Notes under the pieces: generated by a model | Told to the model about the DNA's origin: nothing | Database searches by the model: none | What the model saw: the letters and a program-made list of their open reading frames with translations, nothing else | Assembly: GCA_015662865.1 (NCBI GenBank) | Contig: DQTH01000082.1 | Location: forward strand, 1-52,148 | Direction: 5' to 3' | Length of the DNA: 52,148 bases | DNA from: Desulfocapsa sulfexigens | Lineage (GTDB): Bacteria > Desulfobacterota > Desulfobulbia > Desulfobulbales > Desulfocapsaceae | Translations under genes and position numbers: made by a program | In this document: positions 1 through 52,148 of the stretch, in pieces | Numbering within the stretch: position 1 is the first letter of the stretch | Layout of the letters: the number at the start of each line of letters is the position of its first letter

Positions 1-1057
1 TTCCAGGTTCCCTCCAGGAGTGCCAGGACACCCAGCGCCTTCCCTTGTCATCCACCACTAAATTTGGCCCGTTATCGTAGCCATCATGGTGTGTCAGTTT
101 AAGCAGCTCCAGCACTGGCCCATCCAGCTCACAATAAAAAATGTCTGACGCCTGAACCATTTTAGACGATGAGTATTCATACCAAGCCAGACAGGGTCCA
201 TTATCAATGACAAGGGATGGCCACAGCATGATATTGTCACGATTAAATGATCTTCCTGCCTGCCATGTTATTTTTTTAAAATTTTTATAATCAACTGGTT
301 CAGACTTGAGCTTATTTTGAATTACATCCTTATTGATCAACAGTAGTTCTTTATTTTTGCGCAAAATACGTAGCACATCTGCTGTTGTAAAATCTTCCGG
401 TGACAGGGAATCGTCAAAAATCTTACGAAACAGAGCATCAAAAAAGAGATAATCCTGCCTGGTATCCAGTGTCAAACGGATATCTGGTGCTGTCAGATGT
501 GCAGGAGCACTGAGTGTTGCCACCTTGAAGGATGCGGAACGTGAATGATAGATAAATGCCGTTACATGTTCACGTTCAAAAGGCTCCCTGGCCTGCTGAT
601 GCGCTTTCTCCAGAACATCGAAATTCATAATTTCAGCACCCAGTCCCCTTGGGTATGTTCTGGTTATTCCGTTGGAACTGTAATCCGCATTTTCAGAGCA
701 GTGGAATCGAATAAGGCGGTCAATAATTGAAGGGTCAATACATGGACAATCACTGGTAATTCGAACTATTATGTCAAGATCAAAGGCCGTTGCCGCACCA
801 TAAAATCTAGCCAGTACATCATCTTCACTCCCTCTGAAGTACTGAACACCTTCATCACCGGCCATCATCACAATGGGATCATCGGCCTCATTAACGGTGG
901 TCGCGACAATAATCTCCTGAACCAGTTCCGCCTTGCGGACACGCCTTATCACATGTTGCAGAACCGCAGTGTCTCCATCAGAGGGAAGAGGCATGAGTAC
1001 TTTGCCTGGAAGACGGGTGGAAGTGGACCTGGCCTGAATAATAACGCCAACTTTCAT
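1..1057 (-). CDS. SpsF/PseF-like cytidylyltransferase with repeat-containing C-terminal extension (partial, runs off left edge)
   Basis: I translated the minus strand here; 352 residues are open to the window edge and the 3' end is missing. The start (ATG at 1057) gives MKVGVIIQARSTSTRLPGKV, the nucleotide-binding signature of the SpsF/NeuA/KdsB-like cytidylyltransferases (PF02348), followed by the family-like stretch ITSDCPCIDPSIID (about 100-113). Such proteins activate nonulosonic acids with CTP; next to pseC and pseB the obvious role is PseF (CMP-pseudaminate synthesis). PseF normally ends near residue 235-240. Here the frame continues at least 110 residues with two copies of a P-[SN]-L-V-[IV]-D motif at 280-285 and 330-335, 50 residues apart, each followed by aromatic residues, which resembles beta-propeller (sialidase/BNR-like) blades. 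It sits 58 bp after pseC in the same direction. Cytidylyltransferase fold is well supported; the exact substrate and the tail's role are not. Confidence 0.85.
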   Translation of the reverse strand, partial: MKVGVIIQARSTSTRLPGKVLMPLPSDGDTAVLQHVIRRVRKAELVQEIIVATTVNEADDPIVMMAGDEGVQYFRGSEDDVLARFYGAATAFDLDIIVRITSDCPCIDPSIIDRLIRFHCSENADYSSNGITRTYPRGLGAEIMNFDVLEKAHQQAREPFEREHVTAFIYHSRSASFKVATLSAPAHLTAPDIRLTLDTRQDYLFFDALFRKIFDDSLSPEDFTTADVLRILRKNKELLLINKDVIQNKLKSEPVDYKNFKKITWQAGRSFNRDNIMLWPSLVIDNGPCLAWYEYSSSKMVQASDIFYCELDGPVLELLKLTHHDGYDNGPNLVVDDKGRRWVSWHSWREPG

Positions 1058-1115
1058 ATCAGTACGAACAGCAGTTCAATGTTCATTATCATAAGTGGCA
1101 GCCTTCTTTCTTCAA

Positions 1116-3283
<2,168 letters not shown>

Positions 3284-3286
3284 TCA

Positions 3287-3331
3287 ATAGAGATTTTATT
3301 TCTCTATGTACCTTGTTTTCAATAGAAAACA
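3287..3331 (-). promoter_or_regulatory. Two adjacent hairpins between the epimerase gene and pseB
   Basis: Two perfect 7-bp inverted repeats are packed into the 72-bp gap: ATAGAGA/TCTCTAT (3287-3307, 7-nt loop) and TGTTTTC/GAAAACA (3314-3331, 4-nt loop). Neither is followed by a clear T-tract on the minus strand, so they are not convincing terminators. They could be processing or stability elements in a long transcript. The structures are seen directly; a function is only inferred. Confidence 0.35.
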
Positions 3332-3343
3332 GTTTTCTGCCTC

Positions 3344-4456
3344 TTAACAATCATTAGCAGTCAAAACTTCCACAATTTTATAAGAGGCAGTACCATTGCC
3401 ATAGGGGAGCCCTCTTCCCTCTTTCAGAAAGTAAAACATATCGTTATCACGGCATATTTCAATCCATTTTTCAAGGATGACATCCTTATTCGCCCCACAG
3501 ATTTTATTACAACCCAGCTCAACGGTCTCAACCCATTCTGTTTCATCCCGAAGGGTAAGACAGGGTACCTTATGAAAAAAGGCCTCTTTCTGAATGCCAC
3601 CTGAATCTGTAATTATCGCCTTCGCCGACATTTCAAGTCTTACCATTTCAAGGTAGGAGACAGGCTCTATGATATGCAGTGGATCAAGGAGATATTCGAG
3701 GTTAAACTCCTTAAGCATCTTGCGGGTTCTCGGATGCAGGGGAAGAACCACAGGAATTTCAGCTGCCACCTCATTTAACGCATAAAAAATAGATTGCAAC
3801 CTTGCTTTTTGATCACTGTTTTCCGCCCGATGAACTGTGCATAAAATATAGCTGTTTTCTTCAACCTGCCATTGCTCGAGCTGATACCGCCTGTCAGCAA
3901 TACTCCGGTACTTCATGGCAACATCATACATCACATCCCCGACATTGTGTATGTGCTGCTCTATTCCCTCCCCATTAAGATTCTGTACTGCCGCCTGAGT
4001 AGGACAAAACAAAAAAGACGACAAGTGATCTGTCATCACCCTGTTTATCTCCTCGGGCATGCTTCTGTTATAAGAACGTAGTCCGGCTTCTACATGGGCA
4101 ACAGGAATATGCAGCTTTGCTGCAGCAAGGGTTCCGGCAAGGGTAGAATTGGTATCACCATAGACCAGCAACATATCCGGACGTTCATCTAACAAAATCA
4201 TCTCAATCTGCTCGAGCATCTTGCCAGTCATTGCACCATGATTCTTTTCTATAATACCAAGATTATATTTTGGGTTTGGGATCTCTAGCTGATCAAAAAA
4301 AACGGCTGACATTTTCTCATCATAATGCTGGCCGGTATGTAAAATACTTTCTGTGATCAAATTATTGCTGCCAGCATTATGCTCAAGAATGGCTCTGCTG
4401 ACTGCTGCGGCTTTGATGAACTGAGGCCTGGCCCCCACAACTGTTATTATCTTCAA
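3344..4456 (-). CDS. wecB: UDP-N-acetylglucosamine 2-epimerase (non-hydrolysing), WecB family
   Basis: 370 residues of the GT-B-fold epimerase 2 family (PF02350), the standard length. It interconverts UDP-GlcNAc and UDP-ManNAc; relatives such as WbpI epimerise diacetamido-uronic sugars. Family marks are the opening MKIITVVGARPQFIKAA, LHTGQHYDEKMS, HVEAGLRS, the SMPEEINRVMTDH segment and TDSGGIQKEA near the UDP site. The start is TTG at 4456, two bases after the TAA of the upstream glycosyltransferase gene; the AGGAAGG preceding it inside that gene's last codons is a good ribosome site, and the N-terminus matches the family exactly. No UDP-ManNAc dehydrogenase lies in the window, so the final sugar is unknown; the oxidoreductase/acetyltransferase fusion nearby leaves a WbpI-type role open. 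Confidence 0.9.
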   Translation of the reverse strand: MKIITVVGARPQFIKAAAVSRAILEHNAGSNNLITESILHTGQHYDEKMSAVFFDQLEIPNPKYNLGIIEKNHGAMTGKMLEQIEMILLDERPDMLLVYGDTNSTLAGTLAAAKLHIPVAHVEAGLRSYNRSMPEEINRVMTDHLSSFLFCPTQAAVQNLNGEGIEQHIHNVGDVMYDVAMKYRSIADRRYQLEQWQVEENSYILCTVHRAENSDQKARLQSIFYALNEVAAEIPVVLPLHPRTRKMLKEFNLEYLLDPLHIIEPVSYLEMVRLEMSAKAIITDSGGIQKEAFFHKVPCLTLRDETEWVETVELGCNKICGANKDVILEKWIEICRDNDMFYFLKEGRGLPYGNGTASYKIVEVLTANDC

Positions 4457-5671
4457 TTATTTCCCTTCCTGCAAAAGATACGAATCAAATGCTGTGCTGT
4501 GAGTTTTAACAATTTCTTTTGCAATACACTCCCAGGAGTATCTTTGTGAATGGTCTGCAATATATGACCTATCCCATTTAATAGACAAGGCTTTACCGAT
4601 AACGTCAGCCATATCTTTAACATTTCCTGGCTGAAAAAGGTACCCGAGTTTCTCATCAATAACGATTTCCGAAACCCCTCCTACATCTGCGCCGATAAAG
4701 GGACAAGCACAGGCAAGTGATTCAAAAAGAACAGTTGGATTTCCTTCATTTAAGCTGGGCAACACAAACATATCAGCCGCACTGAGCCAAGGTGCTATCT
4801 CAGTGTGCTTTATGGAGCCAATAAGAAAGACATTTCCACCAAGGCCGTTATCATCTATTTGTCTCTCGAGTTTTTTCCTGAGTCCTCCACTGCCAATAAT
4901 ATAACAACGCAGGTTATCCTGCAGCTTCACCAGTTGTGCCATTGCCTCTATAAGATACCGATGTCCCTTAATTGCGACCAAGTTACCCACAGAGACAATT
5001 ATCTTGCTCTGTTCCAGTAGCTGCAGAGTCTCCCTTGATGATTTTTTGTCCATTGGAAAGAAGTTTTGTTTTTGGTATCCATTGGGAATGAGATCCACCG
5101 GAATCTGTACCCCAATTTTCCGAATACAAGTTATATTCTTTTTACTTACAGTTATGATTCTATCAGCACTTTCCAAGGTATTCGCCACCCTGTCCTGCCA
5201 GAATGAATCCCGAAATGGAAGATCATACACATCAAAACCGTGTGCCGTAATAATCAGGGGAATATGAAACTCTTTTTTTAACTGTTCTCCTACATATCCA
5301 GAGGAATAAGTAAAATGACAATGAACAATATCAAACTGGAGATCATGCTTTTCTATCAGCCTTTCAACTACTTTCAGATGAAGCTTACCAACTTTTTTGT
5401 ATGAGGATTTGCCGGGAAGATAGGTTAAGGGGGTTGGGAAAACAGTTACATTTTCGGGTAGGCCCTCAACGTTGATTTTCACCTTTTTTCTAAATGGCTT
5501 GAGGCTGTGAAGGGGAAGAAAATTCGATATTTCTGCAATGGGACGAGTTACTGCAAGGACATAAATATGCTTGTAGAAGGATGCAAGGCACTCAACTTGA
5601 TCTTTTACAAAGCTGGCGTAATTCTGAGATACAATCAGTAATGTTTTATCCCTCAGATTTTCCATCAGCAC
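4457..5671 (-). CDS. Glycosyltransferase family 4
   Basis: 404 residues with the two Rossmann-like halves of GT-B enzymes. The N-terminal half carries IVHCHFTYSSGYVG and ITAHGFDVYDLP, and the C-terminal half the GT4 nucleotide-sugar region, with SVGNLVAIKGHRYLIEA, the acceptor/donor loop PWLSAADMFVLPS and the EX7E-type motif beginning at LNEGNPTVLFESLACACPF. It should add a sugar from a nucleotide donor with retention of configuration on the cytoplasmic face during polymer assembly; donor and linkage cannot be read from sequence. The start at 5671 is GTG; an ATG two codons later (5665) is an alternative. The stop abuts the TTG start of the epimerase gene, so the two are tightly coupled. Confidence 0.85.
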   Translation of the reverse strand: MLMENLRDKTLLIVSQNYASFVKDQVECLASFYKHIYVLAVTRPIAEISNFLPLHSLKPFRKKVKINVEGLPENVTVFPTPLTYLPGKSSYKKVGKLHLKVVERLIEKHDLQFDIVHCHFTYSSGYVGEQLKKEFHIPLIITAHGFDVYDLPFRDSFWQDRVANTLESADRIITVSKKNITCIRKIGVQIPVDLIPNGYQKQNFFPMDKKSSRETLQLLEQSKIIVSVGNLVAIKGHRYLIEAMAQLVKLQDNLRCYIIGSGGLRKKLERQIDDNGLGGNVFLIGSIKHTEIAPWLSAADMFVLPSLNEGNPTVLFESLACACPFIGADVGGVSEIVIDEKLGYLFQPGNVKDMADVIGKALSIKWDRSYIADHSQRYSWECIAKEIVKTHSTAFDSYLLQEGK

Positions 5672-5737
5672 TACTGAAATAAAAATTCCTAGCTTATTTT
5701 TGCAATTTTTGAATTCTGCTTTCCGACAATACCCTGC

Positions 5738-6784
5738 TCATTTCTTCATTTCACTCTCGATAAATCCAAGCAGCCATTCTGTCATGTCTATTTTATCATC
5801 TAAAAACCGTTGTAACTTTTCCTGCCACAAGCCTTTCAAATCCTCTTCCGCCAGTAGCTCATTGATTTTTCCCAGAAGTTTATCCCCATTCTCTGGTTTA
5901 AAACCAAAAGTCAGGCCATATTTATCATCAAGCTCTTTCAGCAGGCTCAACTCACCCACAAAGGTATTGCAGCGCAGTGCCGGAACACCAAGAACCGCAG
6001 CCTCAATGGCCATGGTCTGGCTATCTCCGATGCAAAGCGTTGAATACGCCAGTAGATCATGCATCTTATGGGGCGGCATGCGCAGGCGATATGGTTCAAA
6101 CTCCTCAGCAAGTTCCGCTTCAGAAGTAATAAATACTTTTCCATGCTGGAGTAATTTGTCAAGCAGAGCCTTCTTTACTTCAAAGGACAAACCTTTTACA
6201 CCAAAATCATGGCTTGCAGTGAGCGACACAAAACGCATGATAAAATATACGTCCCCTTCTTGTAAGCCAAGTTCACTTAATATTTCGGGATTAGGTTGAT
6301 AATTATTGGGATGGAGATAGGCAAGCTCATGATAACTGGGATAGGTAATATGCTTTTTACCATGGTTCTCATGGGCCAGAAAATCGGGGGTAATAATCTT
6401 TGAGGCAAATGGATAAGAAAGATAGGTCATAAGCTTCGCCTGCTCGGCATCGTCCTCTTCGAAAACCCAGCTTTTGGCCTTACAGAAAAGCGCTGCATGA
6501 GTAATACTGACCGAAGTTCCCACCATCAGGTCGACATCATTCCTCACTGCCTCATACCAGACTTTACAGTCATGAACAACAAGCTCCCAGAAAAGATTCC
6601 AGAGGCCTTTTGTCGCCTTGGTCAAAATCTTATAGGGGATTTTGTACTCATCTAGAAGCTGGACCGTGATATCCTTATCCCGGGTCACCCAGATTACTTT
6701 GTGTCCCTGTTCTTCAAGCTTTTTCATCGCATTGCGGAAAAGATGCAGATGGGCAGGGTGATACAGGTCGACAAGAATATTCAT
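5738..6784 (-). CDS. DUF354 family protein (predicted GT-B-like glycosyltransferase)
   Basis: 348 residues matching my knowledge of DUF354 (PF04007), an uncharacterised family with a fold resembling UDP-GlcNAc 2-epimerase and MurG. Recognisable parts are MNILVDLYHPAHLHLFRNAM at the N-terminus, the WVTRDKD segment, and the C-terminal GDSQTMAIEAAVLGVPALR, which has the place of the nucleotide-sugar loop in GT-B enzymes. It occurs regularly in exopolysaccharide and O-antigen loci, as here, and is thought to transfer or modify a sugar, but no reaction has been shown that I know of. Neighbours on both sides are glycosyltransferases reading the same way. No signal peptide or membrane segment is evident. 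Confidence 0.8.
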   Translation of the reverse strand: MNILVDLYHPAHLHLFRNAMKKLEEQGHKVIWVTRDKDITVQLLDEYKIPYKILTKATKGLWNLFWELVVHDCKVWYEAVRNDVDLMVGTSVSITHAALFCKAKSWVFEEDDAEQAKLMTYLSYPFASKIITPDFLAHENHGKKHITYPSYHELAYLHPNNYQPNPEILSELGLQEGDVYFIMRFVSLTASHDFGVKGLSFEVKKALLDKLLQHGKVFITSEAELAEEFEPYRLRMPPHKMHDLLAYSTLCIGDSQTMAIEAAVLGVPALRCNTFVGELSLLKELDDKYGLTFGFKPENGDKLLGKINELLAEEDLKGLWQEKLQRFLDDKIDMTEWLLGFIESEMKK

Positions 6785-6827
6785 AATATAAAGAGTTTGA
6801 ATTAAAGTTTCAGAGGTGTGGAGCAGC

Positions 6828-7793
6828 TCATACTTTATTTTTTTGAATGGAGGATTTTATCTGTTCGAGCAGTCTTCTGTTTACACTGATAAGATCAGCG
6901 ACAAAGGCAATGAGGATGGTGTGAAAACCTATTCCGCACAAAATACCGGCAATAACCACCGACTGAATATGCCCGGCCCCTCCACCTGTAAAATAAAAGT
7001 AGAGGAATCTCGCCAGCAAACCCACACCCAGAAGAGACAATATTACTCCGATGGTGGCAAAAAAGCGGAACGGCCGGTATACAATGAAAATACGGATAAT
7101 GGTCACCATCGAATGAAAAATATACGATGGGATACTGCTCAACAATCTGGAGGGACGCAGCTCTTTGTTTGTCTCGATGGGAACCCAGGAGATAGCTATC
7201 CCTTTCTTTCCTGCCTGAATGATGGTTTCCAGGGTATAGGTGTAGCCGCTGAAGATATTGAGCCTCAGGGCAGCACTTCTTGAAATTGCCCTGAACCCAC
7301 TTGGTGCATCAGGAATATCAGTTCCCGATGCCATGCGCACTGTCCAGCTCCCCAGTCGCTGAAGAACTTTTTTGATGCTCGAAAAATTCTCGATCTTATC
7401 AATTGGCCGGGCGCCAACAACGAACTCGGCCTTATTTGCCAGAATTGGCTGGATAAGATCGGGAATACAACTGCTCTTATACTGATTATCAGCATCAGTG
7501 TTTACTATAATATCCGCACCCTGCTCCAGGGCGGCCTTTAAGCCGGTTGTAAATGCCGTTGCCAGTCCTTTATTCTGGGGGTGCACCACTATATGATCAA
7601 CCCCATATTTCCTGGCAACATCCGCAGTTGCATCTTCACTGCCATCATCAATAACCAGCCACTCAATGACATCAACCCCGGGAAGTTCCCTTGGTAATTC
7701 ACCAAGAACCACAGACAGGGTCTTTTCCTCGTTGAAACAGGGAATCTGGATAATTAGCTTTATCTTATGATCATTTTCTGTTTCTCCGGCCAT
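6828..7793 (-). CDS. Polyprenyl-phosphate glycosyltransferase (GT2, GtrB/DPMS-like)
   Basis: 321 residues. The N-terminal GT2 domain has IIQIPCFNEEKTL, the nucleotide-binding WLVIDDGSEDAT, NKGLATAFTTGL, and the metal-binding TDADNQY. Two hydrophobic segments (about 235-262 and 270-300) end the protein, as in GtrB and dolichyl-phosphate mannose synthase homologues with C-terminal membrane anchors. Such enzymes move a hexose from a nucleotide donor to undecaprenyl phosphate, giving a lipid-linked donor that is flipped and used outside the membrane. It starts 12 bp after the end of the large GT-C-like protein, which would be a natural consumer of that lipid donor. The sugar is unknown. Confidence 0.85.
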   Translation of the reverse strand: MAGETENDHKIKLIIQIPCFNEEKTLSVVLGELPRELPGVDVIEWLVIDDGSEDATADVARKYGVDHIVVHPQNKGLATAFTTGLKAALEQGADIIVNTDADNQYKSSCIPDLIQPILANKAEFVVGARPIDKIENFSSIKKVLQRLGSWTVRMASGTDIPDAPSGFRAISRSAALRLNIFSGYTYTLETIIQAGKKGIAISWVPIETNKELRPSRLLSSIPSYIFHSMVTIIRIFIVYRPFRFFATIGVILSLLGVGLLARFLYFYFTGGGAGHIQSVVIAGILCGIGFHTILIAFVADLISVNRRLLEQIKSSIQKNKV

Positions 7794-7805
7794 AGCTCAC
7801 AGATC

Positions 7806-10781
7806 TCATTCAGGTTTTGGAAACTTTATTTGTATGCCGAGGGATCGGGTTTCTGTTGCCCCAGCTTTTTTCCATGGGTGGTAACCGGGTTTTATACGCC
7901 AGCTTATAAGATCATTATCATTAACAGGAATATCAATTTTTTCACACTCACTATTTGCCTTAATTACATTTTCATAGTGGTAGACAGAAGATTTCATGGA
8001 TATTGTTTCATCAACCGGAGCAGGATTACAGAGTTGTACAGAAAACACATCACTCTCCCAGTTCCCGATCCTTACTTCGCCTCGTAATTTCACCCAGCCA
8101 TCACTCCAGGAACCATTGGGGATTAGCCAGGTACGCCGATCCTCGGAACCACCTGTGGGAATCAGCGCCTGATAAGTATTTACAAGCGAGGGCAGAAGAT
8201 TGAACGAATCTTTAATGGCAATGGATGAGAGCTTTTTAGTTATCAAAGCATCAACTTTTTTCTCTTTAAGAAATCCATGCGTTGCGTTGATAGTTCCTTT
8301 CACCGGAATAGTGTACGATTTGATATCTCTACCAGTTCGGTAGAACATTGATTTCCAGGATCCCTTGGATAAAACCAGACCAAGGCGCTGGATATTTTCC
8401 GGCAACAAATCGGTGAGGTGCCTGGCATCACGCCAGTAATAAACATAACTGTACACTCTTTCCGGGAAACGAAAAGAAATCCAGCCATGCGCCCTGCTGT
8501 TATTCGCCACATTAACAGACATCACAATCTGATAGAGAACCACAGAAACAGAAGCAATGAGAGCCAAAGAAGAACCAAATCGTTTGGATACGACTGAACA
8601 AACAGACAGAAAATACATCCCGATAACAGCAAGAAACGGTGTAACCAGAACCGCGTACCTGTATCTGTGTACAGTCCATCCCACAATCCAGCAGAAAAAC
8701 AGCATATACAGAAGTACTGAAACAAACAAGATTGTCACAGCTATCGATTGAGAATCCCTGATATGCAAGGACCGACCTAATGCGAAAATCCCGCCAGACA
8801 GCATCAGAAAAAACACCACAGCACCAAAAGACACATAATCTTCACTGAGCCTGCTGGTACGAAGCCATGATGCGGCAGTCTTAAACATCGACACAAAAGA
8901 GGATTTCAGGGTCGCATTTGTTTCATATATATCGTTTTCAAGATAATTGAAGGCTAAATCAGTCAGTGGCCTTATTACATTTAAGTTAGAGCTGGGCTCA
9001 AAGATCTGCCAGAAATAAGCCTGGCCTCTCAAGGCTACAAAAGCCGTCTTGCTCATGGGCTTACGGACTCCGTCCTCTTTTACTATAGGCTCCCTGCTGT
9101 CGTGAATTGATGCAACAACCCTGCTCGGCCCTAAAAAGTTCCCGTACCGTATAAAATTCTGCCCATAGACAAACCCTCCTGAAAGGACCATAAAAAGGAT
9201 TAATAAGGCAGTACCTTTGATAAAAACTTTCCAGTCCAACGTTTTCACTCTGCCTGCGACAATGGCAAGACAGAGGAACAACAACCCCGGCCCCCACAGG
9301 AATACCGTGCTTTTGGCTCCTATTGACAGGCCGATACCAAGTCCTGCATAAATATAATAGTTGTATTTGGAATGTCTTACTGCCATATAAAAACAGTACA
9401 AGCCAGCCATCAGAGCACCGGTCGTAAACAGATCAGTCTGTGATGTGAGCATTTGACTGGCACTGTTTGGAATACCAAGCCAGATCAGGACAGCAATCAG
9501 ACAAAAATGTTTTGGGAATTTCAACTGCTGACATATTGCATAGATGGAACAACAGACCAGAAAGCCGCCAAAGTATGACATAAGATGTACCAGAGGATAC
9601 CCTTCCTTAAAAAACGAAGTTATCCATAACATGGCCAGATCACAGTTTGGAGGCATTACTATCTGCCTGATATCATTGGTCTGAAACTGCCAGACATTGG
9701 CTTCCTGAAGCCAATACCCAACCCTCGACAACCGGTAGTCATTGGAGTCGAAATTAAGTGGAAGAGTGAAAGCAGCCGGAATAATATAATATACCAGTAA
9801 AAAGATGACTGCAGCCAGGAGTACCGCATTGACATAGTAAACTATCTTCCGTTCCCGCGGTATTAGAGTAGTATGCAGCGAATGAATAATCGGCCCTAAA
9901 GTCTGCTTAATATTTATGACAGCTGTGGAAACAAGTCCCTGACCAGTCCCTCTGGTACAGGCGATATGAACTCCTCCCCAGATAAGTACATGACTGATGA
10001 GCAGATTTTTCCAGTTCAGGAGATAGGAAACGCCGCAAAGAATCACTGAAAAGATAACAACTCCCAGGCTTGTTAAACCCAAAAGCACACAAAGCTCGGC
10101 AGCGTTTTTCGTATTCAGACCTGAGAGAATAAGAAGTGTAGCACTGATGCTGATCAACAGCAGGATATCAATCCCCAGGAAAAAAAAGCCGGACCAGTCC
10201 AACCCCAAGAGATCCATTTGCTTAGAGATAAACGTTGAATACTCCTGCCGCTTATCCAGAACATACTTCCAATAACTGAATTGTTGATCGATTATCAGTT
10301 CCAGTTGCGGGTCTCCAGCAGAGGACGTAAACCCTATTCCTGCCCCACTGGTATTTGTAAAGTCGACTCCACGAAGTTCTAGAAAGTTTTTTATATCATG
10401 CCTTGTTTCTATAAAAACAGGGGTAAAGCCGGCCTGATGAAGAGATATGGAATGCAGGATGAAATCGGTTACCCTTGCGGAAGGATCAATTCTCAGAGAG
10501 CTGAGTGTTTTAAGGCTGGGTAAATAAAAAACCAGCTCAGCCCTTCCCGGACGCACTGGTTTCCCATGTGACTGTTCCTGAGAATAGCCCCTTGGACCGG
10601 GAACAACTGTTTTGGTTTTCCAAAAGACCTGCACATGATCGTTACGTTCCATTTCAAGCTCAACTTTCAATTGAGCTTGCTGGAAGTAAGGGGAGATAAA
10701 CAGCCACAGAACTGACAGGAGAAAAAAAGCGGGGATAAACGTTCTGGAAACAGGATATAATTTATACCAAGAATTTTTCAT
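7806..10781 (-). CDS. Large GT-C-fold membrane glycosyltransferase (GT39/ArnT-like)
   Basis: 991 residues. An N-terminal membrane segment (about 13-30) is followed by a roughly 160-residue extracytoplasmic domain, then a long run of hydrophobic helices (about 195-760) and a soluble C-terminal domain of about 230 residues. Within the membrane part, LNFDSNDYRLSRVGYWLQ near residue 345 matches the first periplasmic loop of GT-C enzymes, in which an acidic residue is catalytic, and YIYAGLGIGLSIGAKST is typical of the later helices. These enzymes use polyprenyl-phosphate sugars on the periplasmic side; the adjacent GtrB-like gene could supply one. Substrate and acceptor are unknown, but decoration of an exported polymer is a reasonable inference. 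It is much longer than a minimal GT39 protein because of the two soluble domains. Confidence 0.75.
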   Translation of the reverse strand: MKNSWYKLYPVSRTFIPAFFLLSVLWLFISPYFQQAQLKVELEMERNDHVQVFWKTKTVVPGPRGYSQEQSHGKPVRPGRAELVFYLPSLKTLSSLRIDPSARVTDFILHSISLHQAGFTPVFIETRHDIKNFLELRGVDFTNTSGAGIGFTSSAGDPQLELIIDQQFSYWKYVLDKRQEYSTFISKQMDLLGLDWSGFFFLGIDILLLISISATLLILSGLNTKNAAELCVLLGLTSLGVVIFSVILCGVSYLLNWKNLLISHVLIWGGVHIACTRGTGQGLVSTAVINIKQTLGPIIHSLHTTLIPRERKIVYYVNAVLLAAVIFLLVYYIIPAAFTLPLNFDSNDYRLSRVGYWLQEANVWQFQTNDIRQIVMPPNCDLAMLWITSFFKEGYPLVHLMSYFGGFLVCCSIYAICQQLKFPKHFCLIAVLIWLGIPNSASQMLTSQTDLFTTGALMAGLYCFYMAVRHSKYNYYIYAGLGIGLSIGAKSTVFLWGPGLLFLCLAIVAGRVKTLDWKVFIKGTALLILFMVLSGGFVYGQNFIRYGNFLGPSRVVASIHDSREPIVKEDGVRKPMSKTAFVALRGQAYFWQIFEPSSNLNVIRPLTDLAFNYLENDIYETNATLKSSFVSMFKTAASWLRTSRLSEDYVSFGAVVFFLMLSGGIFALGRSLHIRDSQSIAVTILFVSVLLYMLFFCWIVGWTVHRYRYAVLVTPFLAVIGMYFLSVCSVVSKRFGSSLALIASVSVVLYQIVMSVNVANNSRAHGWISFRFPERVYSYVYYWRDARHLTDLLPENIQRLGLVLSKGSWKSMFYRTGRDIKSYTIPVKGTINATHGFLKEKKVDALITKKLSSIAIKDSFNLLPSLVNTYQALIPTGGSEDRRTWLIPNGSWSDGWVKLRGEVRIGNWESDVFSVQLCNPAPVDETISMKSSVYHYENVIKANSECEKIDIPVNDNDLISWRIKPGYHPWKKAGATETRSLGIQIKFPKPE

Positions 10782-10876
10782 AACAGTCTTTGTTACTTCC
10801 CAATTTCCCCAACAAACACATTTTTATTATTTTCTGTTCTGCCAGCCATGAAAAAGATACAAACTGTCAGCACTGA

Positions 10877-11839
10877 TCAGTATTTTAACACACCGCATTT
10901 ATACAATCGGTCAAGAAACAGATGGTAACGCAGATATGATCGTATGTGATGTTCGAGCTGGTCGTCATCAACATCAGGATCACGATATCGTTTCCTCAGC
11001 ATATTCATTTCCTGTACACCCACAGTGTTCACATCTTTAATACTTTTCATGTCAGGATGCACCCGAAAGGCGCCGGTGAATCTTGGCAAACGAACAAAAT
11101 TCGCTCCGACCTCTCTCAATCGTAAAATAAATTCCCAATCCATGGCAAACTGCATTTCATCCGCTATCCGCCCGCCGGCTTTTTTCCAGATACTTTTTCT
11201 CCAGAAAAGTGTTTCCTGGGGAATAAAATCATGCCAGGTGATGGTATGATGGCAGTGGGGAGGAAGTATCCAGCGGCCGATTTCATTGTTATCAGAATCT
11301 ATTAAGACCCGATGACCATATACCACATCAACCTTTGGATTTGCTTGAAAAAAATTATTTATATAGTCCAATGTTCCCGGAAGCAGCAGGTCGTCCGCAT
11401 TGAGCCAGGCCATCACGTCGCCCTGAGCTTTGGCAAAACCGAGATTAATGGCATGGGCCTGTCCCTTATCCGGCCTGGATTCCCATGCCTTCAGAGTTTC
11501 TTCATATTTTTGGATGATTGAACCCGTTTCATCATCTGAGCCACCATCCTGGATAACATACTGAAGCCCGGGATAGCCTTGCTCCACCACACTTTTAATG
11601 GTGTCTTCAATATAACAGCCACTTTTAAATGAAGGTGTAACAATACAGATCGACAGACAGTTTTTATGTTCAGATGGTGTATTATGATAATTATCCGGTA
11701 TATGAAGTGGCCTGGGAGGATAGAGATGAAGCTTTCCAAGCCGGGGAGTTAGAAAGGATTTTGAACGAAGATAGGTAATACCTGGAACCCAGTTCAATTT
11801 TTCCAGGTTTATTTTAAAGGCGCGGATAGCACTGTCCAT
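10877..11839 (-). CDS. Glycosyltransferase family 2
   Basis: 320 residues, GT-A fold. The catalytic domain starts only at about residue 60 with LSICIVTPSFKSG, preceded by a basic, proline-rich leader. Diagnostic stretches are YVIQDGGSDDETGSII, SRPDKGQAHAINLGFAKAQG and the metal-binding MAWLNADDLLLPGTL (DxD-like), then QETLFWRKSIWKKAGG and MDWEFILRLREVG. It is an inverting transferase using a nucleotide sugar in the cytoplasm. It lies between the Wzt gene (54 bp) and the large membrane transferase (95 bp) on the same strand, so it should add one of the polymer sugars. Donor specificity cannot be assigned. Confidence 0.87.
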   Translation of the reverse strand: MDSAIRAFKINLEKLNWVPGITYLRSKSFLTPRLGKLHLYPPRPLHIPDNYHNTPSEHKNCLSICIVTPSFKSGCYIEDTIKSVVEQGYPGLQYVIQDGGSDDETGSIIQKYEETLKAWESRPDKGQAHAINLGFAKAQGDVMAWLNADDLLLPGTLDYINNFFQANPKVDVVYGHRVLIDSDNNEIGRWILPPHCHHTITWHDFIPQETLFWRKSIWKKAGGRIADEMQFAMDWEFILRLREVGANFVRLPRFTGAFRVHPDMKSIKDVNTVGVQEMNMLRKRYRDPDVDDDQLEHHIRSYLRYHLFLDRLYKCGVLKY

Positions 11840-11893
11840 TCTGACTGTTTCTCTTTAATAAATTATTCTCGAGAACTCGCCTCAAGCTGTATT

Positions 11894-13192
11894 TTACTGC
11901 CTGGAATCCTCGCAAAATGAACAGGAAACCGGTAAATCAAACATCCCTAGAAAAGGCGCCTTCTTATTTTCATAATCCCACTCCACGGAGAAGGGGCCCA
12001 GCCAGGGACTTTCATCGATTGTAGTTGCACGATTGGGCAAGGTACCGGGAGAAGAAAGGCTGAAATGCAGTGTGTAAGCTCCTGCTTCCAGATCGCATTT
12101 AATATTAAAAACAACCATTCCCACTGTCCCTTCCGGTAAAACCTGAGGTTCCAGATCATTCAAATATGTTCCATTGCAAGTAATCAGATTATCAAATCTA
12201 TTCTTGATGGAAACCGAGGCATGGAGCGGAGTACTGCGGTTAACCCGAAAGTATATTTTAAATTGAACAGATTCGCCTATTACTGCTTTCATGGACGGCA
12301 AGCCGTCACCATCCTCCATGGTGACACACAGCAACTCAGCATCAAGGTCTGTTTTGGTTTTCAACTGTTCCTGTTTCCAGATTTCATTGCCAGCGGTTGC
12401 AGGAGGCGCTAATACATTATTTTCATTGTCATGATTTAACACCGGCGCGGAATCCTGACGATGATCTTCATTGTAATAGAGTTGTACAGCTTTATGACTC
12501 GGACCGCAAAAGACCATCTTACCTTTTCGAAGGTAGACAGAGCTTTCACAAAGTTCTCGCACAATCCCCATATCGTGAGAAACAAATATCAGTGTGGTTC
12601 CGTTTTCCCGAAGCTTACGCATTCTACCCAGACATTTCTGCTGAAAAAAAACGTCACCCACACTTAAAGCTTCATCAACAACCAGAATTTCGGGCTCAAC
12701 ACACGCCTGTACAGCAAAAGCCAGACGAACATACATTCCACTGGAATACGTTTTAACAGGCTGTTCAACAAAATCGCCGATATCGGCAAAACTGATAATC
12801 TCATCATACAAATCATCAATTTCTGCTTTGGAAAAACCTAAAATAGCTCCATTTAAATACACATTTTCCCTGCCGGAAAACTCAGGATTAAACCCGGCAC
12901 CCAATTCCAGCAATGCAGCAACACGTCCATGGACTTCCACAGCCCCATTGGTGGGTTTTAAGATGCCGCATATCATCTGTAATAGCGTTGATTTACCACT
13001 GCCATTTCGTCCTATTATCCCAAATGATTCGCCTTTGTAAATGGTAAAACTTACCTCTTTAATTGCATCAAAGGAACGATGATAAATCTTACGCCAGGGA
13101 TGAAAAGTTTCCTTCAAACGATCCACTGGGGTGTCGTACAGATAATAAGTCTTTGTCAGCTCCTGAGCGTTTATGGAAATTTCTCTATTCAT
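11894..13192 (-). CDS. wzt: Wzt: polysaccharide ABC exporter ATPase with C-terminal recognition domain
   Basis: 432 residues. The ABC domain has Walker A GRNGSGKST (61-69), the Wzt/TagH-type signature YSSGMYVRLAFA (149-160) in place of LSGGQ, and Walker B ILVVDEALS (169-177) followed by a SHDM switch histidine. Residues from about 260 form a beta-rich Wzt_C-type domain, which in O9a and similar systems binds the terminated non-reducing end of the polymer before export. Its presence suggests a polymer carrying a chain terminator. It lies 6 bp after wzm. With Wzm it exports undecaprenyl-diphosphate-linked polysaccharide across the inner membrane. Confidence 0.92.
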   Translation of the reverse strand: MNREISINAQELTKTYYLYDTPVDRLKETFHPWRKIYHRSFDAIKEVSFTIYKGESFGIIGRNGSGKSTLLQMICGILKPTNGAVEVHGRVAALLELGAGFNPEFSGRENVYLNGAILGFSKAEIDDLYDEIISFADIGDFVEQPVKTYSSGMYVRLAFAVQACVEPEILVVDEALSVGDVFFQQKCLGRMRKLRENGTTLIFVSHDMGIVRELCESSVYLRKGKMVFCGPSHKAVQLYYNEDHRQDSAPVLNHDNENNVLAPPATAGNEIWKQEQLKTKTDLDAELLCVTMEDGDGLPSMKAVIGESVQFKIYFRVNRSTPLHASVSIKNRFDNLITCNGTYLNDLEPQVLPEGTVGMVVFNIKCDLEAGAYTLHFSLSSPGTLPNRATTIDESPWLGPFSVEWDYENKKAPFLGMFDLPVSCSFCEDSRQ

Positions 13193-13198
13193 AAGTTT

Positions 13199-13999
13199 CT
13201 ATAGAACATCAGAAAACTGGGGCTGCAATCGGTTAAACACAAGGGCACCAAGTATAAACAGAGACAGGGCAACCCCCCAGAAGTAAAAAGTCAGAACAGG
13301 ATGAGCCCAAAAAGGTACGAAATTCAGGAAAGAATCCCGGTATCCTTGAACTATATAAAACATAGGATTCAGTTTAAGTACATGCTGTACTTTCTGGGGC
13401 ATAATATTCATATCCCAGAAAATTGGAGTCCCCCAAAAACCAACCTGTAAGGCAAGAGCTACGGCCTGACTGATATCTCTTATAAACACATTCAGGGCAG
13501 AAACCAGCCAGGCGATCCCAAGCACCAGCACCAGCATACTGAACAGATAGTACAGTGACTGAAGGTAAAAAAAGCTGAACGGCTGATCCTGTAAAAAGAT
13601 CAAACCCATCAGAATAAGAACAAAAATACCATGGGCAACAAGCGATGAAGTAACCTTCACAACAGGAAGTATCTGGGAAGGAAAGACTGTTTTCTTAATT
13701 AAGTTGGCGTTACTGACAACAATTCCGGTGGCACCAGATATCATATCGGAAAATGCAAACCAGCACGTCATTCCTGCTGTCAGCCAGACAACAAAAGGAA
13801 CATTATTAGCAGGCATTGCTTTGAATCCCACACTGAAAACAACCCAGAAAACGAAAATCAACACAAGGGGATGAATAAAAGTCCAGACCAGCCCCAGGGT
13901 GGATCCAACATATTGCGCTTTCACCTCCCGCTTGGCCATTGAAAGCACAAGACGTCGCTGTTTGATTATTGATTTGAAAAAAAGATTGAGAGTACCCAT
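13199..13999 (-). CDS. wzm: Wzm: polysaccharide ABC exporter membrane subunit
   Basis: 266 residues of the ABC-2 type (PF01061), the usual length, with six predicted membrane helices. Family marks are the N-terminal amphipathic stretch, KAQYVGSTLGLVWTFIHPL, and NPMFYIVQGYRDSFL near the fifth helix. It pairs with the ATPase gene starting 6 bp downstream. The export pathway is therefore ABC-dependent rather than Wzx/Wzy, which agrees with the absence of a flippase or polymerase in the cluster. Start ATG at 13999. Confidence 0.92.
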   Translation of the reverse strand: MGTLNLFFKSIIKQRRLVLSMAKREVKAQYVGSTLGLVWTFIHPLVLIFVFWVVFSVGFKAMPANNVPFVVWLTAGMTCWFAFSDMISGATGIVVSNANLIKKTVFPSQILPVVKVTSSLVAHGIFVLILMGLIFLQDQPFSFFYLQSLYYLFSMLVLVLGIAWLVSALNVFIRDISQAVALALQVGFWGTPIFWDMNIMPQKVQHVLKLNPMFYIVQGYRDSFLNFVPFWAHPVLTFYFWGVALSLFILGALVFNRLQPQFSDVL

Positions 14000-14086
14000 T
14001 CAGGCCCTAACCACTTGTACGTTATATTTGTTTCGGGTAATTCCCAAAATAGAGAATTTCGGCTGGTGATTTTTATGACTCTTGTT

Positions 14087-15676
14087 TTATTCTGTCACCA
14101 TTGTCACAAAATTATCACGCAAAGTATATTTTTCCCCTGAGAAAGGGCAGGTAAAATCACTGTTCCCTGTGAGCGGCAAATCCATTTTTTTGCCATATTT
14201 GCTCATCCAGCCGATCTGACGGGCAGGATTCCCAACCATGAGGGCGTAAGCTGGAACATCTTCCACAACAACTGCTCCGGCACCGATAAAAGCATATTCC
14301 CCAATTTCTATACCGCCCACAATTGTTGAATTAGCACCAAATGTTACACCCCTTTGAACTACAGTTTCACAGAACTCGTCCTTTCTGGAAATTGCTGCTC
14401 TGGGGTTCATCACATTGGTAAAAACCATGCTTGGTCCGCAAAACACGTCATCTGCCAGTGACACGCCTTCATAAACCGAAACATTATTCTGAATTTTACA
14501 CTTGTTTCCAATGGTAACATTTGGGCCTACTACAACATTCTGACCAATATTACAATTGCGACCTATTTTTGATCCTGAAAGAATATGACTAAAATGCCAT
14601 ATCCTGGAATCCCCTCCCACATCAACATCGGAATCAATTACAGCAGTGTCATGCAGAAAGAATTCTCCTGTTCCACTACCAGCAGCCATTTGGACTTTCT
14701 GTTCTTTCTCCAGGGACTCCTGACATCGATTCAGTACCTGTAAAACCCTTAAGCCTTCTTCACCATCGGTTCTGGGTGTTGTCCTGTTACCAATACATTC
14801 TAGAAAATGAGCACATTCAGCCTTTAATGGTTCATCCTGTTCAACTTGAATGCTGATAGCTTCAGCTTTATTTGCAACAGGAATATTATCATTCCATTCT
14901 ATGGAATGCGGGTAAAGCAGCAGCTTTTCATCCCAAGGTGCCACATCATCAAAAACAGCCATTTGTTTCTCGCCGACAACCACAAGCTTCTGTTCCTTAA
15001 AAGGATGCAGCCAGGAAACAAAGATGTGCGCCTTGATGCCGCTGGAGAAATTCATCAAAGTCATGGTGGTGTCAGCAATCTGCTGGTGAAGATAATTGCC
15101 ACCCTGGGCACGAATGGATTCGGGCATTTCACCGGTCAAACCCAAAATAACAGAAATATCATGGGGAGCAAACGACCAGAGTACATTCTCTTCTCTGCGC
15201 AGCTTTCCAAGATTTAATCGATTGGAATAAATATACTGAATACGCCCAAGCTCTCCTGAATCCACAAGTTCCTTGAGCTTTAAAACAACAGGATGGTACC
15301 ACAGCAAATGTCCGACCATCAGTACGCACCCCTGTTTCTTGGCAAGTGCATTCAACTCTGCTCCTTCTTTTTCAGAAAGGCATAAGGGTTTTTCAATATA
15401 AACATCTTTCCCGGCCAGCAATGCTTCTTTTGCCAGATACGCATGAGTCTCTGCCGGAGTTGCAATGGCAACACCCTGTATTTCAGAATTAGTCAGAACC
15501 TGGCTGAACGCAGAGGCGGTATTTACTCCGGGATACTGTTCTTCAAAACTTGTCAGTGTTGCTCTGTTTGTATCACAGATAGTATGTAATGCTTCAAGGG
15601 TATTAAAATTGCGAACTAAATTTTTTCCCCAGTAACCCGATCCAATAACAGCAATATTTGACGAAAGACTATCCAT
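14087..15676 (-). CDS. Fusion of Gfo/Idh/MocA oxidoreductase and left-handed beta-helix acyltransferase (WbpB/WlbA-WbpD like)
   Basis: 529 residues from the chosen ATG at 15676. An in-frame extension to 15751 exists, but the internal ATG has GCGGGG upstream and starts exactly where the Rossmann domain begins ([19 protein letters not shown]). Residues about 1-330 are a Gfo/Idh/MocA oxidoreductase with the EKP motif (YIEKPLCLS) used for nucleotide-sugar oxidation. Residues from about 345 are hexapeptide repeats ([31 protein letters not shown] and so on) ending in GNPARQIGW, as in WbpD/WlbB N-acetyltransferases. In Pseudomonas and Bordetella these are separate enzymes acting at C3 of UDP-GlcNAcA; here one chain could do both steps. 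No WbpE-type aminotransferase or UDP-sugar 6-dehydrogenase is in the window, so the substrate is open. Confidence 0.85.
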
Positions 15677-15840
15677 TTTGCCCCGCTTGTATTTTCGAGT
15701 GTTGTCTGAAAACTGTTGCCATGGGACTGCATTTGCAATGCCTGGCGACAACTGTCATGTTTTATTATGGCCTGCAGGTTTGCCCAGCTATTTTCACTGA
15801 TTTTCTGAGTAAACCTTCACCTTTTACTATAAAAAATAAA

Positions 15841-16782
15841 TTATGACCTGATTATTTCCTGATTATTCAAAAACCATTGATAAGTCTGTTGAATCCCCTG
15901 TTCCAAAGTGATGTGCGGATGCCACCCCAGAGAGTTGAGCTTGCTGCTGTCAAGCAGTTTGCGGGGAGTGCCGTCAGGCATCTCCGTGTTAAAAACTATT
16001 TTACCCGTGAAGCCCACAACTCCGGCCACCAGATGGGCCAGATCTCCTATGGAAATCTCCTGGCCAGTACCAATATTAACCGGTTCAGGATCATTGCAGG
16101 ATTCCATGAGAAAAACGCTGGCATCAGCCAAGTCATCAACGTGCAGAAACTCTCTTAAAACCTTGCCTGTACCCCATACCGTCATCTGCGCGTCACCTTT
16201 CATCATAGCGTCATGACATTTTCGCATGAGCGCAGGCAACACATGGGAATTGTTCAGATCAAAATTATCACCAGGTCCGTAAAGATTTGTGGGCATGAGA
16301 CTTATGGCCTCAAAACCATACTGTTTGTTATAGGCCTGGCACATTTTAATTCCGGCTATTTTTGCAATGGCATACCACTCATTAGTGGGTTCAAGGGAGC
16401 CTGTCAGCAGATGCTCTTCTTTCATGGGCTGCGGACAAAGTCTCGGATAAATACAGGAAGAGCCGAGGAACAGAAGCTTTTCTACGTCATTCTGGTAAGC
16501 TGCATCGATGATATTCGTCTGAATCAGCAGATTATCACGGATAAAATCTGCAGGAAATGTGTCATTGGCATGAATCCCACCCACCTTTGCAGCAGACAGA
16601 AACACATATTCCGGGCGTGCATCGGTAAAAAAGTGTTGAACTGCCGCCTGATCAGTCAACTCCAGTTCAGCATGGGGACGGGTAATAATATTAATAAATC
16701 CTGCTTTTTTAAGGGCACGGCAAATCGCTGCCCCCACCAGTCCCCGGTGACCGGCTACGTAAATTTTTGAGTGGAAATCCAT
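15841..16782 (-). CDS. fcl: GDP-L-fucose synthase
   Basis: 313 residues, the usual length. It epimerises and reduces GDP-4-keto-6-deoxy-D-mannose to GDP-L-fucose with NADPH. The Rossmann loop is GHRGLVGAA (11-19), the catalytic Ser lies in GSSCIYP (107-113), and Tyr137/Lys141 form the YxxxK pair (YAIAK). MPTNLYGPGDNF is strongly family-typical. It begins 4 bp after the end of gmd, which makes its substrate, so the pair forms a complete branch from GDP-mannose. Downstream 90 bp lead to the oxidoreductase/acetyltransferase fusion. Confidence 0.95.
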   Translation of the reverse strand: MDFHSKIYVAGHRGLVGAAICRALKKAGFINIITRPHAELELTDQAAVQHFFTDARPEYVFLSAAKVGGIHANDTFPADFIRDNLLIQTNIIDAAYQNDVEKLLFLGSSCIYPRLCPQPMKEEHLLTGSLEPTNEWYAIAKIAGIKMCQAYNKQYGFEAISLMPTNLYGPGDNFDLNNSHVLPALMRKCHDAMMKGDAQMTVWGTGKVLREFLHVDDLADASVFLMESCNDPEPVNIGTGQEISIGDLAHLVAGVVGFTGKIVFNTEMPDGTPRKLLDSSKLNSLGWHPHITLEQGIQQTYQWFLNNQEIIRS

Positions 16783-16786
16783 AACC

Positions 16787-17872
16787 TTATTCGAAATAAT
16801 TGTACGCTTGATATCCCTTCTGACTCACAATCTGATCCCGCTCAGCAAGCTTCAGATCTGCGACAACCATCTCCTGTACGAGTTGTTCAAAAGTGATTTC
16901 CGGTACCCATCCCAGCTTTTCTTTAGCTTTTGCAGGATTTCCGAGCAGGGTTTCCACCTCAGTGGGTCTAAAATAACGGGAGTCTACTCGCACAATTATC
17001 TGTCCACTCTTCTTTTCAACTCCGATTTCGTCAAGACCCTCACCCTGCCATTCAATCTGCATGTCCAGTTGTGCTGCTGCAATCTCAACAAACTCACGGA
17101 CGGAATGCTGCACACCTGTTGCTATAACAAAATCCTCAGGTGTTTCCTGCTGCAGCATCAGCCACTGCATCTTTACATAGTCTTTGGCATGCCCCCAGTC
17201 TCGTTTGGCACTGAGATTGCCAAGATACATGTTTTCCTGTAAACCCAGTTTTATCCGAGCCAGCGCCCTGGTAATCTTCCGGGTAACAAAGGTTTCACCC
17301 CTTACAGGTGATTCATGATTAAAGAGAATACCGTTGCAGGTATACATGTTATACGCTTCCCTGTAATTCACACATATCCAGTAGGAATATAATTTTGCAC
17401 AGGCATATGGAGAACGCGGATAAAATGGTGTCTCTTCTGTTTGTGGAGTTTCTTTGACTTTTCCAAAAAGCTCAGAAGTGGAAGCCTGGTAAAATTTTGT
17501 TTTTTGTTCCAACCCTAGAATACGAATGGCTTCAAGCAGACGTAAAGTTCCCAGGGCGTCAGAATTTGCGGTATATTCAGGTGTTTCAAAAGACACTGCC
17601 ACATGGCTTTGAGCTGCAAGATTATAAATTTCATCCGGTTGTATTTCCTGAATTATCCGAATCAAATTGGTGGAATCCGTGAGATCCCCATAATGCAGGG
17701 TAAATCTTACATTTTTCTCATGTGGATCCTGGTAGAGATGGTCAACTCTGTCAGTATTAAAAGAGGACGCTCTTCTTTTCAGGCCATGGACATCATAACC
17801 TTTACCCAGAAGAAATTCTGCCAGATAGGCACCATCTTGTCCCGTCACACCGGTAATAAAAGCTGTTTTCAC
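16787..17872 (-). CDS. gmd: GDP-mannose 4,6-dehydratase
   Basis: 361 residues, full length. It converts GDP-D-mannose to GDP-4-keto-6-deoxy-D-mannose, shared by GDP-fucose and GDP-rhamnose pathways; fcl next door points to fucose. Seen: [10 protein letters not shown] (8-17), the NLAAQSHV motif (84-91), Ser131-Thr132 and Tyr156/Lys160 (YACAK) of the active site, and [17 protein letters not shown]. The start is GTG at 17872 with AAGGAT eight bases upstream; the N-terminus [14 protein letters not shown] fits the family. It is the first gene of the leftward cluster, so the main promoter should lie within 17873-18032, where I see no convincing -35/-10 pair. Confidence 0.96.
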
Positions 17873-18032
17873 GTGTTTTAATCCTTCGTCTGTTTATATA
17901 AAATTCAACATAATCACTAAAAAACAGCCATATGACCATTCCATCCTGAATTGACATATACAGCTGCTATCCGGCGGTTGACGATTACCAGATATATTAT
18001 AGTTATGCAAGATAAGTGCTACGAGCCATGCT

Positions 18033-19091
18033 TTACTTTACACCATTAAACATCCAGGAACGAAAGATCCTGTCACTCAATGGTTGAGCCGAAATTTTCC
18101 AGGTTTCACCTTTTTTGCAAATTTCAACCTCAGCACTTTTATCAATGTCTTTCACTTTTTTTCCATAACGAACAACAAGACCCGCTGCGTCCTGCAGCAC
18201 CCTGGTATCCATTGCAGTTTCAGAAAAATATTCTTTTAATCCGCGTAATAACGCTGTGGGTCCAGGTCGCTCCGGCATATGGAGGAGGATATCATCTTCC
18301 TGTGCCAGAGATTCAATCTTTATATTTTCCTGTTCTTTTCGACCAAGAATTAACCATCCTCCATCAGGTAAAATAAACTGCCTGCCAATAAGCAGAAGAC
18401 GAATATCAGTTACTGTGATCTCCTCGGCCTTGATGACAAACTCGCCTTTGTAAATCTTTTCTATCCTGGTGCTGAGGATAGGATCGGCAAGGATACAGCC
18501 GCCGGCAGGTGCAGGGAAATCTGTAATGCCATAATCTTTTGCCAGTTTTATCTGCCGGGATCGTCCACGTCCACTGAAATTAAGCAGCTTCTCACGGTCA
18601 ATCCAGCCCTCTGTTTCCGCTTTTGTCGCATCCATCAGTTTTGCTGAGAGAGGCCGGAGCAGGAGTCCGTCATTAAAGGAATCCCGCTCTATTACCCGCA
18701 GGGTATCACGGCGCTGGGACATGGGCCGCTGACCAAGGACTTCTCCGCTTATGAGAAATGACGCGCCATACTGTGCCATCATTTCTTTTGCCCTGGAAAA
18801 CATAAGAATTTTACAATCTATACACGGGTTAAAATTTTTACCAAATCCGTGTGAAGGATTATGGAGCAGGTCAAGATAGTTATGGCTCAGATCATGGAGA
18901 ATTACTTCAATTCCATACTTCTCCATAATTTCCTGTTTATATTTTTCAGGGTCATCAAGTAATTCATAATCAAAAAAAGGGGTTACAAACTTCACCGCAA
19001 GAACCCGCACACCTAAAGATGCAACAAGTCTGGCAGCAAGTATGGAGTCCAGACCGCCTGAAAAAAGAGCAAGTGCTGTTATCTCACTCAT
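18033..19091 (-). CDS. PP-loop (MnmA/ThiI-like) ATPase, probable tRNA thiolation-type protein
   Basis: 352 residues. The adenylation PP-loop is SGGLDS (11-16). Cys90 and Cys93 (NPCIDCK) and Cys199 (AGGCILAD) occupy the places of the catalytic and accessory cysteines of MnmA and related 2-thiouridine/4-thiouridine synthases. Residues about 215-350 form a second domain that I associate with the NFACT-R type RNA-binding region fused to ThiI-like PP-loops in some bacteria. It is therefore likely to adenylate an RNA base and replace oxygen by sulfur, though it is shorter than and distinct from standard MnmA. Its ATG overlaps the recN stop by 4 bases, so it is co-translated with recN. Substrate unproven. 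Confidence 0.75.
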   Translation of the reverse strand: MSEITALALFSGGLDSILAARLVASLGVRVLAVKFVTPFFDYELLDDPEKYKQEIMEKYGIEVILHDLSHNYLDLLHNPSHGFGKNFNPCIDCKILMFSRAKEMMAQYGASFLISGEVLGQRPMSQRRDTLRVIERDSFNDGLLLRPLSAKLMDATKAETEGWIDREKLLNFSGRGRSRQIKLAKDYGITDFPAPAGGCILADPILSTRIEKIYKGEFVIKAEEITVTDIRLLLIGRQFILPDGGWLILGRKEQENIKIESLAQEDDILLHMPERPGPTALLRGLKEYFSETAMDTRVLQDAAGLVVRYGKKVKDIDKSAEVEICKKGETWKISAQPLSDRIFRSWMFNGVK

Positions 19092-20776
19092 CCCTGCCCT
19101 CTTCCCTTGCTCAACAGCTCTTTTGCCCAGGCCCTTGTCTGCTCAGTAACCGACTCACCTGCCAGCATTCTTCCCACCTCATCAATTCGCTGATCCGCCC
19201 TGAGCAGATTGATCTCCGATTGGGTTCGTCCTTCTTCCACGCCCTTTTCTACAAGGAAATGAGTAGTACCACGAGCTGCAATCTGCGGAAGATGTGTGAT
19301 ACAAAATACCTGATGATGAGAGGAGAGCTCCTGAATTTTCCTGGCCACGGCCTCTGCTGCCTCGCCGCCGATTCCGGCATCAACTTCATCAAAAATAACT
19401 GTTTCCACCATGTCTTTTCTGGCAAGCAGACATTTAAAGGCAAGCATCAGACGGGAAAGTTCACCACCTGATGCCACTTTTGCAAGAGGCCGCGTGGGTT
19501 CTCCCGGATTTGCCGAAAAGAAAAACTCAACCCTGTCCCATCCACTCTGCCTCAGGTCATCTACACTCTCTTCATGCTCCTGAAACCGTACTTCAAGCCC
19601 CGACTGATTAAAAGCCAAAGATGCCAACTCTTTTTTCATGGATTTTCCAAACCTTGCAGCTGTCTTTTTTCTTTGATCTGACAAAGTAGCAGCCAGTGAA
19701 CAGAGATCTTTTTCAAGTGCAAGCACTTCAGTTTCACATTCAATTACAGCCTTGTCGAGATTTTCAATCTGCTGCAGTTCGAATTCAGCTTCTCTTGAAA
19801 ATTCAATAACAGCTTCAAGGCTATTTCCATATTTTCTTTTCAGCCCCTGCAGCTCATTCAGTCTTTCATTTACTGCTTCAAGCCGAAAAGGATCGTTATT
19901 TAGAGAGTCACGATATTCTCGAAGTTTTACAACAAGATCTTCTGCCTGATAACTGTATTCAGCAAGTTCTGAAGCCAACTCCTCCGCACCTGCATCAAGC
20001 TCAGCCACCTGCTCCATATCCAGTCGGATCTGGGTCAAACCATTAAGCAAAGAATTAGCTAGAAGTCCATGTGATTTCCTGGAGATGGCAATCAGTGCAT
20101 CAGCACTTTTCAACCTTTTCTTTTCTTCACCAAGGGCTTCGTCTTCTCCTGGAACAGGATCGATGTCCTGTATCTCTTTTAGCTGGTAGGCGAGAAAATC
20201 CTTGCGTTGCTCTTTTTCCTGTTCCTGTTTCTGTAGTTGATTTAAAGCTTCACGTTTCTCCTGCCAGGATAAAAAAAGCTCTCCAAACTGTTGTCTCAGA
20301 GGCCATGTTTCACCCATGGTATCCAGAAAATCCAAATGAAAATGGGGTTGCAGCAGCTGCTGGTGATCGTGCTGGCTTGCAACATTCAATAAATTCACTG
20401 TGAGTTCTGCAGCCATTTTCACAGTGGCTGGAGAACCGTTAATATACATGCGGCTTCTGCCCTTCCTGCTTACCACCCGCTTTAAAACAAGACCTTCATC
20501 ACCATCTATTCCCTGTTTTGCAAACAGATTCTGTAGTAAAGAATTTTCCGAAGAAACCTCAAACAGGGCCTCCACAATGCAGCTTTCCTCTCCATTACGA
20601 ATCCAGTCAGATGACGCTCTACCGCCAGTAAGAAGGTGTATGGCCCGAAGCATGATTGATTTTCCTGCACCAGTCTCTCCGGTCATCACAACCAGACCAT
20701 TCCTGTCATTCTGACAGAGATCCAGATGGAGACTCTCAATCAGGGCAAGATTTGCAATTTTCAGTTCACAGAGCAT
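19088..20776 (-). CDS. recN: DNA repair protein RecN
   Basis: 562 residues, typical RecN length. SMC-like ATPase: N-terminal LCELKIANLALIES and Walker A GETGAGKS (33-40), a central coiled-coil region (about 160-370), and a C-terminal half with the ABC signature VASGGELSRLMLAFK followed by the Walker B VIFDEVDAGIGG. RecN holds broken DNA ends together during recombinational repair. It is transcribed leftward with the PP-loop gene and divergently from the DtxR-type regulator, with 119 bp between the start codons. I see no LexA box that I can identify with confidence. Confidence 0.95.
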   Translation of the reverse strand: MLCELKIANLALIESLHLDLCQNDRNGLVVMTGETGAGKSIMLRAIHLLTGGRASSDWIRNGEESCIVEALFEVSSENSLLQNLFAKQGIDGDEGLVLKRVVSRKGRSRMYINGSPATVKMAAELTVNLLNVASQHDHQQLLQPHFHLDFLDTMGETWPLRQQFGELFLSWQEKREALNQLQKQEQEKEQRKDFLAYQLKEIQDIDPVPGEDEALGEEKKRLKSADALIAISRKSHGLLANSLLNGLTQIRLDMEQVAELDAGAEELASELAEYSYQAEDLVVKLREYRDSLNNDPFRLEAVNERLNELQGLKRKYGNSLEAVIEFSREAEFELQQIENLDKAVIECETEVLALEKDLCSLAATLSDQRKKTAARFGKSMKKELASLAFNQSGLEVRFQEHEESVDDLRQSGWDRVEFFFSANPGEPTRPLAKVASGGELSRLMLAFKCLLARKDMVETVIFDEVDAGIGGEAAEAVARKIQELSSHHQVFCITHLPQIAARGTTHFLVEKGVEEGRTQSEINLLRADQRIDEVGRMLAGESVTEQTRAWAKELLSKGRGQG

Positions 20777-20850
20777 TTATCACTGTTTTTTCAGACATTT
20801 ACACATTTCATTCGTTTACAAACTTGACGCCGCAGGCAAACAAAGGTATT

Positions 20851-20878
20851 TTAACAACTATCTATTTATTCTTATAAT
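20851..20878 (+). promoter_or_regulatory. Sigma-70-type promoter for the DtxR-like regulator
   Basis: TTAACA (20851-20856), a 16-base spacer and TATAAT (20873-20878) lie just upstream of the start codon at 20896, predicting a short leader. The -10 is perfect and the -35 differs at one base. Seen in sequence; activity not tested. Confidence 0.6.
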
Positions 20879-20895
20879 CCATGAGATAAACTCGC

Positions 20896-21402
20896 ATGTC
20901 CAACCAAACGGTTATCCTCAGTGCAAGCCTGGAAGATTACATTGAGGCAATATATCATATCATCACTAAAAAGCAGGTTGCCAGAAGTAAAGATATAGCA
21001 ACCCGCCTTGATGTGAGTAGAGCATCAGTTACTGAGGCACTTCGCACCCTTGCCAGAAAAGGCCTCATCAACTATGCGCCCTATGAGCCAATCACTCTCA
21101 CCGCCAGGGGTAAGACAACAGCAGAAGATGTCATCTTCCGCCATGATGCATTAAAACGTTTTTTCATTGAAGTACTGGCCATTGACGGCAAAATAGCAGA
21201 AGAAGGCGCATGTAAAGTGGAACATTCAGCCCCACCTGAGGTCATCTCCCGTATGATCTCCTTCATTGACTTTCTGCAAGCCTGCCCGAGAGGCGGGGAT
21301 GATCTGCTCCAGGGCTTTGCAGAGTACTACAAACATGGCAAGACCAGGAACAGCTGCGATGAGTGTATCTCTTCCTGTAATCTGCAGTCACTGGAAAAAT
21401 AA
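20896..21402 (+). CDS. DtxR/MntR-family metal-dependent transcriptional regulator
   Basis: 168 residues. An N-terminal winged helix (about 10-70: LEDYIEAIYHII, the recognition helix region SRASVTEALRTLARKGLI) is followed by the metal-binding/dimerisation domain with the conserved FRHDALKRFFIEVL and CKVEHSAPPEVISRM. Cys, Glu and His in this CKxEH block are ligands in DtxR/IdeR, so iron or manganese sensing is likely. There is no SH3-like C-terminal domain; instead the protein ends in a short tail with three cysteines (CDECISSC, about 155-162) that could bind an extra metal. Feo genes, the usual targets, are not adjacent. It precedes the convergent selenoprotein gene by 19 bp. Confidence 0.85.
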   Translation: MSNQTVILSASLEDYIEAIYHIITKKQVARSKDIATRLDVSRASVTEALRTLARKGLINYAPYEPITLTARGKTTAEDVIFRHDALKRFFIEVLAIDGKIAEEGACKVEHSAPPEVISRMISFIDFLQACPRGGDDLLQGFAEYYKHGKTRNSCDECISSCNLQSLEK

Positions 21403-21421
21403 TACTTTCCAGTGACACCCC

Positions 21422-21640
21422 TCACCCATTTATCAGTTTGACAATTTCTCCGTCATCGGGGAAACGGCTCAATGCTTTCTTGGAAAATATATTCTTTCCA
21501 TCAACTACAACTTCATAAACTCCGCCTGATGAAGCAATCAACTCCACATCAGCATCAAACTCATTTTTTAACTCTTCTTCCAAACTGGAAGCACGAGGTT
21601 TATAATTTCACTTAGTGCAATATTCAATTGAGACTTTCAC
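21422..21640 (-). CDS. SelW/Rdx-family selenoprotein, in-frame UGA as selenocysteine
   Basis: Read on the minus strand from GTG at 21640 (GGAGG six bases upstream) to TGA at 21422, with one internal TGA at 21608-21610. Taking that codon as Sec gives 72 residues beginning VKVSIEYCTKU, then NYKPRASSLEEELKNEF, SSGGVYEVVVDGK, KKALSRFPDDGEIVKLI. This is the thioredoxin-like Rdx family (SelW/SelT/SelH relatives) with a CxxU redox motif at residues 8-11 directly after the first beta strand, and FSKK...RFPDDGE in its usual place near the C-terminus. Homologous continuity on both sides of the TGA makes a chance stop unlikely. A SECIS-like hairpin follows the UGA. It is probably a thiol/selenol oxidoreductase whose partner is unknown. 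Ordinary gene callers would split or drop it. Confidence 0.82.
21577..21591 (-). promoter_or_regulatory. Bacterial SECIS-like hairpin after the UGA
   Basis: On the minus strand, 16 bases after the UGA, a perfect six-pair stem CTTCCA/TGGAAG encloses the loop GTT. A short apical loop with G among its first two bases, about 16-37 bases after UGA, is the known bSECIS consensus for SelB recruitment; here the loop begins 22 bases after the UGA. Confidence 0.7.
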
Positions 21641-21669
21641 GTCATTCCTCCATTTAATAAGAATTGCTC

Positions 21670-21735
21670 TTCCAAAATACCTAAAACCTGTAATTCTAAC
21701 ATACTCTTTTGGAAAGAAAACCATCTTTTCTTTCC
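21670..21735 (-). promoter_or_regulatory. Structured leader of the selenoprotein gene with two overlapping hairpins
   Basis: The inferred leader can form GGAAAGAAAA/TTTTCTTTCC (perfect 10 bp, 21711-21735) or TTCCAAAA/TTTTGGAA (perfect 8 bp, 21670-21677 with 21707-21714). The two share the bases at 21711-21714, so full versions cannot coexist. No T-tract terminator or ribosome-site sequestration is obvious. Confidence 0.4.
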
Positions 21736-21753
21736 TGGCTCAATTCAGCTGAC

Positions 21754-21782
21754 ATTACTTTTTCACAGAACTAATGTGTCAA
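21754..21782 (-). promoter_or_regulatory. Promoter for the selenoprotein gene
   Basis: On the minus strand TTGACA (21777-21782, perfect -35), a 17-base spacer and AGTAAT (21754-21759, four of six matches). Predicted transcription starts near 21747, giving a leader of about 105 bases. Confidence 0.6.
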
Positions 21783-21804
21783 AACGTGCTATTTCTGCAT
21801 TGTC

Positions 21805-21813
21805 TGGTATAAT
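21805..21813 (+). promoter_or_regulatory. Extended -10 promoter for the dGTPase-like gene
   Basis: TGGTATAAT (TGn plus perfect -10) without a recognisable -35. Transcription would begin near 21820, leaving almost no leader for the TTG at 21822 and supporting the ATG at 21867 as translation start. Confidence 0.55.
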
Positions 21814-21866
21814 AAATTCTTTTGGGAAAAATTTCTAAAATCAGTAATTACGTTGACATAGCGACT

Positions 21867-23048
21867 ATGCCAGAGACTCCATCACATACCCAGCTGCTGC
21901 CTATCCTTAACAATTTAAATAGGATAGAAGACGAAAGACTTTCTTATGCCGCCACACGCAGTACTCAGGCTGTCCGCAGGCAGGAGGAAGAACGCAGTGG
22001 ATACAGGCAGGCCTTCAGTCTTGATGCGGATCGCATCATCCACTCAAGGGCCTACACCCGTTATATAGATAAAACTCAAGTGTTCTGCCTTGTATCAAAT
22101 GATCATATCACCCATAGAGTTCTCCATGTACAGCTGGTCTCAAGAATTGCCCGAACCATTGGCCGTTTTCTCAGTCTTAACGAAGACTTAATTGAAGCCA
22201 TTGCCCTAGGCCACGACATTGGGCATGCGCCGTTTGGCCACGATGGAGAAAGCTTCCTTGCTGATCTCTGTGCTTCGCATGATTTGCCACCATTTCAGCA
22301 TAATATCCAGTCAGTTCGTTTTCTTGATCACCTGGAACGAAAAGGACGTGGGTGGAATCTCAGCCTGCAGACCCTTGACGGCATTCTCTGCCATGACGGA
22401 GAAATTCATGCAAACCAAATTTCCCCCAACCCGGGCAAAAGCTTTGCCACTCTTAACCAGGAACTGGAACAGAAAAAAGACGACCCGAAATGCAAGCTGG
22501 CACCAATGAGCCTGGAGGGCTGTGTGGTCCGTATGGCTGACACTGTTGCCTATATTGGTAGAGATATTGAAGATGCCATTTTGCTGGGGCTTATTCAACG
22601 CAGTGATATTCCACTGTCATGCCAGGAAAAGATTGGTCAAACAAACGGTGAAATCGTTTACACTCTGGTCACCGATCTCATCGCAAACAGTTCTACCCCC
22701 TCAAACAAAGAAGAAGGCAAGGGTTATATCGGTTTTTCCGCTGAGCTTGCCGATCAACTGAAAGAACTGAAAGAATTTAACTATACAAACATTTATCTGC
22801 ACCCCAAAACAAAAACGAATCTGCCTCTTATCCGAAATTGCTACGAGACACTTTTTGATCACTACCTGCAGCAGCTTGCCAATGGCCATGCAACTGAACA
22901 TGTTGATATCATGACCGATATGGATTCAAGCTATCTGGCAACCCATTCACCGGCTGCCATGGTTTGTGATTATATTGCCGGGATGACTGATGACTTTTTC
23001 CTTAAACAGGCTGCAAGTGTCGGCTGTAGGATACCGGAAAAACAATGA
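21867..23048 (+). CDS. dgt: dGTP triphosphohydrolase-like HD-domain protein
   Basis: 393 residues from ATG 21867; an in-frame TTG at 21822 would add 15 residues but lies at the predicted transcription start. HD-superfamily metal site: HRVLHVQ (first His), GHDIGHAPFGHDGE (HD pair plus downstream His and Glu), and a later Asp in RMADTVAYIGRDIED. ADRIIHSRAYTRYIDKTQVF is the Dgt-specific N-terminal motif. These enzymes hydrolyse dNTPs to deoxynucleoside and triphosphate, controlling dNTP pools; related proteins of the non-Enterobacterial branch may be allosterically controlled by other dNTPs. The stop overlaps the start of the ClC gene by 4 bases. Specific substrate not provable from sequence. 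Confidence 0.87.
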   Translation: MPETPSHTQLLPILNNLNRIEDERLSYAATRSTQAVRRQEEERSGYRQAFSLDADRIIHSRAYTRYIDKTQVFCLVSNDHITHRVLHVQLVSRIARTIGRFLSLNEDLIEAIALGHDIGHAPFGHDGESFLADLCASHDLPPFQHNIQSVRFLDHLERKGRGWNLSLQTLDGILCHDGEIHANQISPNPGKSFATLNQELEQKKDDPKCKLAPMSLEGCVVRMADTVAYIGRDIEDAILLGLIQRSDIPLSCQEKIGQTNGEIVYTLVTDLIANSSTPSNKEEGKGYIGFSAELADQLKELKEFNYTNIYLHPKTKTNLPLIRNCYETLFDHYLQQLANGHATEHVDIMTDMDSSYLATHSPAAMVCDYIAGMTDDFFLKQAASVGCRIPEKQ

Positions 23049-24826
23049 AAAGAAATTTACAAAAATTTATGCCCGGTGAAAACACCGGCATGATGATCAT
23101 CGCCTCTGTTATTGGGCTTATGGCCGGTTTATGCAATATTATATTCCGTACTATAGTGCATTGGGTGGATATCTTCCTCCTTCATGGCGGCAAGGAACTG
23201 CTGAGCATTGATCAGGGTGGATGGCACCTTCTCCTCCTTCCCATTATTCCAATGTTTGGCATGGTCTTGCTTGTGCCGCTTTCACTCCTGTTTCCCGGAG
23301 AAGTAAATGGTTATGCTTTTACTAAATTTCTGCGCAAGGTTAACCTGGAAGGTGGATACATCAAGGGCAGAACCATTGCCTTGAAAATTGTTTCTACAGC
23401 TCTCACCATCGGCAGCGGCAACTCGGCGGGTGTGGAAGGGCCCATTGCCGCCATTGGCGGAGCTGCAGGCTCCCAGGTCGGGCAATTCTTCAGAGTTTCC
23501 GGCAGCAGGATGAAAGTATACATTGCGGCAGGAGCTGCAGGCGGTATTGCCGGCATGTTTAATGCTCCCCTTGCCGGAATTTTCTTTGCCTCGGAAATTG
23601 TTCTTCTGGGGACCTTTGAGATCACATCCTTTGGCGCACTGGTTATTGCCTCAGCCCTGTCAACCGTGGTCACCAGAGCCTATTATGGTGAAACACCAGC
23701 TTTTCCAATCCCCCATTACGAAATGGTCAATGCTTTTGTGGAGATCCCGCTCTACAGCCTGATGGCACTCATTGTTGGTCTCATTGCAGTCTGTCATATC
23801 CATATCTTTTACTGGGTTCGTGATAAATATGAAGCGATCCCCATTCACCCGCAGCTAAAACCCATTTCCGGCGCTTTTATCATTGGCTGTATTGCGATTT
23901 TTTATCCGCAGATCATGGGCGATGGTTATGAATTTATTGAAACTGTCCTAAATGGAGAGGGTGCCATGCTCATCCTCCTGGCCCTTATCTTTCTAAAAAT
24001 TATCGCAACCGCTGTAACCCTTGGTTCTGGCGGTGCAGGTGGTGTTTTTGCTCCGGCTCTTTTTATCGGTGCAATGATAGGAGGATGTTTTGGCCATGTT
24101 GTGAACAACCTGCTCCCGACACTCACTGCAGATCCCGGCGCCTATGCCACTGTGGGTATTGGTGCTTTTCTTGCCGCATCCACCCATGCGCCAATGACTG
24201 CCATCTTCCTTCTTTTTGAGATGACAGGCAACTATATGATTATCATCCCCATTATGCTCACCTCCATCATAGGAACCATCGTTGCCTCAAAATTCAAGCA
24301 TGATTCCATTGACACCGTTGATTTCAGCAGAGAAGGTATTGATATCCACGAAGGACGTGAAGCAGCCATCATGAAATCAACCCGTGTCGGCAAAGCCCTT
24401 ACGGAAGATGTTGATTTCATTTCTGAACGTGCAAACATCAACCACCTGCTGGAAATTTTCCGAATGGCCAAGAACAGCTTTTATTTTCCGGTTGTGGATG
24501 ACTCGGGCAGAATGACTGGCATCATATCCATGCAGGATGTCAAAAATATTCTCCACAGAGCAGAGGAAGAGCGTGTCTGCTACCTGGTGGGTGGAATCTG
24601 CAGCCGTGACGTAATAATGCTTACTCCTGATGATTCTTTGTACACTGCCATGCAGCTCTTTGATGTCAAAGGAATTGAGGAAATTCCGGTGGTGGAGGAT
24701 CTTGAGAACAAATGGGTGGTGGGAATGCTTAAACGCCGCGATGTGATAGCCGCCTATAACCATGAAGTCCTGAAAAAAGGAATCAGCGAAAAAGCGGAAA
24801 CCATCCGGATAACCTGCGGCGGCTGA
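23045..24826 (+). CDS. ClC-family chloride channel or antiporter with two CBS domains
   Basis: 593 residues. The membrane part (about 15-430) carries the ClC selectivity motifs GSGNSAGVEGP (123-133, with Glu131 at the gating position) and GSGGAGGVFAP further on. A cytosolic pair of CBS domains follows (about 450-585, TRVGKALTEDVDFIS and SRDVIMLTPDDSLYTA), which in homologues bind adenine nucleotides and gate transport. It exchanges or conducts Cl- or another anion; the gating glutamate is compatible with H+ antiport. It is coupled to the dGTPase-like gene by ATGA overlap, an arrangement without an obvious metabolic explanation. No fluoride riboswitch was recognised upstream. Confidence 0.9.
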   Translation: MKRNLQKFMPGENTGMMIIASVIGLMAGLCNIIFRTIVHWVDIFLLHGGKELLSIDQGGWHLLLLPIIPMFGMVLLVPLSLLFPGEVNGYAFTKFLRKVNLEGGYIKGRTIALKIVSTALTIGSGNSAGVEGPIAAIGGAAGSQVGQFFRVSGSRMKVYIAAGAAGGIAGMFNAPLAGIFFASEIVLLGTFEITSFGALVIASALSTVVTRAYYGETPAFPIPHYEMVNAFVEIPLYSLMALIVGLIAVCHIHIFYWVRDKYEAIPIHPQLKPISGAFIIGCIAIFYPQIMGDGYEFIETVLNGEGAMLILLALIFLKIIATAVTLGSGGAGGVFAPALFIGAMIGGCFGHVVNNLLPTLTADPGAYATVGIGAFLAASTHAPMTAIFLLFEMTGNYMIIIPIMLTSIIGTIVASKFKHDSIDTVDFSREGIDIHEGREAAIMKSTRVGKALTEDVDFISERANINHLLEIFRMAKNSFYFPVVDDSGRMTGIISMQDVKNILHRAEEERVCYLVGGICSRDVIMLTPDDSLYTAMQLFDVKGIEEIPVVEDLENKWVVGMLKRRDVIAAYNHEVLKKGISEKAETIRITCGG

Positions 24827-24850
24827 TCAACAGCTTTTTTTTGATAGCAA

Positions 24851-24879
24851 TTGACAAGGCAAAGCTTGTGGGCTATTTT
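24851..24879 (+). promoter_or_regulatory. Likely promoter for tRNA-Arg
   Basis: TTGACA (24851-24856, perfect), 17 bases, TATTTT (24874-24879). It is the best promoter I can see upstream of the tRNA, but it is about 165 bases before the mature 5' end, with the cruciform element in between. Confidence 0.45.
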
Positions 24880-24936
24880 CTCCACCCACTTACTATTGTT
24901 TTAATGCACCTTAAGAATATTTTTTTCAGGTAATCT

Positions 24937-25048
24937 TTTAAATGGTGTCAGGAGCTGCAGGTTTGTCTGTTTGCTCCTGCCCGCAATAGCAAACCTATAC
25001 GGACAGGAGCAAACGGGCAAAGATGCAGCTCCTGACACCATTTTAAAA
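24937..25048. repeat. 110-bp cruciform (REP/MITE-like) element abutting tRNA-Arg
   Basis: Outer arms are a perfect 18-bp inverted repeat, ATGGTGTCAGGAGCTGCA (24942-24959) and its complement (25024-25041), extended by AT-rich ends (TTTAA/TTTTAAA) with one bulge. Inside is a second perfect 11-bp inverted repeat, GTTTGCTCCTG (24969-24979) with CAGGAGCAAAC (25004-25014). The whole folds into a long interrupted hairpin. There is no coding capacity of note. The structure and AT-rich ends resemble REP/MITE elements mobilised in trans by IS200/RAYT-type transposases; that attribution is inference because no second copy is in the window. Confidence 0.75.
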
Positions 25049-25049
25049 T

Positions 25050-25126
25050 GCACTCGTAGCTCAGCTGGATAGAGCACCGGACTTCGAATCCGGGTGTCGG
25101 GGGTTCGAATCCCTCCGGGTGTACCA
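25050..25126 (+). tRNA. tRNA-Arg (anticodon UCG)
   Basis: 77 bases including an encoded CCA. The acceptor stem pairs GCACTCG with CGGGTGT (with G-U pairs), the D arm is GCTC/GAGC, the anticodon stem CCGGA/TCCGG encloses CTTCGAA with anticodon TCG at 25084-25086 (reads CGA), and the T arm has GGTTCGAATC. Cloverleaf folded by hand. Confidence 0.95.
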
Positions 25127-25132
25127 GTAACA

Positions 25133-25175
25133 AAAGGGTTTAGCCAGTAACAATAAACTGGCTAAACCCTTTTTT
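25133..25175 (+). terminator. Rho-independent terminator after tRNA-Arg
   Basis: Perfect 16-bp inverted repeat AAAGGGTTTAGCCAGT (25133-25148) and its complement (25157-25172), 8-base loop, with the right arm running into TTTTTT. Placed 6 bases after the tRNA CCA. Confidence 0.9.
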
Positions 25176-25461
25176 AGTTTCCTGATCGTATGCAGGAGAG
25201 TTGTCAGGTTGATCAGTAACTTTAGGAAAAGCCCTTTCCTTAATACAAAACCACACTATACAATTATTTGATGTTTTGGGAAAACCACTGTCGAACAGGA
25301 CCGTGCATATCTTTCTTTGAGTCCTTTGTTACCGAGATGCATACAAGGCTAACATAGAAAGGGTTGCATAACTGCACGGAATCTGACAACACTTGGCCGG
25401 ATTGCCATTTTCTTAAAGCCCATAGAGGATGACTACTTATCAGCGCCTCGCCTTAACCTTT
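25176..25461. other. Non-coding stretch between tRNA terminator and the dihydroxyacetone kinase gene
   Basis: No credible gene, RNA or terminator was found on either strand. A small hairpin AGGAAA/TTTCCT occurs near 25226. I searched by eye for a second copy of the tRNA-Arg 3' end as an attachment-site direct repeat here and near 34 kb and did not see one. Confidence 0.5.
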
Positions 25462-27084
25462 TTAGCCAATAACCAGTTGTTCGAATAGTTGTGCAATGGC
25501 CTCTGCCCCTGGATCATTGTGCCCTAAAAGCTGATCAGCCGAAAGGTAACTGGCTCGCCCGGCACGTGCCTTGGTAATGTTCGCGGTGTTATCTGCTCCT
25601 TTGCGTGCGGCTTTTGCTGCCGAATCCATCCCCCCTGGGAGAGCCTCAAGCGCAGGCCAAAGCGCGTCAATCATAGTGCGATCCCCGGGGTTGGCCCCGC
25701 CAATTTCACTCACTCGACTAAGCCCTGCCTTAAGCGCCCCGATCATATCGTTGCCACTAGCGGAGGCATCACCGGTTGCTGCAAAAAATATTGCCAACAA
25801 TACCCCGGAGGAGCCTCCCATTGTCTGGCTCAATTCCAGCCCAATGGCACGGTACAGCTGAGTCAGGTCTGCGAGGGGCAGGCGATCAAGTGAGTCTTTG
25901 AGCGCTCGCGCAGCCGCCGCAAGGGTTGAACCAGTGTCACCATCTCCTGATTTGGCGTCAAGCGCGTTTAATTCAGACTCAAGCCCAATTAGAATATCAC
26001 AACATCTCGTCAGAAATAACGCGTGATCATCATGTTGCGAAGGAGTTGGACGAATCGGGCTAAGACCATCGGGCAACATTGTCGTAACCACAGAACCCAC
26101 TGGATGAACGCCCGGCCAGGCAGCAGGCCCAACAGGAGCCACTAAAGCTTCCTTATTTAGTTTTGTAACTGGAAGCAACGAGACCGAGAACCCGTGCATA
26201 TTGAGTGACGTCATCATCGCGGCCGGTCCGACCATCCATTGCAATCGATCCTTTAGAGATGATAGTGTTAGTTCACGCGCCAGCACCGACATTTCAAGAG
26301 CTGTTGTTGCCCCCAGATTATTAAGCAGAACCACATGTGGCCCGCTGCCAATATGGTGGCCTAACCGCTCTACCACACGGTCGATAGCCTCTTTGGCGCT
26401 GCTGAAGGCAACCTGCTCAACACCGGCCTCACCATGAATTCCAAGACCCAGTTCGGCCATACCCGGTTTGACTCTATCTTCCTTGGGCGAACCGGGAACG
26501 GTACAAGTGTCCAGCGACATGCCAATCGACACCACCTTGTCAATGACTTCACGCGCCGCATCTGCCACGGCTTCAAGAGAAGCACCTTCTGCGGCAAGCG
26601 CACCGGCAATTTTGTGGACAAACAATGTACCGGCAACGCCACGCGCCTGCGGCAGATCCGGTAATGCAACGTCATCATCCACGATCACCATCTCAATTTT
26701 CAGGCCAAAAGCCCGTGCACGCTCGGCAGCAAGACCAAAATTTAATCGATCACCCGTGTAATTTTTCACAATTAACAGACAGCCTGCTGGACCGGTTACC
26801 GCCATTATTCCAGCCAGCACCGCATCCACCGAAGGCGAAGCAAATACGTCACCCGCTACCGCTGCAGTCAGCATTCCTTGACCAACAAATCCAACATGCG
26901 CAGGTTCATGCCCTGCTCCGCCCCCCGAAACCAACGCTACTTTTGATTTATCCCAATCTGTGCGATACACGACACGAATATGCGGATATCCATCAAGCCT
27001 TGCAAGCTTACCGTCTGAGGTTACCAACACGCCGTCGATGGCTTCGTTGACCAGATCTTCACGGTTATTCATAAATTGTGACAT
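25462..27084 (-). CDS. ATP-dependent dihydroxyacetone kinase (DhaK-DhaL fusion)
   Basis: 540 residues from ATG 27084, preceded by AAGGAG at ideal spacing; a longer frame to 27165 adds a hydrophobic leader that overlaps the upstream ATPase gene and is not expected. The N-terminal DhaK domain (1 to about 330) has SGGGAGHEPAHVGF (53-66), NYTGDRLNFGLA (108-119) and GIHGEAG with His217 in the place of the histidine that binds the ketone covalently. The C-terminal DhaL domain (from about 365) has LDAKSGDGDTGSTL, the Mg-ATP site. The layout and sequence closely recall Citrobacter-type ATP-dependent DAK rather than the PTS-dependent split enzyme. Product would be dihydroxyacetone phosphate; erythrulose kinases belong to the same family and cannot be excluded. 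It is the last gene of the uptake operon, 10 bp after an ATPase gene. Confidence 0.9.
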   Translation of the reverse strand: MSQFMNNREDLVNEAIDGVLVTSDGKLARLDGYPHIRVVYRTDWDKSKVALVSGGGAGHEPAHVGFVGQGMLTAAVAGDVFASPSVDAVLAGIMAVTGPAGCLLIVKNYTGDRLNFGLAAERARAFGLKIEMVIVDDDVALPDLPQARGVAGTLFVHKIAGALAAEGASLEAVADAAREVIDKVVSIGMSLDTCTVPGSPKEDRVKPGMAELGLGIHGEAGVEQVAFSSAKEAIDRVVERLGHHIGSGPHVVLLNNLGATTALEMSVLARELTLSSLKDRLQWMVGPAAMMTSLNMHGFSVSLLPVTKLNKEALVAPVGPAAWPGVHPVGSVVTTMLPDGLSPIRPTPSQHDDHALFLTRCCDILIGLESELNALDAKSGDGDTGSTLAAAARALKDSLDRLPLADLTQLYRAIGLELSQTMGGSSGVLLAIFFAATGDASASGNDMIGALKAGLSRVSEIGGANPGDRTMIDALWPALEALPGGMDSAAKAARKGADNTANITKARAGRASYLSADQLLGHNDPGAEAIAQLFEQLVIG

Positions 27085-27094
27085 GAGCAGCTCC

Positions 27095-28090
27095 TTATAA
27101 AACACGAATGCCATTGGCATCAAAATAAATTGGATTCTCAGGAGAAATCGCAAGAGTATCACCACGACTGACCGGATTATGCGGGTCCATCACAACAATC
27201 AAATCATTTCCGGCCAGGGACATATGCAGGCGTGTATGATCGCCCAGATGTTCAACCCGATTGACACGTCCTTTGACACCCCTGCCCAGCACGATATGCT
27301 CGGTTCGCAGACCAATAGTTTTGGCTCCTTTAGGTGCGTTACCAAACAGATCAGCAGGCAATACGTTTATACGAGGTGAGCCGAGGCGCTCGGCCACATA
27401 TTGGCTGACCGGATTGTTATAAATTTCACGAGGGGATCCAAATTGTACCAGTTTGCCATTCTGCAACACGCCGATATGAGTCGCCATACTCATCGCTTCG
27501 ATCTGATCATGGGTAACATAGAGCAATGTTGCTCCGAGACTTTGGTGAATACGCTTCAACTCTATCCGTAATTCAGCTCGCAACTTAGCATCAAGCGAAG
27601 ACAGAGGCTCATCCATGAGATAGATATTCGGCTCCCGTACCAAAGCGCGACCGATCGCTACACGCTGCATTTCACCACCTGAGAGTTCAACCGCCTTATT
27701 ATCAAGTTTATGCTCAATATGCAGTACTTCGGCCACTTCCTTGATTTTACGGTCAATTTCTTCTTGTGGTGTTTTCAGCAAAGGAGATCGCAGGGGAAAA
27801 GCAAGATTTTCGCGCACACTCAAATGCGGGTACAGCGAATATTGCTGAAACACCACGGTCACATCGCGTTGTGCCGGGTTAAGGGCAAGTACCGATTGGC
27901 CATTGATGAAAATATCACCTTGATCAGGCGCTTCCAGCCCTGCTATCAGCCGTAGAGTGGTAGTTTTACCCGCTCCTGTAGGTCCTAAGATAACAACAAA
28001 AGCCCCGTCAGGAATCCTCATGCTGATATCTTCGACACCGACCGTATCCCCAAAAGATTTTGATAAGTTTTCAAGAACAACTTCAGCCAT
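27095..28090 (-). CDS. Carbohydrate ABC importer ATPase, second subunit (MalK/UgpC/GlpT-like)
   Basis: 331 residues from ATG 28090 (MAEVVLENLSKSFG); the frame extends six codons further but the ATG overlapping the previous gene's stop is the natural start. Walker A GPTGAGKT, Q-loop FQQYSLYPHL, signature LSGGEMQR, Walker B IYLMDEPLSSLD and switch THDQ are all intact, so it is catalytically competent. The C-terminal part (from about 235) is a TOBE/OB regulatory domain as in MalK. It differs clearly from the neighbouring ATPase, so the importer probably uses a heterodimer of ATPases, as in GlpST-type glycerol transporters of rhizobia. Confidence 0.92.
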   Translation of the reverse strand: MAEVVLENLSKSFGDTVGVEDISMRIPDGAFVVILGPTGAGKTTTLRLIAGLEAPDQGDIFINGQSVLALNPAQRDVTVVFQQYSLYPHLSVRENLAFPLRSPLLKTPQEEIDRKIKEVAEVLHIEHKLDNKAVELSGGEMQRVAIGRALVREPNIYLMDEPLSSLDAKLRAELRIELKRIHQSLGATLLYVTHDQIEAMSMATHIGVLQNGKLVQFGSPREIYNNPVSQYVAERLGSPRINVLPADLFGNAPKGAKTIGLRTEHIVLGRGVKGRVNRVEHLGDHTRLHMSLAGNDLIVVMDPHNPVSRGDTLAISPENPIYFDANGIRVL

Positions 28091-29180
28091 CTTCCAGTAC
28101 CCCCTCATTCAGCTCTGATAATATGGCCTTTTCACTCTGTTCTTCAAACAGGGTAATCTGGGCGGAGTTAAATTTCAGCCCTACGTTTGCACCGGTGGTT
28201 ACAGTCTTGTCCGCCCTGATCCTGGCCTTAATCTGACCGTGGGCCGTGTTGAGAGTGATAATCTGGTTAGTACCCAGATATTCGCTTGCCAGCACTTCAG
28301 CCCGATAGGCACCGTCATCACTGAGAATGATGTGTTCCGGACGAATCCCCAGTACAAGACCTCCCTCATGGGCAGCTAATTGTCGAGGGACGTCAACGGT
28401 GTGTTCTCCAAGCAACACACTGGTATCATTTGGAGAAACTTTACCTGCAAATCGTAAAAAGTTCATTGACGGTGAACCAATAAAATTAGCTACGAACATG
28501 GTGGCCGGTTTGTCATAAATAATCTGTGGAGCACCAAATTGTTCAATTACGCCGTGATTCATCACCACAATTTTGTCACCCATCTGCATTGCTTCCAGCT
28601 GATCATGGGTCACATAAATCGTAGTGGCATTCATACGATCATGTAGCGCACGCAGTTCTTCTGCCATACGCTCACGAAACTCCACATCTAATGCGCCCAG
28701 CGGTTCATCCATCAGAAAGGCTTTAGGGTCACGAACAATAGCACGCCCAAGTGCAACCCGTTGTCGATCGCCACCGGACAGGCCCCCAACAGGGCGCTTC
28801 AAAATATCCTCAATTCCCAGAATTTTACTGACCTCAGCCAGCTTTTTATTGATCTGAGCACGTGGCATGCCTTCACTTTTCAACGGATAAATGATGTTAT
28901 TGCGCACATTCAGGTGCGGATACAGGGCGAACATTTGAAACACAAAGGCAATATCGCGATCTGCAGCAGGCTTACCCGAGACATCTTCTCCGTCAATATA
29001 GATTTTTCCGGAAGTGGGCATCTCCAGCCCGGCTATCATCCGCATCGTGGTGGTTTTGCCACAGCCGGACGGCCCAAGCAGCATAAAAAATTCGCCATCA
29101 CAGACCTTGAAAGATGATGCTTCCACGGCAGTGAAATCACCATAATCTTTTCGCAGGTTGTCAATTACTATTTCAGCCAT
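28083..29180 (-). CDS. Carbohydrate ABC importer ATPase, first subunit (MalK/UgpC/GlpS-like)
   Basis: 365 residues. MAEIVIDNLRKDYG opens the ABC domain; Walker A GPSGCGKT, Q-loop FQMFALYPHL, signature LSGGDRQR, Walker B FLMDEPLGALD and THDQ are intact. A TOBE domain occupies roughly 240-360. It overlaps the next ATPase gene by 8 bases and follows the small membrane-protein gene by 3 bases, so production of the subunits is tightly linked. Both ATPases keep every catalytic motif; neither is a degenerate copy. Confidence 0.92.
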   Translation of the reverse strand: MAEIVIDNLRKDYGDFTAVEASSFKVCDGEFFMLLGPSGCGKTTTMRMIAGLEMPTSGKIYIDGEDVSGKPAADRDIAFVFQMFALYPHLNVRNNIIYPLKSEGMPRAQINKKLAEVSKILGIEDILKRPVGGLSGGDRQRVALGRAIVRDPKAFLMDEPLGALDVEFRERMAEELRALHDRMNATTIYVTHDQLEAMQMGDKIVVMNHGVIEQFGAPQIIYDKPATMFVANFIGSPSMNFLRFAGKVSPNDTSVLLGEHTVDVPRQLAAHEGGLVLGIRPEHIILSDDGAYRAEVLASEYLGTNQIITLNTAHGQIKARIRADKTVTTGANVGLKFNSAQITLFEEQSEKAILSELNEGVLEDG

Positions 29181-29183
29181 GGT

Positions 29184-29372
29184 TCACTCCGGAAAGTGGC
29201 TGACGATAATGAACATCACCGTACCAACCAGCGTAACAATAAAAGAATAAGTGTAGGCCAAGAGGAAAAACGGTTGCATCAGCATCACCACACCAAGCGC
29301 GATCAGAATTGTTGCCAGCATTTCCCACGGACCACGGCGCAGGCGAAAAAGCCCGGAAAAAAAAGTCATCAT
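29184..29372 (-). CDS. 62-residue two-helix membrane protein inside the importer operon
   Basis: Starts with ATGATG overlapping the permease stop (ATGA) and ends 3 bp before the first ATPase gene, so it is fully embedded in the operon. After a short basic N-terminus (FRLRRGPW) it has two hydrophobic stretches, about 17-35 (MLATILIALGVVMLM) and 38-58 (LAYTYSFIVTLVGTVMF), with no soluble domain. Its length and place recall the small membrane proteins (for example DUF2160) encoded in glycerol ABC operons, but I cannot match its sequence to that family. It may be an accessory subunit of the permease. An alternative frame over the same DNA lacks this character. Confidence 0.7.
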   Translation of the reverse strand: MMTFFSGLFRLRRGPWEMLATILIALGVVMLMQPFFLLAYTYSFIVTLVGTVMFIIVSHFPE

Positions 29373-30310
29373 TTGCGCACAGCTCCAAATGTAATTCCAC
29401 GCAGTAAGTGTTTACGCAATAGAATGGTGAAAATCATAATCGGTAACAGAAAAATCGTAGTGCCTGCGGCCACGGCCGGCCAATCCAATCCACCAAAACC
29501 TATGATCGTAGGAATGAAGGGAGGCGCAGTCTGTGCATTACCGCTGGTCAGCAAAACCGCAAAGGCATATTCGTTCCAGGCAAAAATCAGACAGAAAATA
29601 GCAGTCGATGCAATTCCGGTGGCAGCCTGCGGCAATACCACCTTATAAAATGCCTGAAAACGTGTGTAGCCATCAATCAATGCTGCTTCTTCATATTCAA
29701 ATGGAATTTCATCAATGAATCCCTTGAGCAACCAAACCGCAAGACTAAGATTGACTCCTGTATAAAGCAGAATCATACCCAGCTTAGTATCAGACAGCCC
29801 CAATTCACGGAACATCAGAAAAATCGGTATTGCCGCAGCAATTGGCGGCATCATCCTTGTGGAAAGGATGAAAAACAACAAGTCTTCCTTGATCGGTACC
29901 TTGAAGCGCGAAAACGCATATGCTGCTAGCGTTCCGAGAGACACCGAAAGGAAAGTTGAACCAAAGCCGATTATCACTGAATTCAGAAACCGTTGACCAA
30001 ACCTCGATGGCCCCACAATGACCATTTGATGGCTACGTACCAGCTTGTCATACCACGTTGCAGGCGGAGGTGTCGTTGCAACCTGTTCTGAAGTCAGCCG
30101 GGTTTGGGAAGTGAAAAGATTCACGTATCCTTCCAGGCTGGGCGAAAATATAACTTTGGGTGGATAGGCTATCGAATCTGCTGAAGATTTAAACCCGGTC
30201 ATTATGATCCATACTAACGGCATGAGTGTTATCAGCGCATAAAGCGTAACCAATATGCCTGCGACCCACTTTTGACGTTTGGACGGAGTGGTTACGGAAA
30301 AATTGCTCAT
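29369..30310 (-). CDS. Carbohydrate ABC permease (MalG/UgpE family)
   Basis: 313 residues with about six membrane helices. The cytoplasmic EAA loop, FEYEEAALIDGYTRFQAFYKVVLP near residue 210, is clear and is the coupling site for the ATPase. The first extracytoplasmic loop is long (about 35-110), as in several CUT1 permeases with extended P2 loops. It overlaps the partner permease by 4 bases upstream and the small membrane gene by 4 bases downstream. Confidence 0.92.
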   Translation of the reverse strand: MSNFSVTTPSKRQKWVAGILVTLYALITLMPLVWIIMTGFKSSADSIAYPPKVIFSPSLEGYVNLFTSQTRLTSEQVATTPPPATWYDKLVRSHQMVIVGPSRFGQRFLNSVIIGFGSTFLSVSLGTLAAYAFSRFKVPIKEDLLFFILSTRMMPPIAAAIPIFLMFRELGLSDTKLGMILLYTGVNLSLAVWLLKGFIDEIPFEYEEAALIDGYTRFQAFYKVVLPQAATGIASTAIFCLIFAWNEYAFAVLLTSGNAQTAPPFIPTIIGFGGLDWPAVAAGTTIFLLPIMIFTILLRKHLLRGITFGAVRK

Positions 30311-31254
30311 CTTTCTTTCACCTTATTCAAAGCCTTGACATAGATCGAAGCCAGGCCAAACACGGTCACGAACAAAATCACCGCATAGGCTGAGGCATAG
30401 CCAGTTCGCCATTTTTCAAAGGCTTCACGCTTGAGGTTAATGGATGTCAACTCGGTGATGGAGCCAGGGCCTCCACCTGTCAGTTGCACCACCAGATCAA
30501 ACATTTTGAAGTTCTCAATGCCCCGAAACAATACCGCCAACATCAGGAATGGCAGTACCATCGGGATAGTGATTGTCCAGAATTGCCGCCACTTGCTGGC
30601 CCGGTCCACCGACGCCGCCTCGTACAGATAGTCGGGAATCGAGCGCAACCCGGCAAGACAGATAAGCATCACAAACGGCGTCCACATCCATGTATCAACA
30701 ATCACAATTGCCCAGGGAGCCAGAGACACATCACCGATCATCGAAAAACTCGACGAGTCAACACCAGTGAAAAATTGAACAACGTAGTTGAATAAGCCGG
30801 TTTGTGGATGATACAAAAATTTCCAGAAATTACCCACGACAGCTGGCGAAAGCATCATTGGCAGAACAATGATCGTGGTCCACATATCGTTACCCTTGAA
30901 CTTCCGGTTGATAAGCCAAGCCAGGGTAAATCCTATAAGCACCTGAAAAAACAGTGTCCAAAGCAGAAAATGTGCAGTGGCCTGCATGGTTTGCCAGATA
31001 TCAGGATCTGACAGAATACGCTCATAGTTCCGCAGCCCGATAAATTTGACCTCTCGACCAATCCGGTTGGCGCGGAAATTTGTGAAGCTCAGGTAAATCG
31101 TCCAGATCAACGGAAAAATATTGATAGCGAGCAGTAGAAAAATCGTCGGAGCCACAAATAACCAGGCAATACCACGATCCGACAACCCCCTGATACTGTT
31201 GGCAAGAGGCCTCGGCGTGACTTTGGCTGCACACTCCATCGGCGAAGAAGACAT
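30307..31254 (-). CDS. Carbohydrate ABC permease (MalF/UgpA family)
   Basis: 315 residues, about six membrane helices beginning at residue 30 (IAWLFVAPTIFLLLAINIFPL, split here as a typical first helix). The EAA loop is YLYEAASVDRASKWRQFW near 220. Together with the MalG-like partner it forms the heterodimeric channel. It starts 81 bp after the binding-protein gene, a common spacing that separates the abundant binding protein from the membrane genes. Confidence 0.92.
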   Translation of the reverse strand: MSSSPMECAAKVTPRPLANSIRGLSDRGIAWLFVAPTIFLLLAINIFPLIWTIYLSFTNFRANRIGREVKFIGLRNYERILSDPDIWQTMQATAHFLLWTLFFQVLIGFTLAWLINRKFKGNDMWTTIIVLPMMLSPAVVGNFWKFLYHPQTGLFNYVVQFFTGVDSSSFSMIGDVSLAPWAIVIVDTWMWTPFVMLICLAGLRSIPDYLYEAASVDRASKWRQFWTITIPMVLPFLMLAVLFRGIENFKMFDLVVQLTGGGPGSITELTSINLKREAFEKWRTGYASAYAVILFVTVFGLASIYVKALNKVKER

Positions 31255-31335
31255 GGCTTATCCTTTCAGGCTTTAGACAAAGAAAATTCCGAAACGGCCA
31301 GCCCCTACTCGCAGGGGCCGGCGCAGAAAAACGGC

Positions 31336-32655
31336 TTAGAGTTTACCTTCATCCTCGAACGTCTGGATCCAATCCTTGAGCAAGCCGTCAAGTGCCTCCT
31401 GGGCAGTTCCCTGACCCGCAATCACGTATTTATGTACGCGATCCTGCATCGCCAGCAGCAATTCGGCATAGGATGGCTCGGCCCAAAAGTCTTTAACAAT
31501 CGCCATCGAATCGAGAAAAGCCCGATTGTATGGCTGTTTGTCCGGGAAGGCAGGATCTTCTACAACAGCGCGTAGCGCGGAAGCTCCACCCATTGCTGTC
31601 CAGCGTTTCTGAATTTCCGGTTGGGCGAACCACTTGATATAAGCAAGAGCTGCATCCTTGTGTTCAGTATTGGCGACCACAGAGATTCCCTGACCACCCA
31701 GCTGGGCAAATTGTCCAGCTGGCCCGGGAGGATTGGCAAAATAACCGGTACGATCACCACCGACATTTGAATCCGCATTCATGCCAGGCCATACAAAGGC
31801 AAAGTTCATTTGCATGGCAACCTGTCCGGATTTATAAGCGTCGATATCTTCAGACATATACCAGTCAGAAGAACCTGGAGGGGTCCCGGTATTATACAGA
31901 TCTTTATAATACTCAAGCCCTTTCACTGCTCCGGCTGAATTCACAAAGCCTGACATATCATATGGTTTTTTGGGATTCTGGTATTCAAAACCGTAGTTGT
32001 AAAGCACATTAGTCACACCCATGGTGATACCTTCCGAACCTCGTTCAGTGTAAATCGCAGCACCATATACTGTTTTTCCATCGATCTTGCGGTTCTGGAA
32101 AAACTGCGCAATATCTTTCAGGTGCGCCAGACTGGACGGAACACCAAGATCATAACCATATTTTGCCTTAAATTCCTTTTGCAGTTCCGGTCGGCTAAAC
32201 CAGTCCTTGCGATAAGTCCAACCCACCACATCAGCATAAGCTGGCAATGCCCAGTAATTCGGCGTGTTCTTGGGCCATTCGGCATACCCGACCACAGTAG
32301 CCGGAATGAAATCGTCCATGCTTATACCTTCTTTTTCAAAGAAGTCGTTAAGTTTTATATATTGACCATTTTCTGCGGCACCGCCAACCCATTGGCTATC
32401 GCCAATCAGCAAATCACATAATTTGCCACCCGAATTCAGTTCGTTCAGCATCCGGTCTGCGAAGTTTGGCCAGGGCACGAATTCAAAATGCATCGTGTTA
32501 CCACTTTTAGCTTCATAATCCTTACTCAGCTCAACCAACGCATTAGCAGGATCCCAAGAAGCCCAACAAAGGGTCAGGTCTTCAGCAACCGCTGAAGAGC
32601 TTGAAACACCTGTCAGCGCAATGGCTGTCAACGCAAGTAAATTTGTCAGTTTCAT
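31336..32655 (-). CDS. Extracellular solute-binding protein (family 1) for a small carbohydrate
   Basis: 439 residues with a classical signal peptide (basic start, hydrophobic core LLALTAIALTGVSS, cleavage likely after AVA near residue 24). There is no lipobox cysteine, so the protein should be free in the periplasm. The mature part follows the MalE-like family 1 pattern (TLCWASWDPANALVELSKDY at its start, a hinge-type region near FWAEPSY). It delivers the substrate to the permease pair. GGAGGAAG provides a strong ribosome site at the start. Specificity cannot be read directly; the kinase in the operon suggests dihydroxyacetone, glycerol-like or tetrulose substrates. Confidence 0.9.
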   Translation of the reverse strand: MKLTNLLALTAIALTGVSSSSAVAEDLTLCWASWDPANALVELSKDYEAKSGNTMHFEFVPWPNFADRMLNELNSGGKLCDLLIGDSQWVGGAAENGQYIKLNDFFEKEGISMDDFIPATVVGYAEWPKNTPNYWALPAYADVVGWTYRKDWFSRPELQKEFKAKYGYDLGVPSSLAHLKDIAQFFQNRKIDGKTVYGAAIYTERGSEGITMGVTNVLYNYGFEYQNPKKPYDMSGFVNSAGAVKGLEYYKDLYNTGTPPGSSDWYMSEDIDAYKSGQVAMQMNFAFVWPGMNADSNVGGDRTGYFANPPGPAGQFAQLGGQGISVVANTEHKDAALAYIKWFAQPEIQKRWTAMGGASALRAVVEDPAFPDKQPYNRAFLDSMAIVKDFWAEPSYAELLLAMQDRVHKYVIAGQGTAQEALDGLLKDWIQTFEDEGKL

Positions 32656-32720
32656 ATTCTTCCTCCGGGTGAAATTTTCTTAACCACCGCATCACAAAGA
32701 AACGGCCTAGAATATTGGCA

Positions 32721-32749
32721 ATACTACATGAGGTGCGTACCTCAAGCAA
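32721..32749 (-). promoter_or_regulatory. Importer promoter with LacI-type operator in the spacer
   Basis: On the minus strand TTGCTT (32744-32749), 17 bases, TAGTAT (32721-32726). The palindrome TGAGGTGCGTACCTCA (32729-32744) has perfect 6-bp arms and the central CG step typical of LacI/GalR operators, and it fills the spacer almost exactly, so repressor binding would exclude polymerase. Confidence 0.65.
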
Positions 32750-32870
32750 AGGTTTTTTAAATCTTTTTTAACCATTCTCCAGAGAAACTGAAAGAATCCA
32801 TGACGTGATATACATAATATGTGTTATTAAAACAGAATGTTCCAGACTATTCCCAAGCAGCAAGTAATGG

Positions 32871-33896
32871 TCAGTGAATATTTTCGCGCGTTACAATTTC
32901 GATACGAATTTTTTCCTGAGACGGGTCAAAATTCAAGCCATCACATTTGGATCGAAGAACGCGCAGAGCACTGCGTACCAAATGGCCAACATTTTGTGTA
33001 ATCACAGCATCAATTTCTCCTTTGAGCAGGGATTGCTTTGTATGTAAGGTTAATTCATGGGCGATTGTCACAGTACTTGAGAAAAGCCCCGCCTTGCGCA
33101 GGGATTCAAGAAGAGCGGAGCTGGCAGACACAAACATATACACCCCGGAAATATTCAAATATACTCGCCTGGCTTGAGCTATTACTTTTCCGACTCTCAC
33201 CGGGTCTCCGTGGGTTTCCAAAGTCGGCAGCACTTCTACACCCGGGAATTGCTCACGCATAACAGCATCGAAACCGAGCCTGCGCTCAAGACTGTCGCGG
33301 GCCTGCATGGAGTGAGAAATCGTTAATACTCTCGCGTCGTCACAACATAAGAAGCGTCCCATCAACATAGCAGCTGTACGCCCGGCAGCTACGTTATCAA
33401 TACCGACAAAGTGATCCTGTGCCACAGGCGGTTGCCCGGAAACAAACGCCACCACCGCAATATTTCGATCACGTAATCGAACCATCGCATCGCGAACTTG
33501 GGGTGTTTCCTGCGCCATGACAGCAACTCCGTCAATGTCTTCCGGTGCAAACCGGTCAAGTATTCTGGCTGTCGCATGGGGGTCATTGATCGGAATCGAA
33601 TGTACTAAAATTCGGGTTCGATCAGTAATCTTGGCCGCCTCAACAGTGTCCAGGCTGTCACGTATGCTTGCAACAAACGGCCCTTGGCTTTCGGGTAATA
33701 AAAAAGCAAAGCGATAAACTTTGCGCCGTGCCAGATTAGCCGCCGAAATATCACGGACATATCCGATTTCCTTGATAGCCTGTTGCACCTTGTCATAGGT
33801 TACTTTCCGCACACCAGGGCGGTTGTTCAACACCCGGTCTACCGTCGCAAGGCTGACGCCCGCTACCTTGGCAATATCATAAACTGTTGGTATCAT
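32871..33896 (-). CDS. LacI/GalR-family transcriptional regulator
   Basis: 341 residues. N-terminal DNA-binding domain TVYDIAKVAGVSLATVDRVLNNRPGVR (3-29) with the hinge helix region following (ISAANLARRK), then a periplasmic-binding-protein-like sensor domain (about 60-335) resembling the RbsB-type group that binds small sugars. It lies directly upstream of the binding-protein gene in the same direction and is the obvious regulator of the importer through the operator at 32729-32744. The effector is likely the transported ketose or a derivative. GGAG five bases before the ATG supports the start. Confidence 0.92.
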   Translation of the reverse strand: MIPTVYDIAKVAGVSLATVDRVLNNRPGVRKVTYDKVQQAIKEIGYVRDISAANLARRKVYRFAFLLPESQGPFVASIRDSLDTVEAAKITDRTRILVHSIPINDPHATARILDRFAPEDIDGVAVMAQETPQVRDAMVRLRDRNIAVVAFVSGQPPVAQDHFVGIDNVAAGRTAAMLMGRFLCCDDARVLTISHSMQARDSLERRLGFDAVMREQFPGVEVLPTLETHGDPVRVGKVIAQARRVYLNISGVYMFVSASSALLESLRKAGLFSSTVTIAHELTLHTKQSLLKGEIDAVITQNVGHLVRSALRVLRSKCDGLNFDPSQEKIRIEIVTRENIH

Positions 33897-34066
33897 CCAG
33901 ACTCCGAGTTACTCCTTAGTGCAAGTTCTGATGTCGGTTGTCAATAAATGTCAAACAGGGACCACCCCCGATTGATTAATGGGGCGACTCCCTGCAGAAC
34001 CACTTCACTGTCCCTTATTTTCCAATATTACTCATTCAGCAAACGTCTGACTTGCAAAACTTCCTG

Positions 34067-34548
34067 CTACTCAGAAATTGAAGCCAAAGTGACAATTTTC
34101 GGTTCACGCAGGGATAAAATAATATCGGCCTTCTTTTTAATCCGCTGTATAATCGGCTTCAGATACGTTTATATGAGTGCCTCCCGAATATGGTCGAATT
34201 CCTTTTGGTGGATATAAAATATGGCATTCGTACACTTGTAATTTTTTCACAATGATCAGTATGAAAATGGGGATAGATCACTATATCAATATCTTCAGGT
34301 TCAATTTCCCACAGAGCCAAACCTTCCTCAAATGTGAGCCCCCTGCCAACGATTGCCTGTTCCCGATCATCTGACCTGATAAGATGCAGCTCACCGGTAT
34401 TAACAAATATGTTTTTGTCTACACCTTCGAGATACCAGCAGTAAATAGGAATAGTATATGACTAGCCATAATCATGCTAATAAGTCATCATACCTTTATC
34501 ACATACTTTTGTTCCCATTACCATGGGATGAAGAGCAAAAGCTGTTAT
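34067..34548 (-). pseudogene. Decayed metallo-beta-lactamase (AttM-like lactonase family) gene
   Basis: Conceptual translation of the minus strand shows a clear N-acyl-homoserine-lactonase-like MBL protein in pieces: MGTKVCDKGMMTY, stop, HDYG, stop, IPIYCWYLEGVDKNIFVNTG, GRGLTFEEGLALWEIEPED, then the metal motif degraded to PHFHTDHC. After a TGA the reading shifts to a short tail, IQRIKKKADIILSLREPKI, which matches the C-terminal ADIILPxHEPKI segment of the family. About 100 middle residues, including the second metal-binding region, are missing. The likely start is ATA at 34548 following GGAGAGG, suggesting a lost ATG. Two in-frame TAG codons, a frameshift and a deletion make this non-functional. 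It lies at the edge of the transferred-looking cassette. Confidence 0.8.
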
Positions 34549-34626
34549 ACACCTCTCCTACAGGAGTTTTTTCAGTACTTTATACCGGATCATTACTCAA
34601 CATTGCTATTTGTTTTCTCTACTATA

Positions 34627-34830
34627 CTAATAGCTCTTGTTAGCGAATTTTCCTCTCATCAGTTTTTCAGCAAACTGCTCAAAATCAACGATAGGTCTGC
34701 CGCCGGGATTGAAAGAGCCGGTCAGATAAAAAGATATGTAAAGGATATAGGTAATAACAACTACTCCGGAAACAAAATTAATCTGAGTGCGTTCCGTCAG
34801 AGTGGCTGTATATCTACAACAACTCAACAA
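34627..34830 (-). CDS. Possible small membrane protein coupled to the CinA-like gene
   Basis: 67 codons beginning with TTG (a second TTG at 34827 has AAGGAG at better spacing) overlapping the end of the upstream gene. It has one hydrophobic segment (about 19-40, FVSGVVVITYILYISFYL) and a polar tail FNPGGRPIVDFEQFAEKLM. I do not recognise it. The coupling and the orderly tail argue for a real gene; the rare start and short length argue against. Confidence 0.3.
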   Translation of the reverse strand: MLSCCRYTATLTERTQINFVSGVVVITYILYISFYLTGSFNPGGRPIVDFEQFAEKLMRGKFANKSY

Positions 34831-35570
34831 ATCTCCTTCCAGAACACACCCATTTTCTCAAGTTCATCCTTAAAAAAAGCACACCATTTCTGCAGTGTTG
34901 CCTGATTCTCATTGCTCAAATAAATCTCTGATTTAAACGTATTGTTTTCAAAAGACGGAAGGCACGAAAGATTCAGAGAATCCGGTATATTATTCATTAT
35001 ATCTATCAGCATTGTCTCACTGCATTCCGCAATAAAATTACAGCTGTATCTGACGTTGTTTTCCGGATAAAACTCATCCAGTATATTCACAATCATAGGA
35101 TGTGCCATTTCTGGAAAACCCGGTACAAAAAAATACTTGTCATCCAACTGAAAACCAGGCATTTTATTAAAGGGATTATGTACCAGTTTTGATCCTACCG
35201 GTAGATCTGCCATTTTTATCGGATGCGGAAAAGCTCTCTGGCCTATGCGATCAATAATAATTGTTTCTGCCTCTTTATGTCGCACAAGGCCACTCCCTGT
35301 GAAAGCAGCAGACGCAACCTCTCTTGTAAAGTCATCTGGTGTGGAACCAATACCGCCAAAACTAAACATAACACTGCGACTGTCAGTTTTTATTAGTACA
35401 AAAATATCATGCAATAATTGAGGATCATCTTTGATAACAAAGTTTGCCTTGTGTTCCCAGCCTCTTGAGACCAGTTGGTCATTCACTGTCTTGAAATGAC
35501 TGTCACTTCTTCTGCCGTTCAAGAGTTCTGTTCCAATTATGACACTGTAAAAGTTTGGGTTTTCATTCAT
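34824..35570 (-). CDS. CinA/MoaB-like molybdopterin-binding domain protein
   Basis: 248 residues. The fold motif of the MoCF (MoaB/Mog/CinA N-terminal) family is visible as IIGTELLNGRRSDSHFKTVN near the start and FSFGGIGSTPDDFTREVAS near residue 90, with GFPEMAHPM typical of CinA-type N-terminal domains. There is no C-terminal deamidase (PncC) domain, so it is the stand-alone form whose role is unclear; in CinA this domain hydrolyses ADP-ribose or NMN-related compounds. AGGAAA precedes the ATG at 35570. It is isolated from molybdenum cofactor genes here. Confidence 0.75.
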   Translation of the reverse strand: MNENPNFYSVIIGTELLNGRRSDSHFKTVNDQLVSRGWEHKANFVIKDDPQLLHDIFVLIKTDSRSVMFSFGGIGSTPDDFTREVASAAFTGSGLVRHKEAETIIIDRIGQRAFPHPIKMADLPVGSKLVHNPFNKMPGFQLDDKYFFVPGFPEMAHPMIVNILDEFYPENNVRYSCNFIAECSETMLIDIMNNIPDSLNLSCLPSFENNTFKSEIYLSNENQATLQKWCAFFKDELEKMGVFWKEIC

Positions 35571-35717
35571 TTTTTGATTTCCTGTCCAATATTGAGCTAC
35601 CCACTCTATCCGTAACTATTTTATTAAATTGGAAGTTTATCGAAAGAAAAATTTATCGCGATGCTATTTGAATAATCGGGTTGAATACTGTTCCTGAGCA
35701 GAATCCTAAGAATCAAG

Positions 35718-36791
35718 TCAGAAGGAAGCACCTTTCTGGTGAATATCTTTTACTGCAAGAGAAGCCGTTTTTCTAAGTACCCGCATATCTAAAAAAAGCT
35801 CACAATTGAGAAGTTTATTCAGAGAAACAAGAGCCGGTTTTATGAACTGGCTGAAAAAAACCTTCTTGCGCTCAGTTGAAAGAAAGGCAAAAGCACCAAC
35901 AATCTGCAAATTTCTGTGCAGAGCCAGGAGAAGATATTCCTCTATAAATTTTCTCCGATCCACTTCTGTCAATCTTTCCAATTCATCTAGATAGGTTTCC
36001 AGCAATTCAATTTGAAACTCATCGGAAAGTGCCACATACGGATCAATTAAAAGAGAGGCCAGATCATAGGCTAGGGGTCCTGGGCGTCCTCCCTGAAAAT
36101 CTATAAAACAGGGTTCTTCCCTGTGAATCATGATGTTGCGGGACTGAAAATCGCGGTGAAGAAAGAAACCTGCGGGAATTGTGGCGGCCTTTTCAGCAAG
36201 GAGGACAAACTCTTCCTGCAAACCTGAAGGCTCTTCCCGTCCAAGCAAACCTTTCCAGAATGCACGAAGAAAATAACCGGATTCGCGCTCAAGCATCAAT
36301 TTTTTATCATAACAGGGCGTATCCCAGCACCAGGCTGCATCAAAGCCCTCTGCGCCCCGTATCTGCATATGGGCCAGGCCCTTGACAACTTGCCCGTATA
36401 ATGGCCTGATTTTATCCAGGAAACCTATCTTATCCTTTGCCTTCACGACAAAGTCATGAAGCTTGCAGTCGCCAAGGTCTTCAAAAAGCAATAGTCCGGA
36501 TTCCAGGTCCCATCCATACTGTTCCGGCACACGCACACCATGATTCAGGAGGTGCAGCCCGATAAATCTTGCGGCATGGGCTTCTGCAAGATCCTTCTCA
36601 GCATCAGAAGGCGGTGCCACAGCCAGGCACAAACTTTTATTTCCCACTGCAATCCGCCAGAATTTTCTGCTGGACCCGTCACCAGACAGAGCAGTGATGT
36701 GAATATCGCTTTCTTTGCTGTCTATTAAGCCGGTTTCGCGCAGCAGTCCCTTGATAAGGGTCAGATTATTAGTTTCATTTTTATCAATCAT
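35718..36791 (-). CDS. APH-fold phosphotransferase (AmgK-like sugar kinase)
   Basis: 357 residues from ATG 36791; an in-frame ATG at 36827 would run into the divergent gene and has no better ribosome site. Kinase marks are the nucleotide loop SGDGSSRKFWRI, the catalytic FLHRDFQSRNIM (HxDxxxxN) near residue 220 and FIDFQGGRPGPLAYDLASLL carrying the metal-binding Asp. The FQSRN/QGGRxGPLAYDLASLL form is that of AmgK-type anomeric N-acetylmuramate/N-acetylglucosamine kinases rather than aminoglycoside-resistance enzymes. A cell-wall sugar recycling role is possible, but the usual partner MurU is not adjacent. It is divergent from the folate reductase gene. Confidence 0.78.
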   Translation of the reverse strand: MIDKNETNNLTLIKGLLRETGLIDSKESDIHITALSGDGSSRKFWRIAVGNKSLCLAVAPPSDAEKDLAEAHAARFIGLHLLNHGVRVPEQYGWDLESGLLLFEDLGDCKLHDFVVKAKDKIGFLDKIRPLYGQVVKGLAHMQIRGAEGFDAAWCWDTPCYDKKLMLERESGYFLRAFWKGLLGREEPSGLQEEFVLLAEKAATIPAGFFLHRDFQSRNIMIHREEPCFIDFQGGRPGPLAYDLASLLIDPYVALSDEFQIELLETYLDELERLTEVDRRKFIEEYLLLALHRNLQIVGAFAFLSTERKKVFFSQFIKPALVSLNKLLNCELFLDMRVLRKTASLAVKDIHQKGASF

Positions 36792-36848
36792 GCATACAAT
36801 GTATCCATTGTGAGCAAACCCATGCAAGGAAAAAAACAGGAGATCCTA

Positions 36849-38369
36849 TTGACCTCAAAACCAGGCACTGACATTTTTCGTGAATCCCTCATGAACATGC
36901 AGGAATTCACCATTACCTATGAACTGGTTCCCGGCCGCGGATCAGGTGGCAAGAGGCTTGAAAAAATTTTGCAGTTCGCTGAAGATGCAAAAAAAGATGG
37001 CAGAATCAAGGCTTTCTCAATTACGGACAATCCCGGCGGTCATCCAGCCCTTTCGCCAACTTCACTTGGGCTTGACATCCAGGCCATGGGAATATCGCCG
37101 CTTCTTCACTTTTCCTTAAAAGATAAAAATCGCAACATGGCTGAAAGCCAGCTGTTTGAATGTCACCGCCACGATCTTCTCAATCTTCTTGTTCTTGGAG
37201 GGGATTACCCGCGTGACGGCTATCATGGCCAGGCAATGCCGGTCTTTGATCTGGATTCCACCCAATTGTTAAGCCTGATTGATCGGCTACGGCACCATTC
37301 AACGGTAAAAAAAGGCGCGCCCGGTCAGGCCATGGATCTTCCAAGCATGGATTTCTTTGCCGGATGTGTTGTCTCGCCTTTTAAAACACTGGAATCCGAG
37401 CAGGTCTGGCAATATGTAAAACTGCTCACAAAAGTCAAATGTGGTGCCCGATTTGTTATCAGTCAGCTTGGCTATGACATGATCAAATTTGAAGAGCTCA
37501 TAGACCTGATAAGAGATCAGCAGTTGTCAATCCCCGTTATTGCCAATGTCTTTGTGCCAAATCTTGCAGTTGCCCGCGTCATGAACCAGGGTAAGGTCCC
37601 AGGAGTTATTCTGCCAGACAATCTCCTGCAGCGCATGGAGAGTGAAAGCCGCAGTGAAGACAAAGGAGAGGAGGCCAGATTGCTGCGAGCAGCTGGAATG
37701 GTCGCGGTTTTACGAGAGATGGGATACGCTGGGATACATCTTGGTGGAAACAATCTGGACTTTGACAAAATATCCTTTCTTCTGGATAAAGCTGAAACGT
37801 TTGACGGAAAAGAATTGAGGGAGGAAGTGCATTTTCCAGAGCCATTCACCTGGTACCTCAAAAGTGACTGCTCCCGAAAACCTAGAAAACAAAAGCTTTC
37901 TTTTCTCTTTAGTCTTAACGATATGGTGCACAGCCAGGTATTTGACGATAAAGGTAAGCTTTATCCCATGGCCAGGAAAATCAGCCTGACAGCACTTAAG
38001 AATAAATATGTGAACCGGTTGTACACACTTTTTGAACATATTTGCAAAAAGCTTCTGTTCCACTGTCGCATGTGCGGCGATTGTACCCTTGCAGAAGCCT
38101 CCTACCTCTGCCCCCAATCAGGATGCCCGAAAAAAATGATAAACGGTCCTTGCGGCGGTTCCATCAATGGATACTGTGAAATTTACCCAAAAGAACGACT
38201 CTGTTTCTGGGTTCGCAGTTTTCACCGGGGACCGGAACCTGACTGTCGCGATATGCACGAGCTGGATTCTCTCCCACCAAAGGACTGGTCTTTAGATCAG
38301 ACATCTTCCTGGATCAACTTTTTTTCCGGTAAAGATCACAATGGAAGGAAACACCGGGATCAGTCTTGA
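36849..38369 (+). CDS. metF: Methylenetetrahydrofolate reductase with Cys-rich C-terminal (MetV-like) domain
   Basis: 506 residues from TTG 36849, which has AGGAG six bases upstream; an upstream GTG at 36810 would lengthen it by 13 residues but overlaps the divergent gene's leader. The N-terminal half is the MetF TIM barrel (TITYELVPGRGSGGKR, SITDNPGGHPALSP, IHFSLKDKNRN-type segment) that reduces methylene-H4folate. The C-terminal part (about 400-480) contains nine or so cysteines in CRMCGDC, CPQSGCPKK, NGPCGGSINGYCE and CFW, the MTHFR_C/MetV pattern that carries or contacts an Fe-S cluster in Wood-Ljungdahl organisms. Here both parts are one chain. Electron donor unknown. It is followed after 145 bp by a two-component system. 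Confidence 0.88.
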   Translation: MTSKPGTDIFRESLMNMQEFTITYELVPGRGSGGKRLEKILQFAEDAKKDGRIKAFSITDNPGGHPALSPTSLGLDIQAMGISPLLHFSLKDKNRNMAESQLFECHRHDLLNLLVLGGDYPRDGYHGQAMPVFDLDSTQLLSLIDRLRHHSTVKKGAPGQAMDLPSMDFFAGCVVSPFKTLESEQVWQYVKLLTKVKCGARFVISQLGYDMIKFEELIDLIRDQQLSIPVIANVFVPNLAVARVMNQGKVPGVILPDNLLQRMESESRSEDKGEEARLLRAAGMVAVLREMGYAGIHLGGNNLDFDKISFLLDKAETFDGKELREEVHFPEPFTWYLKSDCSRKPRKQKLSFLFSLNDMVHSQVFDDKGKLYPMARKISLTALKNKYVNRLYTLFEHICKKLLFHCRMCGDCTLAEASYLCPQSGCPKKMINGPCGGSINGYCEIYPKERLCFWVRSFHRGPEPDCRDMHELDSLPPKDWSLDQTSSWINFFSGKDHNGRKHRDQS

Positions 38370-38514
38370 GTCTTTTTTTTTCTCTACTTTTCTGCTAACA
38401 TTCAGGAAACCCAGAAAAAAATACAAGTAAAACAATGCAACAAATGGACCTTTTTGACCTCTGTCTTCTGACTTCTGTACCCCAAGGGCATTTTTTTTTA
38501 GGACATCCTCTGAC

Positions 38515-40059
38515 ATGCATACCCTTAAAGTTCAACTGGGGCTTACCCTCTCGGCTCTGCTTTTTATCAGTATGTTACTGTTTGGCTTTGTCATACTGAT
38601 GCTGTGGCAGCGCAGTGGGATTCAACAGGAAACACTGGACAGCAAGATTCTCCTCCGCATGGTTGCTGCTTCCCTGGTAGATGAAGAAAAAACCGTTTCA
38701 TCCCATGGTCCTCCAAAAGAAATACTTAGCTGTTTAAATGGAACTGAAACAATGTGCCTCCAGTGGCAAAACAGCAGTACTGAAGCTGTTCAGTCATACG
38801 GTTCCTGTCCCACTGGACTTTCACTCACAGATATACTCAATAATGCTTCTACCAGTGGTCACCTTGAGACACTCTATTCCGGTATGACCTGGAATGGTTT
38901 TTTTCTCACAAAACAGTATTTACTGATGGCCATCCCACTGCAGTTCGACCAGAAGAATCAGGGATCAATTGCTCTGGTCCGGTCTCTGGATCAGGTTTCG
39001 GCTTCTATCCATGATGCACAGAAAATATTTTTCACCTACCTGCTGGTTAATATAATTATATTTGCGATCATTGGTTTTACTCGCCTGTTACACCTTGTTA
39101 TCAGGCCCATCAAGCGGCTTGCCTCCCTTGCAGATTCACGTACAGAATTAAGCGACACCAGTTTTTTTTCAGGAGATGGCCTGGGAGAATTCAACCAGCT
39201 TTCCCTCAGCCTCAACAGGTTACTGTCAAGAATAGATGATGACAAACAGGAGCTCCGTTCCACCGTTGAATCCCTGAAAATTGCAAATGATGAATTGCAG
39301 AGAAACCGCGATGAGATGCTGCGCACTGAAAAACTTGCTTCAATCGGCAGGCTTTCAGCAGGTCTTGCCCACGAAATCGGCAACCCCCTTGGCATAATCC
39401 AGGGATATGTTGATCTGCTCACAGACGCTTCCTTAAACGATGAGGACAGAAAATCTTTTTGCAAGCGAGCCACAGAGGAGCTTAGCCGTATCAATGATCT
39501 CACTAGAAATCTACTCGATCTCTCCAGATCCTCTGTTGCCGCATCTATTGAAAAAGTCGACCTGCACAATCTTCTGCAGGATCTGATTTCAACAGTCAGC
39601 ATCAAAAAAACTTCAGTCCCAATTGCTTTTCAAACAAACTTTTCAGCCACTGACAGCGAAGTTATAATTAACAGTGACGGTCTGCGACAGGTTTTTTTTA
39701 ACTGCATTTTTAACAGCATAGATGGTATAGAAGAAGTGGCAAATGGAAAGAATGGAAGGATAATTGTTACAACTGAAAACCAAAAATCAGAACTGGGTGA
39801 ACAGTGTGGACAAAATATCTCAATCTCAATACAGGATAACGGCATAGGAATTAAGCCTGAATACGAAGACGCCGTCTTTGATCCATTTTTCACAACTAAA
39901 GAAGTAGGAAAAGGCACCGGCTTAGGCCTTGCTGTTGCACACAATATAATTAAAACTGCTGGCGGCACCATTACCATGTCATCCCAATCGAACAATGGGG
40001 CAACCATCAGCATCACACTTCCGCTTTCTTCGCAACCCAAGAAAGGACATAAGGCATGA
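38515..40059 (+). CDS. NtrB-type membrane sensor histidine kinase
   Basis: 514 residues. Two membrane helices (about 8-31 and 171-194) bracket a 140-residue periplasmic sensor. A HAMP-like linker (about 195-250) and coiled coil lead to the HisKA domain with the phospho-acceptor His286 in GLAHEIGNPLG, then a HATPase domain with N, G1 (DNGIGI) and G2 (GTGLGLA) boxes. The partner is the sigma-54 response regulator overlapping its stop by 4 bases. The signal is unknown. The 145-bp region before it holds a low-complexity stretch with repeated CTTCTGA-like units and several long T runs. Confidence 0.92.
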   Translation: MHTLKVQLGLTLSALLFISMLLFGFVILMLWQRSGIQQETLDSKILLRMVAASLVDEEKTVSSHGPPKEILSCLNGTETMCLQWQNSSTEAVQSYGSCPTGLSLTDILNNASTSGHLETLYSGMTWNGFFLTKQYLLMAIPLQFDQKNQGSIALVRSLDQVSASIHDAQKIFFTYLLVNIIIFAIIGFTRLLHLVIRPIKRLASLADSRTELSDTSFFSGDGLGEFNQLSLSLNRLLSRIDDDKQELRSTVESLKIANDELQRNRDEMLRTEKLASIGRLSAGLAHEIGNPLGIIQGYVDLLTDASLNDEDRKSFCKRATEELSRINDLTRNLLDLSRSSVAASIEKVDLHNLLQDLISTVSIKKTSVPIAFQTNFSATDSEVIINSDGLRQVFFNCIFNSIDGIEEVANGKNGRIIVTTENQKSELGEQCGQNISISIQDNGIGIKPEYEDAVFDPFFTTKEVGKGTGLGLAVAHNIIKTAGGTITMSSQSNNGATISITLPLSSQPKKGHKA

Positions 40060-41429
40060 CAGACAAAAGGCGTCTTTTGATCATTGACGATGAAGAAAAC
40101 ATGCGGCACATGCTTTCTGTGGTCACCAGTAAAGCCGGATATCAGGTCACCATGGCAGAAAATGGAGAGCAGGCTCTGGCCATCCAGAAGAAGGCCCCCT
40201 TTCCTTTTATTCTCTGTGATCTAAAAATGCCTAAAATGGATGGCCTCCAGTTTCTAAACGCCCTGGGAGATGATGGACCACAGCCGCACATCATTATGAT
40301 GTCTGCCTATGCAACCATTGATAATGCGGTGGAGGCCATGAAATCAGGCGCTTATGATTTTATAACCAAACCTTTTAAAACTGAGGAAGTTTTACTGGTT
40401 CTTGAAAAAGCAGCCAGCCATCTTGACTTACAAGAAGAAAATATCCGCCTCAAAGCAAAGGTTAAAAAGCTGCAGAGGGCAGACGACTTTGAAGAGATAA
40501 TAGCCCATTCGGAATCAATGCGTTCCCTTTTAAAACTTACCAAGAAGGTCGCACAATACGATACAACCGTCCTTGTGACGGGAGAATCCGGAACAGGCAA
40601 GGAACTTATCGCCAAAGGTATTCATCAACACTCGGCCAGAAAAAACAAACCGTTTATTGCCGTAAACTGCGGCAGTATTCCTGAAAATCTTCTTGAAAGT
40701 GAATTTTTCGGTTATGTCAAAGGTGCATTTACCGGTGCTGACCATGACCGGAAAGGATTGTTTGAAGAGGCAGACTCCGGCACCCTTTTCCTTGATGAAA
40801 TCGGTGAACTGCCACTTGGACTGCAGGTCAAACTACTGCGTGTGCTCCAGGAAAAGGAGATACGACCGGTGGGCAGTGTCAAAAGCAGGAAGATCAATGC
40901 CAGGGTCATTACCGCAACAGCAAGGGACATGGAAAAAGAAGTAGCGGAGGGCCGATTTCGTGAAGACCTGCTCTATCGTCTCAATGTACTCACTCTACAC
41001 CTCCCACCCCTCCGTGAAAGAAAAGAGGACATTCCTCACCTCTGCACCCATTTTCTTACCATGCTCAATAAAAAAATGGATCTCAATATTAGCAAAGTCT
41101 CTTCCGAGAGTATGGGGATTCTTCTTGGCAGGGATTGGAAAGGGAATATCAGAGAACTGAAAAACTGTCTTGAAGGGGCTGCCATTGTGACTGAATCAAA
41201 TCAGATTTCACCGTGCGACCTGAGTACGTCCCATGGAAAATCCAATTCAGGCAGCCAGATAAATGAAATCCTGGGTACTTTTTCGCTGAAACAGGCAAAA
41301 AAAATCATTGAAAAAAAACTCATCGTGAGAGCCCTTGAAACCAGTAACGGCAATAAAAGCAAGGCTGCCCGCATGCTTGAAATCAGCTATCCCTCATTAC
41401 TTTCCAAAATCAAGGAATACCTGGATTAA
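40056..41429 (+). CDS. NtrC-family sigma-54-dependent response regulator
   Basis: 457 residues, three domains. The receiver has DDE at 11-13, phospho-acceptor Asp55 (FILCDLKMP) and Lys105. The AAA+ domain has Walker A GESGTGKE (176-183) and the sigma-54 contact loop GAFTGA (223-228), so it can activate sigma-54 promoters. The C-terminus is a Fis-type helix-turn-helix (GNKSKAARMLEISYPSLLSKIKEYL). It ends 11 bp before waaA, suggesting that LPS core genes or the operon itself share its transcript. Targets are not evident. Confidence 0.94.
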   Translation: MTDKRRLLIIDDEENMRHMLSVVTSKAGYQVTMAENGEQALAIQKKAPFPFILCDLKMPKMDGLQFLNALGDDGPQPHIIMMSAYATIDNAVEAMKSGAYDFITKPFKTEEVLLVLEKAASHLDLQEENIRLKAKVKKLQRADDFEEIIAHSESMRSLLKLTKKVAQYDTTVLVTGESGTGKELIAKGIHQHSARKNKPFIAVNCGSIPENLLESEFFGYVKGAFTGADHDRKGLFEEADSGTLFLDEIGELPLGLQVKLLRVLQEKEIRPVGSVKSRKINARVITATARDMEKEVAEGRFREDLLYRLNVLTLHLPPLRERKEDIPHLCTHFLTMLNKKMDLNISKVSSESMGILLGRDWKGNIRELKNCLEGAAIVTESNQISPCDLSTSHGKSNSGSQINEILGTFSLKQAKKIIEKKLIVRALETSNGNKSKAARMLEISYPSLLSKIKEYLD

Positions 41430-41440
41430 TTATTAATTCG

Positions 41441-42703
41441 ATGAAAGAATCCCTCCCTGTTCAGGCTCTTTTTATTTTCTATAGACTGCTCTGGTTTCTG
41501 GCAACGCCGCTTCTCCTTCGCTCACCGAGGTTAAAAGAAGGTGCTGCTGAACGGCTGCTGCAGGATATCAGGTTTTCCAAAGTTGATCTATGGATCCATG
41601 CAGCATCTGTTGGAGAAGCTTACATTGCCGGACAAATTCTCAGGTCCTTTGATAAGGATCTGAGGTTTAAGATACTTGTCACCACCAACACTGCCCAGGG
41701 ACGGGAGATCCTGAAAAAAGAGCTCCACAACCTGAACCATGACATATCCATTACCTATATGGTGTTCGATAATCCATCATTGGTCAAAAAAGCTGTGGAA
41801 ATTGCCGACCCTGAGATTTTAGTACTCATCGAACTTGAAATCTGGCCGGCTCTGATGGCTGAAATAAAACGAAAAGGGAAAAAAATAATCATCGTCAATG
41901 GTAGAATGACAGAGAAAAGCTTTAACGGTTACAAAAAGGCTGCCTTTCTCTGGAGATTGCTCAAGCCCAATGTAATTCTTGCCAATTCTGAAGAAAACAA
42001 AACGCGACTTCAGGCTCTTTTCCAACAACCGGCAACGTATTACGTTCCCAACATAAAATTTGACAGGATGGAAAAATGTCAAATAGGTGAACGTACACAG
42101 AAAACAAAGAAAAATCTTGTTCTTGCATCAATCAGGAAAGAGGAGGAGGAAGCAGTTTTTTATGTCATCAAAAAAATCCTGAAAATGTTTCCGAATATCC
42201 GGATTGATATTTTTCCACGGCATCTCCATCGGGTAAAAAATTGGGAAAAACGTCTATCATACGCAAATATCAGCTGCAGCCTTAAGACTGCAAGTCCGGA
42301 AAACAATTCTTTCCAGGTGATGATCTGGGACGTTTTTGGTGAACTGATAAATGCGTATCAGCGTGCAGATGCGGTTTTTGTTGGTGGAAGTCTGGCCCCG
42401 CTGGGAGGACAAAACTTCATTGAAGCCTTCATGAATGGAGTGATCCCGGTAACAGGGCCATCTGTTTCAAATTTTTTATGGGCCGGCAAAGAGGTCTTTG
42501 TGGAAGGCCTGGTCCTCAAAGGCAATACCAGGGAAGAAGTACTGGAATTGCTGACAAATGTACTGCAAAATCCCATTGACAAAATTCTTACTCAGCAAAA
42601 AGCGGATAACTATATTAAAGGAAAGCAAGGAGGGAGTAGAAAAACTTGCCAACATATTGTAGATTTGCTGCCAAACCGTAAATTGAACGAGATTAAGACC
42701 TGA
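41441..42703 (+). CDS. waaA: 3-deoxy-D-manno-octulosonic acid (Kdo) transferase
   Basis: 420 residues, GT30. It adds one or more Kdo units from CMP-Kdo to lipid IVA at the inner membrane. Seen: a hydrophobic N-terminal anchor (ALFIFYRLLWFLATPLLL), LWIHAASVGEAYIA carrying the catalytic glutamate, LIELEIWPALM, VNGRMTEKSF, and the C-terminal VGGSLAPLGGQNFIEAFMNG nucleotide-sugar site. kdsB, which makes the donor, lies 150 bp downstream. The stop codon lies within the left arm of an inverted-repeat element. Confidence 0.94.
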   Translation: MKESLPVQALFIFYRLLWFLATPLLLRSPRLKEGAAERLLQDIRFSKVDLWIHAASVGEAYIAGQILRSFDKDLRFKILVTTNTAQGREILKKELHNLNHDISITYMVFDNPSLVKKAVEIADPEILVLIELEIWPALMAEIKRKGKKIIIVNGRMTEKSFNGYKKAAFLWRLLKPNVILANSEENKTRLQALFQQPATYYVPNIKFDRMEKCQIGERTQKTKKNLVLASIRKEEEEAVFYVIKKILKMFPNIRIDIFPRHLHRVKNWEKRLSYANISCSLKTASPENNSFQVMIWDVFGELINAYQRADAVFVGGSLAPLGGQNFIEAFMNGVIPVTGPSVSNFLWAGKEVFVEGLVLKGNTREEVLELLTNVLQNPIDKILTQQKADNYIKGKQGGSRKTCQHIVDLLPNRKLNEIKT

Positions 42704-42822
42704 ATTCGTGAGCGTCCGCTGGTAATGCATCCTGATTTTTTGGGATCTGATTGGATCACATTTTATTCGGTTAACTCAATCAGTTGAATCAAAAAAGAAC
42801 ACAAAGCCGTCACGGATTCAGG
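42699..42822. repeat. Inverted-repeat element between waaA and kdsB
   Basis: CCTGAATTCGTGA (42699-42711) and TCACGGATTCAGG (42810-42822) are inverted repeats with one mismatch, enclosing about 100 bases with a further TTTTTTG/CAAAAAA pairing (42736-42742 with 42790-42796). The left arm includes the waaA stop codon. It looks like a short non-autonomous element or a large intergenic hairpin; no second copy is in the window. Confidence 0.5.
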
Positions 42823-42855
42823 TAAGAATCATAACACCGCCAACAATGAAGACAT

Positions 42856-43584
42856 ATGAAAGTTACTGCAATTATCCCCTCCCGATTTGAATCAAGCAGA
42901 TTCCGAGGGAAAGCACTCACTGAGATCAAAGGAAAAACCATGATTCAGCGAGTTTACAACCAGGTGCAAAAAAGTGGTCTGATTGACACTGTTTATGTGG
43001 CTACTGACAGCAATGCAATTAACGACTCAATCCGGGAAATTGACGGTAATGTCATCATGACTTCAGAAAAATGCAGTTCAGGAACTGATCGGGTGGCCGA
43101 AGCAGCAAGAAGGCTTAAGCTTGACATGGACGATGTAATCATCAACATCCAGGGAGATCAACCCTTTCTGCCACCGAAATGTCTCGACGATCTGGTACTG
43201 GCTTTTACAAAAGAGCCAGGACTCGCAATGGGCACCCTTGCCCATCGCATGGAAGATGAAGCTGAAATCAACAGCCCCAACAATGTAAAAGTAATCTTTG
43301 ATGTAAACAATTTTGCCATCTATTTTTCAAGGGCCAGAATCCCATTTAACAGGGATAACAAACAAAAATTTTCATATTATAAGCATATTGGGATATACGC
43401 ATACTCCAATTCATTTCTTCAGGAATATACCAACCTTCCTTATTCCGTGCTTGAAAACATCGAAAAGCTTGAGCAGCTACGAGCCATTGAAAATGGGCAA
43501 AAAATACAGATAACTGTAACAGAACACGATTCACCCAGTGTGGATGACCCCGCTGATCTTGAAAAAATAACAGCATTACTGTAG
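42856..43584 (+). CDS. kdsB: CMP-Kdo synthetase
   Basis: 242 residues, the usual length. It activates Kdo with CTP for WaaA. Seen: AIIPSRFESSRFRGKAL (nucleotide-binding loop), YVATDS, SGTDRVAEAARRL, NIQGDQPFLPP (the DxP metal/CTP site) and YSRARIPF-like FSRARIPFNRD. The last residues VDDPADLEKI are family-typical. It stands between waaA and msbA in the LPS operon. Confidence 0.95.
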   Translation: MKVTAIIPSRFESSRFRGKALTEIKGKTMIQRVYNQVQKSGLIDTVYVATDSNAINDSIREIDGNVIMTSEKCSSGTDRVAEAARRLKLDMDDVIINIQGDQPFLPPKCLDDLVLAFTKEPGLAMGTLAHRMEDEAEINSPNNVKVIFDVNNFAIYFSRARIPFNRDNKQKFSYYKHIGIYAYSNSFLQEYTNLPYSVLENIEKLEQLRAIENGQKIQITVTEHDSPSVDDPADLEKITALL

Positions 43585-43667
43585 ATCACTATTCATCCCT
43601 GAAACCAAAACAATCCCAGGCTCTGTCTTTAACGATCCTCTTAGTTAATTTCTAATTATACTGATAT

Positions 43668-45398
43668 ATGTCAAATAAAATTGTCCTCACTCGCCTGTAT
43701 AACCTTATCCTTCCGTATAAATATCAGTTTATGATGGCGATGTTTGCTGCTTTGGCTGTTGCCGGACTGAGTGCTGCTCAGGCTTATATGGTCAAACCCC
43801 TGCTGGATAAAATCTTCTTTGAAAAGAACACCTTCTATCTTGCAGTACTGCCATTTGCTCTTGTCGCTCTTTTTACAGTGAAAGGTTTCTTCTACAGTCT
43901 CTATTATTATCTTCTTGAAAAAGTGGGCCATACTGTTATTCGTATTTTGCGTATTATGCTCTTTAATCATATTCATATGCAATCACTCAGTTTTTTCCAT
44001 AAGACGTCAACTGGAGAACTCATTTCACGGATCGTCAATGATATCAGCCTCATTCAGGGTACCATAACCACAGTTGTAGTGGGCCTGTTGCGTGATTTTT
44101 TTCAGGTCATTTTTCTTCTCGTGGTCATCTTTGCCATGAACTGGAAACTGGCCCTGCTCTCTCTTTTCTTTCTCCCTGCAGCAGCGCTTCCCATCGTTAA
44201 ATTCGGCAAAGCTTTTCGTAGAGTCAGTACCAGGATTCAGGAAGAAACCGCTGATGTCTCAAGCATCATACATGAGTCGATTACCGGCGCTCCTGTTGTA
44301 AAAGCATTCACCATGGAAAAATATGAATCTGATCGTTTTTCGGCACAGGTGATGGCACTTTTCAAAGCCACCATGAAAAATGCAAAATACCGCAGTATTC
44401 AGCACCCTCTCATGGAAATCATAGGCGGCATTGGCATGGCCATGATCATATGGTTTGGCGGAAAAGAAGTAATCGCCGGTAATGCAACACCTGGAACATT
44501 TTTTTCTTTTTTAGCAGCACTTATCATGATTTATGAACCAATCAAAGGAGTCAGTAAAATCAACTCCACGGTTCAACAGGGGTTTGCTGCAGCGATCAGA
44601 GTATTCACGTTACTTGATCACCCGGCTGAAATCACCTCCAAGCCTGGTGCCCCGGATCTGCCAATATTCAAACAGGAAATCAAGATAAAAGACCTGCAGT
44701 TCAACTACGACGAAGATATACCGATATTAAAAAATATTAATCTCACTGTGCCTGCCGGTGAAATTTTGGCAATTGTGGGCCCCAGTGGCTCCGGTAAATC
44801 CACCCTTGCCAATCTTATTCCCAGGTTTTTTGACATTCAGCATGGCTCAATTCTCATTGACAATATGGACATCCGTGACGTGAACCTAAAGTCACTTCGT
44901 GATCAGGTTTCTGTTGTCACCCAGCAGACCATCCTTTTTAACGACACTATAAGTCATAATATCGCCTATGGCAGCAAGGAACAGTCTGAAAAAGAAATAA
45001 GAGATGCTGCCCATGCTGCTTATGCCCTTCAGTTCATTGAACAACTTCATGAAGGCTTTGACACTGTCATTGGTGAATCCGGAGTCCGTCTGTCAGGCGG
45101 AGAACGTCAAAGGCTTTCCATTGCCCGGGCTCTTTTAAAAAATGCACCCATCTTAATACTTGACGAAGCAACCTCAGCACTGGATACGGAATCAGAACGG
45201 GAAGTACAGAAGGCCCTTGAAAATCTGATGAAAAATCGTACAACGTTCGTCATCGCCCACCGCCTTTCCACCATTAAAAACGCCGATCGAATTATTGTCA
45301 TTAAAGATGGCAGAATTGTCGAAGAAGGGACACATGACAAGCTGCTGGCCCTGGGTGGTGAGTATAAAGCTCTCTATAGTCTTCAGTTTCAAGTCTGA
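43668..45398 (+). CDS. msbA: MsbA-type lipid A/LPS core flippase
   Basis: 576 residues, a half-transporter of the expected size. The membrane domain (about 1-315) has six helices; the ABC domain has Walker A GPSGSGKST, Q-loop VTQQTILFNDT, signature LSGGERQR, Walker B ILILDEATSALD and the switch AHRLST. It homodimerises and flips lipid A-core across the inner membrane. Its place among Kdo and heptose transferase genes supports MsbA over a general exporter. Confidence 0.9.
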   Translation: MSNKIVLTRLYNLILPYKYQFMMAMFAALAVAGLSAAQAYMVKPLLDKIFFEKNTFYLAVLPFALVALFTVKGFFYSLYYYLLEKVGHTVIRILRIMLFNHIHMQSLSFFHKTSTGELISRIVNDISLIQGTITTVVVGLLRDFFQVIFLLVVIFAMNWKLALLSLFFLPAAALPIVKFGKAFRRVSTRIQEETADVSSIIHESITGAPVVKAFTMEKYESDRFSAQVMALFKATMKNAKYRSIQHPLMEIIGGIGMAMIIWFGGKEVIAGNATPGTFFSFLAALIMIYEPIKGVSKINSTVQQGFAAAIRVFTLLDHPAEITSKPGAPDLPIFKQEIKIKDLQFNYDEDIPILKNINLTVPAGEILAIVGPSGSGKSTLANLIPRFFDIQHGSILIDNMDIRDVNLKSLRDQVSVVTQQTILFNDTISHNIAYGSKEQSEKEIRDAAHAAYALQFIEQLHEGFDTVIGESGVRLSGGERQRLSIARALLKNAPILILDEATSALDTESEREVQKALENLMKNRTTFVIAHRLSTIKNADRIIVIKDGRIVEEGTHDKLLALGGEYKALYSLQFQV

Positions 45399-45418
45399 TG
45401 CTTTTCCAGTAGCTCTCC

Positions 45419-46513
45419 ATGAAAATCTTAATTGCAAGTTCTTACGCCGACTCGTGGAACAGTGTCCGGCCTGAGGCGGAAATATTTATCCAAATGGCCA
45501 AATCAGGGCATACAGTCACCATTGTGACTCAGGCCGCAAGCGAATATGTGCCGCGCTTTCTCAAACATGGCATAAAGATAATAAATTGCTATCCAAAACA
45601 TAAAATCTGCTGGCAGACCATAAAGACTATTCGTAATGAGCTCGTCCAGAGTGATTATGATATTGTGTATGCCATGACGTCGAGAACCATACCAAACGCA
45701 GCATTTGCTTGTAGCAACCTACCCGTAAAGCTAGTAACCTACAGGGGAACCATGGGTGGATTATCCCGTTATGACCCCAGTGCCTACCTGACGCATCTGC
45801 ATCCCAGGGTGGATGGAATTATATGTATTGCCGATGCTGTTAAAGAAGTTGTGCAAAAACAGGTGTGGATAGCAAAAGATAAAGTAGCCACGGTATACAA
45901 AGGCCATGATTTGGCCTGGTATGAGATACCCATGGCAGATTTAAATGAATTTGCTATAAACAACGACGATTTTGTTGCTATCTGTGTTGCCAATGCCCGC
46001 CCGATAAAAGGTATTGAAGTTTTACTTGAGGCCTCTCATTTACTGGCAAAACATGACAAGCTTCATTTCCTGTTTATCGGAAAAAACTTTGACAAGGAGC
46101 CCTATACCAGTTTGATAGCAGCCAGTCCCATGAAGAAGAGGATTCATGTTGCCGGTTACCGCAACGATGTCCCGGAACTGGTTGCAGCATCAAACCTGAT
46201 AGTTCTGCCTTCACTGGCAGATGAGGGTTTACCAAAAACTGTCATTGAAGGCATGGCACTTTCAATCCCCTCTGTTGTTACAACGGCTGGCGGCTGTAAA
46301 GAACTGGTGGTGAATAATCAAACCGGCTTTGTCGTTTCTCCTGGCAATGCCAGGGAATTGGCTGAAAAGATTTCGACATTAATTATGGACAGGAATAAAG
46401 CTGAGTCAATGGGACTCGCGGCCAGAAAAAGAGTACAGGAAGCTTTTACATTGGAAAAATCTGTGACTGAACACCTTGCATTCTTCTCAGGTTTATTGTC
46501 TAAAGACAAATGA
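45419..46513 (+). CDS. Glycosyltransferase family 4 (LPS core)
   Basis: 364 residues, GT-B. The C-terminal half has ARPIKGIEVLLEASHLL, HVAGYRNDVPELVAASNLIVLPS and DEGLPKTVIEGMALSIPSV, the GT4 donor-binding series. The N-terminal half has MTSRTIPNAAFA and KLVTYRGTMGG. Between msbA and waaL it probably adds a core sugar; donor unknown. It begins 20 bp after msbA, and its stop borders an inverted-repeat element. Confidence 0.87.
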   Translation: MKILIASSYADSWNSVRPEAEIFIQMAKSGHTVTIVTQAASEYVPRFLKHGIKIINCYPKHKICWQTIKTIRNELVQSDYDIVYAMTSRTIPNAAFACSNLPVKLVTYRGTMGGLSRYDPSAYLTHLHPRVDGIICIADAVKEVVQKQVWIAKDKVATVYKGHDLAWYEIPMADLNEFAINNDDFVAICVANARPIKGIEVLLEASHLLAKHDKLHFLFIGKNFDKEPYTSLIAASPMKKRIHVAGYRNDVPELVAASNLIVLPSLADEGLPKTVIEGMALSIPSVVTTAGGCKELVVNNQTGFVVSPGNARELAEKISTLIMDRNKAESMGLAARKRVQEAFTLEKSVTEHLAFFSGLLSKDK

Positions 46514-46605
46514 TTGTAAGCAATCACAGAGTATGCAACCACTTGGAATAACATTAGTCCTGTAAGCAGTCTGTGGGTGGTCTAGATGTGCGTAATCGCT
46601 TACAA
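46514..46605. repeat. Inverted-repeat element after the GT4 gene
   Basis: TTGTAAGCAATCACA (46514-46528) pairs with the complementary end at 46591-46605 (perfect over GCTTACAA, then mismatched or G-U pairs), with an inner CACAGA/TCTGTG (46525-46530 with 46570-46575). TGTAAGCA also recurs directly at 46561. It starts one base after the stop codon of the upstream gene. Probably a short mobile-type repeat or structured intergenic RNA. Confidence 0.5.
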
Positions 46606-46675
46606 ATGATTCTATCATGAAAAATAATTACAGGAACAGCATTAATCAATAGATGATGGAATAGTAAAAAACTCC

Positions 46676-47854
46676 ATGAACCTCATAACTGAAAAAATTG
46701 ATATGGCGGCATCGCCACTCCTCATACTTTTTGCTTTTTTGCTGCCCCTTTCAACAGCAGCAGGATCTATCGGGGGTGTTCTTCTCCTGGCAGCCTGGCT
46801 GGTTTCCGGCAACTTAAAAGAGAAAGTTGGTGAGATTACCCATAATCCGGTAGCAATCGCTGTCCTTCTCTATATAGGTCTGCACATTGTGGGACTGCTG
46901 TGGAGTGAAGACCTGGCATGGGGACTGCAAATTCTAAAAAAACAGTGGAAACTCCTCATGTTTCCGATATTCCTCACAATAGTAAAAAAAGAGCATATTA
47001 ATTACTATTTAATAGCATTTATTGCTGCCATCACTCTGAAGGCTTCCAAAGCATATCTGGTTTGGCTGCACATTATCACCCTGCCGCCGGGATCTCCTTT
47101 TACTACTTTGGGTGCCACCCACGTGACATACAACCCCATGCTGGCAATTGCCATTTATGTCATTTTACAAAATCTGCTTTTCTCAAAAAACCGACCGATC
47201 TATTTATGGCCGCAAATTATTCTCTTATTTTTTCTTTCCGGCAACATGTTTATAACAGTCGGGCGAACAGGTCAGGTCGCGTTCTTCGTTCTCCTGGGAG
47301 TATTACTATTTCAAAATTTTTATGCACACTCCAAGAAAAAGCTCATCTTCGGGTTGATCTTCATCCCTCTGCTCTTTGCTGTGATATTCAATGTGAACCC
47401 CACATTCAGAAACCGTATTAACACGGCCATTACTGAAATTCAGAATTCGCACACAAAACAAATTACATCCATGGGTTGCAGAATGTGGTTCTACCAGAAC
47501 ACGTTTAAGCTCTTAAAAAATCATTGGCTGGTGGGTACTGGGACTGGAGATTTCCCGATCGAATATAAAAAAATTAACGATGTGTGTTCTCCAAGTATGC
47601 CGGCTACTGACAATCCACATAACCATTATCTCCTGATAACCTCGCAGTTTGGGATCATAGGCCTTGCCGTCCTTCTTTCAATCTTTGTGGCTCAACTCAC
47701 CATGGCTTTCCGAAAAAAGGACAACCTCACCCCGCTCCGTCAGGCGTTTCCGATTTTTTTCTTAGTTATAATGTTGTCTGAATCCTATTTGCAGGTCCAT
47801 GGAACCGGGTTACTTTTTTCTCTATTTAGTTCCTTTTTGTATAAAGAACTCTAA
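46676..47854 (+). CDS. O-antigen ligase family protein (WaaL-like)
   Basis: 392 residues with about ten to twelve hydrophobic segments. It carries the Wzy_C/WaaL pattern: FITVGRTGQVAFFVLL with the conserved Arg, a large periplasmic loop containing MGCRMWFYQNTFKLLKNHWLVG (GTGTGDF following) and NPHNHYLL with the conserved His. It probably joins the undecaprenyl-diphosphate-linked polymer, exported by the ABC system encoded at 12-14 kb, to lipid A-core in the periplasm. A polymerase role is less likely because the export route is ABC-dependent. Confidence 0.85.
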   Translation: MNLITEKIDMAASPLLILFAFLLPLSTAAGSIGGVLLLAAWLVSGNLKEKVGEITHNPVAIAVLLYIGLHIVGLLWSEDLAWGLQILKKQWKLLMFPIFLTIVKKEHINYYLIAFIAAITLKASKAYLVWLHIITLPPGSPFTTLGATHVTYNPMLAIAIYVILQNLLFSKNRPIYLWPQIILLFFLSGNMFITVGRTGQVAFFVLLGVLLFQNFYAHSKKKLIFGLIFIPLLFAVIFNVNPTFRNRINTAITEIQNSHTKQITSMGCRMWFYQNTFKLLKNHWLVGTGTGDFPIEYKKINDVCSPSMPATDNPHNHYLLITSQFGIIGLAVLLSIFVAQLTMAFRKKDNLTPLRQAFPIFFLVIMLSESYLQVHGTGLLFSLFSSFLYKEL

Positions 47855-47911
47855 CACCATTGTGTTCAGGAAAATTGCTCTAAGACATTCACACATTCAC
47901 TCAACACAGCT

Positions 47912-48625
47912 ATGAGCACCTCTACCAATCCACTATCTGTTGTCATTATTACTCAAAATGAAGAACGTGTTATTGGTAACGCAATCCAATCAGCAAGGTT
48001 TGCAGATGAAGTACTTGTTCTGGATAGTGGATCAGACGATAAGACAGTCGATATCGCTAAAGATCTGGGAGTAAGAGTTGAACACCTGGACTGGCTGGGC
48101 TTTGGCAAACAAAAAAATGCGGCTATCGATTTGGCAAAGAACAACTGGGTCTTTGTTCTTGACAGTGATGAAGAAATCACGCCAGAACTTGCTCATGAAG
48201 TAAGAAAAATTCTGAAAAACCCAGAACATGATGGTTTTTTTGTGGCAAGATTAAATAAATTCTTTGGAAAATACATTAAAACATGCGGATTATATCCTGA
48301 TTACAGTGTCAGACTGTTTAACAAAACAAAGGCTAGATTCAATGAAGTTGAAGTGCATGAATCAGTACAACTCAAAAGCCAGGCAGGTTACCTTCCATCT
48401 CATATGATCCATGATGCATACGAAGATATAGATGAATTTATTCAAAAACAAAATCGATATTCATCACTGCATTCCTCGCAAAAAAATCTGCTGAAAGCCC
48501 TGTTGAACCCTTACTGGACCTTTTTCAATTTGTATATTGTAAAAAAAGGCGTTCTGGATGGTTGGCATGGATTTATAATCGCAAAACTGTATGCCCAATA
48601 CACTTTCTGGAAATATATTAAATAG
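47912..48625 (+). CDS. Glycosyltransferase family 2, WaaE/KdtX-like
   Basis: 237 residues. SVVIITQNEERVIGNAIQSA, EVLVLDSGSDDKTVDIAKDLG, WLGFGKQKNAAI and FVLDSDEEITPEL are the hallmark series of WaaE/LgtF-type inner-core beta-glucosyltransferases, which extend the first heptose. NRYSSLHSSQK and the C-terminal amphipathic stretch with WTFFNLYIVKKGVLDGWHGF fit the family. It lies beside the heptosyltransferase gene. The exact sugar is inferred from homology only. Confidence 0.85.
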   Translation: MSTSTNPLSVVIITQNEERVIGNAIQSARFADEVLVLDSGSDDKTVDIAKDLGVRVEHLDWLGFGKQKNAAIDLAKNNWVFVLDSDEEITPELAHEVRKILKNPEHDGFFVARLNKFFGKYIKTCGLYPDYSVRLFNKTKARFNEVEVHESVQLKSQAGYLPSHMIHDAYEDIDEFIQKQNRYSSLHSSQKNLLKALLNPYWTFFNLYIVKKGVLDGWHGFIIAKLYAQYTFWKYIK

Positions 48626-48660
48626 AAAAGCTTTCAGACAGAACTGTCACTAGAATATTC

Positions 48661-49695
48661 ATGACAAAGACAAAAAACTCCATTGCACTTTCGACAAAAC
48701 ATCCTAAAATTCTCATTATTAAACCAAGTGCCTGGGGTGATATAGTCCACACACTTCCCTTTTTAGCTGCAATAACTAAACGCTATCCTGAAGCTGAGAT
48801 CCACTGGGTTGTCGCAAAAGGACTCCACAAATTTCTTGAAGGACATCCACTCATAAACAAGCTGTGGATTATGGATAAAAACGGCTGGAAAGATTTGAGT
48901 CGGATGGGCCAGACTTGCAAGGAGATCAATACATTCAGAAAAGGCCTGAGGAACGAACACTTCGATGTGTCCGTGGATCTTTCAGGTCTCCTGCGATCCG
49001 GTCTCATCAGCTGGGCTGCAGGAGCAACGTACAGGCTGGGATTTTCTGACTCGGATGAGGGAAGTCCTTTTTTTTACAGCCATAAAATCCTGGGTGGAGA
49101 CCAGATTCACGCCATCGACCGTTACCTGAAACTTGCCCGCTTTCTTGACTGTGATATTGAAGATATCAGCTATCCTCTTCCACCTCTTCCTGACATCCAG
49201 GAACTGCAGGCAGATCTTCCCGACAAATTTTGTATCTTGGCACCATCTGCAGGAAAAAAGGCCAATCGATGGCCGGCAAAGCGTTTTGGACAGCTGGCAG
49301 AAAAGCTTCCAATTCCGTCCGTCATCATCGCAAGCTATGCAGATAGAGAGATTGCAGAAGAAACAGTTCATGCAGCAAATGGAAAAGCAATCAATCTTGC
49401 CGGCAAGACTGGTCTCATGGAGCTGGTTACTCTCATTGGAAAAAGCCAATTTTTCGTCTGCAATGATACAGGCCCAATGCACATTGCAGCTGCCCTTGGA
49501 ATTCCAGTTTTTGCGCTGTTCGGTCCGGCAAATCCAACCAGAACAGGCCCATACGGCAAAAATAATACTGTTATTCAGGAAGAATTAGACTGCAGCCCCT
49601 GTTACGCCAGAAAACCCTGCACTAAACATAATTGGAGGTGCATGAAGGAGCTTACCGTTGAAAAGGTCTATGACGTGATCATCAACAAGCTTTGA
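48661..49695 (+). CDS. LPS heptosyltransferase (GT9, WaaC/WaaF-like)
   Basis: 344 residues. ILIIKPSAWGDIVHTLPFL is the ADP-heptose transferase N-terminus (more WaaC-like), VCNDTGPMHIAAALGIPVFALFGP the donor-binding region, and CSPCYARKPCTKHNWRCM a cysteine set typical of WaaF-like enzymes, so I and II activities are not separable. It transfers L-glycero-D-manno-heptose to Kdo or to the first heptose. Only one heptosyltransferase is in the window. It is the last gene of the rightward operon and converges with the pilus/secretion ATPase gene, 58 bp apart. Confidence 0.9.
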   Translation: MTKTKNSIALSTKHPKILIIKPSAWGDIVHTLPFLAAITKRYPEAEIHWVVAKGLHKFLEGHPLINKLWIMDKNGWKDLSRMGQTCKEINTFRKGLRNEHFDVSVDLSGLLRSGLISWAAGATYRLGFSDSDEGSPFFYSHKILGGDQIHAIDRYLKLARFLDCDIEDISYPLPPLPDIQELQADLPDKFCILAPSAGKKANRWPAKRFGQLAEKLPIPSVIIASYADREIAEETVHAANGKAINLAGKTGLMELVTLIGKSQFFVCNDTGPMHIAAALGIPVFALFGPANPTRTGPYGKNNTVIQEELDCSPCYARKPCTKHNWRCMKELTVEKVYDVIINKL

Positions 49696-49753
49696 ACCAT
49701 CCAGAATGCTGGAGCGATGCCTGATCACTTCCCACTATATGATGATGAAGACA

Positions 49754-51991
49754 TCATGTGCGTTTAGGAGGTTTTCGATTCCCTCCACCAGCTAATTTAA
49801 CTATGATTTGATTGGATTTATGGAGACGACTTGCCATGGCTTGAAAAAGATGGCGGGAGACGTCAGGATATTTTGATATAATCTCGTCAAGCTTTTCACC
49901 CGGATATCGCTTAATTGCAGATCTTCCAAGGGAAACAATGGAGGCATTTCTGGCATCGCCGGATAAAACGGCCATTTCACCAAAATATTCGCCTGGCTCT
50001 GTAAGTTCTGCGATTTTCTTTCCACCTTTTACAACAGAAAGCCCACCTCTTAATAGTTTGAAAAAATCAATATCAGTATTGCCTTCCCGAATTATCACAT
50101 CCCCTTCTTCATAATTTTCAATATCCGGATTGACCAGATACGCAGGAAGACTCTCTTCATGGGCGACAGTTCTGCGCAGGGCCTCGTCCACACTGGTTAT
50201 GCCTTCTCGCACCTTTTTAAGTGCTGCATCTCTAAGAGGCACCATTCCTTCCTGCACAGCAACTTTACGCAATTGATCTTCAGGAACTTCAGCACTGATT
50301 GCCTTTGACACCTCATCGTTTACTTCCATCAATTCAAAAAAACCAACTCGGCCTTTGTAACCAAGCCCGTTGCACTCAGGACATCCCACAGGACCATATG
50401 TCACCACATAATCAACTTCGTCCTCATTAAACCCCATACTGAGAAGTTCCTGTGGATCACGCTGCTCCGGTTTTTTACATTTCTGACAAAGCCTGCGTCC
50501 CAGTCGTTGAGAAAGAACCATGGTGACGGAAGAAGCCAGCATAAAAGATGGAATACCTATGTCGATCAGTCGACCAATGGTTGCCGCACTGTCATTGGTA
50601 TGGAGAGTGGAAAAAACAAGATGCCCGGTCATGGCTGCCTTGATGGCGATCTCTGCTGTTTCAATATCCCGGATCTCACCCACCATGATAATGTCAGGAT
50701 CCTGCCGAAGAAAGGCTTTCAGGGCTGCAGCAAAGGTCATTCCGACCTCTGCGTGCACGTTAACCTGATTAATTCCTTTAAAGTTAAACTCAACAGGATC
50801 TTCAGCTGTGAGAATCTTGATATCCTCAGCATTAAGCGAGTTCAAGGCTGAATAAAGGGTAACTGTTTTACCTGACCCAGTAGGACCCGTAACCAGCAAC
50901 AGACCTTGGGGACGTTTTAAACAACGCTTCAAGGCGTCAAAAGTTTCTTCTTCAAATCCGAGTTTAGTCAAATTTACGTTCAATGAACTTTTATCAAGAA
51001 TACGCATGACAACTGATTCACCAAATAAAGTGGGAAGAGTTGAAACACGAAAATCGACAGACCGGTTACGCCCCATGCGCATTTTTATTCGCCCATCCTG
51101 GGGAATACGACGTTCTGTGATATCAAGGTCTGAAAGAATTTTCAGACGGGCCACCATGGCATTCTTAATGCTCAATGGAAGGTTCATGGATTTAAAAAGG
51201 GAACCATCCTTACGATATCGAACCTGCATGGTTTTTTCATAGGGCTCTACATGAATATCTGAGACTCCGTCCTGCACCGCCTTTATCAGAATACCATTGA
51301 CCAGCTTAATAATAGGAGCATCTGTGGCAGCAAACTGGTCATCAAACTCATCTTCTCCAACCGTTTCAATCTCACAATCATCGGCAGCTTCAGCCACAAT
51401 AGAACCAAAGTCATCAACTTCAGTGACTGCCATTTCCTCTTCAGTTTCATCGTCACCTGCCTGAAAAAAGCTTTTGGCCTCCTCGTCATCAATGTCATAA
51501 TATTTTTTATAGGCCTCAACGATGTCTTCTTCCATGGAGACACAAACAGCAAGTTCTTTTCCCAACTCATCCTGAAGCTTCTCCACAGCTTCAGTATCAG
51601 TTGGCTCTGCCATGGTTACCTGCAGAGTATTCCCGGCCATGCGAAGAGGAAAAGCCATGAAACGCTTGGCAAGTTCATATGGCATCAAGGCGACAGCTTC
51701 CTTGCTAGGAGGCTCTTTGCTAATCAGAACTGGGGTAAAATTGTGTTGGCGACTGAGGAAATTATAGACAGTATCTTTATCAATATAATCAAACTGGCGC
51801 AGGATTGCGCCAATACGGCCGCCATTTTCTCTTATCTGCTTTTTGGCATTTTCCAGCTGATCCGGAGTTATATAGCCAGCCTTACTTAAAAGCTCTCCTA
51901 CTTTAATTTTACCAGCTCCGGAACGATCTTTTATTGTTTTCCGGAGAGAACTCTTTTTATGGATTGCTCTTGTTTTCTGTTTTACTGCCAT
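49754..51991 (-). CDS. PilB/GspE-type secretion ATPase with C-terminal cyclic-nucleotide-binding domain
   Basis: 745 residues, about 150-180 more than usual. Residues 30-165 form the MshEN/T2SSE_N domain (VGELLSKAGYITPDQL and RIGAILRQFDYIDKDTV), which binds c-di-GMP in MshE. An acidic linker (about 168-225) precedes the ATPase: Walker A GPTGSGKT (369-376), Asp-box DPVEF, Walker B DPDIIMVGEIRD (431-442), His-box LVFSTLHTNDS, and a CxxC-CxxC metal site (Cys502, 505, 537, 540). Residues 618-735 are a cNMP-binding domain: EEGDVIIREGNTDIDFFKLLRGGL, split here, and GEYFGEMAVLSGDARNAS with the phosphate-contacting Arg681. It energises type IV pilus or type II secretion assembly. The start at 51991 is followed upstream by 157 bp to the window end with no gene seen. 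Confidence 0.92.
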   Translation of the reverse strand: MAVKQKTRAIHKKSSLRKTIKDRSGAGKIKVGELLSKAGYITPDQLENAKKQIRENGGRIGAILRQFDYIDKDTVYNFLSRQHNFTPVLISKEPPSKEAVALMPYELAKRFMAFPLRMAGNTLQVTMAEPTDTEAVEKLQDELGKELAVCVSMEEDIVEAYKKYYDIDDEEAKSFFQAGDDETEEEMAVTEVDDFGSIVAEAADDCEIETVGEDEFDDQFAATDAPIIKLVNGILIKAVQDGVSDIHVEPYEKTMQVRYRKDGSLFKSMNLPLSIKNAMVARLKILSDLDITERRIPQDGRIKMRMGRNRSVDFRVSTLPTLFGESVVMRILDKSSLNVNLTKLGFEEETFDALKRCLKRPQGLLLVTGPTGSGKTVTLYSALNSLNAEDIKILTAEDPVEFNFKGINQVNVHAEVGMTFAAALKAFLRQDPDIIMVGEIRDIETAEIAIKAAMTGHLVFSTLHTNDSAATIGRLIDIGIPSFMLASSVTMVLSQRLGRRLCQKCKKPEQRDPQELLSMGFNEDEVDYVVTYGPVGCPECNGLGYKGRVGFFELMEVNDEVSKAISAEVPEDQLRKVAVQEGMVPLRDAALKKVREGITSVDEALRRTVAHEESLPAYLVNPDIENYEEGDVIIREGNTDIDFFKLLRGGLSVVKGGKKIAELTEPGEYFGEMAVLSGDARNASIVSLGRSAIKRYPGEKLDEIISKYPDVSRHLFQAMASRLHKSNQIIVKLAGGGNRKPPKRT

Positions 51992-52148
51992 ATCGTTAAA
52001 ATTTATCTATAAAATGTATTATTTTCGTTATGAATGGCTACAACGCTGTATATCTAGTCGAGCCTGAGAAAAAGCTAAATTCGATTAAGCCTTTTACACC
52101 AGGCAGTTATTATTCGTAAAAATGCAATTCAAGACTGCTGCCCAAAAA

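Follow-up and report, generated by a model that had tools for sequence, protein, structure and literature searches.

A SelW-like selenoprotein gene with an in-frame UGA and a predicted SECIS hairpin in a Desulfocapsa-like genome

Introduction

A minus-strand reading frame in a 52,148-nucleotide stretch of Desulfocapsa sulfexigens DNA (contig DQTH01000082.1; the whole stretch is here called the window) is interrupted by a TGA at codon 11. Does this TGA end the gene, or is it decoded as selenocysteine (Sec)? A first-pass annotation, made from the sequence alone, had proposed a SelW/Rdx-family selenoprotein with a SECIS-like hairpin. Comparison with related genomes makes it almost certain that the product is a SelW-like (Rdx family) selenoprotein of 72 residues, in which the UGA at codon 11 would be read as selenocysteine via a SECIS element. 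Papers are cited here by PMC number, and each citation refers to individual passages of the source.

The reading frame and its product

The frame (selW) starts with GTG at positions 21638 to 21640 of the minus strand and comprises 72 codons in all plus a closing TGA, and its sole break is the TGA at 21608 to 21610. These readings agree with the coordinates of the first-pass annotation, and the GGAGG that it placed before the GTG start was likewise read directly (Table 1). The read-through protein begins VKVSIEYCTKU, with the CxxU motif located within YCTKU (residues 7 to 11). A plain ORF listing contained nothing of at least 60 residues in this frame.

For the profile and structure searches, the query protein had Cys at the Sec position and an additional letter representing the final stop. 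It scored above the cut-offs of Pfam Rdx model PF10262 (77.1 bits; cut-off, 22.6), NCBIfam model NF041051 (105.4 bits; cut-off, 88; residues 3 to 71), and NCBIfam model TIGR02174 (64.6 bits; cut-off, 34.2), and these matches and the relatives described below agree with the SelW/Rdx identity proposed at the outset. The first-pass annotation expected automatic annotation to overlook the gene; the plain ORF listing does so, but NF041051 is a curated NCBIfam model whose name includes "(seleno)protein." The Rdx match of the frame scored 68.7 bits (E value, 1.5e-18) with one TGA inside. Solved SelW/Rdx chains were matched by sequence, the best of them being 2fa8 (E value, 7.7e-10).

Table 1. Positions of the selW gene, its predicted signals, and its neighbors in the window
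Feature	Positions	Strand	Basis or remark
SelW-like (Rdx family) selenoprotein gene, predicted	21422..21640	-	72 residues, GTG start, in-frame UGA codon 11, closing UGA
UGA predicted to encode Sec, at the second redox position of CxxU	21608..21610	-	Of 82 aligned loci, 81 have TGA and 1 has TGT
Putative bacterial SECIS apical hairpin CTTCCA-GTT-TGGAAG	21577..21591	-	6-bp stem, 3-nt loop, G first
GGAGG ribosome-binding site, 5' of GTG start	21647..21651	-	Read directly
Possible -10 box TAGAAT, within an upstream block that is partly conserved	21693..21698	-	Relatives' alignment
TTGACA/AGTAAT pair of the first-pass annotation	21754..21782	-	TTGACA 21782-21777, AGTAAT 21759-21754, spacing 17
DtxR-type regulator, convergent neighbor, not part of the selenoprotein gene	20896..21402	+	PF02742, PF01325
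recN-like gene, downstream of selW on the same strand	19088..20776	-	PF02463 RecF/RecN/SMC

Conservation of the UGA and of the flanking codons

Codon 11 is TGA in all 25 relatives identified at the contig level, many of which are labeled Desulfocapsa, Desulfobulbaceae, or deltaproteobacterium. An order-wide profile search yielded an Rdx match in 199 of 257 genomes and none in the other 58, and exactly one TGA was inside in all 150 matches listed. In a phylum sample, Rdx matches were found in 57 of 395 genomes, 11 of the 57 being from the same order and already counted there. These genomes gave 58 matches, 53 of which bore a TGA (52 with one TGA and 1 with a TGA and a TAG), while the remaining 5 had Cys (L081, L107, L108, and L110) or Gly (L109) in place of the UGA-encoded residue. 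The low number of Cys forms, with 5 of 58 phylum-sample matches lacking the TGA, agrees with the cited passage of PMC1794560, which remarks that Cys homologues of SelW-like proteins are very rare, if present at all, in organisms that contain Sec.

We aligned 82 loci, comprising the window, the 25 contig-level relatives, 30 loci from the order search, and 26 newly contributed by the phylum sample. Codon 11 is TGA in 81 of these, the window included, and TGT in 1, a tally that leans to strong matches because the loci were taken best first and include three gene-identical pairs (L021/L086, L031/L066, and L056/L057). The UGA occupies the second redox position of CxxU, as the first-pass annotation had suggested. 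Locus L109, which has CxxG, was left out of both the 82 loci and the stem-pair scoring described below; it is a second Rdx copy (G568:C134:8898-9113) near a TGA-bearing copy at 8334-8540. The frame interrupted by both a TGA and a TAG (G365:C32:38644-38853) may be a pseudogene, an error, or something else. The SelW protein of L015, labeled uncultured Sulfurovum, is identical to that of L014, labeled Desulfocapsa, and may reflect a mis-binned contig or a transfer. A viral contig (L039) with a match of 30 residues (E value, 6e-6) had no further Rdx frame in its translation and was dropped from the tallies.

When the window was compared with 15 relatives, chosen as gapless, the differences after the UGA numbered 139, 85, and 463 at codon positions 1, 2, and 3, respectively; of the codon changes, 358 were synonymous and 191 were non-synonymous. 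In codons 2 to 10, the corresponding numbers were 30, 15, and 79, with 51 synonymous and 34 non-synonymous changes. Judged by this third-position excess, selW evolves as coding sequence on both sides of the UGA, consistent with the claim that homologous sequence continues in frame before and after it. Random stops and a lack of downstream conservation in relatives had been named as findings that would speak against a selenoprotein, and this pattern was not seen.

The hairpin downstream of the UGA

The perfect CTTCCA-GTT-TGGAAG hairpin noted in the first reading is exactly present, its stem beginning 17 bases and its loop 22 bases after the UGA, with G as the first loop base. The bacterial SECIS (bSECIS) model, as given in the passages cited from PMC13188914, comprises an upper stem of 4 to 16 bp and a loop of 3 to 9 nt with G among its first two bases, the loop being 16 to 37 nt after the UGA. 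The window hairpin falls within this model, with a 6-bp stem and a 3-nt loop that begins with G at 22 nt from the UGA. Taken by itself, it outperforms shuffled sequences by a moderate margin only (z score, -2.34; an equal or better fold in 6 of 200 shuffles).

The relatives give a sharper measure. From the 81 TGA loci, 77 distinct sequences were scored for stem pairs without gaps. The stem is complete, with six pairs, in 69 of them and has five pairs in the remaining 8, and every one of the 77 loops begins with G. Pair two is U-A in 38 sequences, C-G in 35, and U-G in 4, and pair three is U-A in 54, G-C in 18, U-G in 2, and unpaired in 3. When synonymous codons of the same genes were resampled (1,000 trials), six pairs occurred in a mean of 3.5 of the 77 sequences (5.2 with local codons) and in at most 14, and shuffling of the 3' arms among sequences (1,000 trials) gave a mean of 32.7 and a maximum of 46. 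The four Cys homologues have two to three of the six pairs, about or below their resampling mean of 3.7 to 3.9; one of them, L081, is G+C-rich and has a strong fold (-25.8 kcal/mol) but in another register. Measured against the synonymous-codon controls, in which six pairs never exceeded 14 of 77 sequences, the hairpin is conserved far more than coding would require and is a SECIS element, in line with the first-pass reading.

The upstream region

TTGACA and AGTAAT had been put forward as the promoter of the gene. The pair is present at the 17-base spacing claimed; however, TTGACA was found within 240 bases upstream of selW in none of 12 relatives, and the pair was therefore rejected as a probable promoter. 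The upstream alignment covers 7 of the 12 relatives, with TAGAAT in five and TAGAGT or TAGGGT in two; with the remaining five relatives added to the motif count, TAGAAT is present in 5 of 12, TAGAGT or TAGGGT in 3, and neither in 4. A promoter at TAGAAT appears more likely than one at TTGACA/AGTAAT. A promoter scan had neither candidate among its sites, and the one site that it gave (21837 to 21809) did not exceed the yield of shuffles (one found; shuffle mean, 1.3).

Selenocysteine machinery in the genome

The genome of the window (G000) is a draft of 307 contigs that is 98.76% complete. Profile searches identified SelA (604.3 bits), SelD (370.6 bits, with one in-frame TGA), and tRNA-Sec (73.5 bits), the last of which was also called by ARAGORN as SeC with anticodon TCA. 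Among the eight matches to PF00384, two have one TGA inside, one has a TAG, and five have neither. The TGAs of the two formate-dehydrogenase-like genes sit in the sequences HCARYUHS and HCARLUHS, a motif (HCARxUHS) that we take to be the Sec site of formate dehydrogenase. The first-pass annotation had proposed to look for selA, selB, selC, and selD; selA, selC, and selD are present, along with several Sec genes, although selB was not found in the 307-contig assembly.

No SelB match in the draft exceeded the cut-off of 242 bits. The best match (188 bits, on contig C233) has all three EF-Tu domains and no SelB domain by Pfam and was rejected as a candidate. SelB-wing_3 had no match in the genome, and a fragment search with the SelB of a relative found nothing. 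In relative G101, selB lies between genes for MBL-fold and ResB proteins, and the flanking frames in G103 look alike; the best matches of these neighbors in the genome of the window are 27% and 48% identical, respectively. This comparison of neighbors covered two of the eight selB loci obtained from relatives. Neither served as a marker of the selB locus, the MBL-fold match because of its low identity and the ResB-like match, on contig C297, because it has other neighbors and was taken as a paralogue. A blastp comparison of the frames beside the genome's own selA, selD, and tRNA-Sec with the frames of the selB loci of eight relatives listed no match, so selA could not be used to place selB.

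Weighing the alternatives

The comparisons support a reading frame with an invariant UGA, a SECIS element, and Sec machinery apart from SelB, and they suggest the following mechanism. The mRNA hairpin after codon 11 would function as a bacterial SECIS and recruit SelB with Sec-tRNA-Sec, owing to which the ribosome would read the UGA as selenocysteine; charged tRNA-Sec would be supplied by SelA, SelD, and tRNA-Sec, and the organism would presumably possess SelB. The CxxU pair of the protein would probably take part in thiol/selenol redox exchange. A single stop in an otherwise intact frame also resembles a young pseudogene, or a sequencing error, in which the TGA would be a true stop, and the absence of SelB from the assembly could be read in the same way. 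However, the recurrence of the same TGA in nearly all aligned loci, the predominance of third-position changes on both sides of it, and a hairpin kept far beyond coding need make decay or error highly improbable. Even less probable is a general reading of TGA in this genome as an amino acid such as Trp. The four genes with an internal TGA (selW, selD, and the two PF00384 genes) would in principle be compatible with such a code, but TGA is the stop codon of three of the six window genes examined, with that of recN lying in an ATGA overlap with the next gene, the genome has a tRNA-SeC with anticodon TCA, and the non-Sec residue at codon 11 of selW homologues is Cys in four and Gly in one.

That selW is a true selenoprotein gene in a strain left unable to decode it by the loss of selB is improbable, if somewhat less so than decay or reassignment. 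It would account for the missing selB; near orthologues of the genes that flank selB in two relatives are absent too, as would be expected from either a deletion or a gap in the assembly. Against such a loss, four Sec genes keep their UGA in otherwise open frames. In a genus search, which drew its 19 genomes from a larger group, SelB exceeded the cut-off in 15 of 19 genomes (15 of 18 without that of the window), and two more (G105 and G106) hold it as contig-edge fragments, which leaves G112 and the genome of the window with no match over the cut-off. Given that 15 of the 18 other genomes have SelB and that the draft is in 307 contigs, an assembly gap is the likeliest explanation for the missing selB.

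Gene neighborhood

The gene downstream of selW, which we take to be recN, has a recN-like counterpart downstream of selW on the same strand in 42 of the 81 other loci, and a DtxR-type gene is convergent with selW, as in the window, in 37 of the 81; many of these loci have only ~1.5 kb of flanking sequence or end at a contig edge, and some misses may be cut off. By source, the recN linkage was seen in 17 of 25 contig-level relatives, 23 of 30 loci from the order search, and 2 of 26 from the phylum sample. The selW-DtxR-recN block (19088 to 21640 in the window) is therefore frequent among loci closely related to that of the window and missing from most of the more distant ones; within the order, too, some loci are without it.

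Because selW and the DtxR-type gene are convergent, they do not form one transcript. A literature search for SelW, recN, and selenoprotein together found no paper. It is conceivable, though we think it unlikely, that SelW, the DtxR-type metal-dependent regulator, and recN are a kept block working together, in which SelW would be the redox arm of a metal- and damage-response module and not a free-standing antioxidant. Directly after selW, at 21389 to 21414, there is a perfect 9-bp inverted repeat (CACTGGAAA / TTTCCAGTG) that reaches into the 3' end of the DtxR-type gene and could be a shared terminator, although the scan scored no terminator.

Relation to known selenoproteins

SelW-like proteins are a catalogued bacterial selenoprotein family, predicted with high confidence and carrying CxxU (PMC13188914). 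Early predictions included those in Geobacter sulfurreducens and Campylobacter jejuni (PMC1242214), and 48 SelW-like genes were reported from the Sargasso Sea in a paper that, in the passage cited, called the role of bacterial SelW unclear in 2005 (PMC1088965). A SelW-like selenoprotein is tabulated for Desulfotalea psychrophila (PMC1794560), a member, like Desulfocapsa, of the family Desulfocapsaceae. SelW genes overlooked by annotation have been described in Epsilonproteobacteria (PMC4607533).

The window gene shares with the prokaryotic SelW-like family (Rdx, PF10262; SELENOW-like) the same domain, CxxU, and a coding-region hairpin just after the UGA. There is no categorical difference, and the gene is another member, from a Desulfocapsa-like genome. 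Model NF041051 (SelTWH_Campy; SelT/SelW/SelH family), whose cut-off the protein exceeds, has a name that suggests campylobacterial members, whereas the relatives of the window are Desulfobulbales by their labels. Mammalian selenoprotein W (solved chain 2npb) matches residues 3 to 62 of the window protein (E value, 1e-4), although its chain has 96 residues compared with 72 here, and in eukaryotes the SECIS is located in the 3' untranslated region, as stated in the passage cited from PMC13188914, in contrast to the coding-region hairpin of selW.

The SelW-like family has been among the listed bacterial selenoproteins since 2005. The finding is correct and strongly supported by the sequence comparisons, and it is ordinary, as the family was already catalogued, including in Desulfotalea psychrophila. 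The selW gene illustrates clearly how a gene can escape a plain ORF listing and yet be widespread in its order, with Rdx matches in 199 of the 257 genomes searched. The linkage to recN and the DtxR-type gene in about half of the loci is the one fresh lead, a small one, on what the role of SelW may be.
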